Source: a virus. From it: a stretch of DNA of 46,688 bases. The stretch is from IMG/VR virus record IMGVR_UViG_3300044620_001600, positions 1 to 46,688 of that record, one strand, 5' to 3'. Made by a program: the position numbers and the translations under genes. Below, in pieces: positions 1 to 46,688 of the stretch. Each line of letters begins with the position of its first letter. Positions within the stretch are counted from its first letter, which is position 1. The notes beneath the pieces are model-generated. The model did not search any database. It was given only the letters and a program-made list of their open reading frames with translations, and had not been told where the DNA came from.

Positions 1-146
1 ATGATATGTCTCAATTTATGGTAGTAAAACTCTATCAAGACTATCTCTGGCAAGACATAACCCAGTGGCAAAACCCAGAAACTGAGAAACCAGAGCCTGA
101 AAAATCAGAATCAGAATCAACGGAGGATGACGAAAAAAACGAATAG
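1..146 (+). CDS. Tail assembly chaperone, short (gpG-like) product, 3' end only
   Basis: This is the 3' end of a gene that begins before the window. The frame with codons at 3, 6, 9 and so on stays open to a TAG at 144-146. The last 47 residues are very acidic and rich in Glu, Lys and Pro. I recognise no domain. The assignment rests on position and coding signals: the gene sits just before the tape measure gene and ends 3 nt after a perfect -1 slippery heptamer. This is the classic arrangement of siphovirus tail assembly chaperones (lambda G/GT), which bind the tape measure and recruit tail tube subunits. Confidence 0.7.
   Translation, partial: DMSQFMVVKLYQDYLWQDITQWQNPETEKPEPEKSESESTEDDEKNE
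134..140 (+). promoter_or_regulatory. Programmed -1 ribosomal frameshift site, A AAA AAC
   Basis: In the upstream frame the codons read GAA AAA AAC GAA TAG, so the heptamer A AAA AAC fits the X XXY YYZ slippery rule exactly. A -1 slip moves the ribosome into the frame that runs open to 592. That frame has a stop at 128-130 and no ATG before 236, so it is best entered by slipping. No strong downstream pseudoknot was worked out by eye. Confidence 0.8.
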
Positions 147-592
147 ATGACGCAATTGATGCGCGGTTAGAAGCAATCGCTAACCCCATTAATTGGGAAG
201 AAATCTATTACAAATGGTGTGCATGGGGATTATCTATGGAAGAGTGGGAAGAGTGGCCAGGCTGGTTAATCCTAAAAAAATATTCAGGGATTAATAAAGT
301 CAAATGTGAAGAGATTAATTCACTATCAGACACAGTCAGTCAGATTGCCGCCATGGTTAACATTTACTTAATGGCTCAATCAAAAGAAAAATCACAGTCT
401 CAACCTCCAAAACCCAGTGATTTTCTTCCTTTCCGGTTTAAAGAAAATAAAAAATATTTTCTTGATCAAGAAACCGCTCAAATTCTGTTAGAAGCCATGA
501 AAGCTGGACAAGTGCCAGTCTTCGCCACTCAAATAATAGTCGATTGCGGACTATACGACGAAATAATTCAATTAGTAGGGGAGAAAAGCTAG
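140..592 (+). CDS. Tail assembly chaperone, frameshifted extension (gpT-like part of gpGT)
   Basis: This is the -1 frame reached after the slippery site. It gives about 150 residues running to TAG 590-592 and would be fused to the upstream short chaperone. It contains a Trp-rich stretch (NWEEIYYKWCAWG, then EEWEEWPGW). An independent start at ATG 236 would give 118 aa, but the conserved-looking residues begin well before that ATG. In lambda-like phages the T part binds the tape measure and the G part binds the tail tube protein. The stop overlaps the GTG start of the tape measure gene by one base. The function is inferred from context, not from sequence similarity. Confidence 0.7.
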   Translation, partial: RIDDAIDARLEAIANPINWEEIYYKWCAWGLSMEEWEEWPGWLILKKYSGINKVKCEEINSLSDTVSQIAAMVNIYLMAQSKEKSQSQPPKPSDFLPFRFKENKKYFLDQETAQILLEAMKAGQVPVFATQIIVDCGLYDEIIQLVGEKS

Positions 593-3500
593 TGTCTTTA
601 TCACTTGGTACTTTAGAAATCGGTCTAGGGCTAAATACAGCCCAATATGATAGCGGTATCAAATCGGCTAAAGATCAGCTTTCTTCCTTAGAGCAAAAAG
701 TTATTACTCCCAAGGTCGATCACCGTCCGTTAGATGCCTTGAACCAGCATCTAACGGTTAAAGAGAATCATTATGATAAACTTAATAAAAAGATTATTGC
801 TCCTAAAGTCAATCACGTTGCATTAGAAGCATTAAACGAGTATTTAACTGTTACAGAAAAACGCATCGATGAATTTAATAAGAAAGTCATTAAAGTTCAA
901 GTTGATGACACAGAATTATTGGCACTTCAAAAACAATTAGAAGAAACTCTTGCTTTACAAAATCAAGTTATTGAGTCTTCTAAAGAAACTACTATTAAGC
1001 CAACAACAGACAGTCAAAATCTTACAAAACTTCAAAAAGACCACGAAAAAACAAATATTGCACAAGAAAAAACAAGAAAAAAAGCCCATCAAAACGTATC
1101 AATAACAACAAATAATCAAAATCTAACAAAACTTGATCAACAGCATAAACAAACTCAAATCAAGACAATACCTGTTACAACAGAACAGCAAAGTACGATT
1201 CAAAAACCCAGTTCAGTAGAACAACAAAATATAACTCAAAGACCTGTTGCAACAGAGCAACAAAATATATCTCAAAAACCCAATATTCGAGGTGGTGGGT
1301 TTAGTGCAATGGTGGCCGTGGAGTTATTGTCGCAAATTTTGTCAGGATCATTGACCAAAATTTTGTCAGCAGTATTACCAGCAATACTAAAAGTTGTTGA
1401 AACTAGAAAGAATTTTGTCAGTGCAGTAATGTCAATGCCTGCCAACTTTTTAAAGAGCTATTCAGAAGGCGCGGCTTACACTTACGCGGATATATTTACC
1501 AGGAATAATATTAAAGCTTTTGACAAAGAAGCAGGAACAAACTTGTATGAAACTGGTGGATCCGATCTTGGTAAGCTTGCTGGGAAAACAGTTAGAAAAG
1601 GCAAAACAGTATTAAACGAGCATTTAGAAACTGAATCGGCACAAAAAGGTTCTGAGGCTATAGCAGACGCAACTAAAAGAACAAAAGAAGAAATGGCAGA
1701 ATTAAAAAAGTTAGCCATTGAATTCTATAATACTCAAGACCCTAGTAAAGCACAAGAGTTAGCAGAACAATTGCTAAAAGTATCTGATTCAATGAGACAA
1801 GTTGCAATGTCTCCTATCGATACTTTTGCTAATGCAAGAAAAGAACTAAAATCAGGTGAGTCTATCGCAAAAGCTAGAGAACAATCAGCAACAGTCCAAC
1901 TAGACGAAAAAGCTGTAAGTGAAGCAAAAAAAATAGTTTTTGTTTCTGGGGGTTTTGCTGGTAAACAGGGAGAAGGAAGCAAAGAAATTGCTGAAAATCT
2001 TCAACCAAAACTAGAAGATGGGGTTTTAGTTATCCCTATTGCTAATAAAGCAACTGATTTAAGTACATCCATTAAAGATAATCCTTTGAAATGGGCTGGT
2101 GAAGCAGCCGCTCAAACAGTGGGGCAAGGATTGTCAGGGACTAACGAAGATTCAGTTTCAATGCTTGCTGCAGTTATCAAGGCTAGAGAATTAAATCCTA
2201 ATGCTCAAATTGATTTACTTGGTTATTCTGCTGGGGGTTTTGTTTCTGAAGGTGCGACTAGATTAGCAAACCAAGCTGGTATTGAAAATATAAAAGGGGT
2301 AGCTATTGCTACCCCGTCAATGGTCGGGACTACTCAAATAGATAATTTTTCTCGTTATATGGGAGAAAATGACCCTATTAGACTAGCAGAACAAACTATG
2401 GGGGCATCAGATGTATCCAAGCAAAGTCAAGTTATTTCCGGTATTGCGTCACATTCTTCTTCTGACTACCTTGAAAACGCAGAAATTATCAAGATATTGA
2501 ATAAAGAAGTTGATAAATTACAGGAGAATATTGAAGATATTCCTGATCAATTAGAACTATTTGATATGTCATCTTTGCAATTAAAACAAAGAGAATTAGT
2601 AGCTATTGAAACACAGCTAAAAGAAGTCAAAGAAGCTACAAAACCTTTAGAACATTTAAAAGTTGATAGTATAGTAGCAACCAATATTCCTAACATTAAA
2701 TTAGGCACTGAAGAGAAATCGTTTGAGATTCCTAGTATTAGTTCAAAAAATAACCCGTCTAAAAATATAACAACCGACAATAAAGTTAGTAGCAATATAG
2801 GTGTTAAAGAAAAAGAACTTGTGTCACTGTCTAAACAGACAAAAGACCTAAAGTCTTTAATTCAAAGTAATCCTGCATCTGCTGATATTGTTAAAGCACA
2901 GGCTCAAACTGACGCAATTAGAAAATGGTTTAGTGATCGTTATCAAAAATTAAAAACATTAATAGATTCTGGTGAATTAGACCAAGCAAAAAAAGTAGCT
3001 AATGAAATATTAATTGCCAAAGAACAAGCCTCTTCTGATTTAGAAGACATACTAAAATTACTCAAAGAAGCTGGACAGCCCACTTCTATAGCTTCTGGGG
3101 GAGTCGGTGCTTCTGTTCAGTCTGCAAAAGGATACTTAAGTAGTACAGGAAAAAAAGTTCAGACTGCTCAAGAAACAATTGGTATAAAAGAATTATCTCC
3201 TATTAAATCAGGACTAATTCAACAAATTCAGAAAACTGGTGTCGATACTACTACAGTAGGCTTTAAAACTCTATTCGCAAAGGCTATAGAACAATCGGCA
3301 AAATCAATAGCTTCTGGTGGGAATAAAGAGTTAATAGAGGCTAATTTAGAGAAACTAATCTTAAGCTTAAATCCTGTTTTAGCAAATAAAAATAAGACTA
3401 AAGGACTTGGCTCTGACATTATAGAAGGGATAAAAATAGGAATTAAAAGCGAGTCTGGTGATTTAGATGCGGAAATGCGGGAAATTGCTTTAACCTTACC

Positions 3501-6500
3501 GAAAACAATTAGAGATACACTTGAGATTCAATCTCCATCAAAAGTTATGATGCGAATTGGTCGTGACATCAAAAGAGGTTTAATACTAGGACTAGATGGA
3601 ATAAAAACTGAATTAAAATTTAAGGAGATAGAGATAAAAGATTTTGTCGGGAAAGTAAAATCCTTAGACCGTGAATCTTTAAAAACTAATGTCCAAAAAG
3701 CAGGGAAAAGAATTTTTAATGCACTTCCTAGTAATGTAAGAAGTGAAGTAAAGTTTAGACAATGGGAGATGGAAGAATCTGCCAAACAAATGCAACCCCT
3801 AAACCGTGAAACAATAAAAACAAATATTAAACAGGTAGGGAGAAAAGTTTTTAATATTGGAGGGATTCTTGATAAAATTGATGATTTTAAAAGTAAAAGT
3901 AAGTTAGAGCAATTTAGCACCATTGCTGATAAAGTTGAAAGATCACTTGATAAATTACCAGAACCAATTAAGAAAGTTGCTGGACTAATAAGAAACGCAA
4001 TATTAGGTATAGTTGGTTTTAACATTCTTGAATCAACTATTGGTTTATTAAATAAATTTGGAAAAGAAGCTTTTCAAACAGCAATTGAAGCAGAGCGGTT
4101 AGAAATGGCTTTATCCTTAACCACAGACGACGCTGAGTCTGCTTTATCTAGGCTAAAAGTACAAGCAGATAAACTTGGAACATCTTTTTTGTCTTCTGCC
4201 AAAAACTATCAGCAGTTTAGTGCTGCTGTAATGAACACTTCACTAGAGTTTCAAAAAGATAAAATTTTTGAAGGAATAACATTAGGATTGGCTACTAGAG
4301 GTGCTAATTCTCAACAGCAAGACAGAGCTTTACTAGCTATTACTCAAATAGCTAGTAAAGGTCGTGTTTCAATGGAAGAACTTAACTCTCAGTTAGGTGA
4401 AGCAATGCCAGGCGCGTTACAGATTGCCTCTAGGGCTTATGGTGTAACGGCTCAAGAATTTATTAAATTAATTGAGTCTGGATCAGTAGCATCAGATGAA
4501 TTTTTGTCGAAATTTGCAACTCAAACTACTTTAGAATCAGCAGGAGGGATTAATGTAATTAATGACACGGCTTTTGCTCAAGTTGCAAAACTTGAAAATC
4601 AATTAAACTTGCTTCGCGTAGAAATGGGAAAACCTTTATTAGAAGTGGCTAAATTAGGGATACCTACAGTTATCAGTGGACTTACGACTTTAGAGGATCA
4701 TGGAGATAAAATTGTAGCTACTTTTGTTTCGATGGGGATTGTTGTATCGGGTGTATTTGTTCAAATGTTACACAGGCTTGGTCTTTTAAAGTTAGGGCTA
4801 AAAGCACTAGGAGTTACCGCAGCATCTACAAAAGCATCAATTGCACAAATAGGTATAGGATTTGTTAAAGGGCTAGGATGGACTGCTTTAGTCTTTGGTG
4901 TAATGGAAGCTTTTAAAGGGCTTTATCAATACATCAACGCAGGCTCTGAAGAGTCTAAACGATCTCTTAAATCAACTCAAGAATCGTTACAAGAATTGAG
5001 ACGATTACTAGAAAAACCTTTACCTACACCTAAAGCTTCTACTGTTATAACTGATAGTGCAACTGCAATTCAGCAATTTAAAAACAACAGAGAAAGAGAT
5101 AAAAGTTTAGAGTTTACTGCGGGGGGACTAAGTGATACAACACAAATCTTAAAATTATCAACTGACACATTTAGTGATACAAAGATTACCGAATTTACGG
5201 GTAACCTTGACACATTGCGGCAAAAAGCGAAAGACCTCAAGATAGATGAAATCATAGCTAGTGGAAATGCTGACGTTAAAAAAGCTACATCTGTTCGTCA
5301 AGAAATTGCGAAAGTAAACCAAGAAATACAAGCTTTAACGGAAAAATACTTTCCTCAAATTGGGCTTATTGTTAATGAGATAGCATCTACAGAAGAAAGA
5401 ATTACAGCAATTAAAAAAGTTTTAGATGATCCAGGGTCTTCTAGTTCCCAAAAAGATAATGCTAGGATCCAGCTAGAAATTACTGAAGTTCAACTTAGAA
5501 AATTAAAAGAATCGCAAGAAAAATATAACGAAGCAGTCAAAGAGAATTTAATCAACTATCAACGATTAACAGAACAAATAAATAAAGTAGCAAGAGCTTT
5601 ATTTAATATTGAATTTGTCTCTAGTGGACGAACTATTTTGTCTGAAACAGATATTAAACGACAAGTTTTATCTGGGAACCTGAAGCCGTTTGAAATAGAT
5701 TTGACCGTTAGAGAACAGAGCCTATCTATTGTCAAGGATCAGTTTAATTCGCTTAATGGATTACTGGCAACTAAAGAAAAAGAATTACAAAACACCCTAA
5801 CAGATCTGATTAATCAGCGAATAACTGAGTTAATGCCTGAATTAAATGGAATAGATTTTAGAACGGCATTACAGCAGGGAAGTGTGTCACCAGAAGCTAT
5901 AGGTGATCGGTTACAACAGTTGGGAGATCAAGCGCCTTTTGAATTAAAACAGGTATTAGAAACAGCTAAACAGCAAGCATCTATTAGACGACAAACTTTA
6001 ACTATTGATAAATCAATTGTTGATACAGAACTAGAAATTGCTAACGCTAGACGAGAGCGCGCAAGAAATGCCAGACAAGCATCAATAGTCGGTGCCAATG
6101 TCAACGAGAGAATTGCTACTTTAAGGCAATTACCCTTTGGGGGTCCAGCCGCTTCCTATCAGGATGCCTTATCAGAAGTTCGCAACCAAGAGAGATTATT
6201 AGGAGAGGCTTATCGTCGATTAGAAAGTGCGTCAGACGATCCTAATGTGATTCAGCAAGAGGTTGATAATACCCGATTAGCCCTAGAACAAGCCCGCGCT
6301 AACCTATTACAGCAACAAACATCACTACAAGACTACTACCGCAACCTTGACCGTCAGATAATCGACTTTAATCGTCAGATTGAGGATTACAGAAGACAGA
6401 TTGAAGACGCTCAACTGTCAGCATTTAAAGAAAATCGTTCCCTATCTGAAAGTTACAGTGATTTAGTCAGAGAACTCGATAAGAACCTCTTAAATGCCCA

Positions 6501-9500
6501 AAATCAACTATTAGATACAACCGATAGAATCAGGGTGCAGCAAGTCAAAAACCGGTTATTAATACCCGGTACAAGCGACGCTGGTAAAGAATTAGGTGAC
6601 ATTTTCCTAGAATTTGTGCAGGGACAAGCTGACCTTGCTAGTCGCGGACGCACCTTCCAATCCCGAACCGAGGAGATAGAAACTTCCTATATCTCTACCC
6701 TAAGAAATATTCGCAACCTACAAGAGCAACAGCAAGAGGCTGAAAGAAACCGACTAAGAACGATTGAAGATATTAAACGGACTCAGGAAGACCTCAATCG
6801 TACTCTAGCTGATTTAATCCGACAAACCAATAAAGAATTAGGCTTTATTCCCCAATCAATCAAGGATATTGTCACAAATCTTAATACACTTCCAGAACCA
6901 ATTAAATTAATCAATTCTGAGTTAGTGGCTATTCCCCCAAATATTAAGACTTCTGGAGAAGACTTAGTAAAAAGTATAGAGGAAACTGCTGAGGCAATTA
7001 GAAAAGCTAAGGAAGGTTTGATACTACCAGCACCTAGTAATTTCGCCCCTGCTCCTGTGTGGAATGGGGGAGGGTTTTTACCGCCGCCTGCTTCATTTTC
7101 CACATTCCCCACATCTTCCACGCTACCCTCTACACTAACCCCTCGCGGACAGCAAGCATCTCAATATTTGAATAATCCTCAAATCAGAGCTTTTCTTGAT
7201 CTTGTTGCCTATGCAGAAGGCACTGATTATATGCCTAATGAAGGATACAACACTTTATTTGGACATGGACAATTTGTTTCTTTTAGAGATCATCCACGAC
7301 AAAGAGTTTCAAAAAACGGATTAAGGTCTGACGCTGCTGGAAGATACCAGATAATGCAAGCGACGTGGGATGAAGAAAAAGCGAAATTAGGATTACAAGA
7401 TTTTTCACCGACATCTCAGGATTTAGTGGCAATAAGCCGGATTATGATGAGAGGCGCTTTAGATGAAGTTTTAAAAGGTGATGTGGTGGGTGCTTTATTT
7501 GCCGCTCGTCAAGAATGGGCAGCTTTTCCTGGTGCTGGATATGGGCAAAGAGAAAGAAGCAAAGAAAGTTTAACAAGAAAATATCAAGAAATTGTAAAAA
7601 AATATGAACAACCTTCCTCCACTCCATCGGCTTCTACTTCCTCAACTATTTTTGTTCGTCGTTCTGGACAAAAAACTCCTGAAGGACTAGAAATCCTACG
7701 GTTTGATTTAATAAAAGATGGTAAAATAATTGATACTGTTATCGGAGGAGTAACAGGAAGACCATCAACGCAGTCTGCAATTGGCACAAATAAAACTAAT
7801 ATTCGTGGCAGTGAAACTCCACTTCCTGACGGTAATTGGTCTATTGACGCTAACCACGCTTCTCGCTATCTTCGACAATTTAATTCTGGACAGTTTAGAA
7901 ATTATAATCCCAGTCAAATTCCAGTAGGAACTGTTGGACCTGCGTGGATAGGAGCCGAACCAAAATTCTCTACTGGAAGATCACAAATCGGATTCCATTT
8001 AGACGATTTAAAGATTGGCAGCGCAGGTTGTCTCGTTTTTACTGATCCTAATCAAATTGCAAAAATTGCTAACTGGGTAGTTCAATCAGGAGCTAATTCA
8101 ATGTTTGTCGATCTTGACGGCAAACAAACAAGTCGCGGCGGTCAAGGTGGTTCTAGAGACTCCATCCCTAGCCCTTCTCCATCAGTTCAGCAACAAATCA
8201 CCAACAGATTACCAAAAAATATTCAATCTGTTTTAGTTCAAGAAGTTGGCGGAGAAACTGTATATTCTAAAAATGCTCAAACACCCCCAGCGTCGCCAGC
8301 TAGTACAATTAAAGTTATTATTGCTGATTTGATTGCCAAAGAAATAGCAAGCGGAAAACTTTCCTTAAAAGATGCTATCGCCATAAAATCGCCTTTGGTT
8401 GATCCACACGGACAATTAAAAGCCAATCAAGTTAGAACAGTTGAACAGTTAATACAGTTAATGCTGGAAAAGTCAGATAATACGGCAACTAATGTTTTAA
8501 TTGATCGGCTAGGTGGGCTAACCAGAGCTACAGAATTAGCCAAAAAAGAAGGTTATAAAAACACTACTATTTCTAGGTATTTAAATATACCAGGCAGTGG
8601 AACTCCAAACATTTCAACAGCACAAGACGTAACGTTAGCTATGCAGTCTTTAATTAAAAATCAAAATCCTGCAAGTCAATTAGCTGAACAATCTCTGAGG
8701 CAAACAAGAAATTTTAAGTATAATAATGAAATCGGCGGAAAAATTGGAAATAACTCTAAAGTTATTGGTAACGTTGGACTGGTAAACATTAATGGGAAAG
8801 AATATATTGTAACTGCTTATGCAAACATTAACGGCAATCAACTAAATAATCGAACAATAATAACTAATGCTACTAATGCAATTAGCCAATCCATTAAAGA
8901 CTCCACCCCTAACCCTTCTCCTGTCCCCATGCCCACTTCTGTTCCTGTTTTACAACCTCCCCGTGTTTTAACAAAAGAAGAAACAAAAGAAGGAAAAGGT
9001 GGTCCAGAATTTAGTAGTCCCCCACCTATAGCCCAATTACCGACTTTACCTAATCAAAATCAAGATAACTTCTGGGATGCCGATTTACCACCGGTTCCTA
9101 AAGACAATCCGATTAACTTCCAGAGTCCTAATTTACCTCCCGTTCCCAATCTTCCTACGGGTAATCTTGATGCGGCCGCTGATCAAATTCGCAACGCTGA
9201 AACAGCCAACCAAAACGCTGAGGAGCTTTTACGGCAGTTAGAGGCATCATTTTTGATAGACACCACACTAGACCGTGCTATTAAATTTGGTCGGCAGCAA
9301 GAGGAAGATGCCCGTGCATTAGAACGTACTTTAAGAGATGCTTCTGAGAATGTCGCTGATTTGACTATCAACTCTAAAGGGTATCTGACAGTACAAGAAG
9401 AAATTAATAAGAGTGCTACAGAAGTCTCTCGACAATATCGCTCTCAGATTGAATCACTAGAAGACCAGCGACGGACTTTACTTTTAAATGCCGACGGATG

Positions 9501-10836
9501 GCAAAAAATGAGTGAAAATATTAAAAAAGTAGTAGCCGAACAAATAGCATTAGGAAAAATGCCTGCTGATGTGGCAGAACAGTTTCTAAAAAATGCCGAT
9601 GCTTTAGCTAAACGCGTTGAATCAGCTAAAGAACAGGTAACAATTCTTGATCAAGCAATTGAACGATTAGGCAAGAATCAGGGAGTAGCTACCTTAGAAG
9701 CATCATTTAGAAAAACCAGAGATACAGTCAGGAGTATCCGTGATCGGTTAAATGATTTAACTATTCAAAGATTAAAGCTAGAGAATCAATCCCGACCGAC
9801 TTTATTTGATGATTCTGCTATCCTTGCCGAACGTATTAGCCTACAAAAAGAAAAAGAAGAACTAGAGGATTATTTAGAACCTTACAAAGACTTACCACAA
9901 TACGCTGATTTTGTAGCTAATATCCGATCAGAATGGGAAAAACTTGCAGAATTAAGATTAGAGCGAGTAGCATTAGATGCCTCTCCGAATCGTGGCGCAG
10001 CTGAAAGCTTCTTTTCTGACATTAGAGAAGGAAAAGGAATAGGATCGGCTTTTAGTAGTCTTGGCTTAAATATTGCAACTAAATTTGTCGAGGGTATTAC
10101 TAAGCCTGCTATCGATGCTTTAACTTCTGCTATCGATGGTTTTACTAAACCAATAACTCAGGCATTTGAGTCAGTATTTAATGCAATCATCGGGCCAGTG
10201 GGTAACTTTTTCACTAATGCCCTAAACAGTATCTTTAAACCAGTAGGTAACATCTTTTCCTCTATTTTTGGTGGCGGTGGCGGAGGTGGCTTATTTAACG
10301 GGCTACTTAGCGGAATAACAGGGATTTTTAGTGGGGGACTAGGCGGACTTGGTTCGATTGGATCACTTGGTAGTATAGGAGCCTCTAGCTTTGCTTCTGC
10401 TCCGGCTTCTGCCTTTTCTCTAGGTACAGGATTCAGCTTATTTAGTGATGGCGGGAAAGTTGGAGATGCCAATGTTCCGATAGAGAAAAATATCATTTCA
10501 GCTTTTCAGCGTGAACGAGCAATGTCAGGAGGGCGGAAACCTCGATTAATCGTAGCCAATGAAGATGAATTAATTCTCAACCCTAAAGAAACAGAAGCCT
10601 ATCTAGACTACAGAAATAATGCTCCTATTAAGAACTACGCCAACGGGGGATTTGTCGGGGGCAAGCCTAATTACTCCACGACCTCAAATAACAATAGCTC
10701 TAATCAGTCTCTAATAATCAATAACACCAATAACGTGACTGTAGAATCAAGGAATGATATGGGTTATAGTTTGAATCAATTGAAAGAACGGGAAAATACA
10801 CAAAATGAACGAACTAAAAAACGATTCTTTGGGTAA
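592..10836 (+). CDS. Giant tape measure protein (3414 aa) carrying cell-wall enzyme domains
   Basis: It sets tail length and probably helps DNA pass through the host envelope. Start: GTG 592 overlaps the previous TAG and follows AGGGGAG, so it is preferred over an in-frame TTG at 544. Domains by residue: degenerate ~37-aa repeats near 20-110; an alpha/beta-hydrolase-like region ~445-640 (GYSAGG Ser546, Asp594, His621); the TIGR02675-like tape measure core ~1144-1325; hydrophobic helices ~1375-1447; long coiled coil ~1470-2090; GH104 lambda-R-like lysozyme ~2192-2340 (AYAEGTD, Glu2209); L,D-transpeptidase-like region ~2352-2512 (His2469, Cys2480 in SAGC); class A beta-lactamase-like region ~2533-2773 (Ser2571-x-x-Lys2574, SDN 2628-2630, KIG from 2717); a second coiled coil; a Gly-rich hydrophobic segment; and a tape-measure-type C-terminus with a NPKETEAYL motif. 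Domain names come from motifs read by eye. The tape measure and GH104 calls are the firmest. Confidence 0.93.
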   Translation: MSLSLGTLEIGLGLNTAQYDSGIKSAKDQLSSLEQKVITPKVDHRPLDALNQHLTVKENHYDKLNKKIIAPKVNHVALEALNEYLTVTEKRIDEFNKKVIKVQVDDTELLALQKQLEETLALQNQVIESSKETTIKPTTDSQNLTKLQKDHEKTNIAQEKTRKKAHQNVSITTNNQNLTKLDQQHKQTQIKTIPVTTEQQSTIQKPSSVEQQNITQRPVATEQQNISQKPNIRGGGFSAMVAVELLSQILSGSLTKILSAVLPAILKVVETRKNFVSAVMSMPANFLKSYSEGAAYTYADIFTRNNIKAFDKEAGTNLYETGGSDLGKLAGKTVRKGKTVLNEHLETESAQKGSEAIADATKRTKEEMAELKKLAIEFYNTQDPSKAQELAEQLLKVSDSMRQVAMSPIDTFANARKELKSGESIAKAREQSATVQLDEKAVSEAKKIVFVSGGFAGKQGEGSKEIAENLQPKLEDGVLVIPIANKATDLSTSIKDNPLKWAGEAAAQTVGQGLSGTNEDSVSMLAAVIKARELNPNAQIDLLGYSAGGFVSEGATRLANQAGIENIKGVAIATPSMVGTTQIDNFSRYMGENDPIRLAEQTMGASDVSKQSQVISGIASHSSSDYLENAEIIKILNKEVDKLQENIEDIPDQLELFDMSSLQLKQRELVAIETQLKEVKEATKPLEHLKVDSIVATNIPNIKLGTEEKSFEIPSISSKNNPSKNITTDNKVSSNIGVKEKELVSLSKQTKDLKSLIQSNPASADIVKAQAQTDAIRKWFSDRYQKLKTLIDSGELDQAKKVANEILIAKEQASSDLEDILKLLKEAGQPTSIASGGVGASVQSAKGYLSSTGKKVQTAQETIGIKELSPIKSGLIQQIQKTGVDTTTVGFKTLFAKAIEQSAKSIASGGNKELIEANLEKLILSLNPVLANKNKTKGLGSDIIEGIKIGIKSESGDLDAEMREIALTLPKTIRDTLEIQSPSKVMMRIGRDIKRGLILGLDGIKTELKFKEIEIKDFVGKVKSLDRESLKTNVQKAGKRIFNALPSNVRSEVKFRQWEMEESAKQMQPLNRETIKTNIKQVGRKVFNIGGILDKIDDFKSKSKLEQFSTIADKVERSLDKLPEPIKKVAGLIRNAILGIVGFNILESTIGLLNKFGKEAFQTAIEAERLEMALSLTTDDAESALSRLKVQADKLGTSFLSSAKNYQQFSAAVMNTSLEFQKDKIFEGITLGLATRGANSQQQDRALLAITQIASKGRVSMEELNSQLGEAMPGALQIASRAYGVTAQEFIKLIESGSVASDEFLSKFATQTTLESAGGINVINDTAFAQVAKLENQLNLLRVEMGKPLLEVAKLGIPTVISGLTTLEDHGDKIVATFVSMGIVVSGVFVQMLHRLGLLKLGLKALGVTAASTKASIAQIGIGFVKGLGWTALVFGVMEAFKGLYQYINAGSEESKRSLKSTQESLQELRRLLEKPLPTPKASTVITDSATAIQQFKNNRERDKSLEFTAGGLSDTTQILKLSTDTFSDTKITEFTGNLDTLRQKAKDLKIDEIIASGNADVKKATSVRQEIAKVNQEIQALTEKYFPQIGLIVNEIASTEERITAIKKVLDDPGSSSSQKDNARIQLEITEVQLRKLKESQEKYNEAVKENLINYQRLTEQINKVARALFNIEFVSSGRTILSETDIKRQVLSGNLKPFEIDLTVREQSLSIVKDQFNSLNGLLATKEKELQNTLTDLINQRITELMPELNGIDFRTALQQGSVSPEAIGDRLQQLGDQAPFELKQVLETAKQQASIRRQTLTIDKSIVDTELEIANARRERARNARQASIVGANVNERIATLRQLPFGGPAASYQDALSEVRNQERLLGEAYRRLESASDDPNVIQQEVDNTRLALEQARANLLQQQTSLQDYYRNLDRQIIDFNRQIEDYRRQIEDAQLSAFKENRSLSESYSDLVRELDKNLLNAQNQLLDTTDRIRVQQVKNRLLIPGTSDAGKELGDIFLEFVQGQADLASRGRTFQSRTEEIETSYISTLRNIRNLQEQQQEAERNRLRTIEDIKRTQEDLNRTLADLIRQTNKELGFIPQSIKDIVTNLNTLPEPIKLINSELVAIPPNIKTSGEDLVKSIEETAEAIRKAKEGLILPAPSNFAPAPVWNGGGFLPPPASFSTFPTSSTLPSTLTPRGQQASQYLNNPQIRAFLDLVAYAEGTDYMPNEGYNTLFGHGQFVSFRDHPRQRVSKNGLRSDAAGRYQIMQATWDEEKAKLGLQDFSPTSQDLVAISRIMMRGALDEVLKGDVVGALFAARQEWAAFPGAGYGQRERSKESLTRKYQEIVKKYEQPSSTPSASTSSTIFVRRSGQKTPEGLEILRFDLIKDGKIIDTVIGGVTGRPSTQSAIGTNKTNIRGSETPLPDGNWSIDANHASRYLRQFNSGQFRNYNPSQIPVGTVGPAWIGAEPKFSTGRSQIGFHLDDLKIGSAGCLVFTDPNQIAKIANWVVQSGANSMFVDLDGKQTSRGGQGGSRDSIPSPSPSVQQQITNRLPKNIQSVLVQEVGGETVYSKNAQTPPASPASTIKVIIADLIAKEIASGKLSLKDAIAIKSPLVDPHGQLKANQVRTVEQLIQLMLEKSDNTATNVLIDRLGGLTRATELAKKEGYKNTTISRYLNIPGSGTPNISTAQDVTLAMQSLIKNQNPASQLAEQSLRQTRNFKYNNEIGGKIGNNSKVIGNVGLVNINGKEYIVTAYANINGNQLNNRTIITNATNAISQSIKDSTPNPSPVPMPTSVPVLQPPRVLTKEETKEGKGGPEFSSPPPIAQLPTLPNQNQDNFWDADLPPVPKDNPINFQSPNLPPVPNLPTGNLDAAADQIRNAETANQNAEELLRQLEASFLIDTTLDRAIKFGRQQEEDARALERTLRDASENVADLTINSKGYLTVQEEINKSATEVSRQYRSQIESLEDQRRTLLLNADGWQKMSENIKKVVAEQIALGKMPADVAEQFLKNADALAKRVESAKEQVTILDQAIERLGKNQGVATLEASFRKTRDTVRSIRDRLNDLTIQRLKLENQSRPTLFDDSAILAERISLQKEKEELEDYLEPYKDLPQYADFVANIRSEWEKLAELRLERVALDASPNRGAAESFFSDIREGKGIGSAFSSLGLNIATKFVEGITKPAIDALTSAIDGFTKPITQAFESVFNAIIGPVGNFFTNALNSIFKPVGNIFSSIFGGGGGGGLFNGLLSGITGIFSGGLGGLGSIGSLGSIGASSFASAPASAFSLGTGFSLFSDGGKVGDANVPIEKNIISAFQRERAMSGGRKPRLIVANEDELILNPKETEAYLDYRNNAPIKNYANGGFVGGKPNYSTTSNNNSSNQSLIINNTNNVTVESRNDMGYSLNQLKERENTQNERTKKRFFG

Positions 10837-11236
10837 TCAAATTGTTACCGAAGCTCTTGAATGGCTCGGTACTCCTTGGTTTCATGGTCAATCGCTTAAA
10901 GGGATTGGAACCGATTGTGTAGGATTTATCGCTGGCGTAGGGATTGAAGTCGGATTCTTGCCCCATGATTTCATTATTGAAAACTACGAACGGATTCCCC
11001 GGAATAACTTCTTAGTCAAATTCCTTGATCGGTTACTAGATAGAGTTGAAGGTGATTTGTGTAAAGGAGATATTTTGATGTTTCGTAAGTCAGGAGTAAA
11101 TGGTCATGTGGGGATTTATCTGGGAGATAGTGAGTACATTCACGCTGACTCAATAAATGGCGTGATGAAGACCTATATTCATGAATACCCGCCTGTACTG
11201 GTTTATCGAGTACCTACTTTAGGAGTGGTAAAATAA
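10805..11236 (+). CDS. NlpC/P60-family tail peptidase (gpK / GTA gp14-like)
   Basis: This 143-aa cysteine peptidase-like protein probably sits at the tail tip and cuts peptide cross-links of peptidoglycan during DNA entry. The family motif is clear: Cys38 in GTDCVGF, His101 in NGHVGIYLG and a third polar residue, His113, in YIHADS. The gene overlaps the tape measure by 32 nt, the usual neighbour in lambda-like and gene-transfer-agent-like tails. Its last codons (YRVPTLGVVK) lie inside a 39-bp sequence repeated at 12167. No clear ribosome binding site precedes the ATG, so translational coupling to the tape measure is likely. Confidence 0.9.
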   Translation: MNELKNDSLGNQIVTEALEWLGTPWFHGQSLKGIGTDCVGFIAGVGIEVGFLPHDFIIENYERIPRNNFLVKFLDRLLDRVEGDLCKGDILMFRKSGVNGHVGIYLGDSEYIHADSINGVMKTYIHEYPPVLVYRVPTLGVVK

Positions 11237-11242
11237 TAGAAA
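11204..11242 (+). repeat. 39-bp direct repeat, left copy
   Basis: It begins TATCGAGTACCTACTTTAGG and ends TAATAGAAA, identical to 12167-12205. This copy encodes the end of the NlpC/P60 protein and its stop codon. The flanking sequence stays partly similar after the repeat (CTACCTTTATCCC against TTACCATAAACCC). The two copies bracket a 963-bp unit. Confidence 0.95.
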
Positions 11243-11271
11243 GCTACCTTTATCCCTTTGCCCCAAACAGA

Positions 11272-11952
11272 ATGACAACGACACTTAGAATAGTACAACA
11301 ATTTTTAGACTCTGGCGATAGTGATAAAGCTAGAGAAGAAATTGATAGAGCTTTCGGCAATCTGAGAAAGGTAGATAGTCATGTTAGAGAGTTTGCCGCT
11401 CTGTTGACACTGGGATCGATCGAAGCTTTAGAAATCGGATTAGGAGTATTGGGACTTAAGCTTCTACAGAATGACGGCGAGATTAATAATGAGGTTATTT
11501 GGTTATTTATTGCGTCAATTTTATCTCGCAATAGTATTCCCTCTGATAGTCCATCTAGAATCAGCCTACTTGTTCTTACCGCTTCTGTCAATAGTTGGGA
11601 ATTACCAATTTTTGCGCTTCTTGCCCCTGCCCTCGACGCTTTTTTTAAAGTTAGCCTTGCGGACGGAACCCCTTTAATTGCCGAACAAACTCTCGATTTT
11701 TTGACCACTTGGGGAAGAATTTATGCTAAAGCACCTCATGTCAAAACACAGCTTCAAGAACTTCAATCTCTTAGTAATAATCTATTAGAGCAAGTAGATG
11801 ACTCAGAGTTAAAAGCTGAATGGTCAGAGGGAATTAATATATTTTTTGAAGAAGCCAGTACAACCAAATATTCCGATAGTAATGTTTTTTCTGATAGTGG
11901 AGAATTGATTAAAAAAATTTATTCGTTTTTGGATCGTGAAAAGTTAGAATAA
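11272..11952 (+). CDS. Hypothetical protein in repeat-flanked cassette (226 aa)
   Basis: I do not recognise this protein. It looks mostly alpha-helical, with a hydrophobic middle (residues ~75-130, including LLVLTASVNSWELPIFALLAPALDAFF) and an acidic C-terminal third. No signal peptide or catalytic motif is visible. It is the first gene of a cassette lying between two identical 39-bp repeats, so it is not part of the core tail operon and may be a moron (an added gene of benefit to phage or lysogen). The start is ATG 11272 in a weak context with no good Shine-Dalgarno sequence. Confidence 0.65.
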   Translation: MTTTLRIVQQFLDSGDSDKAREEIDRAFGNLRKVDSHVREFAALLTLGSIEALEIGLGVLGLKLLQNDGEINNEVIWLFIASILSRNSIPSDSPSRISLLVLTASVNSWELPIFALLAPALDAFFKVSLADGTPLIAEQTLDFLTTWGRIYAKAPHVKTQLQELQSLSNNLLEQVDDSELKAEWSEGINIFFEEASTTKYSDSNVFSDSGELIKKIYSFLDREKLE

Positions 11953-11978
11953 GTTTACACAATAGAGGAGGATTGATT

Positions 11979-12185
11979 ATGTCCTGGTTAGATAGATTAA
12001 AACAAGAGAAAACGGAGCTTGAAGAAAGGCTAACTGCTTTAAACAAGGCGTTGGAATCGCCACATGAAAGCATTTCATTAGAGCAACTAGCTCTTTTGGA
12101 ACAGCAATCAGAGGCAATGCAAACGTATTTAGATATTTTGGTAAAACGTTTATCGTTAATAGAAAGTATCGAGTACCTACTTTAG
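11979..12185 (+). CDS. Small coiled-coil phage protein (68 aa), crAss001_48-related type
   Basis: ATG 11979 follows GGAGG at 11967-11971 with good spacing, better than an upstream in-frame TTG at 11973. The protein is helical and heptad-like: DRLKQEKTELEERLTALNKA, then LEQLALLEQQSEAMQTYLDI, then LVKRL. This pattern resembles a widespread family of small phage proteins labelled crAss001_48-related, whose function is unknown. Its last residues (SIEYLL) are encoded by the right copy of the 39-bp repeat read in a different frame from the NlpC gene, so the natural C-terminus may have been replaced when the cassette formed. Confidence 0.65.
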   Translation: MSWLDRLKQEKTELEERLTALNKALESPHESISLEQLALLEQQSEAMQTYLDILVKRLSLIESIEYLL

Positions 12186-12205
12186 GAGTGGTAAAATAAT
12201 AGAAA
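12167..12205 (+). repeat. 39-bp direct repeat, right copy
   Basis: Identical to 11204-11242. Here it encodes the C-terminus of the 68-aa protein and leads into the 12221 gene. The spacing between copies is 963 bp. Confidence 0.95.
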
Positions 12206-12220
12206 ATTACCATAAACCCA

Positions 12221-12532
12221 ATGAGAAAGATTATTTTAAGCTTATTGTTTTTAGGAATGATGCCTACCGAGGCACTATCCCTCGACAACCAGACTCAAGA
12301 GATACTTGAGAAAAGAACTTGTCAGTATCTCAAGTCTGGACTGACACTAAGGGAAACCACATCGGCGATCAGTTCTGCCGTTTTTCCGTACGCAACAGCA
12401 AGAGTAGGGACGGGGACAGGATCAGGATCGGAAATACTGTATATTTTGCGCGATGAAATTGTGAGAGGTCAAACAAAAGCAATTCTTGAAAACGCTAAAA
12501 AAAGATGTCCAGAGTTTTTTCCTCGTAACTAA
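12221..12532 (+). CDS. Small secreted or periplasmic hypothetical protein (103 aa)
   Basis: The N-terminus is a clear Sec-type signal: MRKIILSLLFLGMMPTEALS, a positive start followed by a hydrophobic core and a plausible cleavage site after ALS. The mature part is about 84 residues with two cysteines (in KRTCQYL and KKRCPEF), which could form one disulfide. No known family is recognised. It ends the tail-side gene block; the next 450 nt of + strand hold no gene. It could act in the periplasm during lysis or superinfection exclusion, but the sequence shows only export. Confidence 0.65.
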   Translation: MRKIILSLLFLGMMPTEALSLDNQTQEILEKRTCQYLKSGLTLRETTSAISSAVFPYATARVGTGTGSGSEILYILRDEIVRGQTKAILENAKKRCPEFFPRN

Positions 12533-12565
12533 GAGGCGATACCGTGGGAAGTTAGATTGTAATTC

Positions 12566-12798
12566 GATTGTTAATAACCTTATTAACAATCGAAATCTTT
12601 GCCCTGTCTAGGTTTCAGGCTTTGTCGATGTCGTTGATGTCGTATAGAGAAAAAAAGAAAATGGGGTAAAAAGGAAAGACAGCCTCAGCAGTAAGAGCGT
12701 AAAAAAATAATATCGGGGGATAGTGTCAACAGTATCAACAAAGTCTAGAAGCTATATATACCAAGGGTTCTATTGTTAATAACAATATCTACAATCTA
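12566..12798. repeat. Intergenic element A (~233 bp), diverged copy of 20750-20980
   Basis: This non-coding block aligns almost end to end with 20750-20980. The shared blocks include CTAGGTTTCAGGCTTTGT (identical, 12608-12625 and 20792-20809), a GGGGGATAG-type block followed by AACAGTATCAACAAAG, TAAGAG-GTAAAAAAA and ATCTACAATCTA. Both copies begin with a hairpin; here it is 12563-12594, a 14-bp stem around CGATTGTTAATA with an ACCT loop. No reading frame is conserved. Origin, partition site or structured RNA are all possible. Confidence 0.8.
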
Positions 12799-12836
12799 AC
12801 TACAAACTAACAATGACTGCCAGCATAGAACACTAA

Positions 12837-12872
12837 AAAAGAGAGAGGATTATTTTAATCTTCTCTCTTTAA
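12837..12872. terminator. Hairpin terminator, AAAGAGAGAGGAT stem
   Basis: AAAGAGAGAGGATT pairs with the following AATCTTCTCTCTTT (one G-T pair) around an ATTT loop, giving a stem of about 14 bp flanked by A-rich and T-rich sequence. It could terminate transcription in both directions, closing the tail operon on the + strand. Confidence 0.7.
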
Positions 12873-12926
12873 CTATTTCTTTCTTCTCACTAAAATCGTC
12901 AAGTAACTGTTAATCGGAGAATAAAG

Positions 12927-12960
12927 TTAAAAGTGCCGGTCTGTGAACTGGCACTTTTAA
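12927..12960. terminator. Strong bidirectional terminator
   Basis: TTAAAAGTGCCGGT pairs with ACTGGCACTTTTAA across a six-base loop (one G-T pair). The A-run before and T-run after make it usable from either strand. It lies just past the end of the minus-strand 46-aa gene (12991-13131) and probably terminates that transcript too. Confidence 0.8.
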
Positions 12961-12990
12961 TGTTAGCTATCCCAATAACATCCTTGAGTA

Positions 12991-13131
12991 TCAGTCATCG
13001 GGTAAACTTCTAATCAATTCCCGGATTACCTCGGTTATTGACCGCTTTTGGGCTTTACAGTAGTTTTTTAGCTTTTTCTCTTCTGATTCTGATGTACGGA
13101 CGTTAAGAGGATAATAATTTTTACTTGACAT
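12991..13131 (-). CDS. Ribbon-helix-helix (CopG/Arc-like) DNA-binding protein, 46 aa
   Basis: The reading frame runs from ATG (complement of 13129-13131) to TGA (12991-12993). The protein starts MSSKNYYPLNVRTSESEEKK and continues with a helix-turn-helix of the ribbon type (KNYCKAQKRSITEVIRELIRSL). It has one basic beta strand (YYPLNVRTS) followed by two helices, the standard RHH layout, and would act as a dimer. Its start codon lies inside the -35 box of a + strand promoter at 13125, and a near-copy of that promoter stands before the nuclease gene at 13586. It may therefore repress itself, the 93-aa gene and the nuclease. No clear Shine-Dalgarno sequence is seen. Confidence 0.75.
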   Translation of the reverse strand: MSSKNYYPLNVRTSESEEKKLKNYCKAQKRSITEVIRELIRSLPDD

Positions 13132-13153
13132 TTCTAGTAGGCTTGTAGTAAAT
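13125..13153 (+). promoter_or_regulatory. Sigma70-type promoter with TTCTAGTAG spacer element (copy 1)
   Basis: TTGACA (13125-13130), 17-nt spacer, GTAAAT (13148-13153). The surrounding ~38 bp is nearly repeated at 13583-13620. The -35 overlaps the start codon of the minus-strand RHH gene, which suggests autoregulation by the bound protein. It would read toward the 93-aa gene. Confidence 0.65.
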
Positions 13154-13154
13154 T

Positions 13155-13249
13155 TAAGTTAGTCAAATATAGTTTAGCACCTTTTTCTACTATAAGTTAC
13201 GTTTAATCCCCGATCTAATTATGTTAAATTTACCGCTTGGACTAACTTA
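13155..13249. repeat. 10-bp inverted repeat in the leader of the 93-aa gene
   Basis: TAAGTTAGTC (13155-13164) and GACTAACTTA (13240-13249) are perfect inverted arms about 75 bp apart. The right arm overlaps a possible -35 (TTGGAC) of the 93-aa gene. They could be paired operator half-sites or the base of a long RNA stem. Confidence 0.5.
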
Positions 13250-13294
13250 GATAGTTGCAATATATCGCAAGAAAGATTACTTACAAAAGAGATT

Positions 13295-13576
13295 TTGATC
13301 GCAATTACTTCTGAATTAGCCAAAAAATCTGGTAAATTTAACGATACTAGCTATTGTTCTGTTTTAGTTGCCCCAGAGATTTTTGAAAAATTTATCATCA
13401 CTGAAACAGGATTAAATTATACGGTTCAGATTGTTGACGTACTAAGACTATTATACTGTTGGGAAGAGCTAGGTTTTCCCCTTCATATTGATACTACTGG
13501 CTTTGACTTTTATAAAGGTTGGGCTATATTTGAGGCGGAAACTGGTATCCCATTACTTGACATTAAAAATCTTTAG
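13295..13576 (+). CDS. Hypothetical protein (93 aa) upstream of the nuclease
   Basis: It starts with TTG 13295 (TTGATCGCAATT), preceded by AAAAGAGA as a weak ribosome binding site; no in-frame ATG lies nearby. The protein is a small mixed alpha/beta protein with an aromatic C-terminal half (LYCWEELGFPLHIDTTGFDF). I see no known motif. It is flanked on both sides by the same ~38-bp promoter sequence (13121 and 13583), so it may have arrived as a unit, or the promoter was duplicated around it. Next to a Cas12-like gene it could be a regulator or accessory factor, but nothing in the sequence proves that. Confidence 0.6.
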   Translation: MIAITSELAKKSGKFNDTSYCSVLVAPEIFEKFIITETGLNYTVQIVDVLRLLYCWEELGFPLHIDTTGFDFYKGWAIFEAETGIPLLDIKNL

Positions 13577-13585
13577 ACTTCTTAC

Positions 13586-13614
13586 TTGACATTTCTAGTA
13601 GGGTTATGGTAAAT
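13586..13614 (+). promoter_or_regulatory. Promoter of the Cas12-like gene (copy 2 of the TTCTAGTAG promoter)
   Basis: TTGACA (13586-13591), 17-nt spacer starting TTTCTAGTAG, GTAAAT (13609-13614). It is almost the same sequence as at 13125. The nuclease ATG lies 38 nt after the -10, with AAAGGAAGG at 13627-13635 as a distant ribosome binding site. Confidence 0.7.
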
Positions 13615-13651
13615 TTAAATAAGAATAAAGGAAGGTCGATCCATAAAAGCC

Positions 13652-15328
13652 ATGCTAGTCAAGAAAACTATTGCGGACATAAAACTTAACCTTAATGCCA
13701 CTCAGCGAGCCTATATTGATCGCTGGATGGACGAGCTTAAAGCTGTCTGGAATTTTGGACTAGAGCTACTGATGGAATATCAGCTTAATAAATATTACGA
13801 CGAGCTTGAGAAAATAACAGGAAAACCAGTTAAACGGGTTAAACGTCGTTTAGCTAAAAAACCTCAATTTATTGACTCCCTGAAAAACGAAAAAGGTAAA
13901 TCCCTTCCTAATCCCCTTTACACCCCCAAATATTTAACTGGCAAGCAAAAAGTTAAAATACAGATAGCTAGAGAAAAAAGACAAAAAGCAGGTCACTCTT
14001 ATTCTGTTCATATTCCTATTCAACGGCGGTTAAAATCTGATAATTATTTTGGGTTATGTGGCTGTATTACAAAAGAAAAATGTCCAGAACTATGCAAGGA
14101 CATCCCTATGGCTTTTGTCCAAGGGGTTTTAAAAAAGCTTGCTGATTCCTGGAAAGCTTACACCAAACTCGATAAAAAGAATTTAGACAGGAAACTTCCT
14201 AGATTTAAAAGAAAAGAAGATAAAATTAAATCTCTTTATTCTGAGATCAGCGATTGCGCTGTTAGAAAAGGGGATAAAATATCTATAGGTAGCTGTGGTA
14301 AAACATTAGGCGATTTAAAGATTATCAACAATATCTTAGACATTCGGTGGGGTGACAGAAAAGCCTCTACCGTATCAATTATCAAATACCCATCGGGATA
14401 TTATCTAAGTCTATTTGGTGAATTTGAAGTAGATGATCTACCTGATTCCGATAAAGCAATCGGTATTGACGTAGGACTAGAATATATAATTAGTACCAGC
14501 GACGGACAACAAATTGACCCGCCCAAATACTATAGAAAACAGCAAAAAAGACTAGCAAAACTGCAAAGAAAAACCGCTAGACAGTATAAAGCAGGGGAAA
14601 ATAAAGACGGCAAAAATCTCGCTAAAACTCGTGCTAAAGTTGCTAAAACTCACGAAAAAATAGCAAGACAACGCAAAGGATTTAATCATGCCCTAAGTAC
14701 CGATATTGCTAGAAATCATGGCGCTGTAGCCGTAGAAGACCTCAACTTAAAGAATTTAATGCGACGACCTAAACCGAAAAAAAGAGAAGACGGTAAAGGC
14801 TACGAACGCAATAACGCGAAAGCCAAAGGGGGATTAAATAAATCCTTTGCTGATGCTAGTTTAGGGCAATTAACCGGTTTTCTTGAAACGAAAATGAAAA
14901 CTCCCAACCGAGAGTTTATCAAGGTTCAACCAGCTTACACCAGTCAGGATTGTCCTCGCTGTGGCAATCGTGTTAAAAAAAGTTTATCAACCCGCACCCA
15001 TAAATGTTTAGAGTGTGGATGTACTTTACCCAGAGATGTGGCCGCCGCAATCAACATCTTAGGGAAAGCAGACTTCGTAAGAAGCTACCCGGCTTGTACC
15101 GGGGAAGTTAAGCCTCTGAAGGATTTCGATAAGGAATCAGCGCAGGAGGAATTACTTGACAAGTCCAGCCGATTGTTACTTGGGGAAGAAACCCTCGAAA
15201 CCTTACTGGTTTTGACCTCCGAGCCAGTGACACCCAAGAAAAAAACAAGGAAAAGGTCGATCCACTCGCAACCCGCGCAAACAGTCAACGCAGGCTATAC
15301 GCAGCTTACACTCTGGGAGACTGGGTAA
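13652..15328 (+). CDS. TnpB-like / compact Cas12 (type V-U or V-F-like) RNA-guided nuclease
   Basis: This 558-aa effector has the full TnpB/Cas12 nuclease core. RuvC-I is AIGIDVGLEY with Asp273, RuvC-II is VAVEDLNLKN with Glu362, and RuvC-III is LPRDVAAAINIL with Asp462. A target-nucleic-acid-type zinc finger carries Cys434/437 (CPRCG) and Cys452/455 (CLECG). The N-terminus (LNATQRAYIDRWMDELKAVW) is the usual helical start. It is longer than an ordinary ~400-aa TnpB: the middle has an extra Cys cluster (136, 138, 144, 148) and the C-terminus is ~90 residues longer (469-558). The stop codon lies within the first CRISPR repeat and the C-terminal codons contain an anti-repeat. No TnpA, cas1 or cas2 is near. 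Cutting or binding DNA with crRNA plus an embedded tracrRNA is the inferred role. Subtype cannot be fixed by eye. Confidence 0.88.
   Translation: MLVKKTIADIKLNLNATQRAYIDRWMDELKAVWNFGLELLMEYQLNKYYDELEKITGKPVKRVKRRLAKKPQFIDSLKNEKGKSLPNPLYTPKYLTGKQKVKIQIAREKRQKAGHSYSVHIPIQRRLKSDNYFGLCGCITKEKCPELCKDIPMAFVQGVLKKLADSWKAYTKLDKKNLDRKLPRFKRKEDKIKSLYSEISDCAVRKGDKISIGSCGKTLGDLKIINNILDIRWGDRKASTVSIIKYPSGYYLSLFGEFEVDDLPDSDKAIGIDVGLEYIISTSDGQQIDPPKYYRKQQKRLAKLQRKTARQYKAGENKDGKNLAKTRAKVAKTHEKIARQRKGFNHALSTDIARNHGAVAVEDLNLKNLMRRPKPKKREDGKGYERNNAKAKGGLNKSFADASLGQLTGFLETKMKTPNREFIKVQPAYTSQDCPRCGNRVKKSLSTRTHKCLECGCTLPRDVAAAINILGKADFVRSYPACTGEVKPLKDFDKESAQEELLDKSSRLLLGEETLETLLVLTSEPVTPKKKTRKRSIHSQPAQTVNAGYTQLTLWETG
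15061..15324 (+). ncRNA. Candidate tracrRNA / omega-RNA-like region inside the nuclease 3' coding end
   Basis: This stretch codes for residues ~471-558 yet also shows RNA-like structure. Hairpins: CTTC-GTAA-GAAG at 15073-15084 (GNRA loop); CCCGG...CCGGG at 15088-15103; GATTTC...GGAATC at 15122-15138, enclosed by CCTC...GAGG; then the anti-repeat at 15152-15179; then CTTGGG...CCCAAG enclosing ACTGG...CCAGT. TnpB genes carry their omega RNA at the same place, overlapping the gene end. The boundaries are guesses. Confidence 0.6.
15152..15179 (+). repeat. CRISPR anti-repeat
   Basis: 15153-15179 matches the reverse complement of repeat bases 1-27 at 25 of 27 positions. One difference (15158, G opposite U) still pairs as a wobble, as does the extra base 15152; only 15166 (C opposite U) is unpaired. 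A chance match of this quality 146 nt before the array is very unlikely. It would base-pair with each repeat in the pre-crRNA. Confidence 0.88.
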
Positions 15329-15651
15329 CAATCGGCTTGACTTGTTAAGTAGATTGCAAGTTTGGCCCCCTCCGTAATCAAGAGAGTGATAGAGGGGTTA
15401 GTAACAATCGGCTTGACTTGTTAAGTAGATTGCAAGTTGCCAATTCAGATAGGGCGATAGGTCGTTGCCACGTAATAATCGGCTTGACTTGTTAAGTAGA
15501 TTACAAGCATTGCCAAAATTCCCGATCCTCGCTATCTAGGGGAGTAACAATCGGCTTGACTTGTTAAGTAGATTGCAAGTGCTATAATCGTTATACATTT
15601 TTAATCTCCTTTTTTGTAACAATCGGCTTGACTTGTTAAGTAGATTGCAAG
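15325..15651 (+). CRISPR. CRISPR array, five 36-bp repeats and four spacers
   Basis: Repeats at 15325-15360, 15401-15436, 15472-15507, 15544-15579 and 15616-15651. Each starts GTAACAATCGGCTTGACTTG and ends AGATTGCAAG. Four are identical; the third has two changes (GTAATAATC, ATTACAAG). Spacers are unrelated to one another: 15361-15400 (40 nt), 15437-15471 (35), 15508-15543 (36), 15580-15615 (36). The repeat can fold: CAATC pairs with GATTG, and inside that CTTGA pairs with TTAAG around a CTTG loop. The first repeat contains the TAA of the nuclease gene (15326-15328), so array and effector probably share a transcript. No leader, cas1 or cas2 is seen. Confidence 0.95.
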
Positions 15652-15714
15652 GAAACAAATACAAGACAAGGCAAGGCAAACTAAGGCAAGAAAACAAAAC
15701 AAAACTCCAAAACC

Positions 15715-16170
15715 ATGCTACAAATTATCTCAGGATATAAATTAGAGGGATTATCGATTGCATCCATCGGGATGTGTCAATCTCTAGAAGCAATCGATGC
15801 TCTAGTATCTGACTTCGTAAGTAGAAGCGACTACCCAGTAATCTCTAATGTTTTAGATTTTTTCAGTTACTGGCAATTAGAGGAAACAAAACTATGCCAA
15901 CTTCTAAAACACTGGCGACTTAGCAATACATTAATTAGATTAGTATTTTGGGTAATTGAAAAAGACCTGCTTAGTGGACTATTTCTTTTTTACCAATTAC
16001 TAAAAGGATACAGCAAAGAAGCTAGAATACACACAACTTCAATAGAACTCGTTGATTTTCTGCTAGAATACTGGCCAAGCAATCAGATTACTGTGATTAA
16101 AAAATCAAAAGTATTTAATAAAGACTTTGCTCAAAGAATCAGAAATCGAGGGCTAGATATATTAAGATAA
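15715..16170 (+). CDS. Hypothetical protein directly downstream of the CRISPR array (151 aa)
   Basis: It begins 63 nt after the last repeat, past a purine-rich leader with AAGGCAAGGCAAACTAAGG tandem units, and has no good ribosome binding site. The protein is predicted mostly helical, with repeated Leu-rich and aromatic stretches (DFFSYWQLEETKLCQLLKHW, LVFWVIEKDLLSGLFLFYQL) and a basic C-terminus (KKSKVFNKDFAQRIRNRG). It may be translated from the array transcript since no terminator separates them. I recognise no family. It could be an accessory to the CRISPR locus or an unrelated cargo gene. Confidence 0.65.
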   Translation: MLQIISGYKLEGLSIASIGMCQSLEAIDALVSDFVSRSDYPVISNVLDFFSYWQLEETKLCQLLKHWRLSNTLIRLVFWVIEKDLLSGLFLFYQLLKGYSKEARIHTTSIELVDFLLEYWPSNQITVIKKSKVFNKDFAQRIRNRGLDILR

Positions 16171-16193
16171 ACCTACACATAAAAGAAGGCACT

Positions 16194-16391
16194 ATGATCA
16201 TGGAAAAATACACTTTGACTAAAATAGAACAAGATGGGAGTGCCAAAACTTTCATCTATGAACCAACTAACACAGAACCCACTAAAAAAGAACTTAAGGA
16301 TAAATTAGTAAAAATCTTAATAAAAATCAAAACACTGACACCGGAAAAAGTAAATTTAATTTATTTTCTTATCAAAACTATAGACAAATAA
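16194..16391 (+). CDS. Small hypothetical protein (65 aa)
   Basis: It follows a GAAGG site at 16185-16189. ATG 16194 and ATG 16200 are both possible starts. The first half looks like a beta hairpin (EKYTLTKIEQDGSAKTFIYE) and the second half is a Lys-rich helix. Nothing identifies a function. It is placed in a run of small + strand genes between the CRISPR island and the tail hub. Confidence 0.55.
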   Translation: MIMEKYTLTKIEQDGSAKTFIYEPTNTEPTKKELKDKLVKILIKIKTLTPEKVNLIYFLIKTIDK

Positions 16392-16445
16392 CTTTAATTG
16401 TAGTAAAGTAACATAGAACACCTAAAAAGATTAAACTAATAAGAC

Positions 16446-16640
16446 ATGAAAAAGACTAAACAAATAAACTATTACCTTTTGATTGCTATCATGAGTTTTA
16501 ATACTTGTATAATTTTCGGTATTAGATTCATTCATTTACATTTAACAGAAACAGAATTGCTTTTTAAATTTTGGTATGTTTGGCTTTTTTGTGTAACTAG
16601 CATAGTAATAACTTTAAAATCTATTAAAGGTCAAAAATGA
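16446..16640 (+). CDS. Small membrane protein with two transmembrane segments (64 aa)
   Basis: Two hydrophobic segments are visible: YYLLIAIMSFNTCIIFGIRF at ~9-28 and a second at ~40-57 (FWYVWLFCVTSIVITL). The tail KSIKGQK is basic, suggesting a cytoplasmic end. It overlaps the next membrane protein gene by 4 nt (ATGA), so the two are probably translated together. A holin-like or exclusion role is possible, but a separate holin-like gene sits beside the endolysin at 39608. Confidence 0.6.
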   Translation: MKKTKQINYYLLIAIMSFNTCIIFGIRFIHLHLTETELLFKFWYVWLFCVTSIVITLKSIKGQK

Positions 16641-16951
16641 AAATAAAACCGATAACCTTAATCTTGAATTTGTTTTTAATTTCTGTATGGGGATTTATGT
16701 TAATCACCAAAGGGTTGTTTTACACTTTGTCTTTTGGTTTTTATATTTATGTTTGTAACAAACTTTATAAACCTATCGACAGCTATTTACCTATTATTTG
16801 GACTACCCTTAGAGAGGATGTTCCTTTTGGATGGTATAACTTTTTTGAGAATTTTCGTCTTTGGCGAAAATTAATAGCTGAAAAAAATATAAAATTGATA
16901 AATTTTTGGAAAGATTCCTTTTGGTGTAATCTTAATTTTTACAGAGAATAA
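16637..16951 (+). CDS. Small membrane protein (104 aa)
   Basis: The N-terminal half is hydrophobic, with likely membrane segments at ~5-23 (ITLILNLFLISVWGFMLI) and ~28-42 (LFYTLSFGFYIYVC). The C-terminal half is soluble, aromatic and basic (WYNFFENFRLWRKL, FWKDSFWCNLNFY). It starts at ATG 16637 inside the preceding gene's stop. Coupled pairs of tiny membrane proteins in phage accessory regions often serve in exclusion or lysis, but no motif here decides between these. Confidence 0.6.
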   Translation: MKIKPITLILNLFLISVWGFMLITKGLFYTLSFGFYIYVCNKLYKPIDSYLPIIWTTLREDVPFGWYNFFENFRLWRKLIAEKNIKLINFWKDSFWCNLNFYRE

Positions 16952-17013
16952 ATCTAATATAGTTAATCTGTAACAAATTATTAAACTTTCCTAATATCTT
17001 GATAGCAATCAAT

Positions 17014-17544
17014 ATGCCCTTTATGTTTCCATTTAATTCTTGTCATTCTTGCTCTATTCAAGACAGTGAGTCAGTAAAACCTGTTGAAAACTATCCTCAA
17101 CAGCATCAAGGACTTTTCAGTGATATTAATAAAAACCGTCAAACTCAAAAAGGATTAGAAGGTTATTTAGAAACCTTTCTAAATATTTGGAATCGAGAAT
17201 TAGAGCCTGATGGTGAATTTAGTTGGCAGATTATTCGTTTTCAGTTTAAAGAAACAAAAAGTTTTATGTTAGCTGTTGTTTTCTCCACACAAGAGTATGG
17301 AGAAAACCCTCAACCCGTTTCCCAACTAGAACAGGAGCAACGAATAGAAGCTATTAATCAGCTAATAAAACAGAAAAATGATTTAGTTTGTTCGGTTTCT
17401 GATACAAAAATTATCATTATCAAGCGCAATGAACAAAGACTCTGGACTTGTAACATGGCGCGTAAAGACGCAGGAGAAGCAATGCTTCAACTTCTTAATT
17501 TGCAAGAATCTCAAAAGAATCAAGAAAATCAAAAACCAATATGA
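17014..17544 (+). CDS. Hypothetical protein (176 aa)
   Basis: ATG 17014 is preferred to an in-frame TTG at 16999. Near the N-terminus is a CHSC pair (NSCHSCSIQ). The middle (GYLETFLNIWNRELEPDGEF, then WQIIRFQFKETKSFMLAVVF) and the end look like a compact alpha/beta fold, followed by a low-complexity Gln/Asn tail (QESQKNQENQKPI). I do not recognise the family. It ends just before the promoter of the tRNA gene. Confidence 0.6.
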   Translation: MPFMFPFNSCHSCSIQDSESVKPVENYPQQHQGLFSDINKNRQTQKGLEGYLETFLNIWNRELEPDGEFSWQIIRFQFKETKSFMLAVVFSTQEYGENPQPVSQLEQEQRIEAINQLIKQKNDLVCSVSDTKIIIIKRNEQRLWTCNMARKDAGEAMLQLLNLQESQKNQENQKPI

Positions 17545-17573
17545 TTGACAAGCATTAAGAATTATAGTAAGAT
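17545..17573 (+). promoter_or_regulatory. Promoter of the tRNA gene
   Basis: TTGACA (17545-17550), 17-nt spacer, TAAGAT (17568-17573). The -10 matches the TAAGAT of the phage promoters at 21078 and 30234. Transcription would begin a few bases before the tRNA at 17586. TTGACA overlaps the stop codon of the preceding gene. Confidence 0.75.
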
Positions 17574-17585
17574 AAATTTAAACAA

Positions 17586-17667
17586 GGATTGGTGGCCGAG
17601 TAGTCGAAGGCGACAGACTGTAAATCTGTAGAGTAATTCCACGCTAGTGCAAATCTAGCCCAATCCA
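17586..17667 (+). tRNA. tRNA-Tyr (anticodon GTA)
   Basis: An 82-nt class II tRNA with a long variable arm. The acceptor stem GGATTGG pairs fully with CCAATCC (17660-17666), with discriminator A at 17667. The D stem is GCC/GGC, the anticodon stem ACAGA/TCTGT with loop CTGTAAA and anticodon GTA at 17620-17622, and the T stem GCTAG/CTAGC. The T loop is TGCAAAT where TTCAAAT is usual. CCA is not encoded. A phage-borne tRNA may supplement host tyrosine decoding. Confidence 0.93.
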
Positions 17668-17702
17668 CTTAGAATAGAGAAAATACTATCTTTTAAAAAG
17701 CC

Positions 17703-20006
17703 GTGGCTAATTTTCTCATTCCCGTAGCAATAGGGATCGGAGCTAACCTATTATTATCTCTATTTGCTCCTAAACCCCCTACTCAACAAAAAGGAAAAAT
17801 TGAGGATACTGGTGTTCCTGATGCTGAATACGGCAGAAGCCTATCCTATCCTTTTGGAAGGGTAAGGAAAGAAGGGCTAACTATGATGTGGGGGATTCCC
17901 CTTAAGGAAGTCGTCAGATCCAAAAAACAAGGCGGAAAAGGTGGTGGTGGGCAAACTACCGAAGTTTACACTTATTTTCTGACAGCCGCTTATCCAATTG
18001 CTAGAAAAATTGGCTCTGTTAGGCGGGTTTGGATGAATAGGGTCCTTGTTTACAATTCCGAAACTAACGACGAAAAAAGCCTAAAATTTATTGAACATAC
18101 AACTATTTATACTGGCAATCAAACTACACCATCGTCAGTAATTCAATCAAAAGAATCTAATCCAGTACCTGCTTTTACTGGAATGTCTTTTTTAGTTTTT
18201 AATAATTATCCGATTGCTAATTATGACGGCACTGGATTTCCTACTATTGATGTTGAGGTGATTGGAGAAAGTGGAAACAATCCAAAAATAAAAGATATTT
18301 TGAAAACTATTTGTAAATTAGCTGGTAGAACAGACGATCAAATTGACGTAACTGACATTCCTGATAATTACCGAATTCAAGGATTTGATTTATTGTTTGA
18401 TGGAACATCTTTTGCTGATCAGTTAGAAGAACTTATGAGAGCTTTTTTTATTGTGACAGGGGAGCCAAAAGATAAAATCATTTTTAAAAGACAAGAACAA
18501 TCATCTGATCCTATTTTTATCCCTAAAAGCTCTTTTGGGTCTAAAAAATTTGGAGAAAATCCTATTGACCTTAATGAAAAAAAACTGACTCATTTTAGAG
18601 AAACCCCTAGTGCCGTTACGGTATCTGGACTAAATGTTTTAAAAAATTATGAAACTATTACCGCAGTAGCTAAAGACCCATCAGATACTCACACAAACGA
18701 GCTTAGTTTCCAAACTAAGCTAATAGACATAGATATGTTTTTTATGAATATTGCCTCAAAAATTCTTTTTTTAGGGAAAACGCAATCAAAAACTTTCTCA
18801 AAAATGTTTTTATTACCAGCATGGGAAAATTTAAAGGTTGGGGATATAATTTTTACTGATGATAATAACAATTACCATCAAGAATTGATGCAAATTACAA
18901 AGAAAGTAAGAGGAGTAAATTATTTAATTGAAATTGAAGCTGCTCGATTTCAAGGAGTAGGATATTTGCCAGATATTCCTATAGATAACGAATTTCCGCC
19001 AGACAATGACAATAACATTCCTCGTTCCTATAACGAATTTCCGCCAGACAATAACACTCCTCGTCCCTACGGACGCGCTAACGCTATTCCTATTGAATGC
19101 CCAATAGTTAATAGCCGAGATGCCGACGCAGGAATTTATGTGGCAATTGAAGGTAACTCTAGTTTTAACAGAGGAGCCTTATTTTATTCCGATGACAACG
19201 GCTTAAGTTATGATTTTGCTGTTGGCAATGTTGTCAACAGCGTAACTGGTACTGTATTAAGCTTCTCCCCAAATTTTAACAACGCTTCTCCTAGTTTTAT
19301 TGACGATTTAAATTGGATACGAGTAATCATGAATTCAGGGCAATTAGAGCCAGTTACTCTTGAAACATTTCTATCAGGCAAACAATTAGGTTGGTTTTCT
19401 ACTGGAGAAATTATAGCGTTTAAAAATGCTGCTATTGTGTCCAACAATCCCTTGACCTTTGATATTTCATATACAATTCGTGGAGTCAAAGGAACTGAAC
19501 CGGCTATCTCTAGGCATATAATAGGAGAAAAATTTGTGTTACTAACTAATTATTTAGTTCGATTCCCCTTAAATCTTTCTGATATTAATCGAGAATATTT
19601 ATTAAAAGTAGTTCCTAATGGATTACTTGAAACCGATATAGAGGAGGAAGTCTCTCACACAATCACCTTAGAAGGATTGAAGCCTTTCCCTTGTGCTGTA
19701 AGAGGCGAAAAAGATAATAACGATTTAATTATTACTTGGTATCGACGGACGCGGTTAGATGGTCGTTGGATCGACTATATCGACATTGCTTACGCAGCAG
19801 GAGAGTTGGACAGCTATGTAGTTAGAATTTACGATGGGGACACAATAAAACGAGAATGGTCAGTATTGTCAGCCCGAAGCGTCGTTTACACAGAATCGCA
19901 ACAGATAGCCGACTGGGGGTCAGTCCAATCGGCTTACACAGTACGAGTTTTTCAAAATTCAAGCTATCCAGTGTCTTTTAAAGAATCACTGGCAACGATT
20001 ATTTGA
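17703..20006 (+). CDS. Tail hub / host-specificity protein (gpJ, GTA gp15-like)
   Basis: This 767-aa protein begins at GTG 17703. Its N-terminus is hydrophobic (FLIPVAIGIGANLLLSLFAP), followed by GRSLSYPFGRVRKEGLTMMW, as in the phage tail proteins related to lambda J and to the Rcc01698-type hub of gene transfer agents. It then has a Gly-rich loop (KGGGGQ) and a beta-rich body. Near residues 430-460 a short tandem duplication occurs (NEFPPDNDNN-type units twice). The C-terminal ~100 residues look like a fibronectin-type domain. It should form the tail tip that meets the host surface. In most such phages it follows the NlpC gene directly; here about 6.5 kb of accessory DNA with the CRISPR locus separates them. 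No ribosome binding site is clear. Confidence 0.82.
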   Translation: MANFLIPVAIGIGANLLLSLFAPKPPTQQKGKIEDTGVPDAEYGRSLSYPFGRVRKEGLTMMWGIPLKEVVRSKKQGGKGGGGQTTEVYTYFLTAAYPIARKIGSVRRVWMNRVLVYNSETNDEKSLKFIEHTTIYTGNQTTPSSVIQSKESNPVPAFTGMSFLVFNNYPIANYDGTGFPTIDVEVIGESGNNPKIKDILKTICKLAGRTDDQIDVTDIPDNYRIQGFDLLFDGTSFADQLEELMRAFFIVTGEPKDKIIFKRQEQSSDPIFIPKSSFGSKKFGENPIDLNEKKLTHFRETPSAVTVSGLNVLKNYETITAVAKDPSDTHTNELSFQTKLIDIDMFFMNIASKILFLGKTQSKTFSKMFLLPAWENLKVGDIIFTDDNNNYHQELMQITKKVRGVNYLIEIEAARFQGVGYLPDIPIDNEFPPDNDNNIPRSYNEFPPDNNTPRPYGRANAIPIECPIVNSRDADAGIYVAIEGNSSFNRGALFYSDDNGLSYDFAVGNVVNSVTGTVLSFSPNFNNASPSFIDDLNWIRVIMNSGQLEPVTLETFLSGKQLGWFSTGEIIAFKNAAIVSNNPLTFDISYTIRGVKGTEPAISRHIIGEKFVLLTNYLVRFPLNLSDINREYLLKVVPNGLLETDIEEEVSHTITLEGLKPFPCAVRGEKDNNDLIITWYRRTRLDGRWIDYIDIAYAAGELDSYVVRIYDGDTIKREWSVLSARSVVYTESQQIADWGSVQSAYTVRVFQNSSYPVSFKESLATII

Positions 20007-20077
20007 CTGGAATCAAGACCATTATCGCCTGACATAGTGGGATTAGCGAGATGTAATTTTAGGGGCATAATTACAAG

Positions 20078-20332
20078 CTATTTCTCACAAAATTGAAGAT
20101 AATGGAATATGTCGTCATATTCTTTATTCATTTTACAAACCCAAGCTTCGAGCGTAGCTATTTCGCTATAATCAAACCATTTTCCGTGTCCAGATAATTC
20201 TTTTTCACGATCTATAAATTCTGCCAGTTAAATTTTGGAAAAATGCCACGCTATTCTAACTTTTTGAGTTTTTGTTTTTCTCGACTCTTCTAATAAATTA
20301 TTACGACCCATTAGCATTTTTTCATTTACCAT
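20078..20332 (-). pseudogene. Small gene interrupted by an in-frame TAA
   Basis: On the minus strand an ATG (complement of 20330-20332) opens a 34-codon frame that meets TAA at 20228-20230. The same frame then continues for 49 more codons to TAG at 20078-20080. The second part reads as real protein (LAEFIDREKELSGHGKWFDY, then IATLEAWVCKMNKEYDDIF). One nonsense change in an 84-aa gene is the simplest reading. Two overlapping tiny genes, readthrough or a sequencing error remain possible. Function unknown. Confidence 0.55.
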
Positions 20333-20358
20333 TGTTTTACTCTTATTAATGATTGTTT

Positions 20359-20373
20359 GCTGATAACTGACGA
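20359..20373 (-). repeat. CGTCAGTTATCAGC dispersed repeat
   Basis: The minus strand reads TCGTCAGTTATCAGC, matching the core of the repeat at 22408-22440 and related to those at 25278, 25566 and 46371. Confidence 0.6.
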
Positions 20374-20377
20374 TTTA

Positions 20378-20614
20378 CTATCTAGTGTTACATCCCAATA
20401 TCCCATAAGGATCTCCGTCTTCCTCCATATCTATACTATTCCATCGCTGAATAATTTTTTCAGCAAAAGCCTTGGTTAGTAAAGACCCTGGGAGATAATA
20501 TGATCTTCTGTAATAGGCTACTTCTGCAGCAGTTAAAATTTCAGGAGTGGTAGTCCGGAGGTTGATATAATCAGCAAATTCTTGAGCAGTCATTACCTTT
20601 TTGGAGTTAGCCAT
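20378..20614 (-). CDS. Hypothetical protein (78 aa), minus strand
   Basis: ATG at 20614 is chosen over an in-frame TTG at 20656. The protein begins MANSKKVMTAQEFADYINLR and is helical, ending in an acidic segment (SIDMEEDGDPYGILG). It could be a small DNA-binding or regulatory protein, but no motif is clear. It lies next to the interrupted gene at 20078-20332 on the same strand, and both face away from the early operon. A promoter would have to lie in 20615-20745; none stands out. Confidence 0.55.
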   Translation of the reverse strand: MANSKKVMTAQEFADYINLRTTTPEILTAAEVAYYRRSYYLPGSLLTKAFAEKIIQRWNSIDMEEDGDPYGILGCNTR

Positions 20615-20749
20615 ATCTGTGATGTGTGTTTTACTTACTTTTCTAATATAGATCAATTCTCTCGACAGGTGTTGGCGAAGTGTGCCAGTTTATCAAGTGT
20701 CACTATAGGTACTTTTGTATCAAATATATCTACTGTTCTTTTGTAACCA

Positions 20750-20980
20750 GATTGTTAATAGGGTTATCGACAATCGAAACCTTTACCCTGACTAGGTTTC
20801 AGGCTTTGTTAATGCCGTTGACGGATCATAGAGGAAAAATAAAAAGGAAGGAATAATAAACAGACTAGACAATAAGAGTGTAAAAAAAATAATATTGGGG
20901 GATAGCGTTAACAGTATCAACAAAGGATGAAACCTATATATATCAAGACTTTCATTGTTAATATCCTTATCTACAATCTA
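20750..20980. repeat. Intergenic element B (~231 bp), diverged copy of 12566-12798
   Basis: This is the same element as at 12566. Its leading hairpin is weaker: GATTGT (20750-20755) pairs with ACAATC (20770-20775), and the inner bases pair with one G-T and one mismatch. So sequence changed while much of the pairing was kept. It stands just before the operator and promoter of the early operon. Confidence 0.8.
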
Positions 20981-21017
20981 TTAACGATAATAACTTAGTT
21001 CTTCTGTACTATTATCT

Positions 21018-21037
21018 TTTTGTAAGTTTTTTGCAAG
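21018..21037 (-). promoter_or_regulatory. Candidate repressor operator upstream of the early promoter
   Basis: The minus strand reads CTTGCAAAAAACTTACAAAA, identical over 20 bases to 26656-26675 between the repressor and the divergent gene. It lies 17 bp upstream of the -35 of the early promoter. A shared 20-bp site at both control regions is what a lysogeny repressor would bind. Confidence 0.7.
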
Positions 21038-21054
21038 TTTTTTTTTAAAAATAC

Positions 21055-21083
21055 TTGACAATTCTAGCAATCTACTATAAGAT
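21055..21083 (+). promoter_or_regulatory. Early operon promoter
   Basis: TTGACA (21055-21060), 17-nt spacer beginning ATTCTAGCA, TAAGAT (21078-21083). The same layout, including the TTCTAG element, occurs at 30211 and (with GTAAAT) at 13125 and 13586. GAGGAG precedes the first ATG at 21110. Confidence 0.8.
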
Positions 21084-21109
21084 TGTATTAATCAAATTTT
21101 AGAGGAGAG

Positions 21110-21403
21110 ATGCTTATCACCCATATCTCGGTAGATTATAGCCAGAAAGTCAATCTTGGCAACTTTGAGTCTGTGAATGTAAGCATAAATATTCATGGGA
21201 AACCAGAAGACGACGAAGATGCTGATGCTTGCTATGAATTTCTTTTAAATCAAGCACAGCAAGTGGTTATGTCGAAACTGCAAGAAATAACAGAGGCTCA
21301 CAGCGTCGCTTGCCCCAGTATTACTAAATATTTTGCTGGTAAAGAAATAGATGAGTTTCCATCATCTATTTATTCTGAATTACAGAGTAACCTCCCGTTT
21401 TAG
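21110..21403 (+). CDS. Conserved-type phage hypothetical protein, first gene of early operon (97 aa)
   Basis: ATG 21110 follows GAGGAGAG. The protein starts with a beta-rich segment (ISVDYSQKVNLGNFESVNVS) and continues with an acidic stretch (KPEDDEDADACYEF) and a helix. Short proteins with the phrase NLGNFESV are common as first genes of phage replication operons, but their function is not known to me. It is 11 nt upstream of the Gp3-like gene and surely co-transcribed. Strong expression is suggested by its consensus promoter and ribosome binding site. Confidence 0.7.
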   Translation: MLITHISVDYSQKVNLGNFESVNVSINIHGKPEDDEDADACYEFLLNQAQQVVMSKLQEITEAHSVACPSITKYFAGKEIDEFPSSIYSELQSNLPF

Positions 21404-21414
21404 GAGTAAAAACA

Positions 21415-22407
21415 ATGCCTATAAAATCTTTGACAACAAGACAAGCCCGGTTTCCTATGCTAGGGAAAATTCGCAAAGGGGGAGAAAAAAAAGAAAACCC
21501 TAAAAGACCTGGCACTCTAATAAGCGGAGATGATTTAGAATATTTTCGCATTGATTCTGATATTCAAGGAATCAACGAAAAATTTACCGCTATTTACGGG
21601 AAAGAGCCTAAGCAATTAGATTGCTTGCTACCTTTTCCTTATACAGACTTGGTATTTCCTTGTTGGATGGAAGATTGGGGAGCTACGGGATTAGTTTCTC
21701 GTTGTGACGAAGAAAAGCAACATATCTACCAACTTAGTGGCAAAATGATTGCCACTAATCCTATCCCGTGCAACCGTCAACAAAACCCTGATGGAAGCTA
21801 TTCAGGGTGTAAATGCAAGCAAGTTGGGCGATTGCAGATTGTTTTACCTAAATTAGGTGAACTAGGATACTTTGAAGTCGAAACCCATTCAAAGTGGGAT
21901 ATTATCGGAGTAACAGAGCAACTACTAGCTATTGAAACATCGGCTGGTAGTTTGATTGGTATCCCTTTTCTATTAGAACGCGGGTCAAGAGAGCTATCTT
22001 ATCCCTTACCAGACGGAAAAAGGGGACGAAAGACTTTTAGTCTTTTATCAATCCGTGTTCACCCTAGCAGAGCGTCTCAAGTTCTAGAAGTCATTGAAAC
22101 AAAAGCCTTTCAACAATTTACGGGAAATGTAGAACCTGTCAGAACTTTAACTCCTGCGTCAACGGGAAACGTAAAATTGTTCAACGCTTCGCAATCACTG
22201 TCAGAGGATCGCAAGCAGGCTGGAATTACTTGGGCTGTAAATCAAGGATTACCTCAACCAGAAGCTTTGCAAATCGCCCAACAAGCAACCTCTGAAAAAG
22301 AATTGGCCGACCTCCTAAAAAAAGCTATAGACGCAAGGCTAAAGCCAGTAATAGAAGTTCGCAGTGAAAATATTGATCCTGGTGAACTTCTCAGTGAAGA
22401 TTTTTAA
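21415..22407 (+). CDS. Gp3-like protein (recombination directionality factor family)
   Basis: This 330-aa protein has the family layout: an N-terminal RFPMLGKIRKGG, then DDLEYFRIDS, then FTAIYGKEPKQLDCLLPFPY. A cysteine set (C83, C97, C119, C132, C134) probably binds zinc, followed by GRLQIVLPKLGELGYFEVET. These match the Gp3-like proteins of actinophages such as phiC31, where gp3 turns serine integrase from integration to excision. In other phages the family is of uncertain function, so the role here is inferred. No integrase lies in this window. It sits second in the early operon, which fits an excision or early-replication role. Confidence 0.72.
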   Translation: MPIKSLTTRQARFPMLGKIRKGGEKKENPKRPGTLISGDDLEYFRIDSDIQGINEKFTAIYGKEPKQLDCLLPFPYTDLVFPCWMEDWGATGLVSRCDEEKQHIYQLSGKMIATNPIPCNRQQNPDGSYSGCKCKQVGRLQIVLPKLGELGYFEVETHSKWDIIGVTEQLLAIETSAGSLIGIPFLLERGSRELSYPLPDGKRGRKTFSLLSIRVHPSRASQVLEVIETKAFQQFTGNVEPVRTLTPASTGNVKLFNASQSLSEDRKQAGITWAVNQGLPQPEALQIAQQATSEKELADLLKKAIDARLKPVIEVRSENIDPGELLSEDF

Positions 22408-22440
22408 TTAGTTGCCAGTTGTCAGTCGTCAGTTATCAGC
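22408..22440 (+). repeat. CAGTTATCAG dispersed repeat
   Basis: TTAGTTGCCAGTTGTCAGTC followed by GTCAGTTATCAGC. Related short repeats occur at 20359, 25278, 25566 and 46371, always between genes. Such repeats are common in cyanobacterial intergenic DNA. Confidence 0.7.
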
Positions 22441-22497
22441 AACCTATAAAGACCTGAAAAGCTAAAAAATCTAAAAATGGAAATTAAGGAGTATTAA

Positions 22498-22917
22498 ATG
22501 AATCTGAATCTCTTAAGTCGTGATTGGTGGGATGAACTGACTTTCCAGCAAATACAAGAAATCTTAGTTGAAAGCAGCAAAAACCAATGGAAAGTTTTAA
22601 GTACAGGACAAGTCGAAAATATTTGCTTGCATGGATTGGTAGCTAACCTAGTTTTTAGTGTAGGTATTGATCAAGTACAGCAATTAAGGGCAGATTTTGA
22701 GATTACTTGCGATTCTGGCAAAACTAAAAAAGTAATCAAGATTAATTTAACATTTGTAGAATTGAAATCTACGAACTTGCTATTTGAAACATTAACAAGT
22801 TTATCGGAATCAAATAATCCGTATATATGGATTAAAGGTAAGGCGATTAATTTTCCAGAAATTACGATTCTTGTTAACGAATGGGGAAAACGCTATGAAG
22901 ACCTAAAAATGCCTTAA
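22498..22917 (+). CDS. Hypothetical protein (139 aa)
   Basis: ATG 22498 follows AAGGAG. It begins with a helical region rich in Trp (LLSRDWWDELTFQQIQEILV) and then appears beta-rich (FEITCDSGKTKKVIKINLTF). No known domain is recognised. It lies in the early operon between the Gp3-like gene and a set of three paralogues to which it does not look related. Confidence 0.65.
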   Translation: MNLNLLSRDWWDELTFQQIQEILVESSKNQWKVLSTGQVENICLHGLVANLVFSVGIDQVQQLRADFEITCDSGKTKKVIKINLTFVELKSTNLLFETLTSLSESNNPYIWIKGKAINFPEITILVNEWGKRYEDLKMP

Positions 22918-22950
22918 AAGTAAAAACTAGCACAATTAGGGAGTAAAACA

Positions 22951-23352
22951 GTGAACATCAACTCGCATCTCAAAGAGGAGCTGTATAAGCTTATGATTAA
23001 AAATAAATATCTCGAATTATCTCTTGACTCAAAAAATTGGATTGATGATTTATTAAAAAAATCTCAAACTAGCCAAATAACTAAAGAGATATTAATCTGG
23101 TGGTGGGAAGGAGATATACAAAAAGGATACGTCTATCTGTACTTATTCGATGGTAAATGGAATCTCTCTTTTATTAATCGGGTTAAATTTTGGGTTATAA
23201 CTATTCTCATGCCTATATGTACAGGAGTTGCTATTCCTTCTCCTCTTAAAAAAGATTTTGATCTTTTCAGAGAAGCTTTAACACTAGCGTCGATTTTTCT
23301 AGCAGAAAAAAGCTGGTATAAAGAAATAACCGACAATACAACTAAGGGGTAA
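22951..23352 (+). CDS. Early-operon paralogue 1 of 3 (133 aa)
   Basis: GTG 22951 follows AGGGAG. It shares with the next two proteins a C-terminal signature of a hydrophobic stretch, then (T)GVAIPSPLKKDFDLFREALT and LASIFLAE. The hydrophobic part (FWVITILMPICTGVAIP) could touch a membrane, or simply be buried. It is the most diverged of the three at its N-terminus. Function unknown. Confidence 0.65.
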   Translation: MNINSHLKEELYKLMIKNKYLELSLDSKNWIDDLLKKSQTSQITKEILIWWWEGDIQKGYVYLYLFDGKWNLSFINRVKFWVITILMPICTGVAIPSPLKKDFDLFREALTLASIFLAEKSWYKEITDNTTKG

Positions 23353-23356
23353 AAAA

Positions 23357-23794
23357 ATGAAAAGCCTGACCTATCGAGTGCTAATCAACTTAAGCTACGC
23401 TAAGTTGCCAACAGAAGCCAAGCAATATGTTGATCGCTTAGTTCTTAAAACATCAAAAAACCCCTTTGTATCAAAACTACTAGAAGGAGTTTATGAAAGC
23501 GTAATCAAAGCAGATGACAATGATATAGAATGTCTTTTAAGCAGTGCATTTATTGACGCTGATTCAAATAGGAAAGTAGGATGTTTTTGGCGTTTTAAAA
23601 CTGCTATACTCCAGTTTATCTTTTCGATTTTAACAGGTGTAGCAATACCTAATCTTCTCAAGAAAAACTATTGTCTTTTTCTACAATCTTTTGTTATAGC
23701 TAGTTACCTTGTAAAGGAGGGTTATGTCATTCTCCCATTGATGGGACTACGAATAAAGCAAGAAACAACTAAAAATAATCTACAGAAGGAGTAA
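23357..23794 (+). CDS. Early-operon paralogue 2 of 3 (145 aa)
   Basis: It starts 5 nt after the previous gene. With the third paralogue it shares LPTEAKQYVDRL near the N-terminus, and with both others a hydrophobic stretch followed by GVAIPNLLKKNYCLFLQSF. It has a KGCFW-type Cys/aromatic region (RKVGCFWRFKTAILQFIF). The three genes are a tandem expansion of one ancestor. No catalytic motif is visible. Confidence 0.65.
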   Translation: MKSLTYRVLINLSYAKLPTEAKQYVDRLVLKTSKNPFVSKLLEGVYESVIKADDNDIECLLSSAFIDADSNRKVGCFWRFKTAILQFIFSILTGVAIPNLLKKNYCLFLQSFVIASYLVKEGYVILPLMGLRIKQETTKNNLQKE

Positions 23795-23798
23795 CCCA

Positions 23799-24209
23799 AT
23801 GGACATTCAACGCGCAATGCTAGTTCAGAGAAAATACAATAGCTTGCCTACCGAAGCTAAACAATACGTTGATACTTTACTATTAGAAGTGAAACAGAAT
23901 CCTAAATTAGACTATTTAGAACTGTTTTATAAATCCGCAATCAAGGGCAATATAATGGATTGTCTTGTTCTTGGTAATTACGATTGGAATCAATCTATTA
24001 CAAAGAAAATAACATTTTGGGTGTGGTTATTTCTTGCTTTTTGTAAGACAGATGTTCCTATCCCTAAACAGTTGAAAAAGGATGCTAACTTGTTTATGGA
24101 AGCTATCGCTATAGCCTCTAATTTTGTAGTAGAGGGTGATTATAAAGAAATATACGGAACGTCTCACATCTGGGGACTAACTTACAACCCAAGCACAACT
24201 GAGGAGTAA
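23799..24209 (+). CDS. Early-operon paralogue 3 of 3 (136 aa)
   Basis: ATG 23799 follows AGAAGGAG. It carries LPTEAKQYVDTLLLEVKQNP, matching paralogue 2, and the VPIPKQLKKDANLFMEA signature of the family. The hydrophobic core region reads FWVWLFLAFCKTD. Its 3' end (GAGGAGTAA) provides the ribosome binding site for the ParB-like gene, so translation of the two is linked. Confidence 0.65.
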   Translation: MDIQRAMLVQRKYNSLPTEAKQYVDTLLLEVKQNPKLDYLELFYKSAIKGNIMDCLVLGNYDWNQSITKKITFWVWLFLAFCKTDVPIPKQLKKDANLFMEAIAIASNFVVEGDYKEIYGTSHIWGLTYNPSTTEE

Positions 24210-24213
24210 CAAA

Positions 24214-25275
24214 ATGAGCGCAAAATCAAGAGACAAAATCAGAACTTATGGGTCTGCAAGAGGAGAGTTAATCGTAGTCGATCCCCAGCTAATTTCTTTC
24301 AGATTAGCCAATGGTCACTTTGTCGGACCAAGAATAGGGCTTCGTAACGACGGCAAAATGCACGTCTTGCCTGATGAAACTCTTTTAACCTTTAGCCTCG
24401 ATTTAATCGAGGTTATCGCAGGGGAAAACGGATGGAATACCCGCGTTACCTACGACTTGGAGTTAATTAAAGAACTAGCCGATAAGATACTGGCATCGGG
24501 AACAATTTATCAACCTTTACACTTGATTGCAGACGGTGATCGACTGTTTCCTATGGACGGGCATCGAAGGGTATTAGCTTGGTTGCTTTTAGCGTCTCAA
24601 GGAATTATTATTCCTAATGTTTCGGCGATTATTAAGCCTCTAATTGGAGGATTGACTGTCCGTGATCTAGAATATCAAATGCTTTCTTACGGCACTGATA
24701 GCGAAAAACTATCGGTGTACGACAAAGCGAAACTGATCAGACGGCATTTACACGAGGATAGATTAGCTGGTTTAACTGAAGAACAGTCCTACCAACAGTT
24801 TTGCGAAAAAACTGGATGGAAAAAATCAGAATATGATCGGACTCTAGAGATTTCTTCGATGTCTAGTCCGACATTAAAAGCAATCGAAGGTAAAGTATCG
24901 GAGACGACTTTACACAATCTTGTAAGGAAAAATGAACTAACACTCTCGGAGAAAGAAAATGTTCTTTTAGAGACTGTAGCTATAGCGGAAGAAAAAGGAA
25001 TAAAAGCCACTGGGGAATTAGTCGAATCGGTAACAGCCAACTTTATAGAGTCTAAAAATCCAACTTTTTTGGACTCTGATGGAAACGTAAAACCCAGTGA
25101 CGAATTAGAGCCAAAACCCGTTAAACTTACTCCCAAAGCTAAGGATATTAAATACCTGCTGATGACCTTAGTAAACGAGGGGAACGCAAGGCAAACAGAC
25201 AATGATACAATGACCGTAGATTTTCCTGTAACTCTTTGGGAAAAACTTATTGATTTTGTAGAGAGATTAAGTTAG
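24214..25275 (+). CDS. ParB/Sulfiredoxin-fold protein (353 aa)
   Basis: The N-terminal half has the ParB-like pattern: a predicted strand-helix region ending DLELIKELADKILASGTIYQ, PLHLIADGDRLFPMDGHRRV and then LAWLLLASQ. GHRR (116-119) is the ParB box II-type motif, the CTP-binding or nuclease-related site in relatives. A helical middle (~175-260) looks like the KorB/HTH segment (DKAKLIRRHLHEDRLAGLTE, then SYQQFCEKTGWKKSEYDRTL). Phage proteins of this kind act in transcription control or plasmid-like partition. The two copies of the 230-bp intergenic element are candidate sites for it, but that is only an idea. ATG 24214 has GAGGAG upstream. Confidence 0.8.
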   Translation: MSAKSRDKIRTYGSARGELIVVDPQLISFRLANGHFVGPRIGLRNDGKMHVLPDETLLTFSLDLIEVIAGENGWNTRVTYDLELIKELADKILASGTIYQPLHLIADGDRLFPMDGHRRVLAWLLLASQGIIIPNVSAIIKPLIGGLTVRDLEYQMLSYGTDSEKLSVYDKAKLIRRHLHEDRLAGLTEEQSYQQFCEKTGWKKSEYDRTLEISSMSSPTLKAIEGKVSETTLHNLVRKNELTLSEKENVLLETVAIAEEKGIKATGELVESVTANFIESKNPTFLDSDGNVKPSDELEPKPVKLTPKAKDIKYLLMTLVNEGNARQTDNDTMTVDFPVTLWEKLIDFVERLS

Positions 25276-25277
25276 GA

Positions 25278-25296
25278 TTAGTTGTCAGTTATCAGT
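25278..25296 (+). repeat. TTAGTTGTCAGTTATCAGT dispersed repeat
   Basis: Another copy of the CAGTTATCAG intergenic repeat, just after the ParB-like gene. A further one follows at 25566-25586 (TTAGCTATCAGTTATCAACTA). Confidence 0.7.
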
Positions 25297-25327
25297 AAAA
25301 AATTACTAAATAAATCAGAGAAAAACA

Positions 25328-25558
25328 ATGAGCCAAAAAATTGACTATTACAGCGATTCTACACAGACTTCACTAATGGCCGAAAAACTAACAGATGTAG
25401 TCGGTGATTTAGTTTTTCCCTTTGCTAGTAAAGAAGAAAAAACAGTCTTTTTTGAATTAATACTTGTAGATTTGTCGCTTTTAGCTTCTAAAGACGGATG
25501 TGTAGCGGCGGGGAATGGGCTAAAAACAATTGAAGCTTTACTATCTAAGTTAGATTAG
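25328..25558 (+). CDS. Hypothetical protein (76 aa)
   Basis: The protein is helical with an acidic character (MSQKIDYYSDSTQTSLMAEK, then FASKEEKTVFFELILVDLSL). No motif is recognised. It is the penultimate gene of the early operon and is followed by a CAGTTATCAG repeat. Confidence 0.6.
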   Translation: MSQKIDYYSDSTQTSLMAEKLTDVVGDLVFPFASKEEKTVFFELILVDLSLLASKDGCVAAGNGLKTIEALLSKLD

Positions 25559-25610
25559 TTTAAAATTAGCTATCAGTTATCAACTAAAAATCAAAACAAT
25601 TAGGAGTATT

Positions 25611-25967
25611 ATGTCTTTTTTCGTCTCAGATTGTCCTTCTCGTCACACAGAGTGGCCTCAGCTTGACCCCGTACAACTGAGTCCAGAAAAAATAGAACAA
25701 GAAAAAAAACAGGCAGAAAAAAAGATTTTTAGAAGTGTTCATTCAAAAAGAATACTTGGGAGTCTAGAAAAAATTGAAATAGTTTACGGATATACAGTTT
25801 ATGTATTTTCTGATGGCAGCCGATGGAGCTTAAAGGATTATTATAGACATTTAGAAAGTATTCCCCTTTACGGTCCGTACTTAAGTGATTATGGAATTAA
25901 CCGAAAAGATAAACAAGGATTTACTCCAGTTGGAACATATCAAGCAACAAATGATATGTTCCAATAA
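25611..25967 (+). CDS. Hypothetical protein, last gene of early operon (118 aa)
   Basis: ATG 25611 follows TTAGGAG. A central lysine-rich helix (SPEKIEQEKKQAEKKIFRSV) leads into a beta-rich, Tyr-rich half (EIVYGYTVYVFSDGSRWSLK, then DYYRHLESIPLYGPYLSDYG). The function is not known. The gene ends 14 nt before a strong palindromic terminator. Confidence 0.6.
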   Translation: MSFFVSDCPSRHTEWPQLDPVQLSPEKIEQEKKQAEKKIFRSVHSKRILGSLEKIEIVYGYTVYVFSDGSRWSLKDYYRHLESIPLYGPYLSDYGINRKDKQGFTPVGTYQATNDMFQ

Positions 25968-25980
25968 ATCTCAAATAAAA

Positions 25981-26009
25981 AACAGAGGGTTAACCCTCTG
26001 TTTTTTTCT
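25981..26009. terminator. Bidirectional terminator between early operon and repressor
   Basis: AACAGAGGG-TTAA-CCCTCTGTT is a perfect 22-nt palindrome (25981-26002) followed by a T-run, and preceded by A-runs so that it also works for the minus-strand repressor gene ending at 26011. Confidence 0.9.
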
Positions 26010-26010
26010 G

Positions 26011-26616
26011 TTATGCCCCGATCAGTTTCTCCTGTAAATATTGGTAAACTTCTTTCTGTAAATCCTTTGGGGCAGAACACAGAAAAGCTTTCACATCTTC
26101 TAGATCGATCTCTTTAATCATCTTCTGCAACTCATCTAGCTTTGAGTAAAGAGACTCAACTTCTTTAATTACAAGCTTTGCTTTAACTTGAGGATCAGCT
26201 TCCTGAAAAAGTTCGGGAACTAAATTAGGATTTTTAATACAATCCTTTTTTTGATTGATTGTATCTTTTAGAAAATCCTGAATTGTTGGCCAGTCGCCAT
26301 TAAGATAATTCACAAAAGAATCTGTATCAAGGCCAAATACAGCAGCTAGTAATCGCATATTCCCTAGATCAGGGCAACTAGCGATATTTTTTAGCTCCCA
26401 GTTTTGAACCGCTCCCCCAGAAAATTCTGTGCCAGGTAATCCCAATCGCCGGCCTTCTTTTAGTATCCACTCAGTAAATTCGGCTTGGGTCATGCCTAGC
26501 CCCATCCTTTTTGCCTTAATAGTGTCGGACATTTTGCTTATCCCTTTTTCTGTCAAAGCCGAGGCTTTTACTCGTTTGCGAGGTGTTCCGTCGCTATTGA
26601 ATCGTGGTGTAGCCAT
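26011..26616 (-). CDS. HTH (Xre/cI-like) transcriptional repressor (201 aa)
   Basis: Residues ~30-85 form a helix-turn-helix of the lambda-repressor class (LGMTQAEFTEWILKE, then a GGAVQNWELKNI recognition stretch, then LLAAVFGLD). The C-terminal half is a charged helical region suited to oligomerisation (VKAKLVIKEVESLYSKLDEL); no LexA-type peptidase is visible. It is divergent from the small RHH gene at 26731 and is the natural candidate for the lysogeny repressor. Its promoter reads TTGTAA, 18 nt, TAAGAT on the minus strand. The 20-bp CTTGCAAAAAACTTACAAAA site overlaps this promoter, and a TAAGATA/TATCTTA palindrome covers the -10, so it probably controls itself. Confidence 0.82.
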   Translation of the reverse strand: MATPRFNSDGTPRKRVKASALTEKGISKMSDTIKAKRMGLGMTQAEFTEWILKEGRRLGLPGTEFSGGAVQNWELKNIASCPDLGNMRLLAAVFGLDTDSFVNYLNGDWPTIQDFLKDTINQKKDCIKNPNLVPELFQEADPQVKAKLVIKEVESLYSKLDELQKMIKEIDLEDVKAFLCSAPKDLQKEVYQYLQEKLIGA

Positions 26617-26631
26617 AAAAGTGTATTTTGA

Positions 26632-26649
26632 TAAGATACCCTTATCTTA
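26632..26649. promoter_or_regulatory. Operator-like palindrome over the repressor -10
   Basis: TAAGATA-CCCT-TATCTTA, perfect 7-bp arms. It overlaps a second inverted repeat, GATAAG-ATACC-CTTATC, at 26630-26646. On the minus strand it contains the TAAGAT -10 of the repressor gene. Confidence 0.65.
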
Positions 26650-26655
26650 CACTAC

Positions 26656-26685
26656 CTTGCAAAAAACTTACAAAAAACTTACAAA
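26656..26685 (+). promoter_or_regulatory. Direct-repeat operator between divergent regulators
   Basis: CTTGCAAAAAACTTACAAAA at 26656-26675, followed by a second AAAAAACTTACAAA. The first 20 bases recur in inverted orientation at 21018-21037. Likely binding site for the HTH repressor. Confidence 0.7.
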
Positions 26686-26700
26686 CAATCTCAACTTTTA

Positions 26701-26723
26701 TGATATAATACAGAAAATTCTGT
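26701..26723 (+). promoter_or_regulatory. Extended -10 promoter and ACAGAAAATTCTGT palindrome
   Basis: TGATATAAT (26701-26709) is an extended -10 without a good -35. It abuts the palindrome ACAGAA-AA-TTCTGT (26710-26723), placed at the start of the transcript of the RHH gene (ATG 26731). An almost identical palindrome lies at 46340. Confidence 0.65.
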
Positions 26724-26730
26724 ATAAACT

Positions 26731-26979
26731 ATGTCTGCCAATCAAGATGCTCCAATAAAAGTTGTGTCAATCCGGGTTAAGAAAGAACTATGGGACGAGA
26801 TGTGCCAAAGATCAGAGATTTTAGGACTAAAAACCCAAGAGGCAATTGAAATTGCACTAAAATCTTACCTTTTTATCCCCATTGACACCGAACTCACTGC
26901 CAGAAAAGAAAGCGAAGATGCCTTTTACAACTCTTTGTATAACCTAAAACCTAAGCGTAGCAAGGATTTGCAGATGTAG
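26731..26979 (+). CDS. Ribbon-helix-helix type regulator, Cro-like position (82 aa)
   Basis: The N-terminal half has the RHH pattern: a basic strand (IKVVSIRVKKELWDEM) followed by two helices (CQRSEILGLKTQEAIEIALK). The C-terminal tail is charged. It is divergently transcribed from the HTH repressor, the position taken by Cro-type regulators, and has a palindrome at its transcript start, a likely site for autoregulation. There is hardly any leader (8 nt between palindrome and ATG) and no Shine-Dalgarno sequence, so it may be translated from a near-leaderless mRNA. Confidence 0.72.
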   Translation: MSANQDAPIKVVSIRVKKELWDEMCQRSEILGLKTQEAIEIALKSYLFIPIDTELTARKESEDAFYNSLYNLKPKRSKDLQM

Positions 26980-27062
26980 TGTAAGTGTAGTATTTACCGA
27001 TCAAGAAAATTCTGCTAGGATAGTAGATACCTTGATTTGTTCTAATCCACCTTATCCCCCCA

Positions 27063-27087
27063 ACAAAAAACCCGCTCGGAAGCGGGT
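27063..27087 (-). terminator. Minus-strand terminator upstream of the primase gene
   Basis: ACCCGCT-CGGA-AGCGGGT (27070-27087) is preceded on the + strand by CAACAAAAAA, which is a T-run for transcription on the minus strand. It would stop minus-strand transcripts from entering the repressor region. There is no T-run on the + side. Confidence 0.65.
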
Positions 27088-27119
27088 CGTGTAAACAAAA
27101 CACTTTTTATATAGAAACT

Positions 27120-30011
27120 ATGGTAACACAATCCTCGAATCGTGTCAAGATCGATAAAAACAATCCTTGCCCTCACTGTGGTAAGCCTGATTGGTGCTAT
27201 ATGTACACATCCGAAGACGGCAATTTACTCTCGGTCTGCAATCGAGATCAGGAACCCGCAGCAGGATGGGAAAAATCTTCTAAAGTAGATAGTCAGGGCA
27301 AAACAATCTACTTTTTAAAAAAAGAAGTCAAATTTTCCGACTACAAAACCGAAAAAACTCAATATTTTCTTTATCCTCCTCTTACCAGTGGGGCGAGAAT
27401 CCGTGTGTGCCGGAAGGACTATCAAGAAGATGGTATTTGGAAAAAGGATATTAAACAGCAGCACTATACAGACAATGGTAAAACTTGGAAGTGGGGCATA
27501 GGTGATATTAAGTACAAAGATATACCTCTTTATCGTCAAGACCGCCTAGAAAAGGCTATTAAAGAAGGGACCCAGATATTTGTAGTAGAAGGCGAGACTA
27601 AGGTAGAAAGGCTTGAGTCGTTTGGGCTGGTTGCCACTTGCAATATAGGCGGATCAAACAAATGGCAGCCAGATCACACGAAAGCTTTAAAGGGAGCAAA
27701 TCTGATTTTATGCCCTGATCGCGACAAAGGGGGAGTGGCTCACTGCCAGAAAATTTATCAAGATTTCCCCGATGCAAAATGGCTTTATGCCTATCCAGAT
27801 TCTCCTTTGTGGAATCATTTACCAGATTCTCAAGGGGTAGATATTCTTAATTGGATTGAAGAAAAGAAGGTAACTCTCGATACATTGTTAACTTCGATAG
27901 TTGATAAACCAAGAGAAATAAAAGAGAGCAAAGAAAAAGAAGTCACAGTAACAGAAACGATGACTTTTCAAGACCTAATAACAGCTATTGACGGCTGTAT
28001 TGGTCAGGAAGAAATCACCCGAACTCAGTGGCAAGAAAAAGTTGATCTGTGGGCAAAAGCCACTGGTAAGAAACCATCGGACATACGACATTTAATTGAA
28101 ATCCGTAAAACAGAAATAGCAGAAGGGGACGCTATCAAATCAGGATTAGAAGGGTTCCTGAAAGGTAAGCATTATCAGCAGAAAGAGATTGATCTTTTTG
28201 AGATACTTCCGAAACCTTTAGCCGAAGCGATTATAAGCCGTGCCAAGACATTAAATCAACCCCCAATCAGATTACTGCATTCTTTATGGCCAATACTAGG
28301 AGCTATTTTAGGAAGTCGGTTTGCAATTAACCTCCGAACTACTGTAAGAGAAAGGGAATGCTGGAAGGAATACCCGATATTCTATTGTGCAGATTTGGGC
28401 GGGGTTTCCACTGGTAAAACTCTCACTCAAAACGAAGTTTGTCGGGTTTTGAAAAGAAAAGATTTAGCCGAGCAGAAAAGAGTTACTAAGGAACAATCCA
28501 CACTAGACGATCTAAAAGCTGCGTGGCAAGAGATGTCAGCGTCAGATCGCAAGGCAAACAAAACAAACGCTGAAATCAACCCTCGTCTTTATGAGAAAGA
28601 ACACTGTCAGGCGCGTCGGTGGTTTTACGATGAAGGCACTCTTGATGGCATCTTAAAAACGATGTCCTCGCAACCTTCTTGGCAAGGTGGGGTAGTCGTA
28701 TATGACGAATTATCGGGATTTTTTGAAGGATTAAATCAGTACCGATCAGGTGGTAAAGGTAATGACCGGCAAAGAGATTTAAGCAACTGGAATGGCCCTA
28801 TCCGAAACACCTTCGATAGAGCAAACAAAGACAATCGATACTATTTAGATGGGCAAACACTTAATAAATTAGGTGGGATACAAGTCGAGAAACTCAGGAA
28901 ATATCTTGATTTATCTAATGATGTCGATGGGGCAGTTTCTCGGTATCTTTTCTTGCTACACGAACCCCTTGATCCTCGTCCTGGTAAGCCGCCAGAAGAC
29001 CCTAATTCTATTGATGAGTGTATCGAAACACTGGTCAATCAAATCAGTGGAATTAGTCTAGAAGCTGATGAAAATGGGATTATCGATCCTTATAATTGCT
29101 GGTTTAGCGAAATCGGAGAAAGTTATGCCTGGGGTATTAAGTATCACTACGAGATACTTATTAAGAAGTATCGAGCGATTAATCCATCATTTGCTTCCTA
29201 CCTAGGCAAACAAATGAAGACCTTTTTAAGGCTTACATTAAGTATCCATCTTCTCAATTGGATATTTGATCCAGACAATACTAATCTTTACAGTATTCCT
29301 GTGCAAACAGCCATTAAAGCTGCTAAGATGACCGACTTCTATATCAGTCAATTCTTGACAATTCAAGGAGTCACATCTCAGGATGAAAATCCAGTACAGG
29401 GAATTTTATCCGAAATCTGGGAGATCGTTAAAAGCGCAGGTCAAATTAAACCTCGGGACGTTGCCCAAAAATTCGGCGGGCGTAAAATTAATGGGGAAAA
29501 AGTAAATACATCTATCGCCCGTACCCTACTTACTCAGTTGGAACAAGCTGGTTATGGACGACTAGAGATCAAATCAAGGGGTATGGTATTACACTATCAA
29601 GAGCCAAAAGAATTAGAAACTTTTGAGATAGAGGATGAATCCCTAGAATACCAATCAGAGATAAAAGAAGAAATTGTCCAGGCTCCCACTCCCACACCAA
29701 AACCCGAACCAGTTTCTGACACTGAGATAGTAGAAGTTGAATCAGAGCCAGTCGATGAGTTATCGGCTGATGGTGTCCATATCGATAGCCTCCCTGATCT
29801 TGAAAAAGAAACCGTATTAATACGAACGGCTGCATCTGTAGAGATAGGAGAGCGAACTATCCCACCAAGAGCGGTCGGAAAAGTTATAGAAGCAACTTTT
29901 GACACTTTTGACAATCAATGGCTTTTGAGGGTAGAAACTACCTTAAATGGGTCTGCGATCACTTTTTCAATTCCATTCTCTAACTGTTATCTACAGGATA
30001 TAAATACCTAA
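27120..30011 (+). CDS. Primase-helicase (Zn finger, Toprim-like, DUF3987 ATPase), 963 aa
   Basis: This is the main replication gene of the window. Residues 13-45 form a zinc-binding motif (C17, C20, C26, C40). A Toprim-type region follows, with FVVEGETKVE (Glu157) and LCPDRDKGG (Asp200, Asp202). The second half is a DUF3987 helicase-like ATPase: Walker A GGVSTGKT (Lys433) and Walker B-type VVYDELSG (Asp529/Glu530), with a conserved stretch ending AVSRYLFLLHEPLDPRPG. A Pro/Glu-rich linker (~870-905) precedes a small C-terminal beta domain. It should make primers and unwind DNA at the phage origin. ATG 27120 has no evident ribosome binding site. Its stop overlaps the next gene's start (TAATGA). 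Confidence 0.85.
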   Translation: MVTQSSNRVKIDKNNPCPHCGKPDWCYMYTSEDGNLLSVCNRDQEPAAGWEKSSKVDSQGKTIYFLKKEVKFSDYKTEKTQYFLYPPLTSGARIRVCRKDYQEDGIWKKDIKQQHYTDNGKTWKWGIGDIKYKDIPLYRQDRLEKAIKEGTQIFVVEGETKVERLESFGLVATCNIGGSNKWQPDHTKALKGANLILCPDRDKGGVAHCQKIYQDFPDAKWLYAYPDSPLWNHLPDSQGVDILNWIEEKKVTLDTLLTSIVDKPREIKESKEKEVTVTETMTFQDLITAIDGCIGQEEITRTQWQEKVDLWAKATGKKPSDIRHLIEIRKTEIAEGDAIKSGLEGFLKGKHYQQKEIDLFEILPKPLAEAIISRAKTLNQPPIRLLHSLWPILGAILGSRFAINLRTTVRERECWKEYPIFYCADLGGVSTGKTLTQNEVCRVLKRKDLAEQKRVTKEQSTLDDLKAAWQEMSASDRKANKTNAEINPRLYEKEHCQARRWFYDEGTLDGILKTMSSQPSWQGGVVVYDELSGFFEGLNQYRSGGKGNDRQRDLSNWNGPIRNTFDRANKDNRYYLDGQTLNKLGGIQVEKLRKYLDLSNDVDGAVSRYLFLLHEPLDPRPGKPPEDPNSIDECIETLVNQISGISLEADENGIIDPYNCWFSEIGESYAWGIKYHYEILIKKYRAINPSFASYLGKQMKTFLRLTLSIHLLNWIFDPDNTNLYSIPVQTAIKAAKMTDFYISQFLTIQGVTSQDENPVQGILSEIWEIVKSAGQIKPRDVAQKFGGRKINGEKVNTSIARTLLTQLEQAGYGRLEIKSRGMVLHYQEPKELETFEIEDESLEYQSEIKEEIVQAPTPTPKPEPVSDTEIVEVESEPVDELSADGVHIDSLPDLEKETVLIRTAASVEIGERTIPPRAVGKVIEATFDTFDNQWLLRVETTLNGSAITFSIPFSNCYLQDINT

Positions 30012-30214
30012 TGATCGGACAATACCTTCCCTCTCGATACCCTGAAAAGGTTTATCGTGTCAATTCCTATGGACGTATTTTCCCCCGGTGCAAACCACTG
30101 GGGATTGTTAAGACTGCTATGGGAATCTACTATCACTTTGAGTCACTCGATCACCTCACAAAAGGAGAACATTTTTACTGTTTTAGAAAAGAAGATTTCA
30201 CAGAAATTTCTTGA
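30011..30214 (+). CDS. Small hypothetical protein (67 aa)
   Basis: The ATG shares a base with the stop of the primase gene, so it is translationally coupled. The protein is basic and aromatic (LPSRYPEKVYRVNSYGRIFP, then MGIYYHFESLDHLTKGEHFY) and is probably a small beta fold. Function not recognised. Its 3' end overlaps the promoter at 30211. Confidence 0.65.
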   Translation: MIGQYLPSRYPEKVYRVNSYGRIFPRCKPLGIVKTAMGIYYHFESLDHLTKGEHFYCFRKEDFTEIS

Positions 30215-30239
30215 CAATTCTAGTAAAATAATGTAAGAT
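30211..30239 (+). promoter_or_regulatory. Promoter of the small-gene cluster
   Basis: TTGACA (30211-30216), 17-nt spacer starting ATTCTAGTA, TAAGAT (30234-30239). Very close to the early promoter at 21055. AAGGAG (30254-30259) then precedes ATG 30266. Confidence 0.8.
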
Positions 30240-30265
30240 TTAAGTAATGAATCAAGGAGAAAATC

Positions 30266-30454
30266 ATGAGGCTTATTGCAAATATGGACACTGCTAAAAT
30301 TAGTTATTACGCTGATTTTTACGCAGAACAATATCGAATTTCCAAGCAAGAAACTGGGGAAAATGTACGCAAAAAACGTGACGTTTTATACTCGAAAATC
30401 AAAGAGTATAATAAAATTTTAGAACAGCGTGGATTTGAAAAAGTAAAGGTGTAA
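30266..30454 (+). CDS. Small hypothetical protein (62 aa)
   Basis: It has a consensus ribosome binding site (AAGGAG) and a strong promoter. The protein is helical, rich in Lys and Tyr (MDTAKISYYADFYAEQYRIS, then KKRDVLYSKIKEYNKILEQR). Basic helical proteins expressed early are often host-takeover or nucleic-acid-binding factors, but nothing specific is seen. Confidence 0.65.
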   Translation: MRLIANMDTAKISYYADFYAEQYRISKQETGENVRKKRDVLYSKIKEYNKILEQRGFEKVKV

Positions 30455-30456
30455 TC

Positions 30457-30618
30457 ATGGCAAAAGAAACTAAAAAAGCATGGGCTAAATTATCAAGTCA
30501 GGATGACATTGATAAAAACAAAGGACTTATCAGAGGGACAGATGAGCAAGAGTCTGCCAAAAGATTTAAAGCGCACCTAGATCACTGCAAAAGACACCTA
30601 AAGGATTGGAGAAAATGA
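30457..30618 (+). CDS. Small hypothetical protein (53 aa)
   Basis: ATG 30457 lies 2 nt after the previous stop. The protein starts MAKETKKAWAKLSSQDDIDK and ends in a basic, His-rich helix (FKAHLDHCKRHLKDWRK). Its TGA overlaps the next ATG (ATGA), the usual sign of a real operon gene. Confidence 0.6.
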   Translation: MAKETKKAWAKLSSQDDIDKNKGLIRGTDEQESAKRFKAHLDHCKRHLKDWRK

Positions 30619-30767
30619 AATACACAATTAGGACAATAGATAGAAGAAATAAGCCTTGCAAGATTAAAGCTTCTATGCACGAAAGCCGGCTAATGGCTTA
30701 CTTGGACGCTTTAAGCCGCAACGGGCATCGTGGCATTGTAGTAGAAGAAACAGTAGGTATTTCCTAA
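30615..30767 (+). CDS. Small hypothetical protein (50 aa)
   Basis: It begins in the ATGA overlap with the previous gene. The sequence starts MKYTIRTIDRRNKPCKIKAS and ends GIVVEETVGIS, suggesting a small beta-alpha-beta fold. Function unknown. Confidence 0.6.
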   Translation: MKYTIRTIDRRNKPCKIKASMHESRLMAYLDALSRNGHRGIVVEETVGIS

Positions 30768-30792
30768 TAATTTCACCCAACAGGAGTAACAA

Positions 30793-31230
30793 ATGAACAC
30801 ATGGCAAATAGCGGAAAAGTTATTTAATTTTTGTGAGGGAAGATACCCAGATTTAAAATGGGTATGGAATTACTCTTATAATGATATTGATGGTTGTAAG
30901 GATATTCACTTTATTTTTGGTTCTTGCTCTTTGTTTAAACTAGAACTAGAAATTCGCTCAGAGGAAAAACAAGAGCGTTATTCTTACGAAAAAGAAGCTA
31001 CTTACGATTATATACTAGGGTTGCTTCTAATATCTCAATCAGAAGAAAAATCTTTACTTCCCTGGTCAGGTAGTTTTCAAGTAAGTCTAAACCATAATAA
31101 GGATAGCGAGTTAGAGTTTATGATTGCAACCCATGACGAGTGGAATGATGATAGCTGGAGTGTAGTAAAACAAGCCAGAAAAATAGTGAGAGAAATCTTT
31201 AATTTTATTGAAGACGAAATCCAAGAATAG
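30793..31230 (+). CDS. Hypothetical protein, paralogue pair A member 1 (145 aa)
   Basis: Its leader ACAGGAGTAACAAATG is the same as that of the following gene. The protein shares with it an N-terminal pattern (AEKLFNFCEGRYPDLKW) and a C-terminal one (VREIFNFIEDEIQE). The middle is acidic and beta-like. The two genes are probably an old tandem duplication. No catalytic or binding motif is recognised. Confidence 0.65.
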   Translation: MNTWQIAEKLFNFCEGRYPDLKWVWNYSYNDIDGCKDIHFIFGSCSLFKLELEIRSEEKQERYSYEKEATYDYILGLLLISQSEEKSLLPWSGSFQVSLNHNKDSELEFMIATHDEWNDDSWSVVKQARKIVREIFNFIEDEIQE

Positions 31231-31243
31231 ACAGGAGTAACAA

Positions 31244-31606
31244 ATGGACATAAAACAAGTAACAGAGAAAATATTGGAATTCTGCCACAGAAGTTATCCA
31301 AATTTAAGATGGAATCTTGGCTCTGAAAATAATATAATTCAGTGTCTACTTTTTCCTGATGAATTAATAATAGAGGTTTTTCTGGATAATCCGCTTAAGC
31401 GTATTTCATGCGAAGCGTATCATGTAGGCGCGTTTGAATTATGGATAAACCCTGACGATAGAGACAATAACTATTCTTATGAGAATCAAATAGCATTTGA
31501 TTATATTAGAAAGTCAAAATCTGATTATTTTGATAACAAATACAGAGAAACTCGAAAAGTAATGCTAGACATTTTCACTTTCATTCTCGATGAGATTCAA
31601 GAGTAA
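31244..31606 (+). CDS. Hypothetical protein, paralogue pair A member 2 (120 aa)
   Basis: It starts 14 nt after the previous gene with the identical leader. TEKILEFCHRSYPNLRW and MLDIFTFILDEIQE correspond to the same positions in member 1. The central region has changed a great deal. Highly divergent tandem copies of this sort are typical for proteins in conflict with host or rival factors, but this is inference. Confidence 0.65.
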   Translation: MDIKQVTEKILEFCHRSYPNLRWNLGSENNIIQCLLFPDELIIEVFLDNPLKRISCEAYHVGAFELWINPDDRDNNYSYENQIAFDYIRKSKSDYFDNKYRETRKVMLDIFTFILDEIQE

Positions 31607-31629
31607 AAGCATTACTAAGAGTTAAAACA

Positions 31630-31962
31630 ATGGCGACAAACAAAGAGTTAGGACTTCCGCCTAAAGGAACGTATCCAGCTAAGGTAATTGAAGTTATCGA
31701 TGATTTTAAAGTAGTAATAAACCGTGGTAAATTAAATTGTATCCGAATAGATACTTCTCATCTAGTTTATTCGATTACAAACAAGCCAATATACGATCCG
31801 ATAACTAGCGACTTCATTGGTCATCGTATTCTTTATAAAGGGTCAGGAATGATTATTTCTGTTGAAGAAAATACCTCTATTATTCAAGCTTGTAATAATT
31901 CTCGATACGACTGCAAGGAATTTGTCAATGTTTGTGTCAGCGATTTAGTTATTTGTATTTGA
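31630..31962 (+). CDS. Hypothetical beta-rich protein (110 aa)
   Basis: The protein reads as a chain of short beta strands (KGTYPAKVIEVIDDFKVVIN, then SGMIISVEENTSIIQA), perhaps an SH3- or OB-like barrel. No identified family. It separates the two paralogue pairs. Confidence 0.6.
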   Translation: MATNKELGLPPKGTYPAKVIEVIDDFKVVINRGKLNCIRIDTSHLVYSITNKPIYDPITSDFIGHRILYKGSGMIISVEENTSIIQACNNSRYDCKEFVNVCVSDLVICI

Positions 31963-31972
31963 GGTAATAACA

Positions 31973-32449
31973 ATGGAACTATTAAAAAAAGCGTCACTTA
32001 AAGAAATCAGAGATTTCTTTAAAAAAACTTTTGAGCAGATGAGTATCTCCGAATACGATACGGTGGACATCTCAGAGTGGGATACAGTCGCAGACGACAA
32101 ATGTATTCGTTTAATAGGAACTTTAGTAATTAAAGAAGATTATCTTTACAAAACTTATGGTAAGTTAATAAAAAACAAAAAGTATGAAGTTTTGATTGAA
32201 TGTCGAGAAATTTCGACTGAATATCAATTGATAAACAAATGCTTTGAAAAAATCACAATAGAAGGTACGTTAGGCGGGTCTTTGGTTGTCCTGCATTGGA
32301 ACTACAGTCTCGACAGAAACAATGAAGCCTCAAGATATAATCTTTATCCAAGCGGAAACAAAGAAGAGTTCAATATTTTGATTCCAGAAGCAACAAAAAT
32401 AATGGAAACTATCATAGGCTTTATTAAAACAATTGAGATCAAGGATTAA
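31973..32449 (+). CDS. Hypothetical protein, paralogue pair B member 1 (158 aa)
   Basis: GAGGTAATAACA precedes the ATG. The C-terminus (FNILIPEATKIMETIIGFIK) matches that of the next protein (LDILLPETKTIIKPILDFIE), as does the N-terminal LKEIRDFFKKTF against LKQIGVFCRETF. The fold looks like beta strands between two helices, and the end resembles pair A too, so all four may be distant relatives. Confidence 0.65.
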   Translation: MELLKKASLKEIRDFFKKTFEQMSISEYDTVDISEWDTVADDKCIRLIGTLVIKEDYLYKTYGKLIKNKKYEVLIECREISTEYQLINKCFEKITIEGTLGGSLVVLHWNYSLDRNNEASRYNLYPSGNKEEFNILIPEATKIMETIIGFIKTIEIKD

Positions 32450-32454
32450 TACTA

Positions 32455-32925
32455 ATGAACAAAATAGAAGCATTAAAACAAATTGGGGTTTTTTGTAGAG
32501 AAACTTTTAGTCAGTCTAATTACTCAGAATGGCAAATAAAGACAGAAGACGGATTTTCCTATCTACAAGGAACACTGCAAAAGAATACTATGTTTTCTCA
32601 AAGTCTAACTCAATGTCAATACAGGGTATGGATTGAATATCAAAATAAATATTCTAAAAAATTAATAGTTACAGTAGAAGCTTATTTAGCTTTAGAGTAT
32701 AATTCTGTACCTTATCTTAGTTGGGTTGAAATAAAATCAAACAAGAAAAAAATACAAGGAGATGGTAAACATTTGGATATTTTACTACCAGAAACAAAAA
32801 CAATAATAAAACCTATTTTAGACTTTATCGAAAATGAAATACAAATCAAAATAGATTTGTCTAAAAAGGTTAAAAAAGATAGTTGGTTACAATTGACCAT
32901 AGATTTTATTGAAACCAAAATATAA
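32455..32925 (+). CDS. Hypothetical protein, paralogue pair B member 2 (156 aa)
   Basis: Similar in plan to member 1, with a 25-residue C-terminal extension (KIDLSKKVKKDSWLQLTIDF) that ends by repeating the DFIE phrase. No motif is recognised. The gene ends 15 nt before the helicase gene. Confidence 0.65.
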   Translation: MNKIEALKQIGVFCRETFSQSNYSEWQIKTEDGFSYLQGTLQKNTMFSQSLTQCQYRVWIEYQNKYSKKLIVTVEAYLALEYNSVPYLSWVEIKSNKKKIQGDGKHLDILLPETKTIIKPILDFIENEIQIKIDLSKKVKKDSWLQLTIDFIETKI

Positions 32926-32939
32926 TCTGAAATAAAAAC

Positions 32940-34769
32940 ATGACACTAGCAATACAAACACAAACACTTTTTGCACCGACTAAACCACAAATTCAATTAA
33001 GAGATGACCAAAAAGCTCTTAAAAGAGAACTGTATGATGCTCTAAATCCAAAAATCTACAAAAGAGCCTTAGTCGTTGCCCCTTGCGGATGGGGTAAAAC
33101 AGTATTTTTTTGCCAGATAATTTACGATGCTGCTGTAAAAAGACAGCGACGGACTTTAATCGTAGTACCTTTTACGGTACTTATTGAGCAAACCCTAGAA
33201 ACTTTGGGGAAATTTGGATTAACTGCTGGAGTAATTGCTGGTAACTACAAAGAAGATAGAAACCAATTAGTACAAATTGCAACAACTCAAACCTTATCTA
33301 GAGGACGAGATATTACTTGGTTTAATCCCGAAGTAATACTAGCCGATGAAGTTCATCTATCAGCTTACTGCCAATGGTTTAAAGATAGCTTTCCCAATCT
33401 TAAAAACGGTAAGCAAACAACCTCAATCAAAGACATTCGTGACGAATTAGCAGTATTAGGTATCGCTGTAGAAAGAGAAGACATAGAGCCTTACAAAATT
33501 ACTTTTGAGGAAGCTAAAGAAAAATGCAAGCACCTTAGCCTAGTTCACGCTGAATCAAAAGAAATCTTACAAGAAATAAACTCGGCATGGGAAGTAATTC
33601 GTAAGCAACAGCACCTTTTTTCGGGGAAAACCCTACCAGTAGATAATCGCCTTGTAATTGGATTAACAGCAACCCCGTGGCGGTTATCGAAGCGTGAAGA
33701 GTTGGGAGATATTTTTGAGGTTCAAATAACTGGCCCCACTCCAAAAGAAATGATCGAACGTGGCGCGCTTGTCGGTTGTGTTTATTTTGGAACTAAAAAT
33801 AAAATTAATACTAAAGGAGTAAAAATTAATGGCGGTGATTTTGATGCTAGTCAGTTAGAGATTCGTTGTCTTGAGGCGGTAAAATCAACAGTTTCCGAGT
33901 ATCGCAGGCTCGGTCAAGGGAGACAATTTGTTTGTTTTGCTGCGGGTGTAGAACACGCTAAAAGCCTCTGTACAGAATTTAACGAGAGGGGTGTTCCCAC
34001 GGCCATTATCACAGCCGAAACACCAGAGCAGGAAAGAAGAGAAATATTTAGAAAAGTAGCTGAATTGAGATTGCGGGGGATTGTAAATATTAATACTTGT
34101 GGAATTGGATTTAATTTGCCCGCAATTTCTTGCATTATTCACGCTAGGCCAACTAAGAGCAGAACTCTTTATATTCAGATGACTGGTCGGGGTCAACGGC
34201 TTTGTAGCTGGTTAGACAAGATTGATTGTCTGATTTTGGATCAAGCGGGGAACGTAACCGAGCATGGATTTATCGAGGATGTAGAGTATCCTAAGCTTTT
34301 TACATCTTCTGATACCCAAAAAGGACAAGCTCCGACTAAAGAGTGCGAAAATTGCAATAAAATAACCTACGCTTCCGCTCGTATTTGTCCTCATTGTGGA
34401 CATGAATTTCCAACAAAAGAAAAGAAACAAATCGCTAACGAAAGACTAGAGATTATAATTCACGATAAAGATAGAGAATTATACCTAGCCTACAAGTACG
34501 CTCTCAAGGAAGCTTACAAAAAAGGTGAGCATATTGAAAGTGTCCGGGGATGGATGATCAAAACATTTAAAAATCCTAGACTAAGCAAAGACTGGATGCC
34601 CCCTAAATCTTGGAAGTTACACGCAATCTTCAAAAAAGACTATAATGAAAATGACTTGAATAATTACGAGGCTTACTTGAAAAGTCTTTGTAAAATCGAG
34701 AACAATAACTGGGTAAAAGCCAAGATGAAAGAGGAATTTGGAGATGTCTGGGACAATATTCGGCTCTAA
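32940..34769 (+). CDS. SF2 (DEAD/DEAH-like) DNA helicase with C-terminal zinc ribbon (609 aa)
   Basis: It has the complete set of superfamily 2 motifs: I APCGWGKT (Lys53), II DEVH (136-139), III TATP (243-246) and VI QMTGRGQR (412-419). An extra charged helical segment (~155-235) sits between motifs II and III. After the helicase core is a four-Cys zinc ribbon (468, 471, 482, 485; CENC...CPHC). Such phage helicases (UvsW-like or RAD25-like) act in replication-fork remodelling and recombination. No ribosome binding site is apparent. The 3' end overlaps the fibre gene by 26 nt, an odd junction between an early and a late gene. Confidence 0.88.
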   Translation: MTLAIQTQTLFAPTKPQIQLRDDQKALKRELYDALNPKIYKRALVVAPCGWGKTVFFCQIIYDAAVKRQRRTLIVVPFTVLIEQTLETLGKFGLTAGVIAGNYKEDRNQLVQIATTQTLSRGRDITWFNPEVILADEVHLSAYCQWFKDSFPNLKNGKQTTSIKDIRDELAVLGIAVEREDIEPYKITFEEAKEKCKHLSLVHAESKEILQEINSAWEVIRKQQHLFSGKTLPVDNRLVIGLTATPWRLSKREELGDIFEVQITGPTPKEMIERGALVGCVYFGTKNKINTKGVKINGGDFDASQLEIRCLEAVKSTVSEYRRLGQGRQFVCFAAGVEHAKSLCTEFNERGVPTAIITAETPEQERREIFRKVAELRLRGIVNINTCGIGFNLPAISCIIHARPTKSRTLYIQMTGRGQRLCSWLDKIDCLILDQAGNVTEHGFIEDVEYPKLFTSSDTQKGQAPTKECENCNKITYASARICPHCGHEFPTKEKKQIANERLEIIIHDKDRELYLAYKYALKEAYKKGEHIESVRGWMIKTFKNPRLSKDWMPPKSWKLHAIFKKDYNENDLNNYEAYLKSLCKIENNNWVKAKMKEEFGDVWDNIRL

Positions 34770-35670
34770 TGGATTATTACTGGCATCTTCCCAGGAATAC
34801 AAGGAACAAATAGCTAACGAGCTATTTAGACTTATTTCTATAGGCTCCGCGCCTATTCTTTCCTATACCCTTACCACACCCCCAATTCCTCAAAGTATAG
34901 ATAGCTACTATATTGTCCCCGCAGGAGCTACTGGGGCATGGGCGGGAAAAACTAATCAGATAGCTTATCCCGTAATTGGCTTGAATGGATTGCCTACAGG
35001 AACTTGGAAATTCTGGCAGCCTTTTACTGGACTAACAGTTTTTTCTGTTTCTGGAGAAGTAATATTTTTTAATGGTATAGATTGGCAAATAAGAGTCACG
35101 GGGGATATGCTTATCGTTGATTACGGGGGATCATCGTTCGGGACAGTGGCTAGATCTGATGAAATTGTAGGGAATCCTAGTAATGATACTTTCTACGGGA
35201 AAGAATCAGGAAATAAAGGATTCTTCGGTTTCTTCTCAAAAGTTTTATCAACTTCATTGACGGCTTTAAATATAACTACTGGTGGCGCAATAACTGCTAC
35301 TGATAATATTTTACAGGCTTTTGGCAAACTCCAAAATCAAATTAATAGTATTAATGATAATACCGAACAATATTCTGGGGACATAGAATCTCCTGTTGTT
35401 CAAACTTATCCTCTTGATTTCGCTTTATTAAAAGGGTATAATATCCTAAGCTTTAGTGCCGTAACTCAATCTGGTACAGCTACTATATCGGTTAGGATTA
35501 ATGGAATAAATATTCCTGGATTGAATAATTTATCTATTACTTCTACTCGATTAACTGTTCCCGTAACAACAGAGAATCTTCTTAGCGTAGGAAACAGGTT
35601 AGAACTTGTTGTTTCTGCTGTTGATAACCCTAAGCATTTATTTTTTACTATAGGAAGAAAATATGTCTAG
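34744..35670 (+). CDS. Tail fibre / structural protein with DUF2793-like segment (308 aa)
   Basis: ATG 34744 is chosen over an upstream in-frame TTG. Residues ~55-120 match the DUF2793 style (YYIVPAGATGAWAGKTNQIA, then FWQPFTGLTVFSVSGEVIFF), a module of phage tail proteins. The middle (ALNITTGGAITATDNILQAF) is typical for fibre stalks and the C-terminus is a beta sandwich. It probably lies at the tail tip and helps host recognition. It begins the second structural block. Confidence 0.72.
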   Translation: MSGTIFGSNGLLLASSQEYKEQIANELFRLISIGSAPILSYTLTTPPIPQSIDSYYIVPAGATGAWAGKTNQIAYPVIGLNGLPTGTWKFWQPFTGLTVFSVSGEVIFFNGIDWQIRVTGDMLIVDYGGSSFGTVARSDEIVGNPSNDTFYGKESGNKGFFGFFSKVLSTSLTALNITTGGAITATDNILQAFGKLQNQINSINDNTEQYSGDIESPVVQTYPLDFALLKGYNILSFSAVTQSGTATISVRINGINIPGLNNLSITSTRLTVPVTTENLLSVGNRLELVVSAVDNPKHLFFTIGRKYV

Positions 35671-36211
35671 ATGGTTGCACTGGCCAGGTACAATGGTGGT
35701 CGTAAATCTTGTTAGTAATTTAACTCAAACAACTAACTCAGGATTTTCGATAAATAATAATCAATGGCTACGTTCAAGTTTTACGACTGGCAGTGGCAGT
35801 TATGGCTATACTATTAACTCGGTCACTCTTCGGTTAGCAAAATTGACTGCAAATCCCAATTTATTTGTCAGGCTCTATAAAGACAGCCCTGGAGGACTCG
35901 GGAGTTTGATAGCCAGTTTTACCAACCCTAGTTTCACTCTTAACACTACTAGGGATTACATTTTTACTATTACTAATCCGCAAATATTAACCGCTAATAC
36001 TACTTACTGGCTAGTTGCTGGGATTTCAGGGGGCAGTGGGCAAGATTTTTGGGGCTTTACTACCTCACCCGACCAAACAGGGCTTCCTGGCTGGTCGATT
36101 GGTGATAGTCCCTTTTATAGTAATGATCAAGGAGGTACTTGGGATAATAGTTTTGCTACTACATTTAGCGCTTTTCAATTCAACGTTAACGGACAAGATC
36201 ATTCTTTATAA
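35663..36211 (+). CDS. Adhesin-like protein with choice-of-anchor-type beta domain (182 aa)
   Basis: The sequence (TTNSGFSINNNQWLRSSFTT, FVRLYKDSPGGLGSLIASF, TANTTYWLVAGISGG) has the pattern of choice-of-anchor R domains found in cyanobacterial surface proteins. It overlaps the fibre gene by 8 nt. A host-derived surface domain in a tail gene suggests receptor binding or mimicry. There is no signal peptide or PEP-CTERM sorting signal. Confidence 0.65.
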   Translation: MSRWLHWPGTMVVVNLVSNLTQTTNSGFSINNNQWLRSSFTTGSGSYGYTINSVTLRLAKLTANPNLFVRLYKDSPGGLGSLIASFTNPSFTLNTTRDYIFTITNPQILTANTTYWLVAGISGGSGQDFWGFTTSPDQTGLPGWSIGDSPFYSNDQGGTWDNSFATTFSAFQFNVNGQDHSL

Positions 36212-36222
36212 AATTACACTCT

Positions 36223-37098
36223 ATGAACTTACCCTTAATTAACAATGACAACGTCGGTAACTCCTACTATGGCTGGACAACTAATAATCTAGATTGGGCG
36301 CCAGAGTCTTTGGGATTTACACGCATTCAATGCGCTAATTGGATAAATGGTTTTTTTGGACAACCTTGCGCTCTCGCAGATGCCACTACAGGGTTTCATT
36401 TAATTTTACCAGTTAGTTTTGAATCACTAAGTTTGCCCGTAACTGCGTCAAAATTCAGATTTAACAATCTAGGAATAAGTCGCACTATTGGAAACCCTTC
36501 GACGACGACGATGAATGTCCAATATTGTGCAGTTAACTGTCTTGACTTGCTTACTCTTATTTTTAACCGTCCTTCAGCTTATTATTGGGCAGTTTTGAAT
36601 TCGCACAGTTTAAGTATTTTCAACGACAATTATCTTAATAATTCGCAACGGCATACCTTTTTTAGTTGCGGATGGCTAAGAAACCCTTTGTTTCCTCAAT
36701 CGGATTTTGTTCAGAATGCTTATTTTTTATGGACAGTCGGACCAGATTCTAATAGTAGAGCGGCCGGCCGTCCATCATTGGGAGGGAGTGCTAGGCAAAA
36801 CTTTGTGTTACCAACAGCAACAACTCCAGATCCTATTGCCAATTATCTTGTCTCTTGTCAAACCGCTACCCCCGGAGCTAATGCAACAGAATTTTATTTA
36901 AGAGATAATGTAGCTCCTAATAAAGCCGTTGGATATGTTCCGAATCTTTTAAAATGCTCTTTGGATATTCCTGTGGGGGGAATATATCCAAATAAAGGAA
37001 TTGATCCTGATGACTCTAATATAGACACTTGGAAATGCGTGGCGAAAATAGGGAACGAATCTTTGTTAATGAGAGTGTGGGCTACAGGGTTAGTTTAG
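36223..37098 (+). CDS. Putative tail tip or receptor-binding structural protein (291 aa)
   Basis: The protein is rich in Asn, Trp and Cys and has no charged coiled-coil stretches (NSYYGWTTNNLDWAPESLGF, then HTFFSCGWLRNPLFPQ). It resembles no domain I know. Its location between the adhesin-like gene and the DUF2460 gene, without gaps, makes a structural role likely. Many cysteines could be paired in an extracellular particle protein. Confidence 0.6.
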   Translation: MNLPLINNDNVGNSYYGWTTNNLDWAPESLGFTRIQCANWINGFFGQPCALADATTGFHLILPVSFESLSLPVTASKFRFNNLGISRTIGNPSTTTMNVQYCAVNCLDLLTLIFNRPSAYYWAVLNSHSLSIFNDNYLNNSQRHTFFSCGWLRNPLFPQSDFVQNAYFLWTVGPDSNSRAAGRPSLGGSARQNFVLPTATTPDPIANYLVSCQTATPGANATEFYLRDNVAPNKAVGYVPNLLKCSLDIPVGGIYPNKGIDPDDSNIDTWKCVAKIGNESLLMRVWATGLV

Positions 37099-37099
37099 T

Positions 37100-37810
37100 A
37101 TGATCTATTATCACGTTTTTGGAACTGCTAGAGAAAAAAGCTTAGATGGAAGTCAAGATAATCCTATATTTTGGCGTACTGGTATATCAATTTCGTGGGA
37201 CAAAGAACCGACATTGAAAACTGTTGGTGGAATTAATCTATTTGGTCAATTCTGGAAAATAGTTAGCAAATACGGTCAACAAGTAAGTATTTTTTCTATT
37301 CCTTCTGATCAGTACAACTCTCGTTACACTGGTTCAATTGCTGACATAATCCCCTTAGAGAGAACCAGTAAAAACTACACTTATTCTGGCACTGTAAGCG
37401 AACCCAAAAAACTAGCTTATGATGTTACAGTAATTGACATTATTCGTGTCATTAATCAGACTGATTTTCCTGATGATCCTTACCCAGTAAATACTCCTGA
37501 ATTTCCTATTATTCCAGATAAAGACTATCAAACAGAAATTCAGTTTTCTAATTCTTTACTAGAAAACACAGAAGGGGCAGAACAACGAATAGTGGAATGG
37601 TCTAGCCCTATTAGAGTGTTCAATCTTGCTCGAACTACGTTACAATCTGATGATTTAAATGCTATTCTCGACTTTCATGAAGAAATGAAAGGATCAAAAA
37701 AAGACTTTCTTTATCGTGACCTTTCTGACTATCAAGTAAAAAAAAGCCTATTTACACCTCTTATTTATTGCCAACTAAGCAATTTTATTGTTAATAGTAT
37801 GCGCCTGTAG
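37100..37810 (+). CDS. DUF2460-like baseplate protein, N-terminal half (236 aa)
   Basis: Residues ~140-225 match the DUF2460 / GTA gp12 pattern: TEIQFSNSLLENTEGAEQRI, then VEWSSPIRVFNLARTTLQSD and LNAILDFHEEMKGSKKDFLY. The protein stops soon after this, while DUF2460 proteins normally continue with a domain that here appears at the start of the next gene (37878). The region between has an open stretch in another frame (to TGA 37880). A split of one ancestral gene by frameshift or a chain break is plausible. It should form part of the distal tail ring. Confidence 0.68.
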   Translation: MIYYHVFGTAREKSLDGSQDNPIFWRTGISISWDKEPTLKTVGGINLFGQFWKIVSKYGQQVSIFSIPSDQYNSRYTGSIADIIPLERTSKNYTYSGTVSEPKKLAYDVTVIDIIRVINQTDFPDDPYPVNTPEFPIIPDKDYQTEIQFSNSLLENTEGAEQRIVEWSSPIRVFNLARTTLQSDDLNAILDFHEEMKGSKKDFLYRDLSDYQVKKSLFTPLIYCQLSNFIVNSMRL

Positions 37811-37877
37811 ATACGGTAGATGGACAGTTTACTTATTGCGCTTTTGATCTTAACAACTCAGGATTTGATAGAACACC

Positions 37878-39539
37878 ATGACTAATTTAACTAATCAAGA
37901 TAACACAGAAGGAATATTTTCCCCAGAACACAATGGAGTAAATACAGAATTTATTTTGATCAAAGCATATTCTTGCGGCAATAACGTTCATCACAGACCT
38001 ATTCTTTATCCAGATATTGATAGCCTAAAAATCTATCAAGGAACTACAGAAATACCACCGTCGGAATATATAGTAGCTCCTGGTAAAATAGTTTTCAACA
38101 ATCCACCTCCTAATAGCCCCAAATTAACTTGGGAAGGCACTTTTAAGGTATTGTGTCATTTTGAAGAAGACAAACTAGATTATCAACCTATTACAAAAAA
38201 TAGAGATAACGCTATTTTTTCTATCCCAAAATTAATTTTACGAGAATCAAGAATTGAGCCTGAAATTGCATTGCTACCTAGTGATGTTTTTTCTTCGGAC
38301 TTAAATCACGATTTTAATTTAAATTTAACTAAAAGGTGTACAATTTCTCCTGAATTTGAGACAAATACTATTAGTTTATCTAGTGGAGAAAGAAAAAGAT
38401 TTTCTCGGAGAGATACTCCTTCCGATATTAGCTCTTTACAGCAAAGAAAAACTTTATCTCAAAAAGATATTGATTATCTGATTGCCTTGTGGTTGTGCGC
38501 CAAGGGTTCAGGAGCGACATTTCGTTATCCTGATTTAGTTAACGGTTTATCAATTTTATCCCGATTCAACTCTGTCTCTTTGAGCTACCAGAACCAATCC
38601 TCTTTACAGATTTATTCACTTGGAGAATTACAGATCAGGAGATTTACCGAGGGGGTACAACAAGATTTAGGGTTAGACGATTCTTTCGCAAATCCTGTTT
38701 TAACGCTGTGTTATTGCGTTTTAATTGAACTTACAAACGGAGAAAAGCTCGGTTATACAAATTTTTCCCAAGACTTAAAAATTGGTGGGGTAGTATTTCG
38801 AGCAAAGCAAGCTCTTGATCCGACTGCAATAGAAAAACAATTGGGAATACAATCGGATAATCAAGAATATAGAGGTGCTTTTAGTGATAATATTGACGAA
38901 AATTTACTTTTTTCTGATAGATTTAGAGAAGCTCGAATTATCACAGCAATTGTTGATTGGAGAAACCTACCTAATTCACTTTTAGATATTCCAGACGAGC
39001 AAATACAAATAGGTTATGTGGGAGAAATTAAATCACTTGGTGGCGAAAGCTATACACTTGAAAATCTTACTGGCTCTAGTATTAATTTAAGGCAAAGTAG
39101 AGATGAAAAAACATCGCCTTTTTGCCGATGGGCCTTTGGACAGGATAACGGTGATAACTCAGGATGCCGTAAACAAGTACCATTTTACGAGACTCAGGTT
39201 GCTGGTGTTAGTAGTCGGAGAGACTTTGAGGTGTGGGGAGAATATCAAAATCTTGCTTGGGGAAAATGCACATTTACAGACGGGGCAAATAAATCAGCTA
39301 CTTACGCAATTTACCGAACTGTTTCAATATTTGGAGGTAAAACTCAAATTCAGTTATTTACTGAAGCATCTGGTTCCGTAGCTACCCACGATGGCGTAAT
39401 CCTTACTGCTGGATGCGATAAAACCTACAGTACTTGTAAAAACACTTGGAATAATGCTATAAATTTTGGCAATATCCCCAGTTTTGGGAACTTTATGCCT
39501 GGGAATGACTTTTTATTAAGCTCTCCAAAGCAAAGTTAA
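37878..39539 (+). CDS. Baseplate protein: DUF2460 C-half plus DUF2163 (GTA gp13-like), 553 aa
   Basis: The first ~115 residues resemble the second half of DUF2460 (FILIKAYSCGNNVHHRPILY, APGKIVFNNPPP, LTWEGTFKVLCHFEEDKLDY). Residues ~180-220 again look like the first half of that fold (LSQKDIDYLIALWLCAKGSG). From ~270 to the end is DUF2163 (phage BR0599-like): CYCVLIELTNGEKLGYTNFS, RWAFGQDNGDNSGCRK, and the hallmark end TAGCDKTYSTCKNTWNNAIN with MPGNDFLL. DUF2163 proteins connect the distal tail to the hub in gene-transfer-agent-type tails. Confidence 0.8.
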   Translation: MTNLTNQDNTEGIFSPEHNGVNTEFILIKAYSCGNNVHHRPILYPDIDSLKIYQGTTEIPPSEYIVAPGKIVFNNPPPNSPKLTWEGTFKVLCHFEEDKLDYQPITKNRDNAIFSIPKLILRESRIEPEIALLPSDVFSSDLNHDFNLNLTKRCTISPEFETNTISLSSGERKRFSRRDTPSDISSLQQRKTLSQKDIDYLIALWLCAKGSGATFRYPDLVNGLSILSRFNSVSLSYQNQSSLQIYSLGELQIRRFTEGVQQDLGLDDSFANPVLTLCYCVLIELTNGEKLGYTNFSQDLKIGGVVFRAKQALDPTAIEKQLGIQSDNQEYRGAFSDNIDENLLFSDRFREARIITAIVDWRNLPNSLLDIPDEQIQIGYVGEIKSLGGESYTLENLTGSSINLRQSRDEKTSPFCRWAFGQDNGDNSGCRKQVPFYETQVAGVSSRRDFEVWGEYQNLAWGKCTFTDGANKSATYAIYRTVSIFGGKTQIQLFTEASGSVATHDGVILTAGCDKTYSTCKNTWNNAINFGNIPSFGNFMPGNDFLLSSPKQS

Positions 39540-39607
39540 GTGTTTCTAAAGAATTAATCATCAAAAAAATATTTATAGTATAAAATATAAAATAAATTCA
39601 GTTTACC

Positions 39608-40045
39608 ATGAACTACTTTTTTATTGTTTCTACACCAGCACCTTATAACGAACCGCAACCAGCACGACTAACGTTTTCTGATATTAGCTCTATACTTAGC
39701 ATCGTTATTTCAGTCGGGGGGATTTTTGTAGTATATCTTGCTTTAAAATCAAAATCAGAAGCGCAAGAGTTGGATAATAACACAATAAAACACACGGCTA
39801 CTCAAATGGAGAAGCTAGAAGTAAGAATCGAAAAAATGGTTGATAAAGTCGTTGATAAAATCTCCACAAGCATGGATCGATTGGATAAATTGACTTTAGA
39901 TTTATCTACAAGATTGGCGATTATAGAAAATGAACAAAAATCTTTATCAAATAATCAAAGGCAAATTGAAACAATGAGAGCTAAACAGGAAGATATAGAT
40001 CATCGTCTTACTTTAATCGAACAGCAAATTAAGACTAAATCTTAA
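39608..40045 (+). CDS. Holin-like membrane protein with coiled coil (145 aa)
   Basis: One membrane segment at ~24-46 (SDISSILSIVISVGGIFVVY) is followed by a long charged coiled coil (~60-140: QMEKLEVRIEKMVDKVVDKI, then RLDKLTLDLSTRLAIIENEQ). It lies directly before the endolysin gene. Its shape resembles small holin-like or XhlA-like phage proteins, but one-membrane coiled-coil proteins of other function exist. Confidence 0.65.
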   Translation: MNYFFIVSTPAPYNEPQPARLTFSDISSILSIVISVGGIFVVYLALKSKSEAQELDNNTIKHTATQMEKLEVRIEKMVDKVVDKISTSMDRLDKLTLDLSTRLAIIENEQKSLSNNQRQIETMRAKQEDIDHRLTLIEQQIKTKS

Positions 40046-40081
40046 GTTGATAAAATTATTAATCTTGTTGAATAAATTACC

Positions 40082-40870
40082 ATGAAATTTTTAACAGCAA
40101 ATCGCAACACTATTTTAAAATCGTACTTAATGGATTCTAACTCCGAAAGTCTTCCTCAAGACTTTCGGGCAATCCCAATCAAAGCTGGACAAAGAGTAAT
40201 TTATAGTCAGATTCTCAAAAGAGAAAAAAATCACTATTTGCTAGAAATAAAGCCCCCGATTGAGGGTAAATTTAATTGGTACGCTTTTGTTGGTCACTTT
40301 AACGATCCCAATCCCCCTGTAGTCCCCAAGGATCAAGTTGAGGGTGTGTTTGACAGGCTTAACGATAAAATTACTGATTTTCAGTTTCAAAAATTAGATG
40401 AGTGCCTTAAGAGATTTGACATTACCACAGTACAAAGAGTTCGACATTTTTTAAGCCAAATAGCCCATGAATCAGCAGGATTACGGTACATGGTAGAAAT
40501 CCACGACGGCTCAAATTATGAAGGACGAAAAGACTTAGGGAATACCAGACCTGGTGACGGCAAAAAGTTCAGAGGTGTAGATGCCCTTCAGATGACTGGC
40601 AGAGCCAATTATCAGGCATTTGCTAACTATATAGGCGATCAGCGTGTTATGGAAGGGTGGCAATATGTTGGCGAAAGATATTTGTTTTTACCATCTGGAT
40701 TTTGGTGGATGAATAACAAAATGAATGAGTTGTGTGACCGTGGGGCAACCGTTGAACAAATTACCCGTCGTGTCAACGGTGGTACAAATGGACTAGCCGA
40801 AAGAAAACGATATTATGAGAGGGCTTTAAAGTTTATCCAAGATATTGACAATTCAAAAAGTAACCTGTAA
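40082..40870 (+). CDS. GH19 chitinase-like endolysin with N-terminal wall-binding-type domain (262 aa)
   Basis: Residues ~85-255 form a glycoside hydrolase family 19 domain. The catalytic region reads RHFLSQIAHESAGLRYMVEI with Glu130 and Glu139, followed by KFRGVDALQMTGRANYQAF and SGFWWMNNKMNEL. The N-terminal ~72 residues (MKFLTANRNTILKSYLMDSN, then IPIKAGQRVIY) are of a kind found in front of cyanobacterial wall hydrolases and may bind the wall. It should cut glycan strands at lysis. No signal peptide, so it needs the upstream holin-like protein for release. Confidence 0.88.
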   Translation: MKFLTANRNTILKSYLMDSNSESLPQDFRAIPIKAGQRVIYSQILKREKNHYLLEIKPPIEGKFNWYAFVGHFNDPNPPVVPKDQVEGVFDRLNDKITDFQFQKLDECLKRFDITTVQRVRHFLSQIAHESAGLRYMVEIHDGSNYEGRKDLGNTRPGDGKKFRGVDALQMTGRANYQAFANYIGDQRVMEGWQYVGERYLFLPSGFWWMNNKMNELCDRGATVEQITRRVNGGTNGLAERKRYYERALKFIQDIDNSKSNL

Positions 40871-40895
40871 TATTTAGTTAAAACTAAAGGTTGTC

Positions 40896-41162
40896 ATGAG
40901 AAAAGAATTTCGTCCGTTAATACTAGAAACAGTAGAAGGTCATCCGGCATTTATTAACTGTTACGATATTATTACAAGCACCCATTGCTCTATTGAAGAT
41001 AATTACATAGTCGATGCGACTTCACAAGTGGGGATTGCAATATCCAATGTTGCGGCTAAGGCTTTAATGAACGCGTTAACTACTGATTTATTTTTTTCTA
41101 GTGATGACATTGACGAAAGAAGAGTTTTGCGGAGCGATGGAACATTTGATAGATATTTTTAA
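40896..41162 (+). CDS. Hypothetical protein (88 aa)
   Basis: A small protein after the endolysin, reading MRKEFRPLILETVEGHPAFI and ending SSDDIDERRVLRSDGTFDRY. It has a possible helix in the middle (VGIAISNVAAKALMNAL). No membrane segment that would fit a spanin. It closes this transcription block before a strong terminator. Confidence 0.6.
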   Translation: MRKEFRPLILETVEGHPAFINCYDIITSTHCSIEDNYIVDATSQVGIAISNVAAKALMNALTTDLFFSSDDIDERRVLRSDGTFDRYF

Positions 41163-41188
41163 TATTTAGATTTCTCCTTGGGTGATTT

Positions 41189-41219
41189 AAAACAGACCAT
41201 TAACAAAATGGTCTGTTTT
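41189..41219. terminator. Strong terminator after the lysis genes
   Basis: AAAACAGACCATT-AACAA-AATGGTCTGTTTT, a perfect 13-bp stem with A and T runs at its ends. It separates lysis genes from the head module. Confidence 0.92.
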
Positions 41220-41240
41220 CTTATATCATAGAAATAGTAC

Positions 41241-42524
41241 ATGGCAGTTCTAATGGCAAAAAAGAAGAAAAAGGATGACAAATTAAGAGGCTCTCAGCGA
41301 TCCCTTACTTCACCGGGGATCGTGTCGGTATCACGTCGGTACGATTTGGAGATTACGGAAAATCCTATCCGTGATCCGAGAATATCAAGAGAATTAATCG
41401 AACTTAATCAATGGTGCTATGAAGTCGTCCACGCCCTTGATATGGCCGCTTCTGATACCTTTGCATCTGACGATGGAGACGATCAGGGATGGATAGTAGC
41501 AAAAAACCTTGATGATGAAGAAACTCCTGTTAACTCAGAAGTGTTTGCCATTGCAGAAGATATTAGGTTAAGAAAACAGAATTTTTCAACCTACATGATT
41601 GGTGGGGATAGACTCAAGAAAGCCCTAAGATGGGCATTAGGGAAGGGAGAATGTTTTCTAGAGTTAGGTATTGAACGAGAGGGTTTATCTGCTAACAAGT
41701 CTAAGGATTTTGGTGTAGCAAAAACTCTTTATTTGCCTACCTTTGAGATGTTTAGGAAAGAAACAGATCAAGGGGAATTAATTGGTTTTGAGCAAAGGAA
41801 ATACGTTTCGGAGTCTGATCCTGATTATTTTTTTGAACCCTATAAAATCTGTCATATTCGCCATGAACCTGATTTTCTTTATGGTCGCTCTCTTTGGTTA
41901 GCTTCTTTAGATGCTTGGGCTGATGTTAAACAGGCTTTTGATAATTTGATTAGGGCATCTAATGACTTAGGGGTTTCTCCGACTCTTCATATTATGCCAG
42001 GTATTTCTACTGAGCAAGAAAGAATTTATGAGCGAGAATTAGAAATCCGTAGAAAAAGTGGCATTATAACCGATCATATTCTCAGCTATCCTGGACAAGA
42101 TATTCGCAAAATGACTAATTTCAACTCTGATTTAACAGGGTTAATTGATACTCTTTTACAATGCCGGTACAAGCTAATTATCCCTGGATTCCCGACCTAT
42201 TTCTTCCCAGGATTAGAATCAAAAGGGGGAACTAAAGAGTTATCCCGGTCGCCTGATCGTCGCTATTCTAGGATGAGATACGGATGGTGTCAGCTTCTTA
42301 GCGGTGCTATCAAACAGGTAATTGACACAGAAATCATTCTCAGAAAAGGATTAGATTTTTATGCCGAAAATGCTAGAAATAAATATCGGATACTGTGGCC
42401 AGAATGGAGTGAATCTATTGATGGTATGTCTGGGGGAGAAGTTGAAGACACTGACTCTGATTTAACCGATGAAGAAACTAATAAACAACCTGTTAAAAAA
42501 CTAAATATAAATCAAAATGATTAA
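41241..42524 (+). CDS. Portal protein (427 aa)
   Basis: After a basic N-terminus (MAKKKKKDDK; an alternative start is ATG 41253) the protein follows portal architecture: DPRISRELIELNQWCYEVVH, a wing region with LRWALGKGECFLELGIEREG, KICHIRHEPDFLYGRSLWLA, and a stem and crown with LIDTLLQCRYKLIIPGFPTY. The C-terminus is acidic. Its place at the head of the head module, followed by a MuF-like and a protease gene, supports the call. It would form the dodecamer through which DNA is packed. It overlaps the methyltransferase gene by 8 nt. Confidence 0.78.
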   Translation: MAVLMAKKKKKDDKLRGSQRSLTSPGIVSVSRRYDLEITENPIRDPRISRELIELNQWCYEVVHALDMAASDTFASDDGDDQGWIVAKNLDDEETPVNSEVFAIAEDIRLRKQNFSTYMIGGDRLKKALRWALGKGECFLELGIEREGLSANKSKDFGVAKTLYLPTFEMFRKETDQGELIGFEQRKYVSESDPDYFFEPYKICHIRHEPDFLYGRSLWLASLDAWADVKQAFDNLIRASNDLGVSPTLHIMPGISTEQERIYERELEIRRKSGIITDHILSYPGQDIRKMTNFNSDLTGLIDTLLQCRYKLIIPGFPTYFFPGLESKGGTKELSRSPDRRYSRMRYGWCQLLSGAIKQVIDTEIILRKGLDFYAENARNKYRILWPEWSESIDGMSGGEVEDTDSDLTDEETNKQPVKKLNINQND

Positions 42525-43929
42525 TCAAATTATTCACGGTGATTGTTTTGATGTTTTAAAAAATATTCCTGATAATTCCATTGATTTAATCCTTACCGAT
42601 CCTCCCTATGGACTTTCGTTCATGGGTAAAGATTGGGATCATGGTGTACCCGGTGTACAGTTTTGGATTGAAGCTTTACGAGTCGCTAAACCAGGAGCGC
42701 ACCTATTTGCTTTTGGTGGGACTCGTACTTTTCACCGATTGGCAGTAGCGATCGAGGACGCTGGTTGGGAAATCAGAGATACCATTATGTGGGTCTATGG
42801 GTCGGGGTTTCCGAAGTCGTTGGACGTAAGCAAGGCGATTGATAAACGAGGGGGAGCGACTGTTGGATTTGAATCCTTTCGTAATGCAGTAAAAACTGCA
42901 ATGAATAAAAATCAAATAAGCCGAGCAAAACTGCAAGAGGCTTTAGGTAATTTTATGTTGTCCCATTATTTGACGGCTGGCTCACAACCTGCGATTCTAA
43001 ATTGGCGTGATTATCAAGTCATACGTGATACAGTTGGACTTGGCGATGCTTATGACGAAATGTTTAGACCAGAAGCCGAGCGTGAGGTTGTGGGTAAGAG
43101 CATAAGTGGTAAGACCGCAATATGGCAAGAACAGGGAGGCATGGGCGACTTTAACATCACCGCCCCCGCCACACCCGAAGCAAAACAATGGGAAGGCTGG
43201 GGGACTGCTCTAAAACCAGCACTCGAACCGATTACGGTGGCTCGTAAACCTCTCACCGGAACGGTCGCGGAGAATGTCCTACAGTGGGGAACTGGGGGGA
43301 TTAATATCGATGGGTGTCGTGTGGAGTGTGAAGGTAAGCCAGTTTTCATCAATGGTGTTGAACGTGATAGAAACAGATCAAGTTACGACACTGGTGGCAG
43401 TAATCGAACGGGTAAAATAACTACACAAGGCCGCTGGCCTGCGAACCTCATCCACGACGGCAGCGAGGAGGTGGTGGGGTTGTTTCCTTATCAGAAGTCA
43501 GGCAAGGTTAAACCTCACGTTATAAAGCGTGACAAAACAGTAGTAGATTTTAAGCGTGGGTTGACTCAAAAAACAGGGTATTTTCTATCTAGCGAAGGCT
43601 CTGCCGCCCGCTTTTTCTATTGCGCTAAAGCTAGTAAATCCGAACGCGGTGAAGGTAATACTCATCCTACGGTAAAACCACTAGCATTAATGAAATATCT
43701 CATAACTTTAGGATTACCTCCGGGTGGGACAGTCCTCGACCCTTTTTGTGGTTCTGGCACTACTGCTTTAGCTTGCAAAGAATTAGGTAGAAATTATATC
43801 TGTATCGAGAAAGAATTAGAATATTATCAGATAGCTTGTAACAGACTAGACCAACCTATAGAACCTATTCCAGATGAACCGATAGAAGAACCAGTAGATA
43901 ATTCTCCATTACAGTTAAAACTGTTTTAA
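42517..43929 (+). CDS. DNA methyltransferase (N4-cytosine / N6-adenine type), 470 aa
   Basis: Motif IV TDPPYG (DPPY 28-31) comes first and motif I DPFCGSGTT (408-416) last, the order of beta-class amino-methyltransferases. HPTVKPLALMKYLITLG precedes motif I, as usual. A ~70-residue insert near 107-175 (FRNAVKTAMNKNQISRAKLQ) looks like a helix-turn-helix and may read the target sequence. It probably modifies phage DNA to escape host restriction. Its position between portal and minor head genes is unusual but seen in phages with inserted methylases. There is no partner endonuclease. Confidence 0.85.
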   Translation: MINQIIHGDCFDVLKNIPDNSIDLILTDPPYGLSFMGKDWDHGVPGVQFWIEALRVAKPGAHLFAFGGTRTFHRLAVAIEDAGWEIRDTIMWVYGSGFPKSLDVSKAIDKRGGATVGFESFRNAVKTAMNKNQISRAKLQEALGNFMLSHYLTAGSQPAILNWRDYQVIRDTVGLGDAYDEMFRPEAEREVVGKSISGKTAIWQEQGGMGDFNITAPATPEAKQWEGWGTALKPALEPITVARKPLTGTVAENVLQWGTGGINIDGCRVECEGKPVFINGVERDRNRSSYDTGGSNRTGKITTQGRWPANLIHDGSEEVVGLFPYQKSGKVKPHVIKRDKTVVDFKRGLTQKTGYFLSSEGSAARFFYCAKASKSERGEGNTHPTVKPLALMKYLITLGLPPGGTVLDPFCGSGTTALACKELGRNYICIEKELEYYQIACNRLDQPIEPIPDEPIEEPVDNSPLQLKLF

Positions 43930-43963
43930 ATTTGATAAAATACAGTAAAACCAAGAGATAATT

Positions 43964-44116
43964 ATGACAAATCTAAAAGCTTATGTTGTTTCCGATTCTA
44001 ATGATGGTCAGGTCGTTAACATGACTGAACTGGAAGTTATTGAAGCTTTAAAAGATGAGGTGTCTAAGCTAAAAGCTCAGATCGGTGAACTTAACAAAGC
44101 AGAAACAGAAGCGTAA
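43964..44116 (+). CDS. Small hypothetical protein (50 aa)
   Basis: CAAGAGATAATT precedes ATG 43964. It starts MTNLKAYVVSDSNDGQVVNM and has a C-terminal heptad-like helix (EALKDEVSKLKAQIGELNKA). It may be a small coiled-coil structural or assembly protein. Followed by an imperfect hairpin (CTGTCAAGA...TCTTGTCAG, about 44132-44156). Confidence 0.6.
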   Translation: MTNLKAYVVSDSNDGQVVNMTELEVIEALKDEVSKLKAQIGELNKAETEA

Positions 44117-44187
44117 GTGGATTAGGGAACTGTCAAGAGTTATTTCTTGTCAGTCAAGAGTTATTATTTAATTTAAAGAGAAAATCC

Positions 44188-44412
44188 ATGAATAACAATA
44201 ACTTTGACGCTATTATCGAAGATTTGAGTATCGAAGACTTGAGAGCCGAATACGCCGAATTAACCGACTCATACGATAACCTGATGTTTGATTATGAAAC
44301 ATTAAAATTAAAGATAAAAATGTTAGAAATTAAAAACCGTAACCTAAAAGCTAAACTCAATAAATCAGAAAAAACCCAAGAATTAGTTTATGACGGATTA
44401 GGAGATAAATAA
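44188..44412 (+). CDS. Small acidic coiled-coil protein (74 aa)
   Basis: AAAGAGAAAATCC precedes the ATG. An acidic start (DAIIEDLSIEDLRAEYAELT) turns into a long heptad helix (LMFDYETLKLKIKMLEIKNR). It could be an assembly helper. Function not known. Confidence 0.6.
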   Translation: MNNNNFDAIIEDLSIEDLRAEYAELTDSYDNLMFDYETLKLKIKMLEIKNRNLKAKLNKSEKTQELVYDGLGDK

Positions 44413-44413
44413 C

Positions 44414-44620
44414 ATGACAGATAAATTCAACCCAAAAGATAAAAAGCCAAGTAACCTTACCAAAAAGATGAGTAAAGAAGAATGGGAAATGCGAAAACCA
44501 CTGCCGCCAGAAATATTAATTTCTTCTTTACAAGAACCAGTTCATAAAAACATTGGATGCTCTAAATTTGTTAAGGCATCGAAAAGCCCGATAAAACCAT
44601 CGAGAGTAGAATTAGAATAA
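44414..44620 (+). CDS. Small hypothetical protein with DKFNPKDK start (68 aa)
   Basis: The first residues, MTDKFNPKDKKPSNLTKKMS, repeat almost exactly in the 44628 gene (MADKFNPEDK). The rest is Lys/Pro-rich and probably disordered. A partial duplication produced the two N-termini. Confidence 0.6.
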   Translation: MTDKFNPKDKKPSNLTKKMSKEEWEMRKPLPPEILISSLQEPVHKNIGCSKFVKASKSPIKPSRVELE

Positions 44621-44627
44621 AGTAATC

Positions 44628-44798
44628 ATGGCAGATAAATTCAACCCAGAAGATAAAAACCTACAGCCAATTAGTCGGTTGCTAGGGAGAGCCGAAGTAA
44701 CAGCCGATGACATCCAAAAAGCTATCGATGACTGGAAAAAGAAACCTCCGGATGATGAATTTAAAAACCTATTAGAACCTGAAATAAGTTATGAGTGA
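44628..44798 (+). CDS. Small hypothetical protein with DKFNPEDK start (56 aa)
   Basis: It reads MADKFNPEDKNLQPISRLLG, then RAEVTADDIQKAIDDWKKKP. Its stop overlaps the start of the MuF-like gene by 8 nt, so the two are co-translated. Related at its N-terminus to the gene before it. Confidence 0.6.
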   Translation: MADKFNPEDKNLQPISRLLGRAEVTADDIQKAIDDWKKKPPDDEFKNLLEPEISYE

Positions 44799-45435
44799 TT
44801 TTTCTTTTAACCCTGCAACTCGACGCTATCGAGACAATCGAACGGGGAGATTTGTCTCCACTGAAAAAGTTAGACAAATCTCCCAACAAACTATTAATGC
44901 CCGTACTCAAAAAACAGATAAACTTACCCGTGACCTTTTACAGAAAAAAATAACTGTTAGTGAGTGGGAAGAAAAAATGTCGTTTGAGATTAAAGACTTG
45001 ACTATTCAGCTTTATCGAGTTGGTAAGCCTGACATGAACGCTTCTGACTATGGCAGAATTGGTCAGATGCTTAGAACACAATACGCACGATTAAGAAAGT
45101 TTTGCCGTGATATTATTCTTGGTACTCAATCAGAGGCTCAAATAATCAACCGCTCTAAACAGTACGTTGCCAAGTCTAGAGAAGCTTTTGAGGAGGGAAG
45201 CCGGAGAGGACACGCTCTAGTCAACAAGTGGGAAAAGAGAATAATTACCAAAAAAGAATCTTGCCAAGAGTGTCTTTTTTATGAAAGTGCCGGCTGGCAG
45301 CCTATTGGAACACTCCCCCGCCCGACCGAAAGATGCACTTGTCGGGCTAATTGCGGTTGTTACTTTATTTTTTCTAACTCTAGGACACGACCTACCCAGA
45401 ATATGCTCTCGTTAAACTTTGGCTGGACGAAATAA
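44791..45435 (+). CDS. MuF-like minor head / head morphogenesis protein (214 aa)
   Basis: The N-terminus contains YRDNRTGRFVS, common in such phage proteins. The middle is helical and basic. The C-terminus has the cysteine-rich signature of Mu gpF-like proteins: KKESCQECLFYESAGWQPIG, TLPRPTERCTCRANCGCYF. These bind inside the capsid at the portal and may be injected. Order portal, MuF-like, protease is standard for siphoviruses. Confidence 0.72.
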   Translation: MSDFSFNPATRRYRDNRTGRFVSTEKVRQISQQTINARTQKTDKLTRDLLQKKITVSEWEEKMSFEIKDLTIQLYRVGKPDMNASDYGRIGQMLRTQYARLRKFCRDIILGTQSEAQIINRSKQYVAKSREAFEEGSRRGHALVNKWEKRIITKKESCQECLFYESAGWQPIGTLPRPTERCTCRANCGCYFIFSNSRTRPTQNMLSLNFGWTK

Positions 45436-45437
45436 AA

Positions 45438-45461
45438 AACGCAGGGTATCAATCCTGCGTT
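45438..45461. terminator. Hairpin after the MuF-like gene
   Basis: AACGCAGG-GTATCAAT-CCTGCGTT, perfect 8-bp stem preceded by an A-run and followed by GTTTCC. A-run on the minus side makes it stronger there; on the + strand the T-run is weak. Confidence 0.65.
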
Positions 45462-45618
45462 GTTTCCTCAGCTATACACTTTCTATGGAGACAAATATTT
45501 TGTATTGAAATTTTATATTTATAGGTTTCGGTTGGAGACGACACTATTAATATAGATCAACCAACCATAAACGTCAAGTCTTTGGATAGAATTATTTATA
45601 TAAGTATTTTTTATTGAC

Positions 45619-46338
45619 ATGGAACTAAAACTAACCCGCGCTGAATTAGAGATATTGCTACAGACCCGTCATCCTACCGACGAGGAGATGTCGTTAATCA
45701 ATCAATTCAAACCCTACGGACTCGATCCGTGGGAATCATCGGAACTGATGCGATTTGCTTTAATTGCTTCAAATAACTTAATTCACGGTTCTGGCCAGGT
45801 ATGGGATAAAAATGTTTTAGAAACTATGGTGGCTAGTTATCCCGGATGCGCCTTGATGATCGATCATGAATGGGAAGATCAGACCAAAACTTTTGGGATG
45901 ATCTATGATTCTTTTATTTATTCCTTGCCTCGTGTAAGCAAGGAAGGGATAGTGCGAATCCTCGAAAAATCTCCTAATCCAAGCGAAGATTATCGAATAA
46001 TCCAAAAAGACGGCTATCATCAGGTCTTGGTCTTTGGATTTGCAGAAGCGACCCACCCGATTGTTTCAGAGATTTCCTATGGCAGAAAAGCCGATGTTTC
46101 AATGGGGGGAATTTTTTATGGCGAGTCGATTTGTCCTATCTGCGATATTCCTTACAGTGATCCTAAATGTCCCCACTACCCCCCGTATATGGCAGGGCTA
46201 GTAGATGAAGAAACGCTAACCCCTTACTATCGCCGTTCCGGAAAAATGGATTCTATCGAATGCAGTTTTGTTGCTAATAACAATTGTCGTCAGGCGAGAT
46301 TGATAGATTCTCGTCTCAATACTTTTGTTTTTTCCTAA
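45619..46338 (+). CDS. Prohead maturation protease-like protein with zinc-finger insert (239 aa)
   Basis: NNLIHGSGQVWDKNVLETMV and CALMIDHEWEDQTKTFGMIY (His83) correspond to the herpesvirus-type prohead protease core, and KADVSMGGIFYG (Ser161) to its serine motif. A four-ligand zinc site (C172, C175, C184, H186) directly follows, seen in related phage proteases. It should cleave the scaffold and capsid subunits. The gene has no clear ribosome binding site. Confidence 0.72.
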   Translation: MELKLTRAELEILLQTRHPTDEEMSLINQFKPYGLDPWESSELMRFALIASNNLIHGSGQVWDKNVLETMVASYPGCALMIDHEWEDQTKTFGMIYDSFIYSLPRVSKEGIVRILEKSPNPSEDYRIIQKDGYHQVLVFGFAEATHPIVSEISYGRKADVSMGGIFYGESICPICDIPYSDPKCPHYPPYMAGLVDEETLTPYYRRSGKMDSIECSFVANNNCRQARLIDSRLNTFVFS

Positions 46339-46339
46339 A

Positions 46340-46353
46340 ACAGAAAGTTCTGT
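46340..46353. promoter_or_regulatory. ACAGAAAGTTCTGT palindrome
   Basis: Thirteen of 14 bases match the palindrome at 26710-26723 in front of the RHH regulator gene. It stands 40 bp before the ATG of the gene at 46393, in the gap after the protease gene. Confidence 0.55.
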
Positions 46354-46370
46354 AGTACAATTATATCTAA

Positions 46371-46395
46371 TAGTTAGTGATCAGTAATCAGTAAT
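46371..46395 (+). repeat. TAGTGATCAGTAATCAGTAATG repeat
   Basis: A variant of the CAGTTATCAG dispersed repeats. Its last bases form the start codon of the next gene. Confidence 0.5.
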
Positions 46396-46688
46396 GAAAA
46401 GTACCCTAAAAGAAATCAAACGGGTTACTCCCGTAGTTATTAAAGATTCAGCAGAAGGAAGTGATGCTCCTTCTCAAGAAGAAATCTACGCCCTGACTCA
46501 AAAAGCCACTTTTCGAGGTGATTTAAAGTCTTCTGGAAGTGGTGTACCAGTCAAAAATTCTGACCCTGATCCCACTCCCGTCCCAGTCTTTGATCCCAAA
46601 GCGATTCAAGAGATTGTCAAAAACACCGTAGCAGAAACCGTAGCTTCGGTAAAGCAAGCGATGGAATTAGACAAACAATCTGCATTAG
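46393..46688 (+). CDS. Probable scaffold or capsid-associated protein, 5' part (98+ aa)
   Basis: Open from ATG 46393 to the window edge. The start is basic (MKSTLKEIKRVTPVVIKDSA), followed by an acidic and Pro-rich section (NSDPDPTPVPVFDPKAIQEI) and a helix (VAETVASVKQAMELDKQSAL). A helical, low-complexity protein just after the protease and presumably before the major capsid gene suggests a scaffold. The end is not seen. Confidence 0.55.

What the first reader, a model, noticed from the sequence alone, without database searches (positions are those of the whole stretch)
15061..15324. tracrRNA-like anti-repeat embedded in the coding end of the nuclease
15153-15179 matches the reverse complement of the repeat at 25 of 27 positions, with one of the two differences a G-U pair. 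It lies within the ~90-residue C-terminal extension, among several hairpins. TnpB genes encode their omega RNA at this very place. The locus may therefore capture an intermediate in the change from omega RNA to separate tracrRNA plus CRISPR array, with the same DNA serving as codons and as guide RNA scaffold.
Basis: partly seen in the sequence, partly recalled or inferred. Interest (0 to 1): 0.95.

Follow-up and report, generated by a model that had tools for sequence, protein, structure and literature searches.

The report
tracrRNA hidden in a phage nuclease gene
A virus of bloom-forming cyanobacteria carries a small CRISPR nuclease gene whose final stretch seems to serve twice, as codons for the protein's tail and as the guide-RNA scaffold (tracrRNA) that pairs with the CRISPR repeats next door; this is predicted from sequence only.

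Summary
15153-15179 pairs with the CRISPR repeat at 25 of 27 positions plus one G-U; the best rival place in the window has 18 of 27, and 0 of 400 synonymous recodings of the tail pair as well. The gene is a phage-borne type V-U2 effector (C2c8); the first of 5 repeats supplies its stop codon. All 33 close relatives that reach the site keep the anti-repeat, while its variable codon changes D/N/S. Two divergent groups share a covarying RNA core in the same coding end (12 of 33 pairs); one of them has a cognate anti-repeat, the other is unclear. A third group gives weaker support; three other array-bearing lineages tested give none. So the embedded tracrRNA is well supported; 'intermediate from omega RNA' is plausible but unproven, and the idea is in print for Cas12n. 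New: V-U2 is listed as lacking tracrRNA, and its tail often ends in a QLTLW-type motif like a sliding-clamp binding site, which could explain why the frame stays open through the RNA. No RNA data exist here.

The parts
13586..13615 (+). promoter-like sequence (TTGACA-18-TAAATT), 36 nt before the effector gene; the same repeated motif lies at 13122 and 21052
   Evidence: (family D4); consensus match only (14 promoter-like sites in the stretch, 10.0 expected)
13652..15328 (+). type V-U2 effector C2c8 (Cas12u2), 558 aa, RuvC triad D273/E362/D462 and zinc-ribbon cysteines present
   Evidence: NF038192 368 bits, cut-off 350; Cas12u2 418 bits
15083..15109 (+). hairpin 1 of the predicted tracrRNA core, inside the CDS
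   Evidence: fold; the hairpin at this position is invariant in clades B/D and covaries in clade C
15113..15149 (+). hairpin 2 of the predicted tracrRNA core, inside the CDS
   Evidence: fold (single sequence)
15122..15157 (-). protospacer matched at 35 of 36 bases by a spacer of a rival (clade C) array, L093; it runs into the anti-repeat
15153..15179 (+). anti-repeat, within codons 501-510 of the effector; pairs with repeat bases 1-27
15302..15316 (+). codons for QLTLW, a C-terminal motif that fits the bacterial sliding-clamp binding consensus
   Evidence: consensus from PMC9690074 and PMC4549789 (passages)
15325..15651 (+). CRISPR array: 5 repeats of 36 nt, 4 spacers of 35-40 nt
15326..15328 (+). 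stop codon TAA of the effector, bases 2-4 of the first CRISPR repeat

Best explanation
The window holds a phage-borne type V-U2 CRISPR system: one effector (C2c8), no Cas1 found, and a short array. The last ~240 nt of the effector gene are dual-use. As codons they give a tail that ends in QLTLW plus three residues. As RNA they form a tracrRNA (hairpins 15083-15149, then the anti-repeat 15153-15179) that pairs with each repeat to make the scaffold held by C2c8, as the 3' end of tnpB does in cis for TnpB. Inferred steps: one transcript runs from the gene through the array; the anti-repeat:repeat duplex is cut by C2c8 or RNase III; the complex cuts DNA of competing cyanophages; the QLTLW tail tethers the nuclease to a sliding clamp, which keeps the frame open across the RNA. 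Shown: the pairing, its conservation, dual constraint in relatives, the recurrent motif. Not shown: any RNA, any binding, any cleavage.
For: Pairing far beyond chance. 33 of 33 clade A loci that reach the site keep it (4 of 37 end before it); the two variable bases are always G or A opposite U, while the codon changes GAC/AAC/AGC. 7 of 221 clade A repeats carry a T-to-G change that makes the duplex perfect. Clade B: cognate anti-repeat 132-145 nt before the first repeat although letters differ between members (p 0.002, 0.002, 0.024 for L077, L082, CL131). Clades B and D: 12 of 33 core pairs with two-sided changes, 99.3% of cells paired, 0 of 500 shuffles as high. Third bases of shared four-fold codons unchanged in the core, 10/10 against 62/138 in the body for L077/L074 (Fisher p 5e-4), and all unchanged in 7 of 7 B/D comparisons. 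Tail still coding: 7 synonymous and 6 nonsynonymous changes, no break, in 16 distinct clade A sequences. Motif: of 1,087 ORFs in view, 35 carry it near the C-terminus and 29 of the 35 are C2c8. Of 301 spacers, 5 match related cyanophages.
Against: No transcript data. The covariance model built from B and D does not find the window at E up to 10. The 103-nt core alone is not unusually stable. Clade D anti-repeats are not significant by simple duplex (L074 172/200, L080 200/200, L083 160/200 tail shuffles as good; position-specific p 0.12 and 0.50 for L074 and L080), and in several D loci the best duplex lies in mid-gene, 4573-4600. In clade C, L087 and L093 give p 0.14 and 0.08 and L049 nothing (100 of 200). 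Three other array-bearing C2c8 lineages (L170, L173, L174) show no anti-repeat at the expected distance (p 0.53-0.76), nor is one among the best hits in Gloeobacter L044. Third-base conservation is not significant in 3 of 3 clade C comparisons. Frame or tail is broken in CL131, L087-L089, L083 and L029/L072, so the codon role is dispensable in some. A review table lists V-U2 without tracrRNA. 294 of 301 spacers have no target in view.
Confidence: 0.8

Rival explanations
1. The 27-nt match is a stray inverted repeat unit or chance; the tail is only protein sequence.
For: Repeats can scatter; the match covers only part of the repeat; several C2c8 lineages show none.
Against: Chance excluded. Similar position (132-171 nt before the array in A, B, C); pairing kept through codon change; letters differ between B members with pairing kept.
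Confidence: 0.04
2. The anti-repeat:repeat stem is a regulatory or processing element of the effector mRNA (for example an RNase III site or an autoregulation switch) and not part of the guide complex.
For: The first repeat lies 145 nt downstream on the same strand and the two fold together; TnpB processes its own mRNA (PMC10278001, passages).
Against: The core upstream of the anti-repeat is itself conserved and covarying in B/D, which a plain cleavage site does not need; a tracrRNA inside the effector mRNA is described for Cas12n.
Confidence: 0.09
3. C2c8 works with crRNA alone; the embedded RNA is a vestige of the TnpB omega RNA.
For: A review table lists V-U2 without tracrRNA; CL131's authors found none; L170 has an array but neither tail nor anti-repeat.
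Against: A vestige should drift, yet pairing tracks the repeat in A and B and pair changes are compensated in the B/D core.
Confidence: 0.07

Closest known systems
Type V-U2 (C2c8 / Cas12u2), e.g. cyanophage vB_AphaS-CL131
   Same: Effector family, cyanobacterial phage setting, array beside the gene, no other cas genes reported (PMC6293099, passages).
   Different: tracrRNA was reported absent there; here an anti-repeat and RNA core are found in the window and also in CL131 itself (L040 4369-4518), where the coding frame across it is broken.
Type V-N (Cas12n, C2c9, V-U4)
   Same: A tracrRNA located inside the effector mRNA; called a possible intermediate between TnpB and other Cas12 (PMC11641405, passages).
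   Different: Another effector family; nothing on a QLTLW tail or a stop codon inside the first repeat in the passages that I saw.
TnpB with omega RNA (IS200/IS605)
   Same: Scaffold RNA comes from the effector's own mRNA (PMC10278001, abstract and passages), overlapping the 3' coding end (recalled); 223 bits to guided_TnpB.
   Different: Here the scaffold pairs with repeats of an array; Y1 transposase in 0 of 7 virus records searched.
LaTranC and the transposon-to-CRISPR RNA-splitting idea
   Same: Same proposed step; LaTranC chains appear in the PDB with a weak sequence match (9jfo, E 6.9e-7).
   Different: Paper not held; the concept is recalled. Sequence similarity is distant.

Membership tests
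Type V-U2 (C2c8) | effector above the curated C2c8 profile cut-off | tested here: met
   368 bits, cut-off 350; PADLOC Cas12u2 418 bits
Type V-U2 (C2c8) | intact RuvC triad and zinc ribbon | tested here: met
   D273, E362, D462 and C434/C437/C452/C455 invariant in alignment A5; their roles are recalled
Type V-U2 (C2c8) | CRISPR array next to the gene | tested here: met
Type V-U2 (C2c8) | no adaptation module beside it | tested here: met
   Cas1 in 0 of 7 virus records, window included; Cas2 was not searched; records may be fragments
Type V-U2 (C2c8) | no tracrRNA (a property listed in a review, not a criterion of the profile) | tested here: not met
   anti-repeat and core found; I take the listing to be incomplete, not the locus to be outside the family
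tracrRNA-dependent CRISPR system | anti-repeat complementary to the repeat, on the fitting strand | tested here: met
tracrRNA-dependent CRISPR system | expressed RNA bound by the effector with crRNA | not testable with these tools
   no RNA or protein data
TnpB-omega RNA transposon system | transposase beside the gene, guide at the transposon end | tested here: not met
   Y1 transposase in 0 of 7 records; an array follows instead
Sliding-clamp binding protein | C-terminal QL(S/D)LF-like peptide | tested here: met
   QLTLW in the window; QLTLW, QLTIW, QLSLNLW, QLSLW, QLGLF or QLSFW in 15 of the 25 C2c8-group rows (its four T_ rows set aside; N_L175 repeats F_L044)
Sliding-clamp binding protein | binding to a clamp | not testable with these tools
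   needs a binding assay

The most novel reading that the evidence does not exclude
V-U2 effectors are clamp-tethered, replication-coupled RNA-guided nucleases in which the clamp-binding tail and the tracrRNA are written in the same bases, so protein and scaffold evolve locked together; phages use them against each other, and a rival aims a spacer at this shared stretch; one relative (L083) has deleted the tail and brought its putative anti-repeat next to the first repeat, a natural step back towards a one-piece guide.
Probability: 0.35. Interest if true: 0.88.

Novelty: new variant of a known kind. Interest (0 to 1): 0.72.

Why it matters
It gives type V-U2, listed as needing no tracrRNA, a concrete and testable guide scaffold, including for the isolated phage CL131. 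It is a natural case of one stretch of DNA under protein and guide-RNA constraint at once, and offers the same locus in several states (open frame, broken frame, tail deleted, no array in view), which makes the omega RNA to tracrRNA question approachable by experiment. The recurrent C-terminal motif suggests that a Cas12-type nuclease may be coupled to the replication clamp; the listings showed no report of that.

Tried and rejected
Rfam at gathering scores: only a tRNA in the window. A covariance model from clades B and D did not reach the window, and clade C only at a useless E-value (L085 E 5.1; L047 E 0.29). AlphaFold2 on 12 sequences was poor (mean pLDDT 47.6): the tail 478-558 is under 50, but 310 of 558 residues are, so I draw nothing from it and ran no fold search. 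Searches of three arrays (window, L006, L102) against the phage collection found nothing at E 0.01. Two exact scans of viral contigs found one spacer only in contigs whose arrays hold it, and for a 16-base piece of another only partial matches outside arrays. The first genome-contig scan with the single protein confirmed no relative; a profile found 4. L047 as a pre-CRISPR form is not supported by the tree. Minus-strand hits of high score downstream of arrays are unmasked repeat copies and were set aside. L049's 49 spacers were kept out of the V-U2 spacer count because most of its array has another, host-like repeat. Row T_L099 of the tree (96 aa) was cut at an inner methionine and says little. 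Arrays near L098, L100 and the second array of L102 were not tested for an anti-repeat with a significance test.

Not settled: the full extent of the tracrRNA, and clade D, where the anti-repeat may be split (CAATTAA pairing with the repeat's 3' part, CCTCAAAGGT..CACC with its 5' part). In one search L048's segment prefers its own repeat (-21.1 against -7.6 to -14.2), but L074's segment pairs as well or better with L048's repeat (-17.0 against -15.9) and L080's poorly with its own (-9.4), so this is weak.

Full report
WHAT IS THERE. The window is a 46,688-base virus record. ORF 13652-15328 encodes 558 aa that pass the curated cut-off of the type V-U2 effector C2c8 (368 against 350 bits; PADLOC Cas12u2 418 bits). 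The array 15325-15651 has 5 repeats of 36 nt. The effector's stop codon is bases 2-4 of the first repeat.

THE OBSERVATION. The anti-repeat 15153-15179 matches 25 of 27 positions, with one G-U among the two differences; the best rival place in the window has 18 of 27. Duplex energy is -43.0 kcal/mol, with 0 of 200 tail shuffles, 0 of 500 repeat shuffles and 0 of 400 synonymous recodings as low. Folding 15080-15362 gives two hairpins and then the anti-repeat:repeat stem (-98.5 kcal/mol, shuffles -75.1). The core without the repeat is not unusually stable (34 of 200 shuffles as low).

CLOSE RELATIVES (clade A). A scan of viral contigs gave 37 loci, 95-100% identical in their best segment. 33 reach the site and all 33 have the anti-repeat; 4 end before it. 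Counting the window, the variants are GA (27), AG (6) and AA (1) at the two bases opposite UU of the repeat, all pairing. The codon there changes GAC, AGC, AAC (Asp, Ser, Asn). Over 22 loci and the window (16 distinct sequences) the tail has 7 synonymous and 6 nonsynonymous changes in 82 codons, the body 50 and 36 in 476, and no break (not used: L029, which is frameshifted, L005, L025, L026, L028 and shorter pieces). Arrays differ: 89 distinct spacers over 38 clade A sequences, window included.

DISTANT RELATIVES. A three-sequence profile brought in 59 viral loci, 27 of them clade A again, and 4 genome loci; phage CL131 and cyanobacterial plasmids came. They fall into clades A (window), B (CL131, L077-L079, L081, L082), C (Microcystis plasmid L041 and others) and D (L048, L074 and others) (tree of representatives; 14 of 19 inner branches well supported, and some long branches are warned of). 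In B the best duplex on either strand of the whole locus lies 134-145 nt before the array in L077, L082 and CL131, and pairing is kept although letters differ between members (p 0.002, 0.002, 0.024). In C the anti-repeat ends 163-171 nt before the array (p 0.010, 0.140, 0.082 for L041, L087, L093). In D the evidence is mixed (p 0.012, 0.120, 0.499 for L048, L074, L080). A search of 388 genomes of one cyanobacterial class gave 7 with a C2c8-like hit at E 1e-60; three new array-bearing lineages among them give no anti-repeat at this distance (L170, L173, L174: p 0.74, 0.76, 0.53), and Gloeobacter L044 has none among its best hits. Combined over A, B, C, D and these three, one member each, p = 3.6e-5; without A, 0.001 (I chose the members of B, C and D, and those chosen are the best or equal best of theirs, so this is optimistic).

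THE RNA CORE. Between hairpin 1 and the anti-repeat, B and D share about 124 nt. On 9 distinct sequences 12 of 33 pairs show changes on both sides, 99.3% of cells pair (shuffled 91.5%, 0 of 500 as high), and sliding the partners leaves 0-3 such pairs. RNAalifold derived the structure from the same alignment, which favours it on cells paired; cells count sequences, not events. Clade C shows two-sided changes in hairpin 1 (two pairs) and in two other pairs (4 of 59). Third bases of shared four-fold codons are all unchanged in the core in 7 of 7 B/D comparisons (p 5e-4 to 0.013; the comparisons share sequences) but not significantly so in 3 of 3 C comparisons. A model of the B/D core also recognises two Chroococcidiopsis plasmid C2c8 loci with no array in view (E 1.6e-4), but not the window.

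THE TAIL AS PROTEIN. Tails are poorly conserved, yet many end in QLTLW (A, B), QLTIW (C, D), QLSLNLW (L047), QLSLW, QLTLW, QLGLF or QLSFW (L172, L177, L173, L174): 15 of 25 C2c8-group rows. Of 1,087 distinct ORFs of 100 aa or more in the DNA in view, 35 carry such a motif in the last 25 residues; 29 are C2c8, and 5 of the other 6 end in QLSLF exactly. Bacterial clamp-binding proteins have QL(S/D)LF at the C-terminus (PMC9690074, passage), and transposases use such motifs (PMC4549789, passages). The phage of L080 encodes its own beta clamp about 4 kb from C2c8; 6 other records searched showed none. The motif is missing in CL131 as annotated (in-frame stop; SHTQLTLW survives in another frame before the array), in L087-L089 (a stop that arises inside the anti-repeat), in L083 (tail deleted), and in L042-L044, L098, L100, L170 and L176.

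WHAT IT TARGETS. Of 301 V-U2 array spacers of 25 nt or more, 7 match DNA in view outside recognised repeat borders with at most 8 mismatches: five hit other cyanophage records of these groups, one hits its own record, and one is a weak match (8 mismatches) to its own locus. One clade C spacer (L093) matches 35 of 36 bases of the clade A effector tail, window 15122-15157. In 4 of the 7 the 5' flank is GTC or GTT in at least one target, and also in the weak one. Spacers of a Microcystis genome array (L049) hit the window phage at 17737-17784, 19419-19453, 26975-27005 and 27385-27415, so the host is probably Microcystis; flanks of L049's matches are GTY in 6 of 8. Inference: host adaptation proteins may fill the phage arrays, since Cas1 was found in 0 of 7 records.

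MECHANISM. Most likely one transcript carries the effector, the tracrRNA core and the array. Anti-repeat and repeat pair, the duplex is trimmed, and C2c8 (triad present) cuts matching phage DNA. The codon frame is kept across the RNA because the clamp-like motif lies beyond it. Only the pairing, the conservation and the motif are shown.

WHAT IS KNOWN. CL131's V-U2 locus was described in 2018 with no tracrRNA found (PMC6293099, passages). A 2024 review lists V-U2 without tracrRNA, and says that the Cas12n tracrRNA lies inside the Cas12n mRNA and that Cas12n may be an intermediate (PMC11641405, passages). The 2025 classification counts about 50 independent origins of type V variants from TnpB (PMC12669027, passages). 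The listings of searches showed no report of a V-U2 tracrRNA; those of 58, 117 and 118 none of clamp binding by Cas12 or TnpB (top listings only). Most subscription papers, among them those on Cas12n and TranC, are not held.

VERDICT. The embedded tracrRNA is real in all likelihood; the intermediate reading is plausible and unproven. The clamp-like motif and the dual constraint are what a specialist would not expect.

Noticed in passing
L083 5360-5640: Clade D phage with the tail and QLTIW deleted so that a putative anti-repeat segment lies directly before the first repeat: a possible natural one-piece guide, though its duplex is not significant.
   Followed up: partly
L042 and L043 around 4300: Chroococcidiopsis plasmid C2c8 with decayed zinc ribbon and RuvC motifs, no array in view, yet the RNA core is recognised (E 1.6e-4); could be a nuclease-dead RNA-guided regulator.
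   Followed up: no
window 15122-15157: A rival V-U2 array's spacer (L093) matches the clade A tracrRNA/tail region at 35 of 36 bases.
   Followed up: yes
records of L006 and L027 (G004, G005): Two different C2c8 genes in one phage, matches about 1.4 kb apart; in L006 the second ends in the clade C tail.
   Followed up: no
L049 4164-7762: Two phage-type repeats continue into a 48-repeat array of another, host-like repeat in a Microcystis genome; its spacers hit the window phage.
   Followed up: partly
window 12557-12798 and 20741-20980: A sequence of about 240 nt in two copies (77-84% alike) with long inverted arms in the first copy, outside listed ORFs of 80 aa.
   Followed up: no
window 13122, 13583, 21052: Repeated TACTTGACA motif, promoter-like in the first two, one copy just before C2c8.
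   Followed up: no
window 14849-14945: ARAGORN calls a tRNA-Phe inside the C2c8 gene; Rfam does not, so probably false.
   Followed up: partly
G012:C1:34750-35832 (phage of L080): Phage-encoded DNA polymerase III beta clamp about 4 kb from its C2c8 gene.
   Followed up: no
L125, L130, L134: Phage proteins of 285-313 aa that end in QLSLF, possibly clamp-binding.
   Followed up: no
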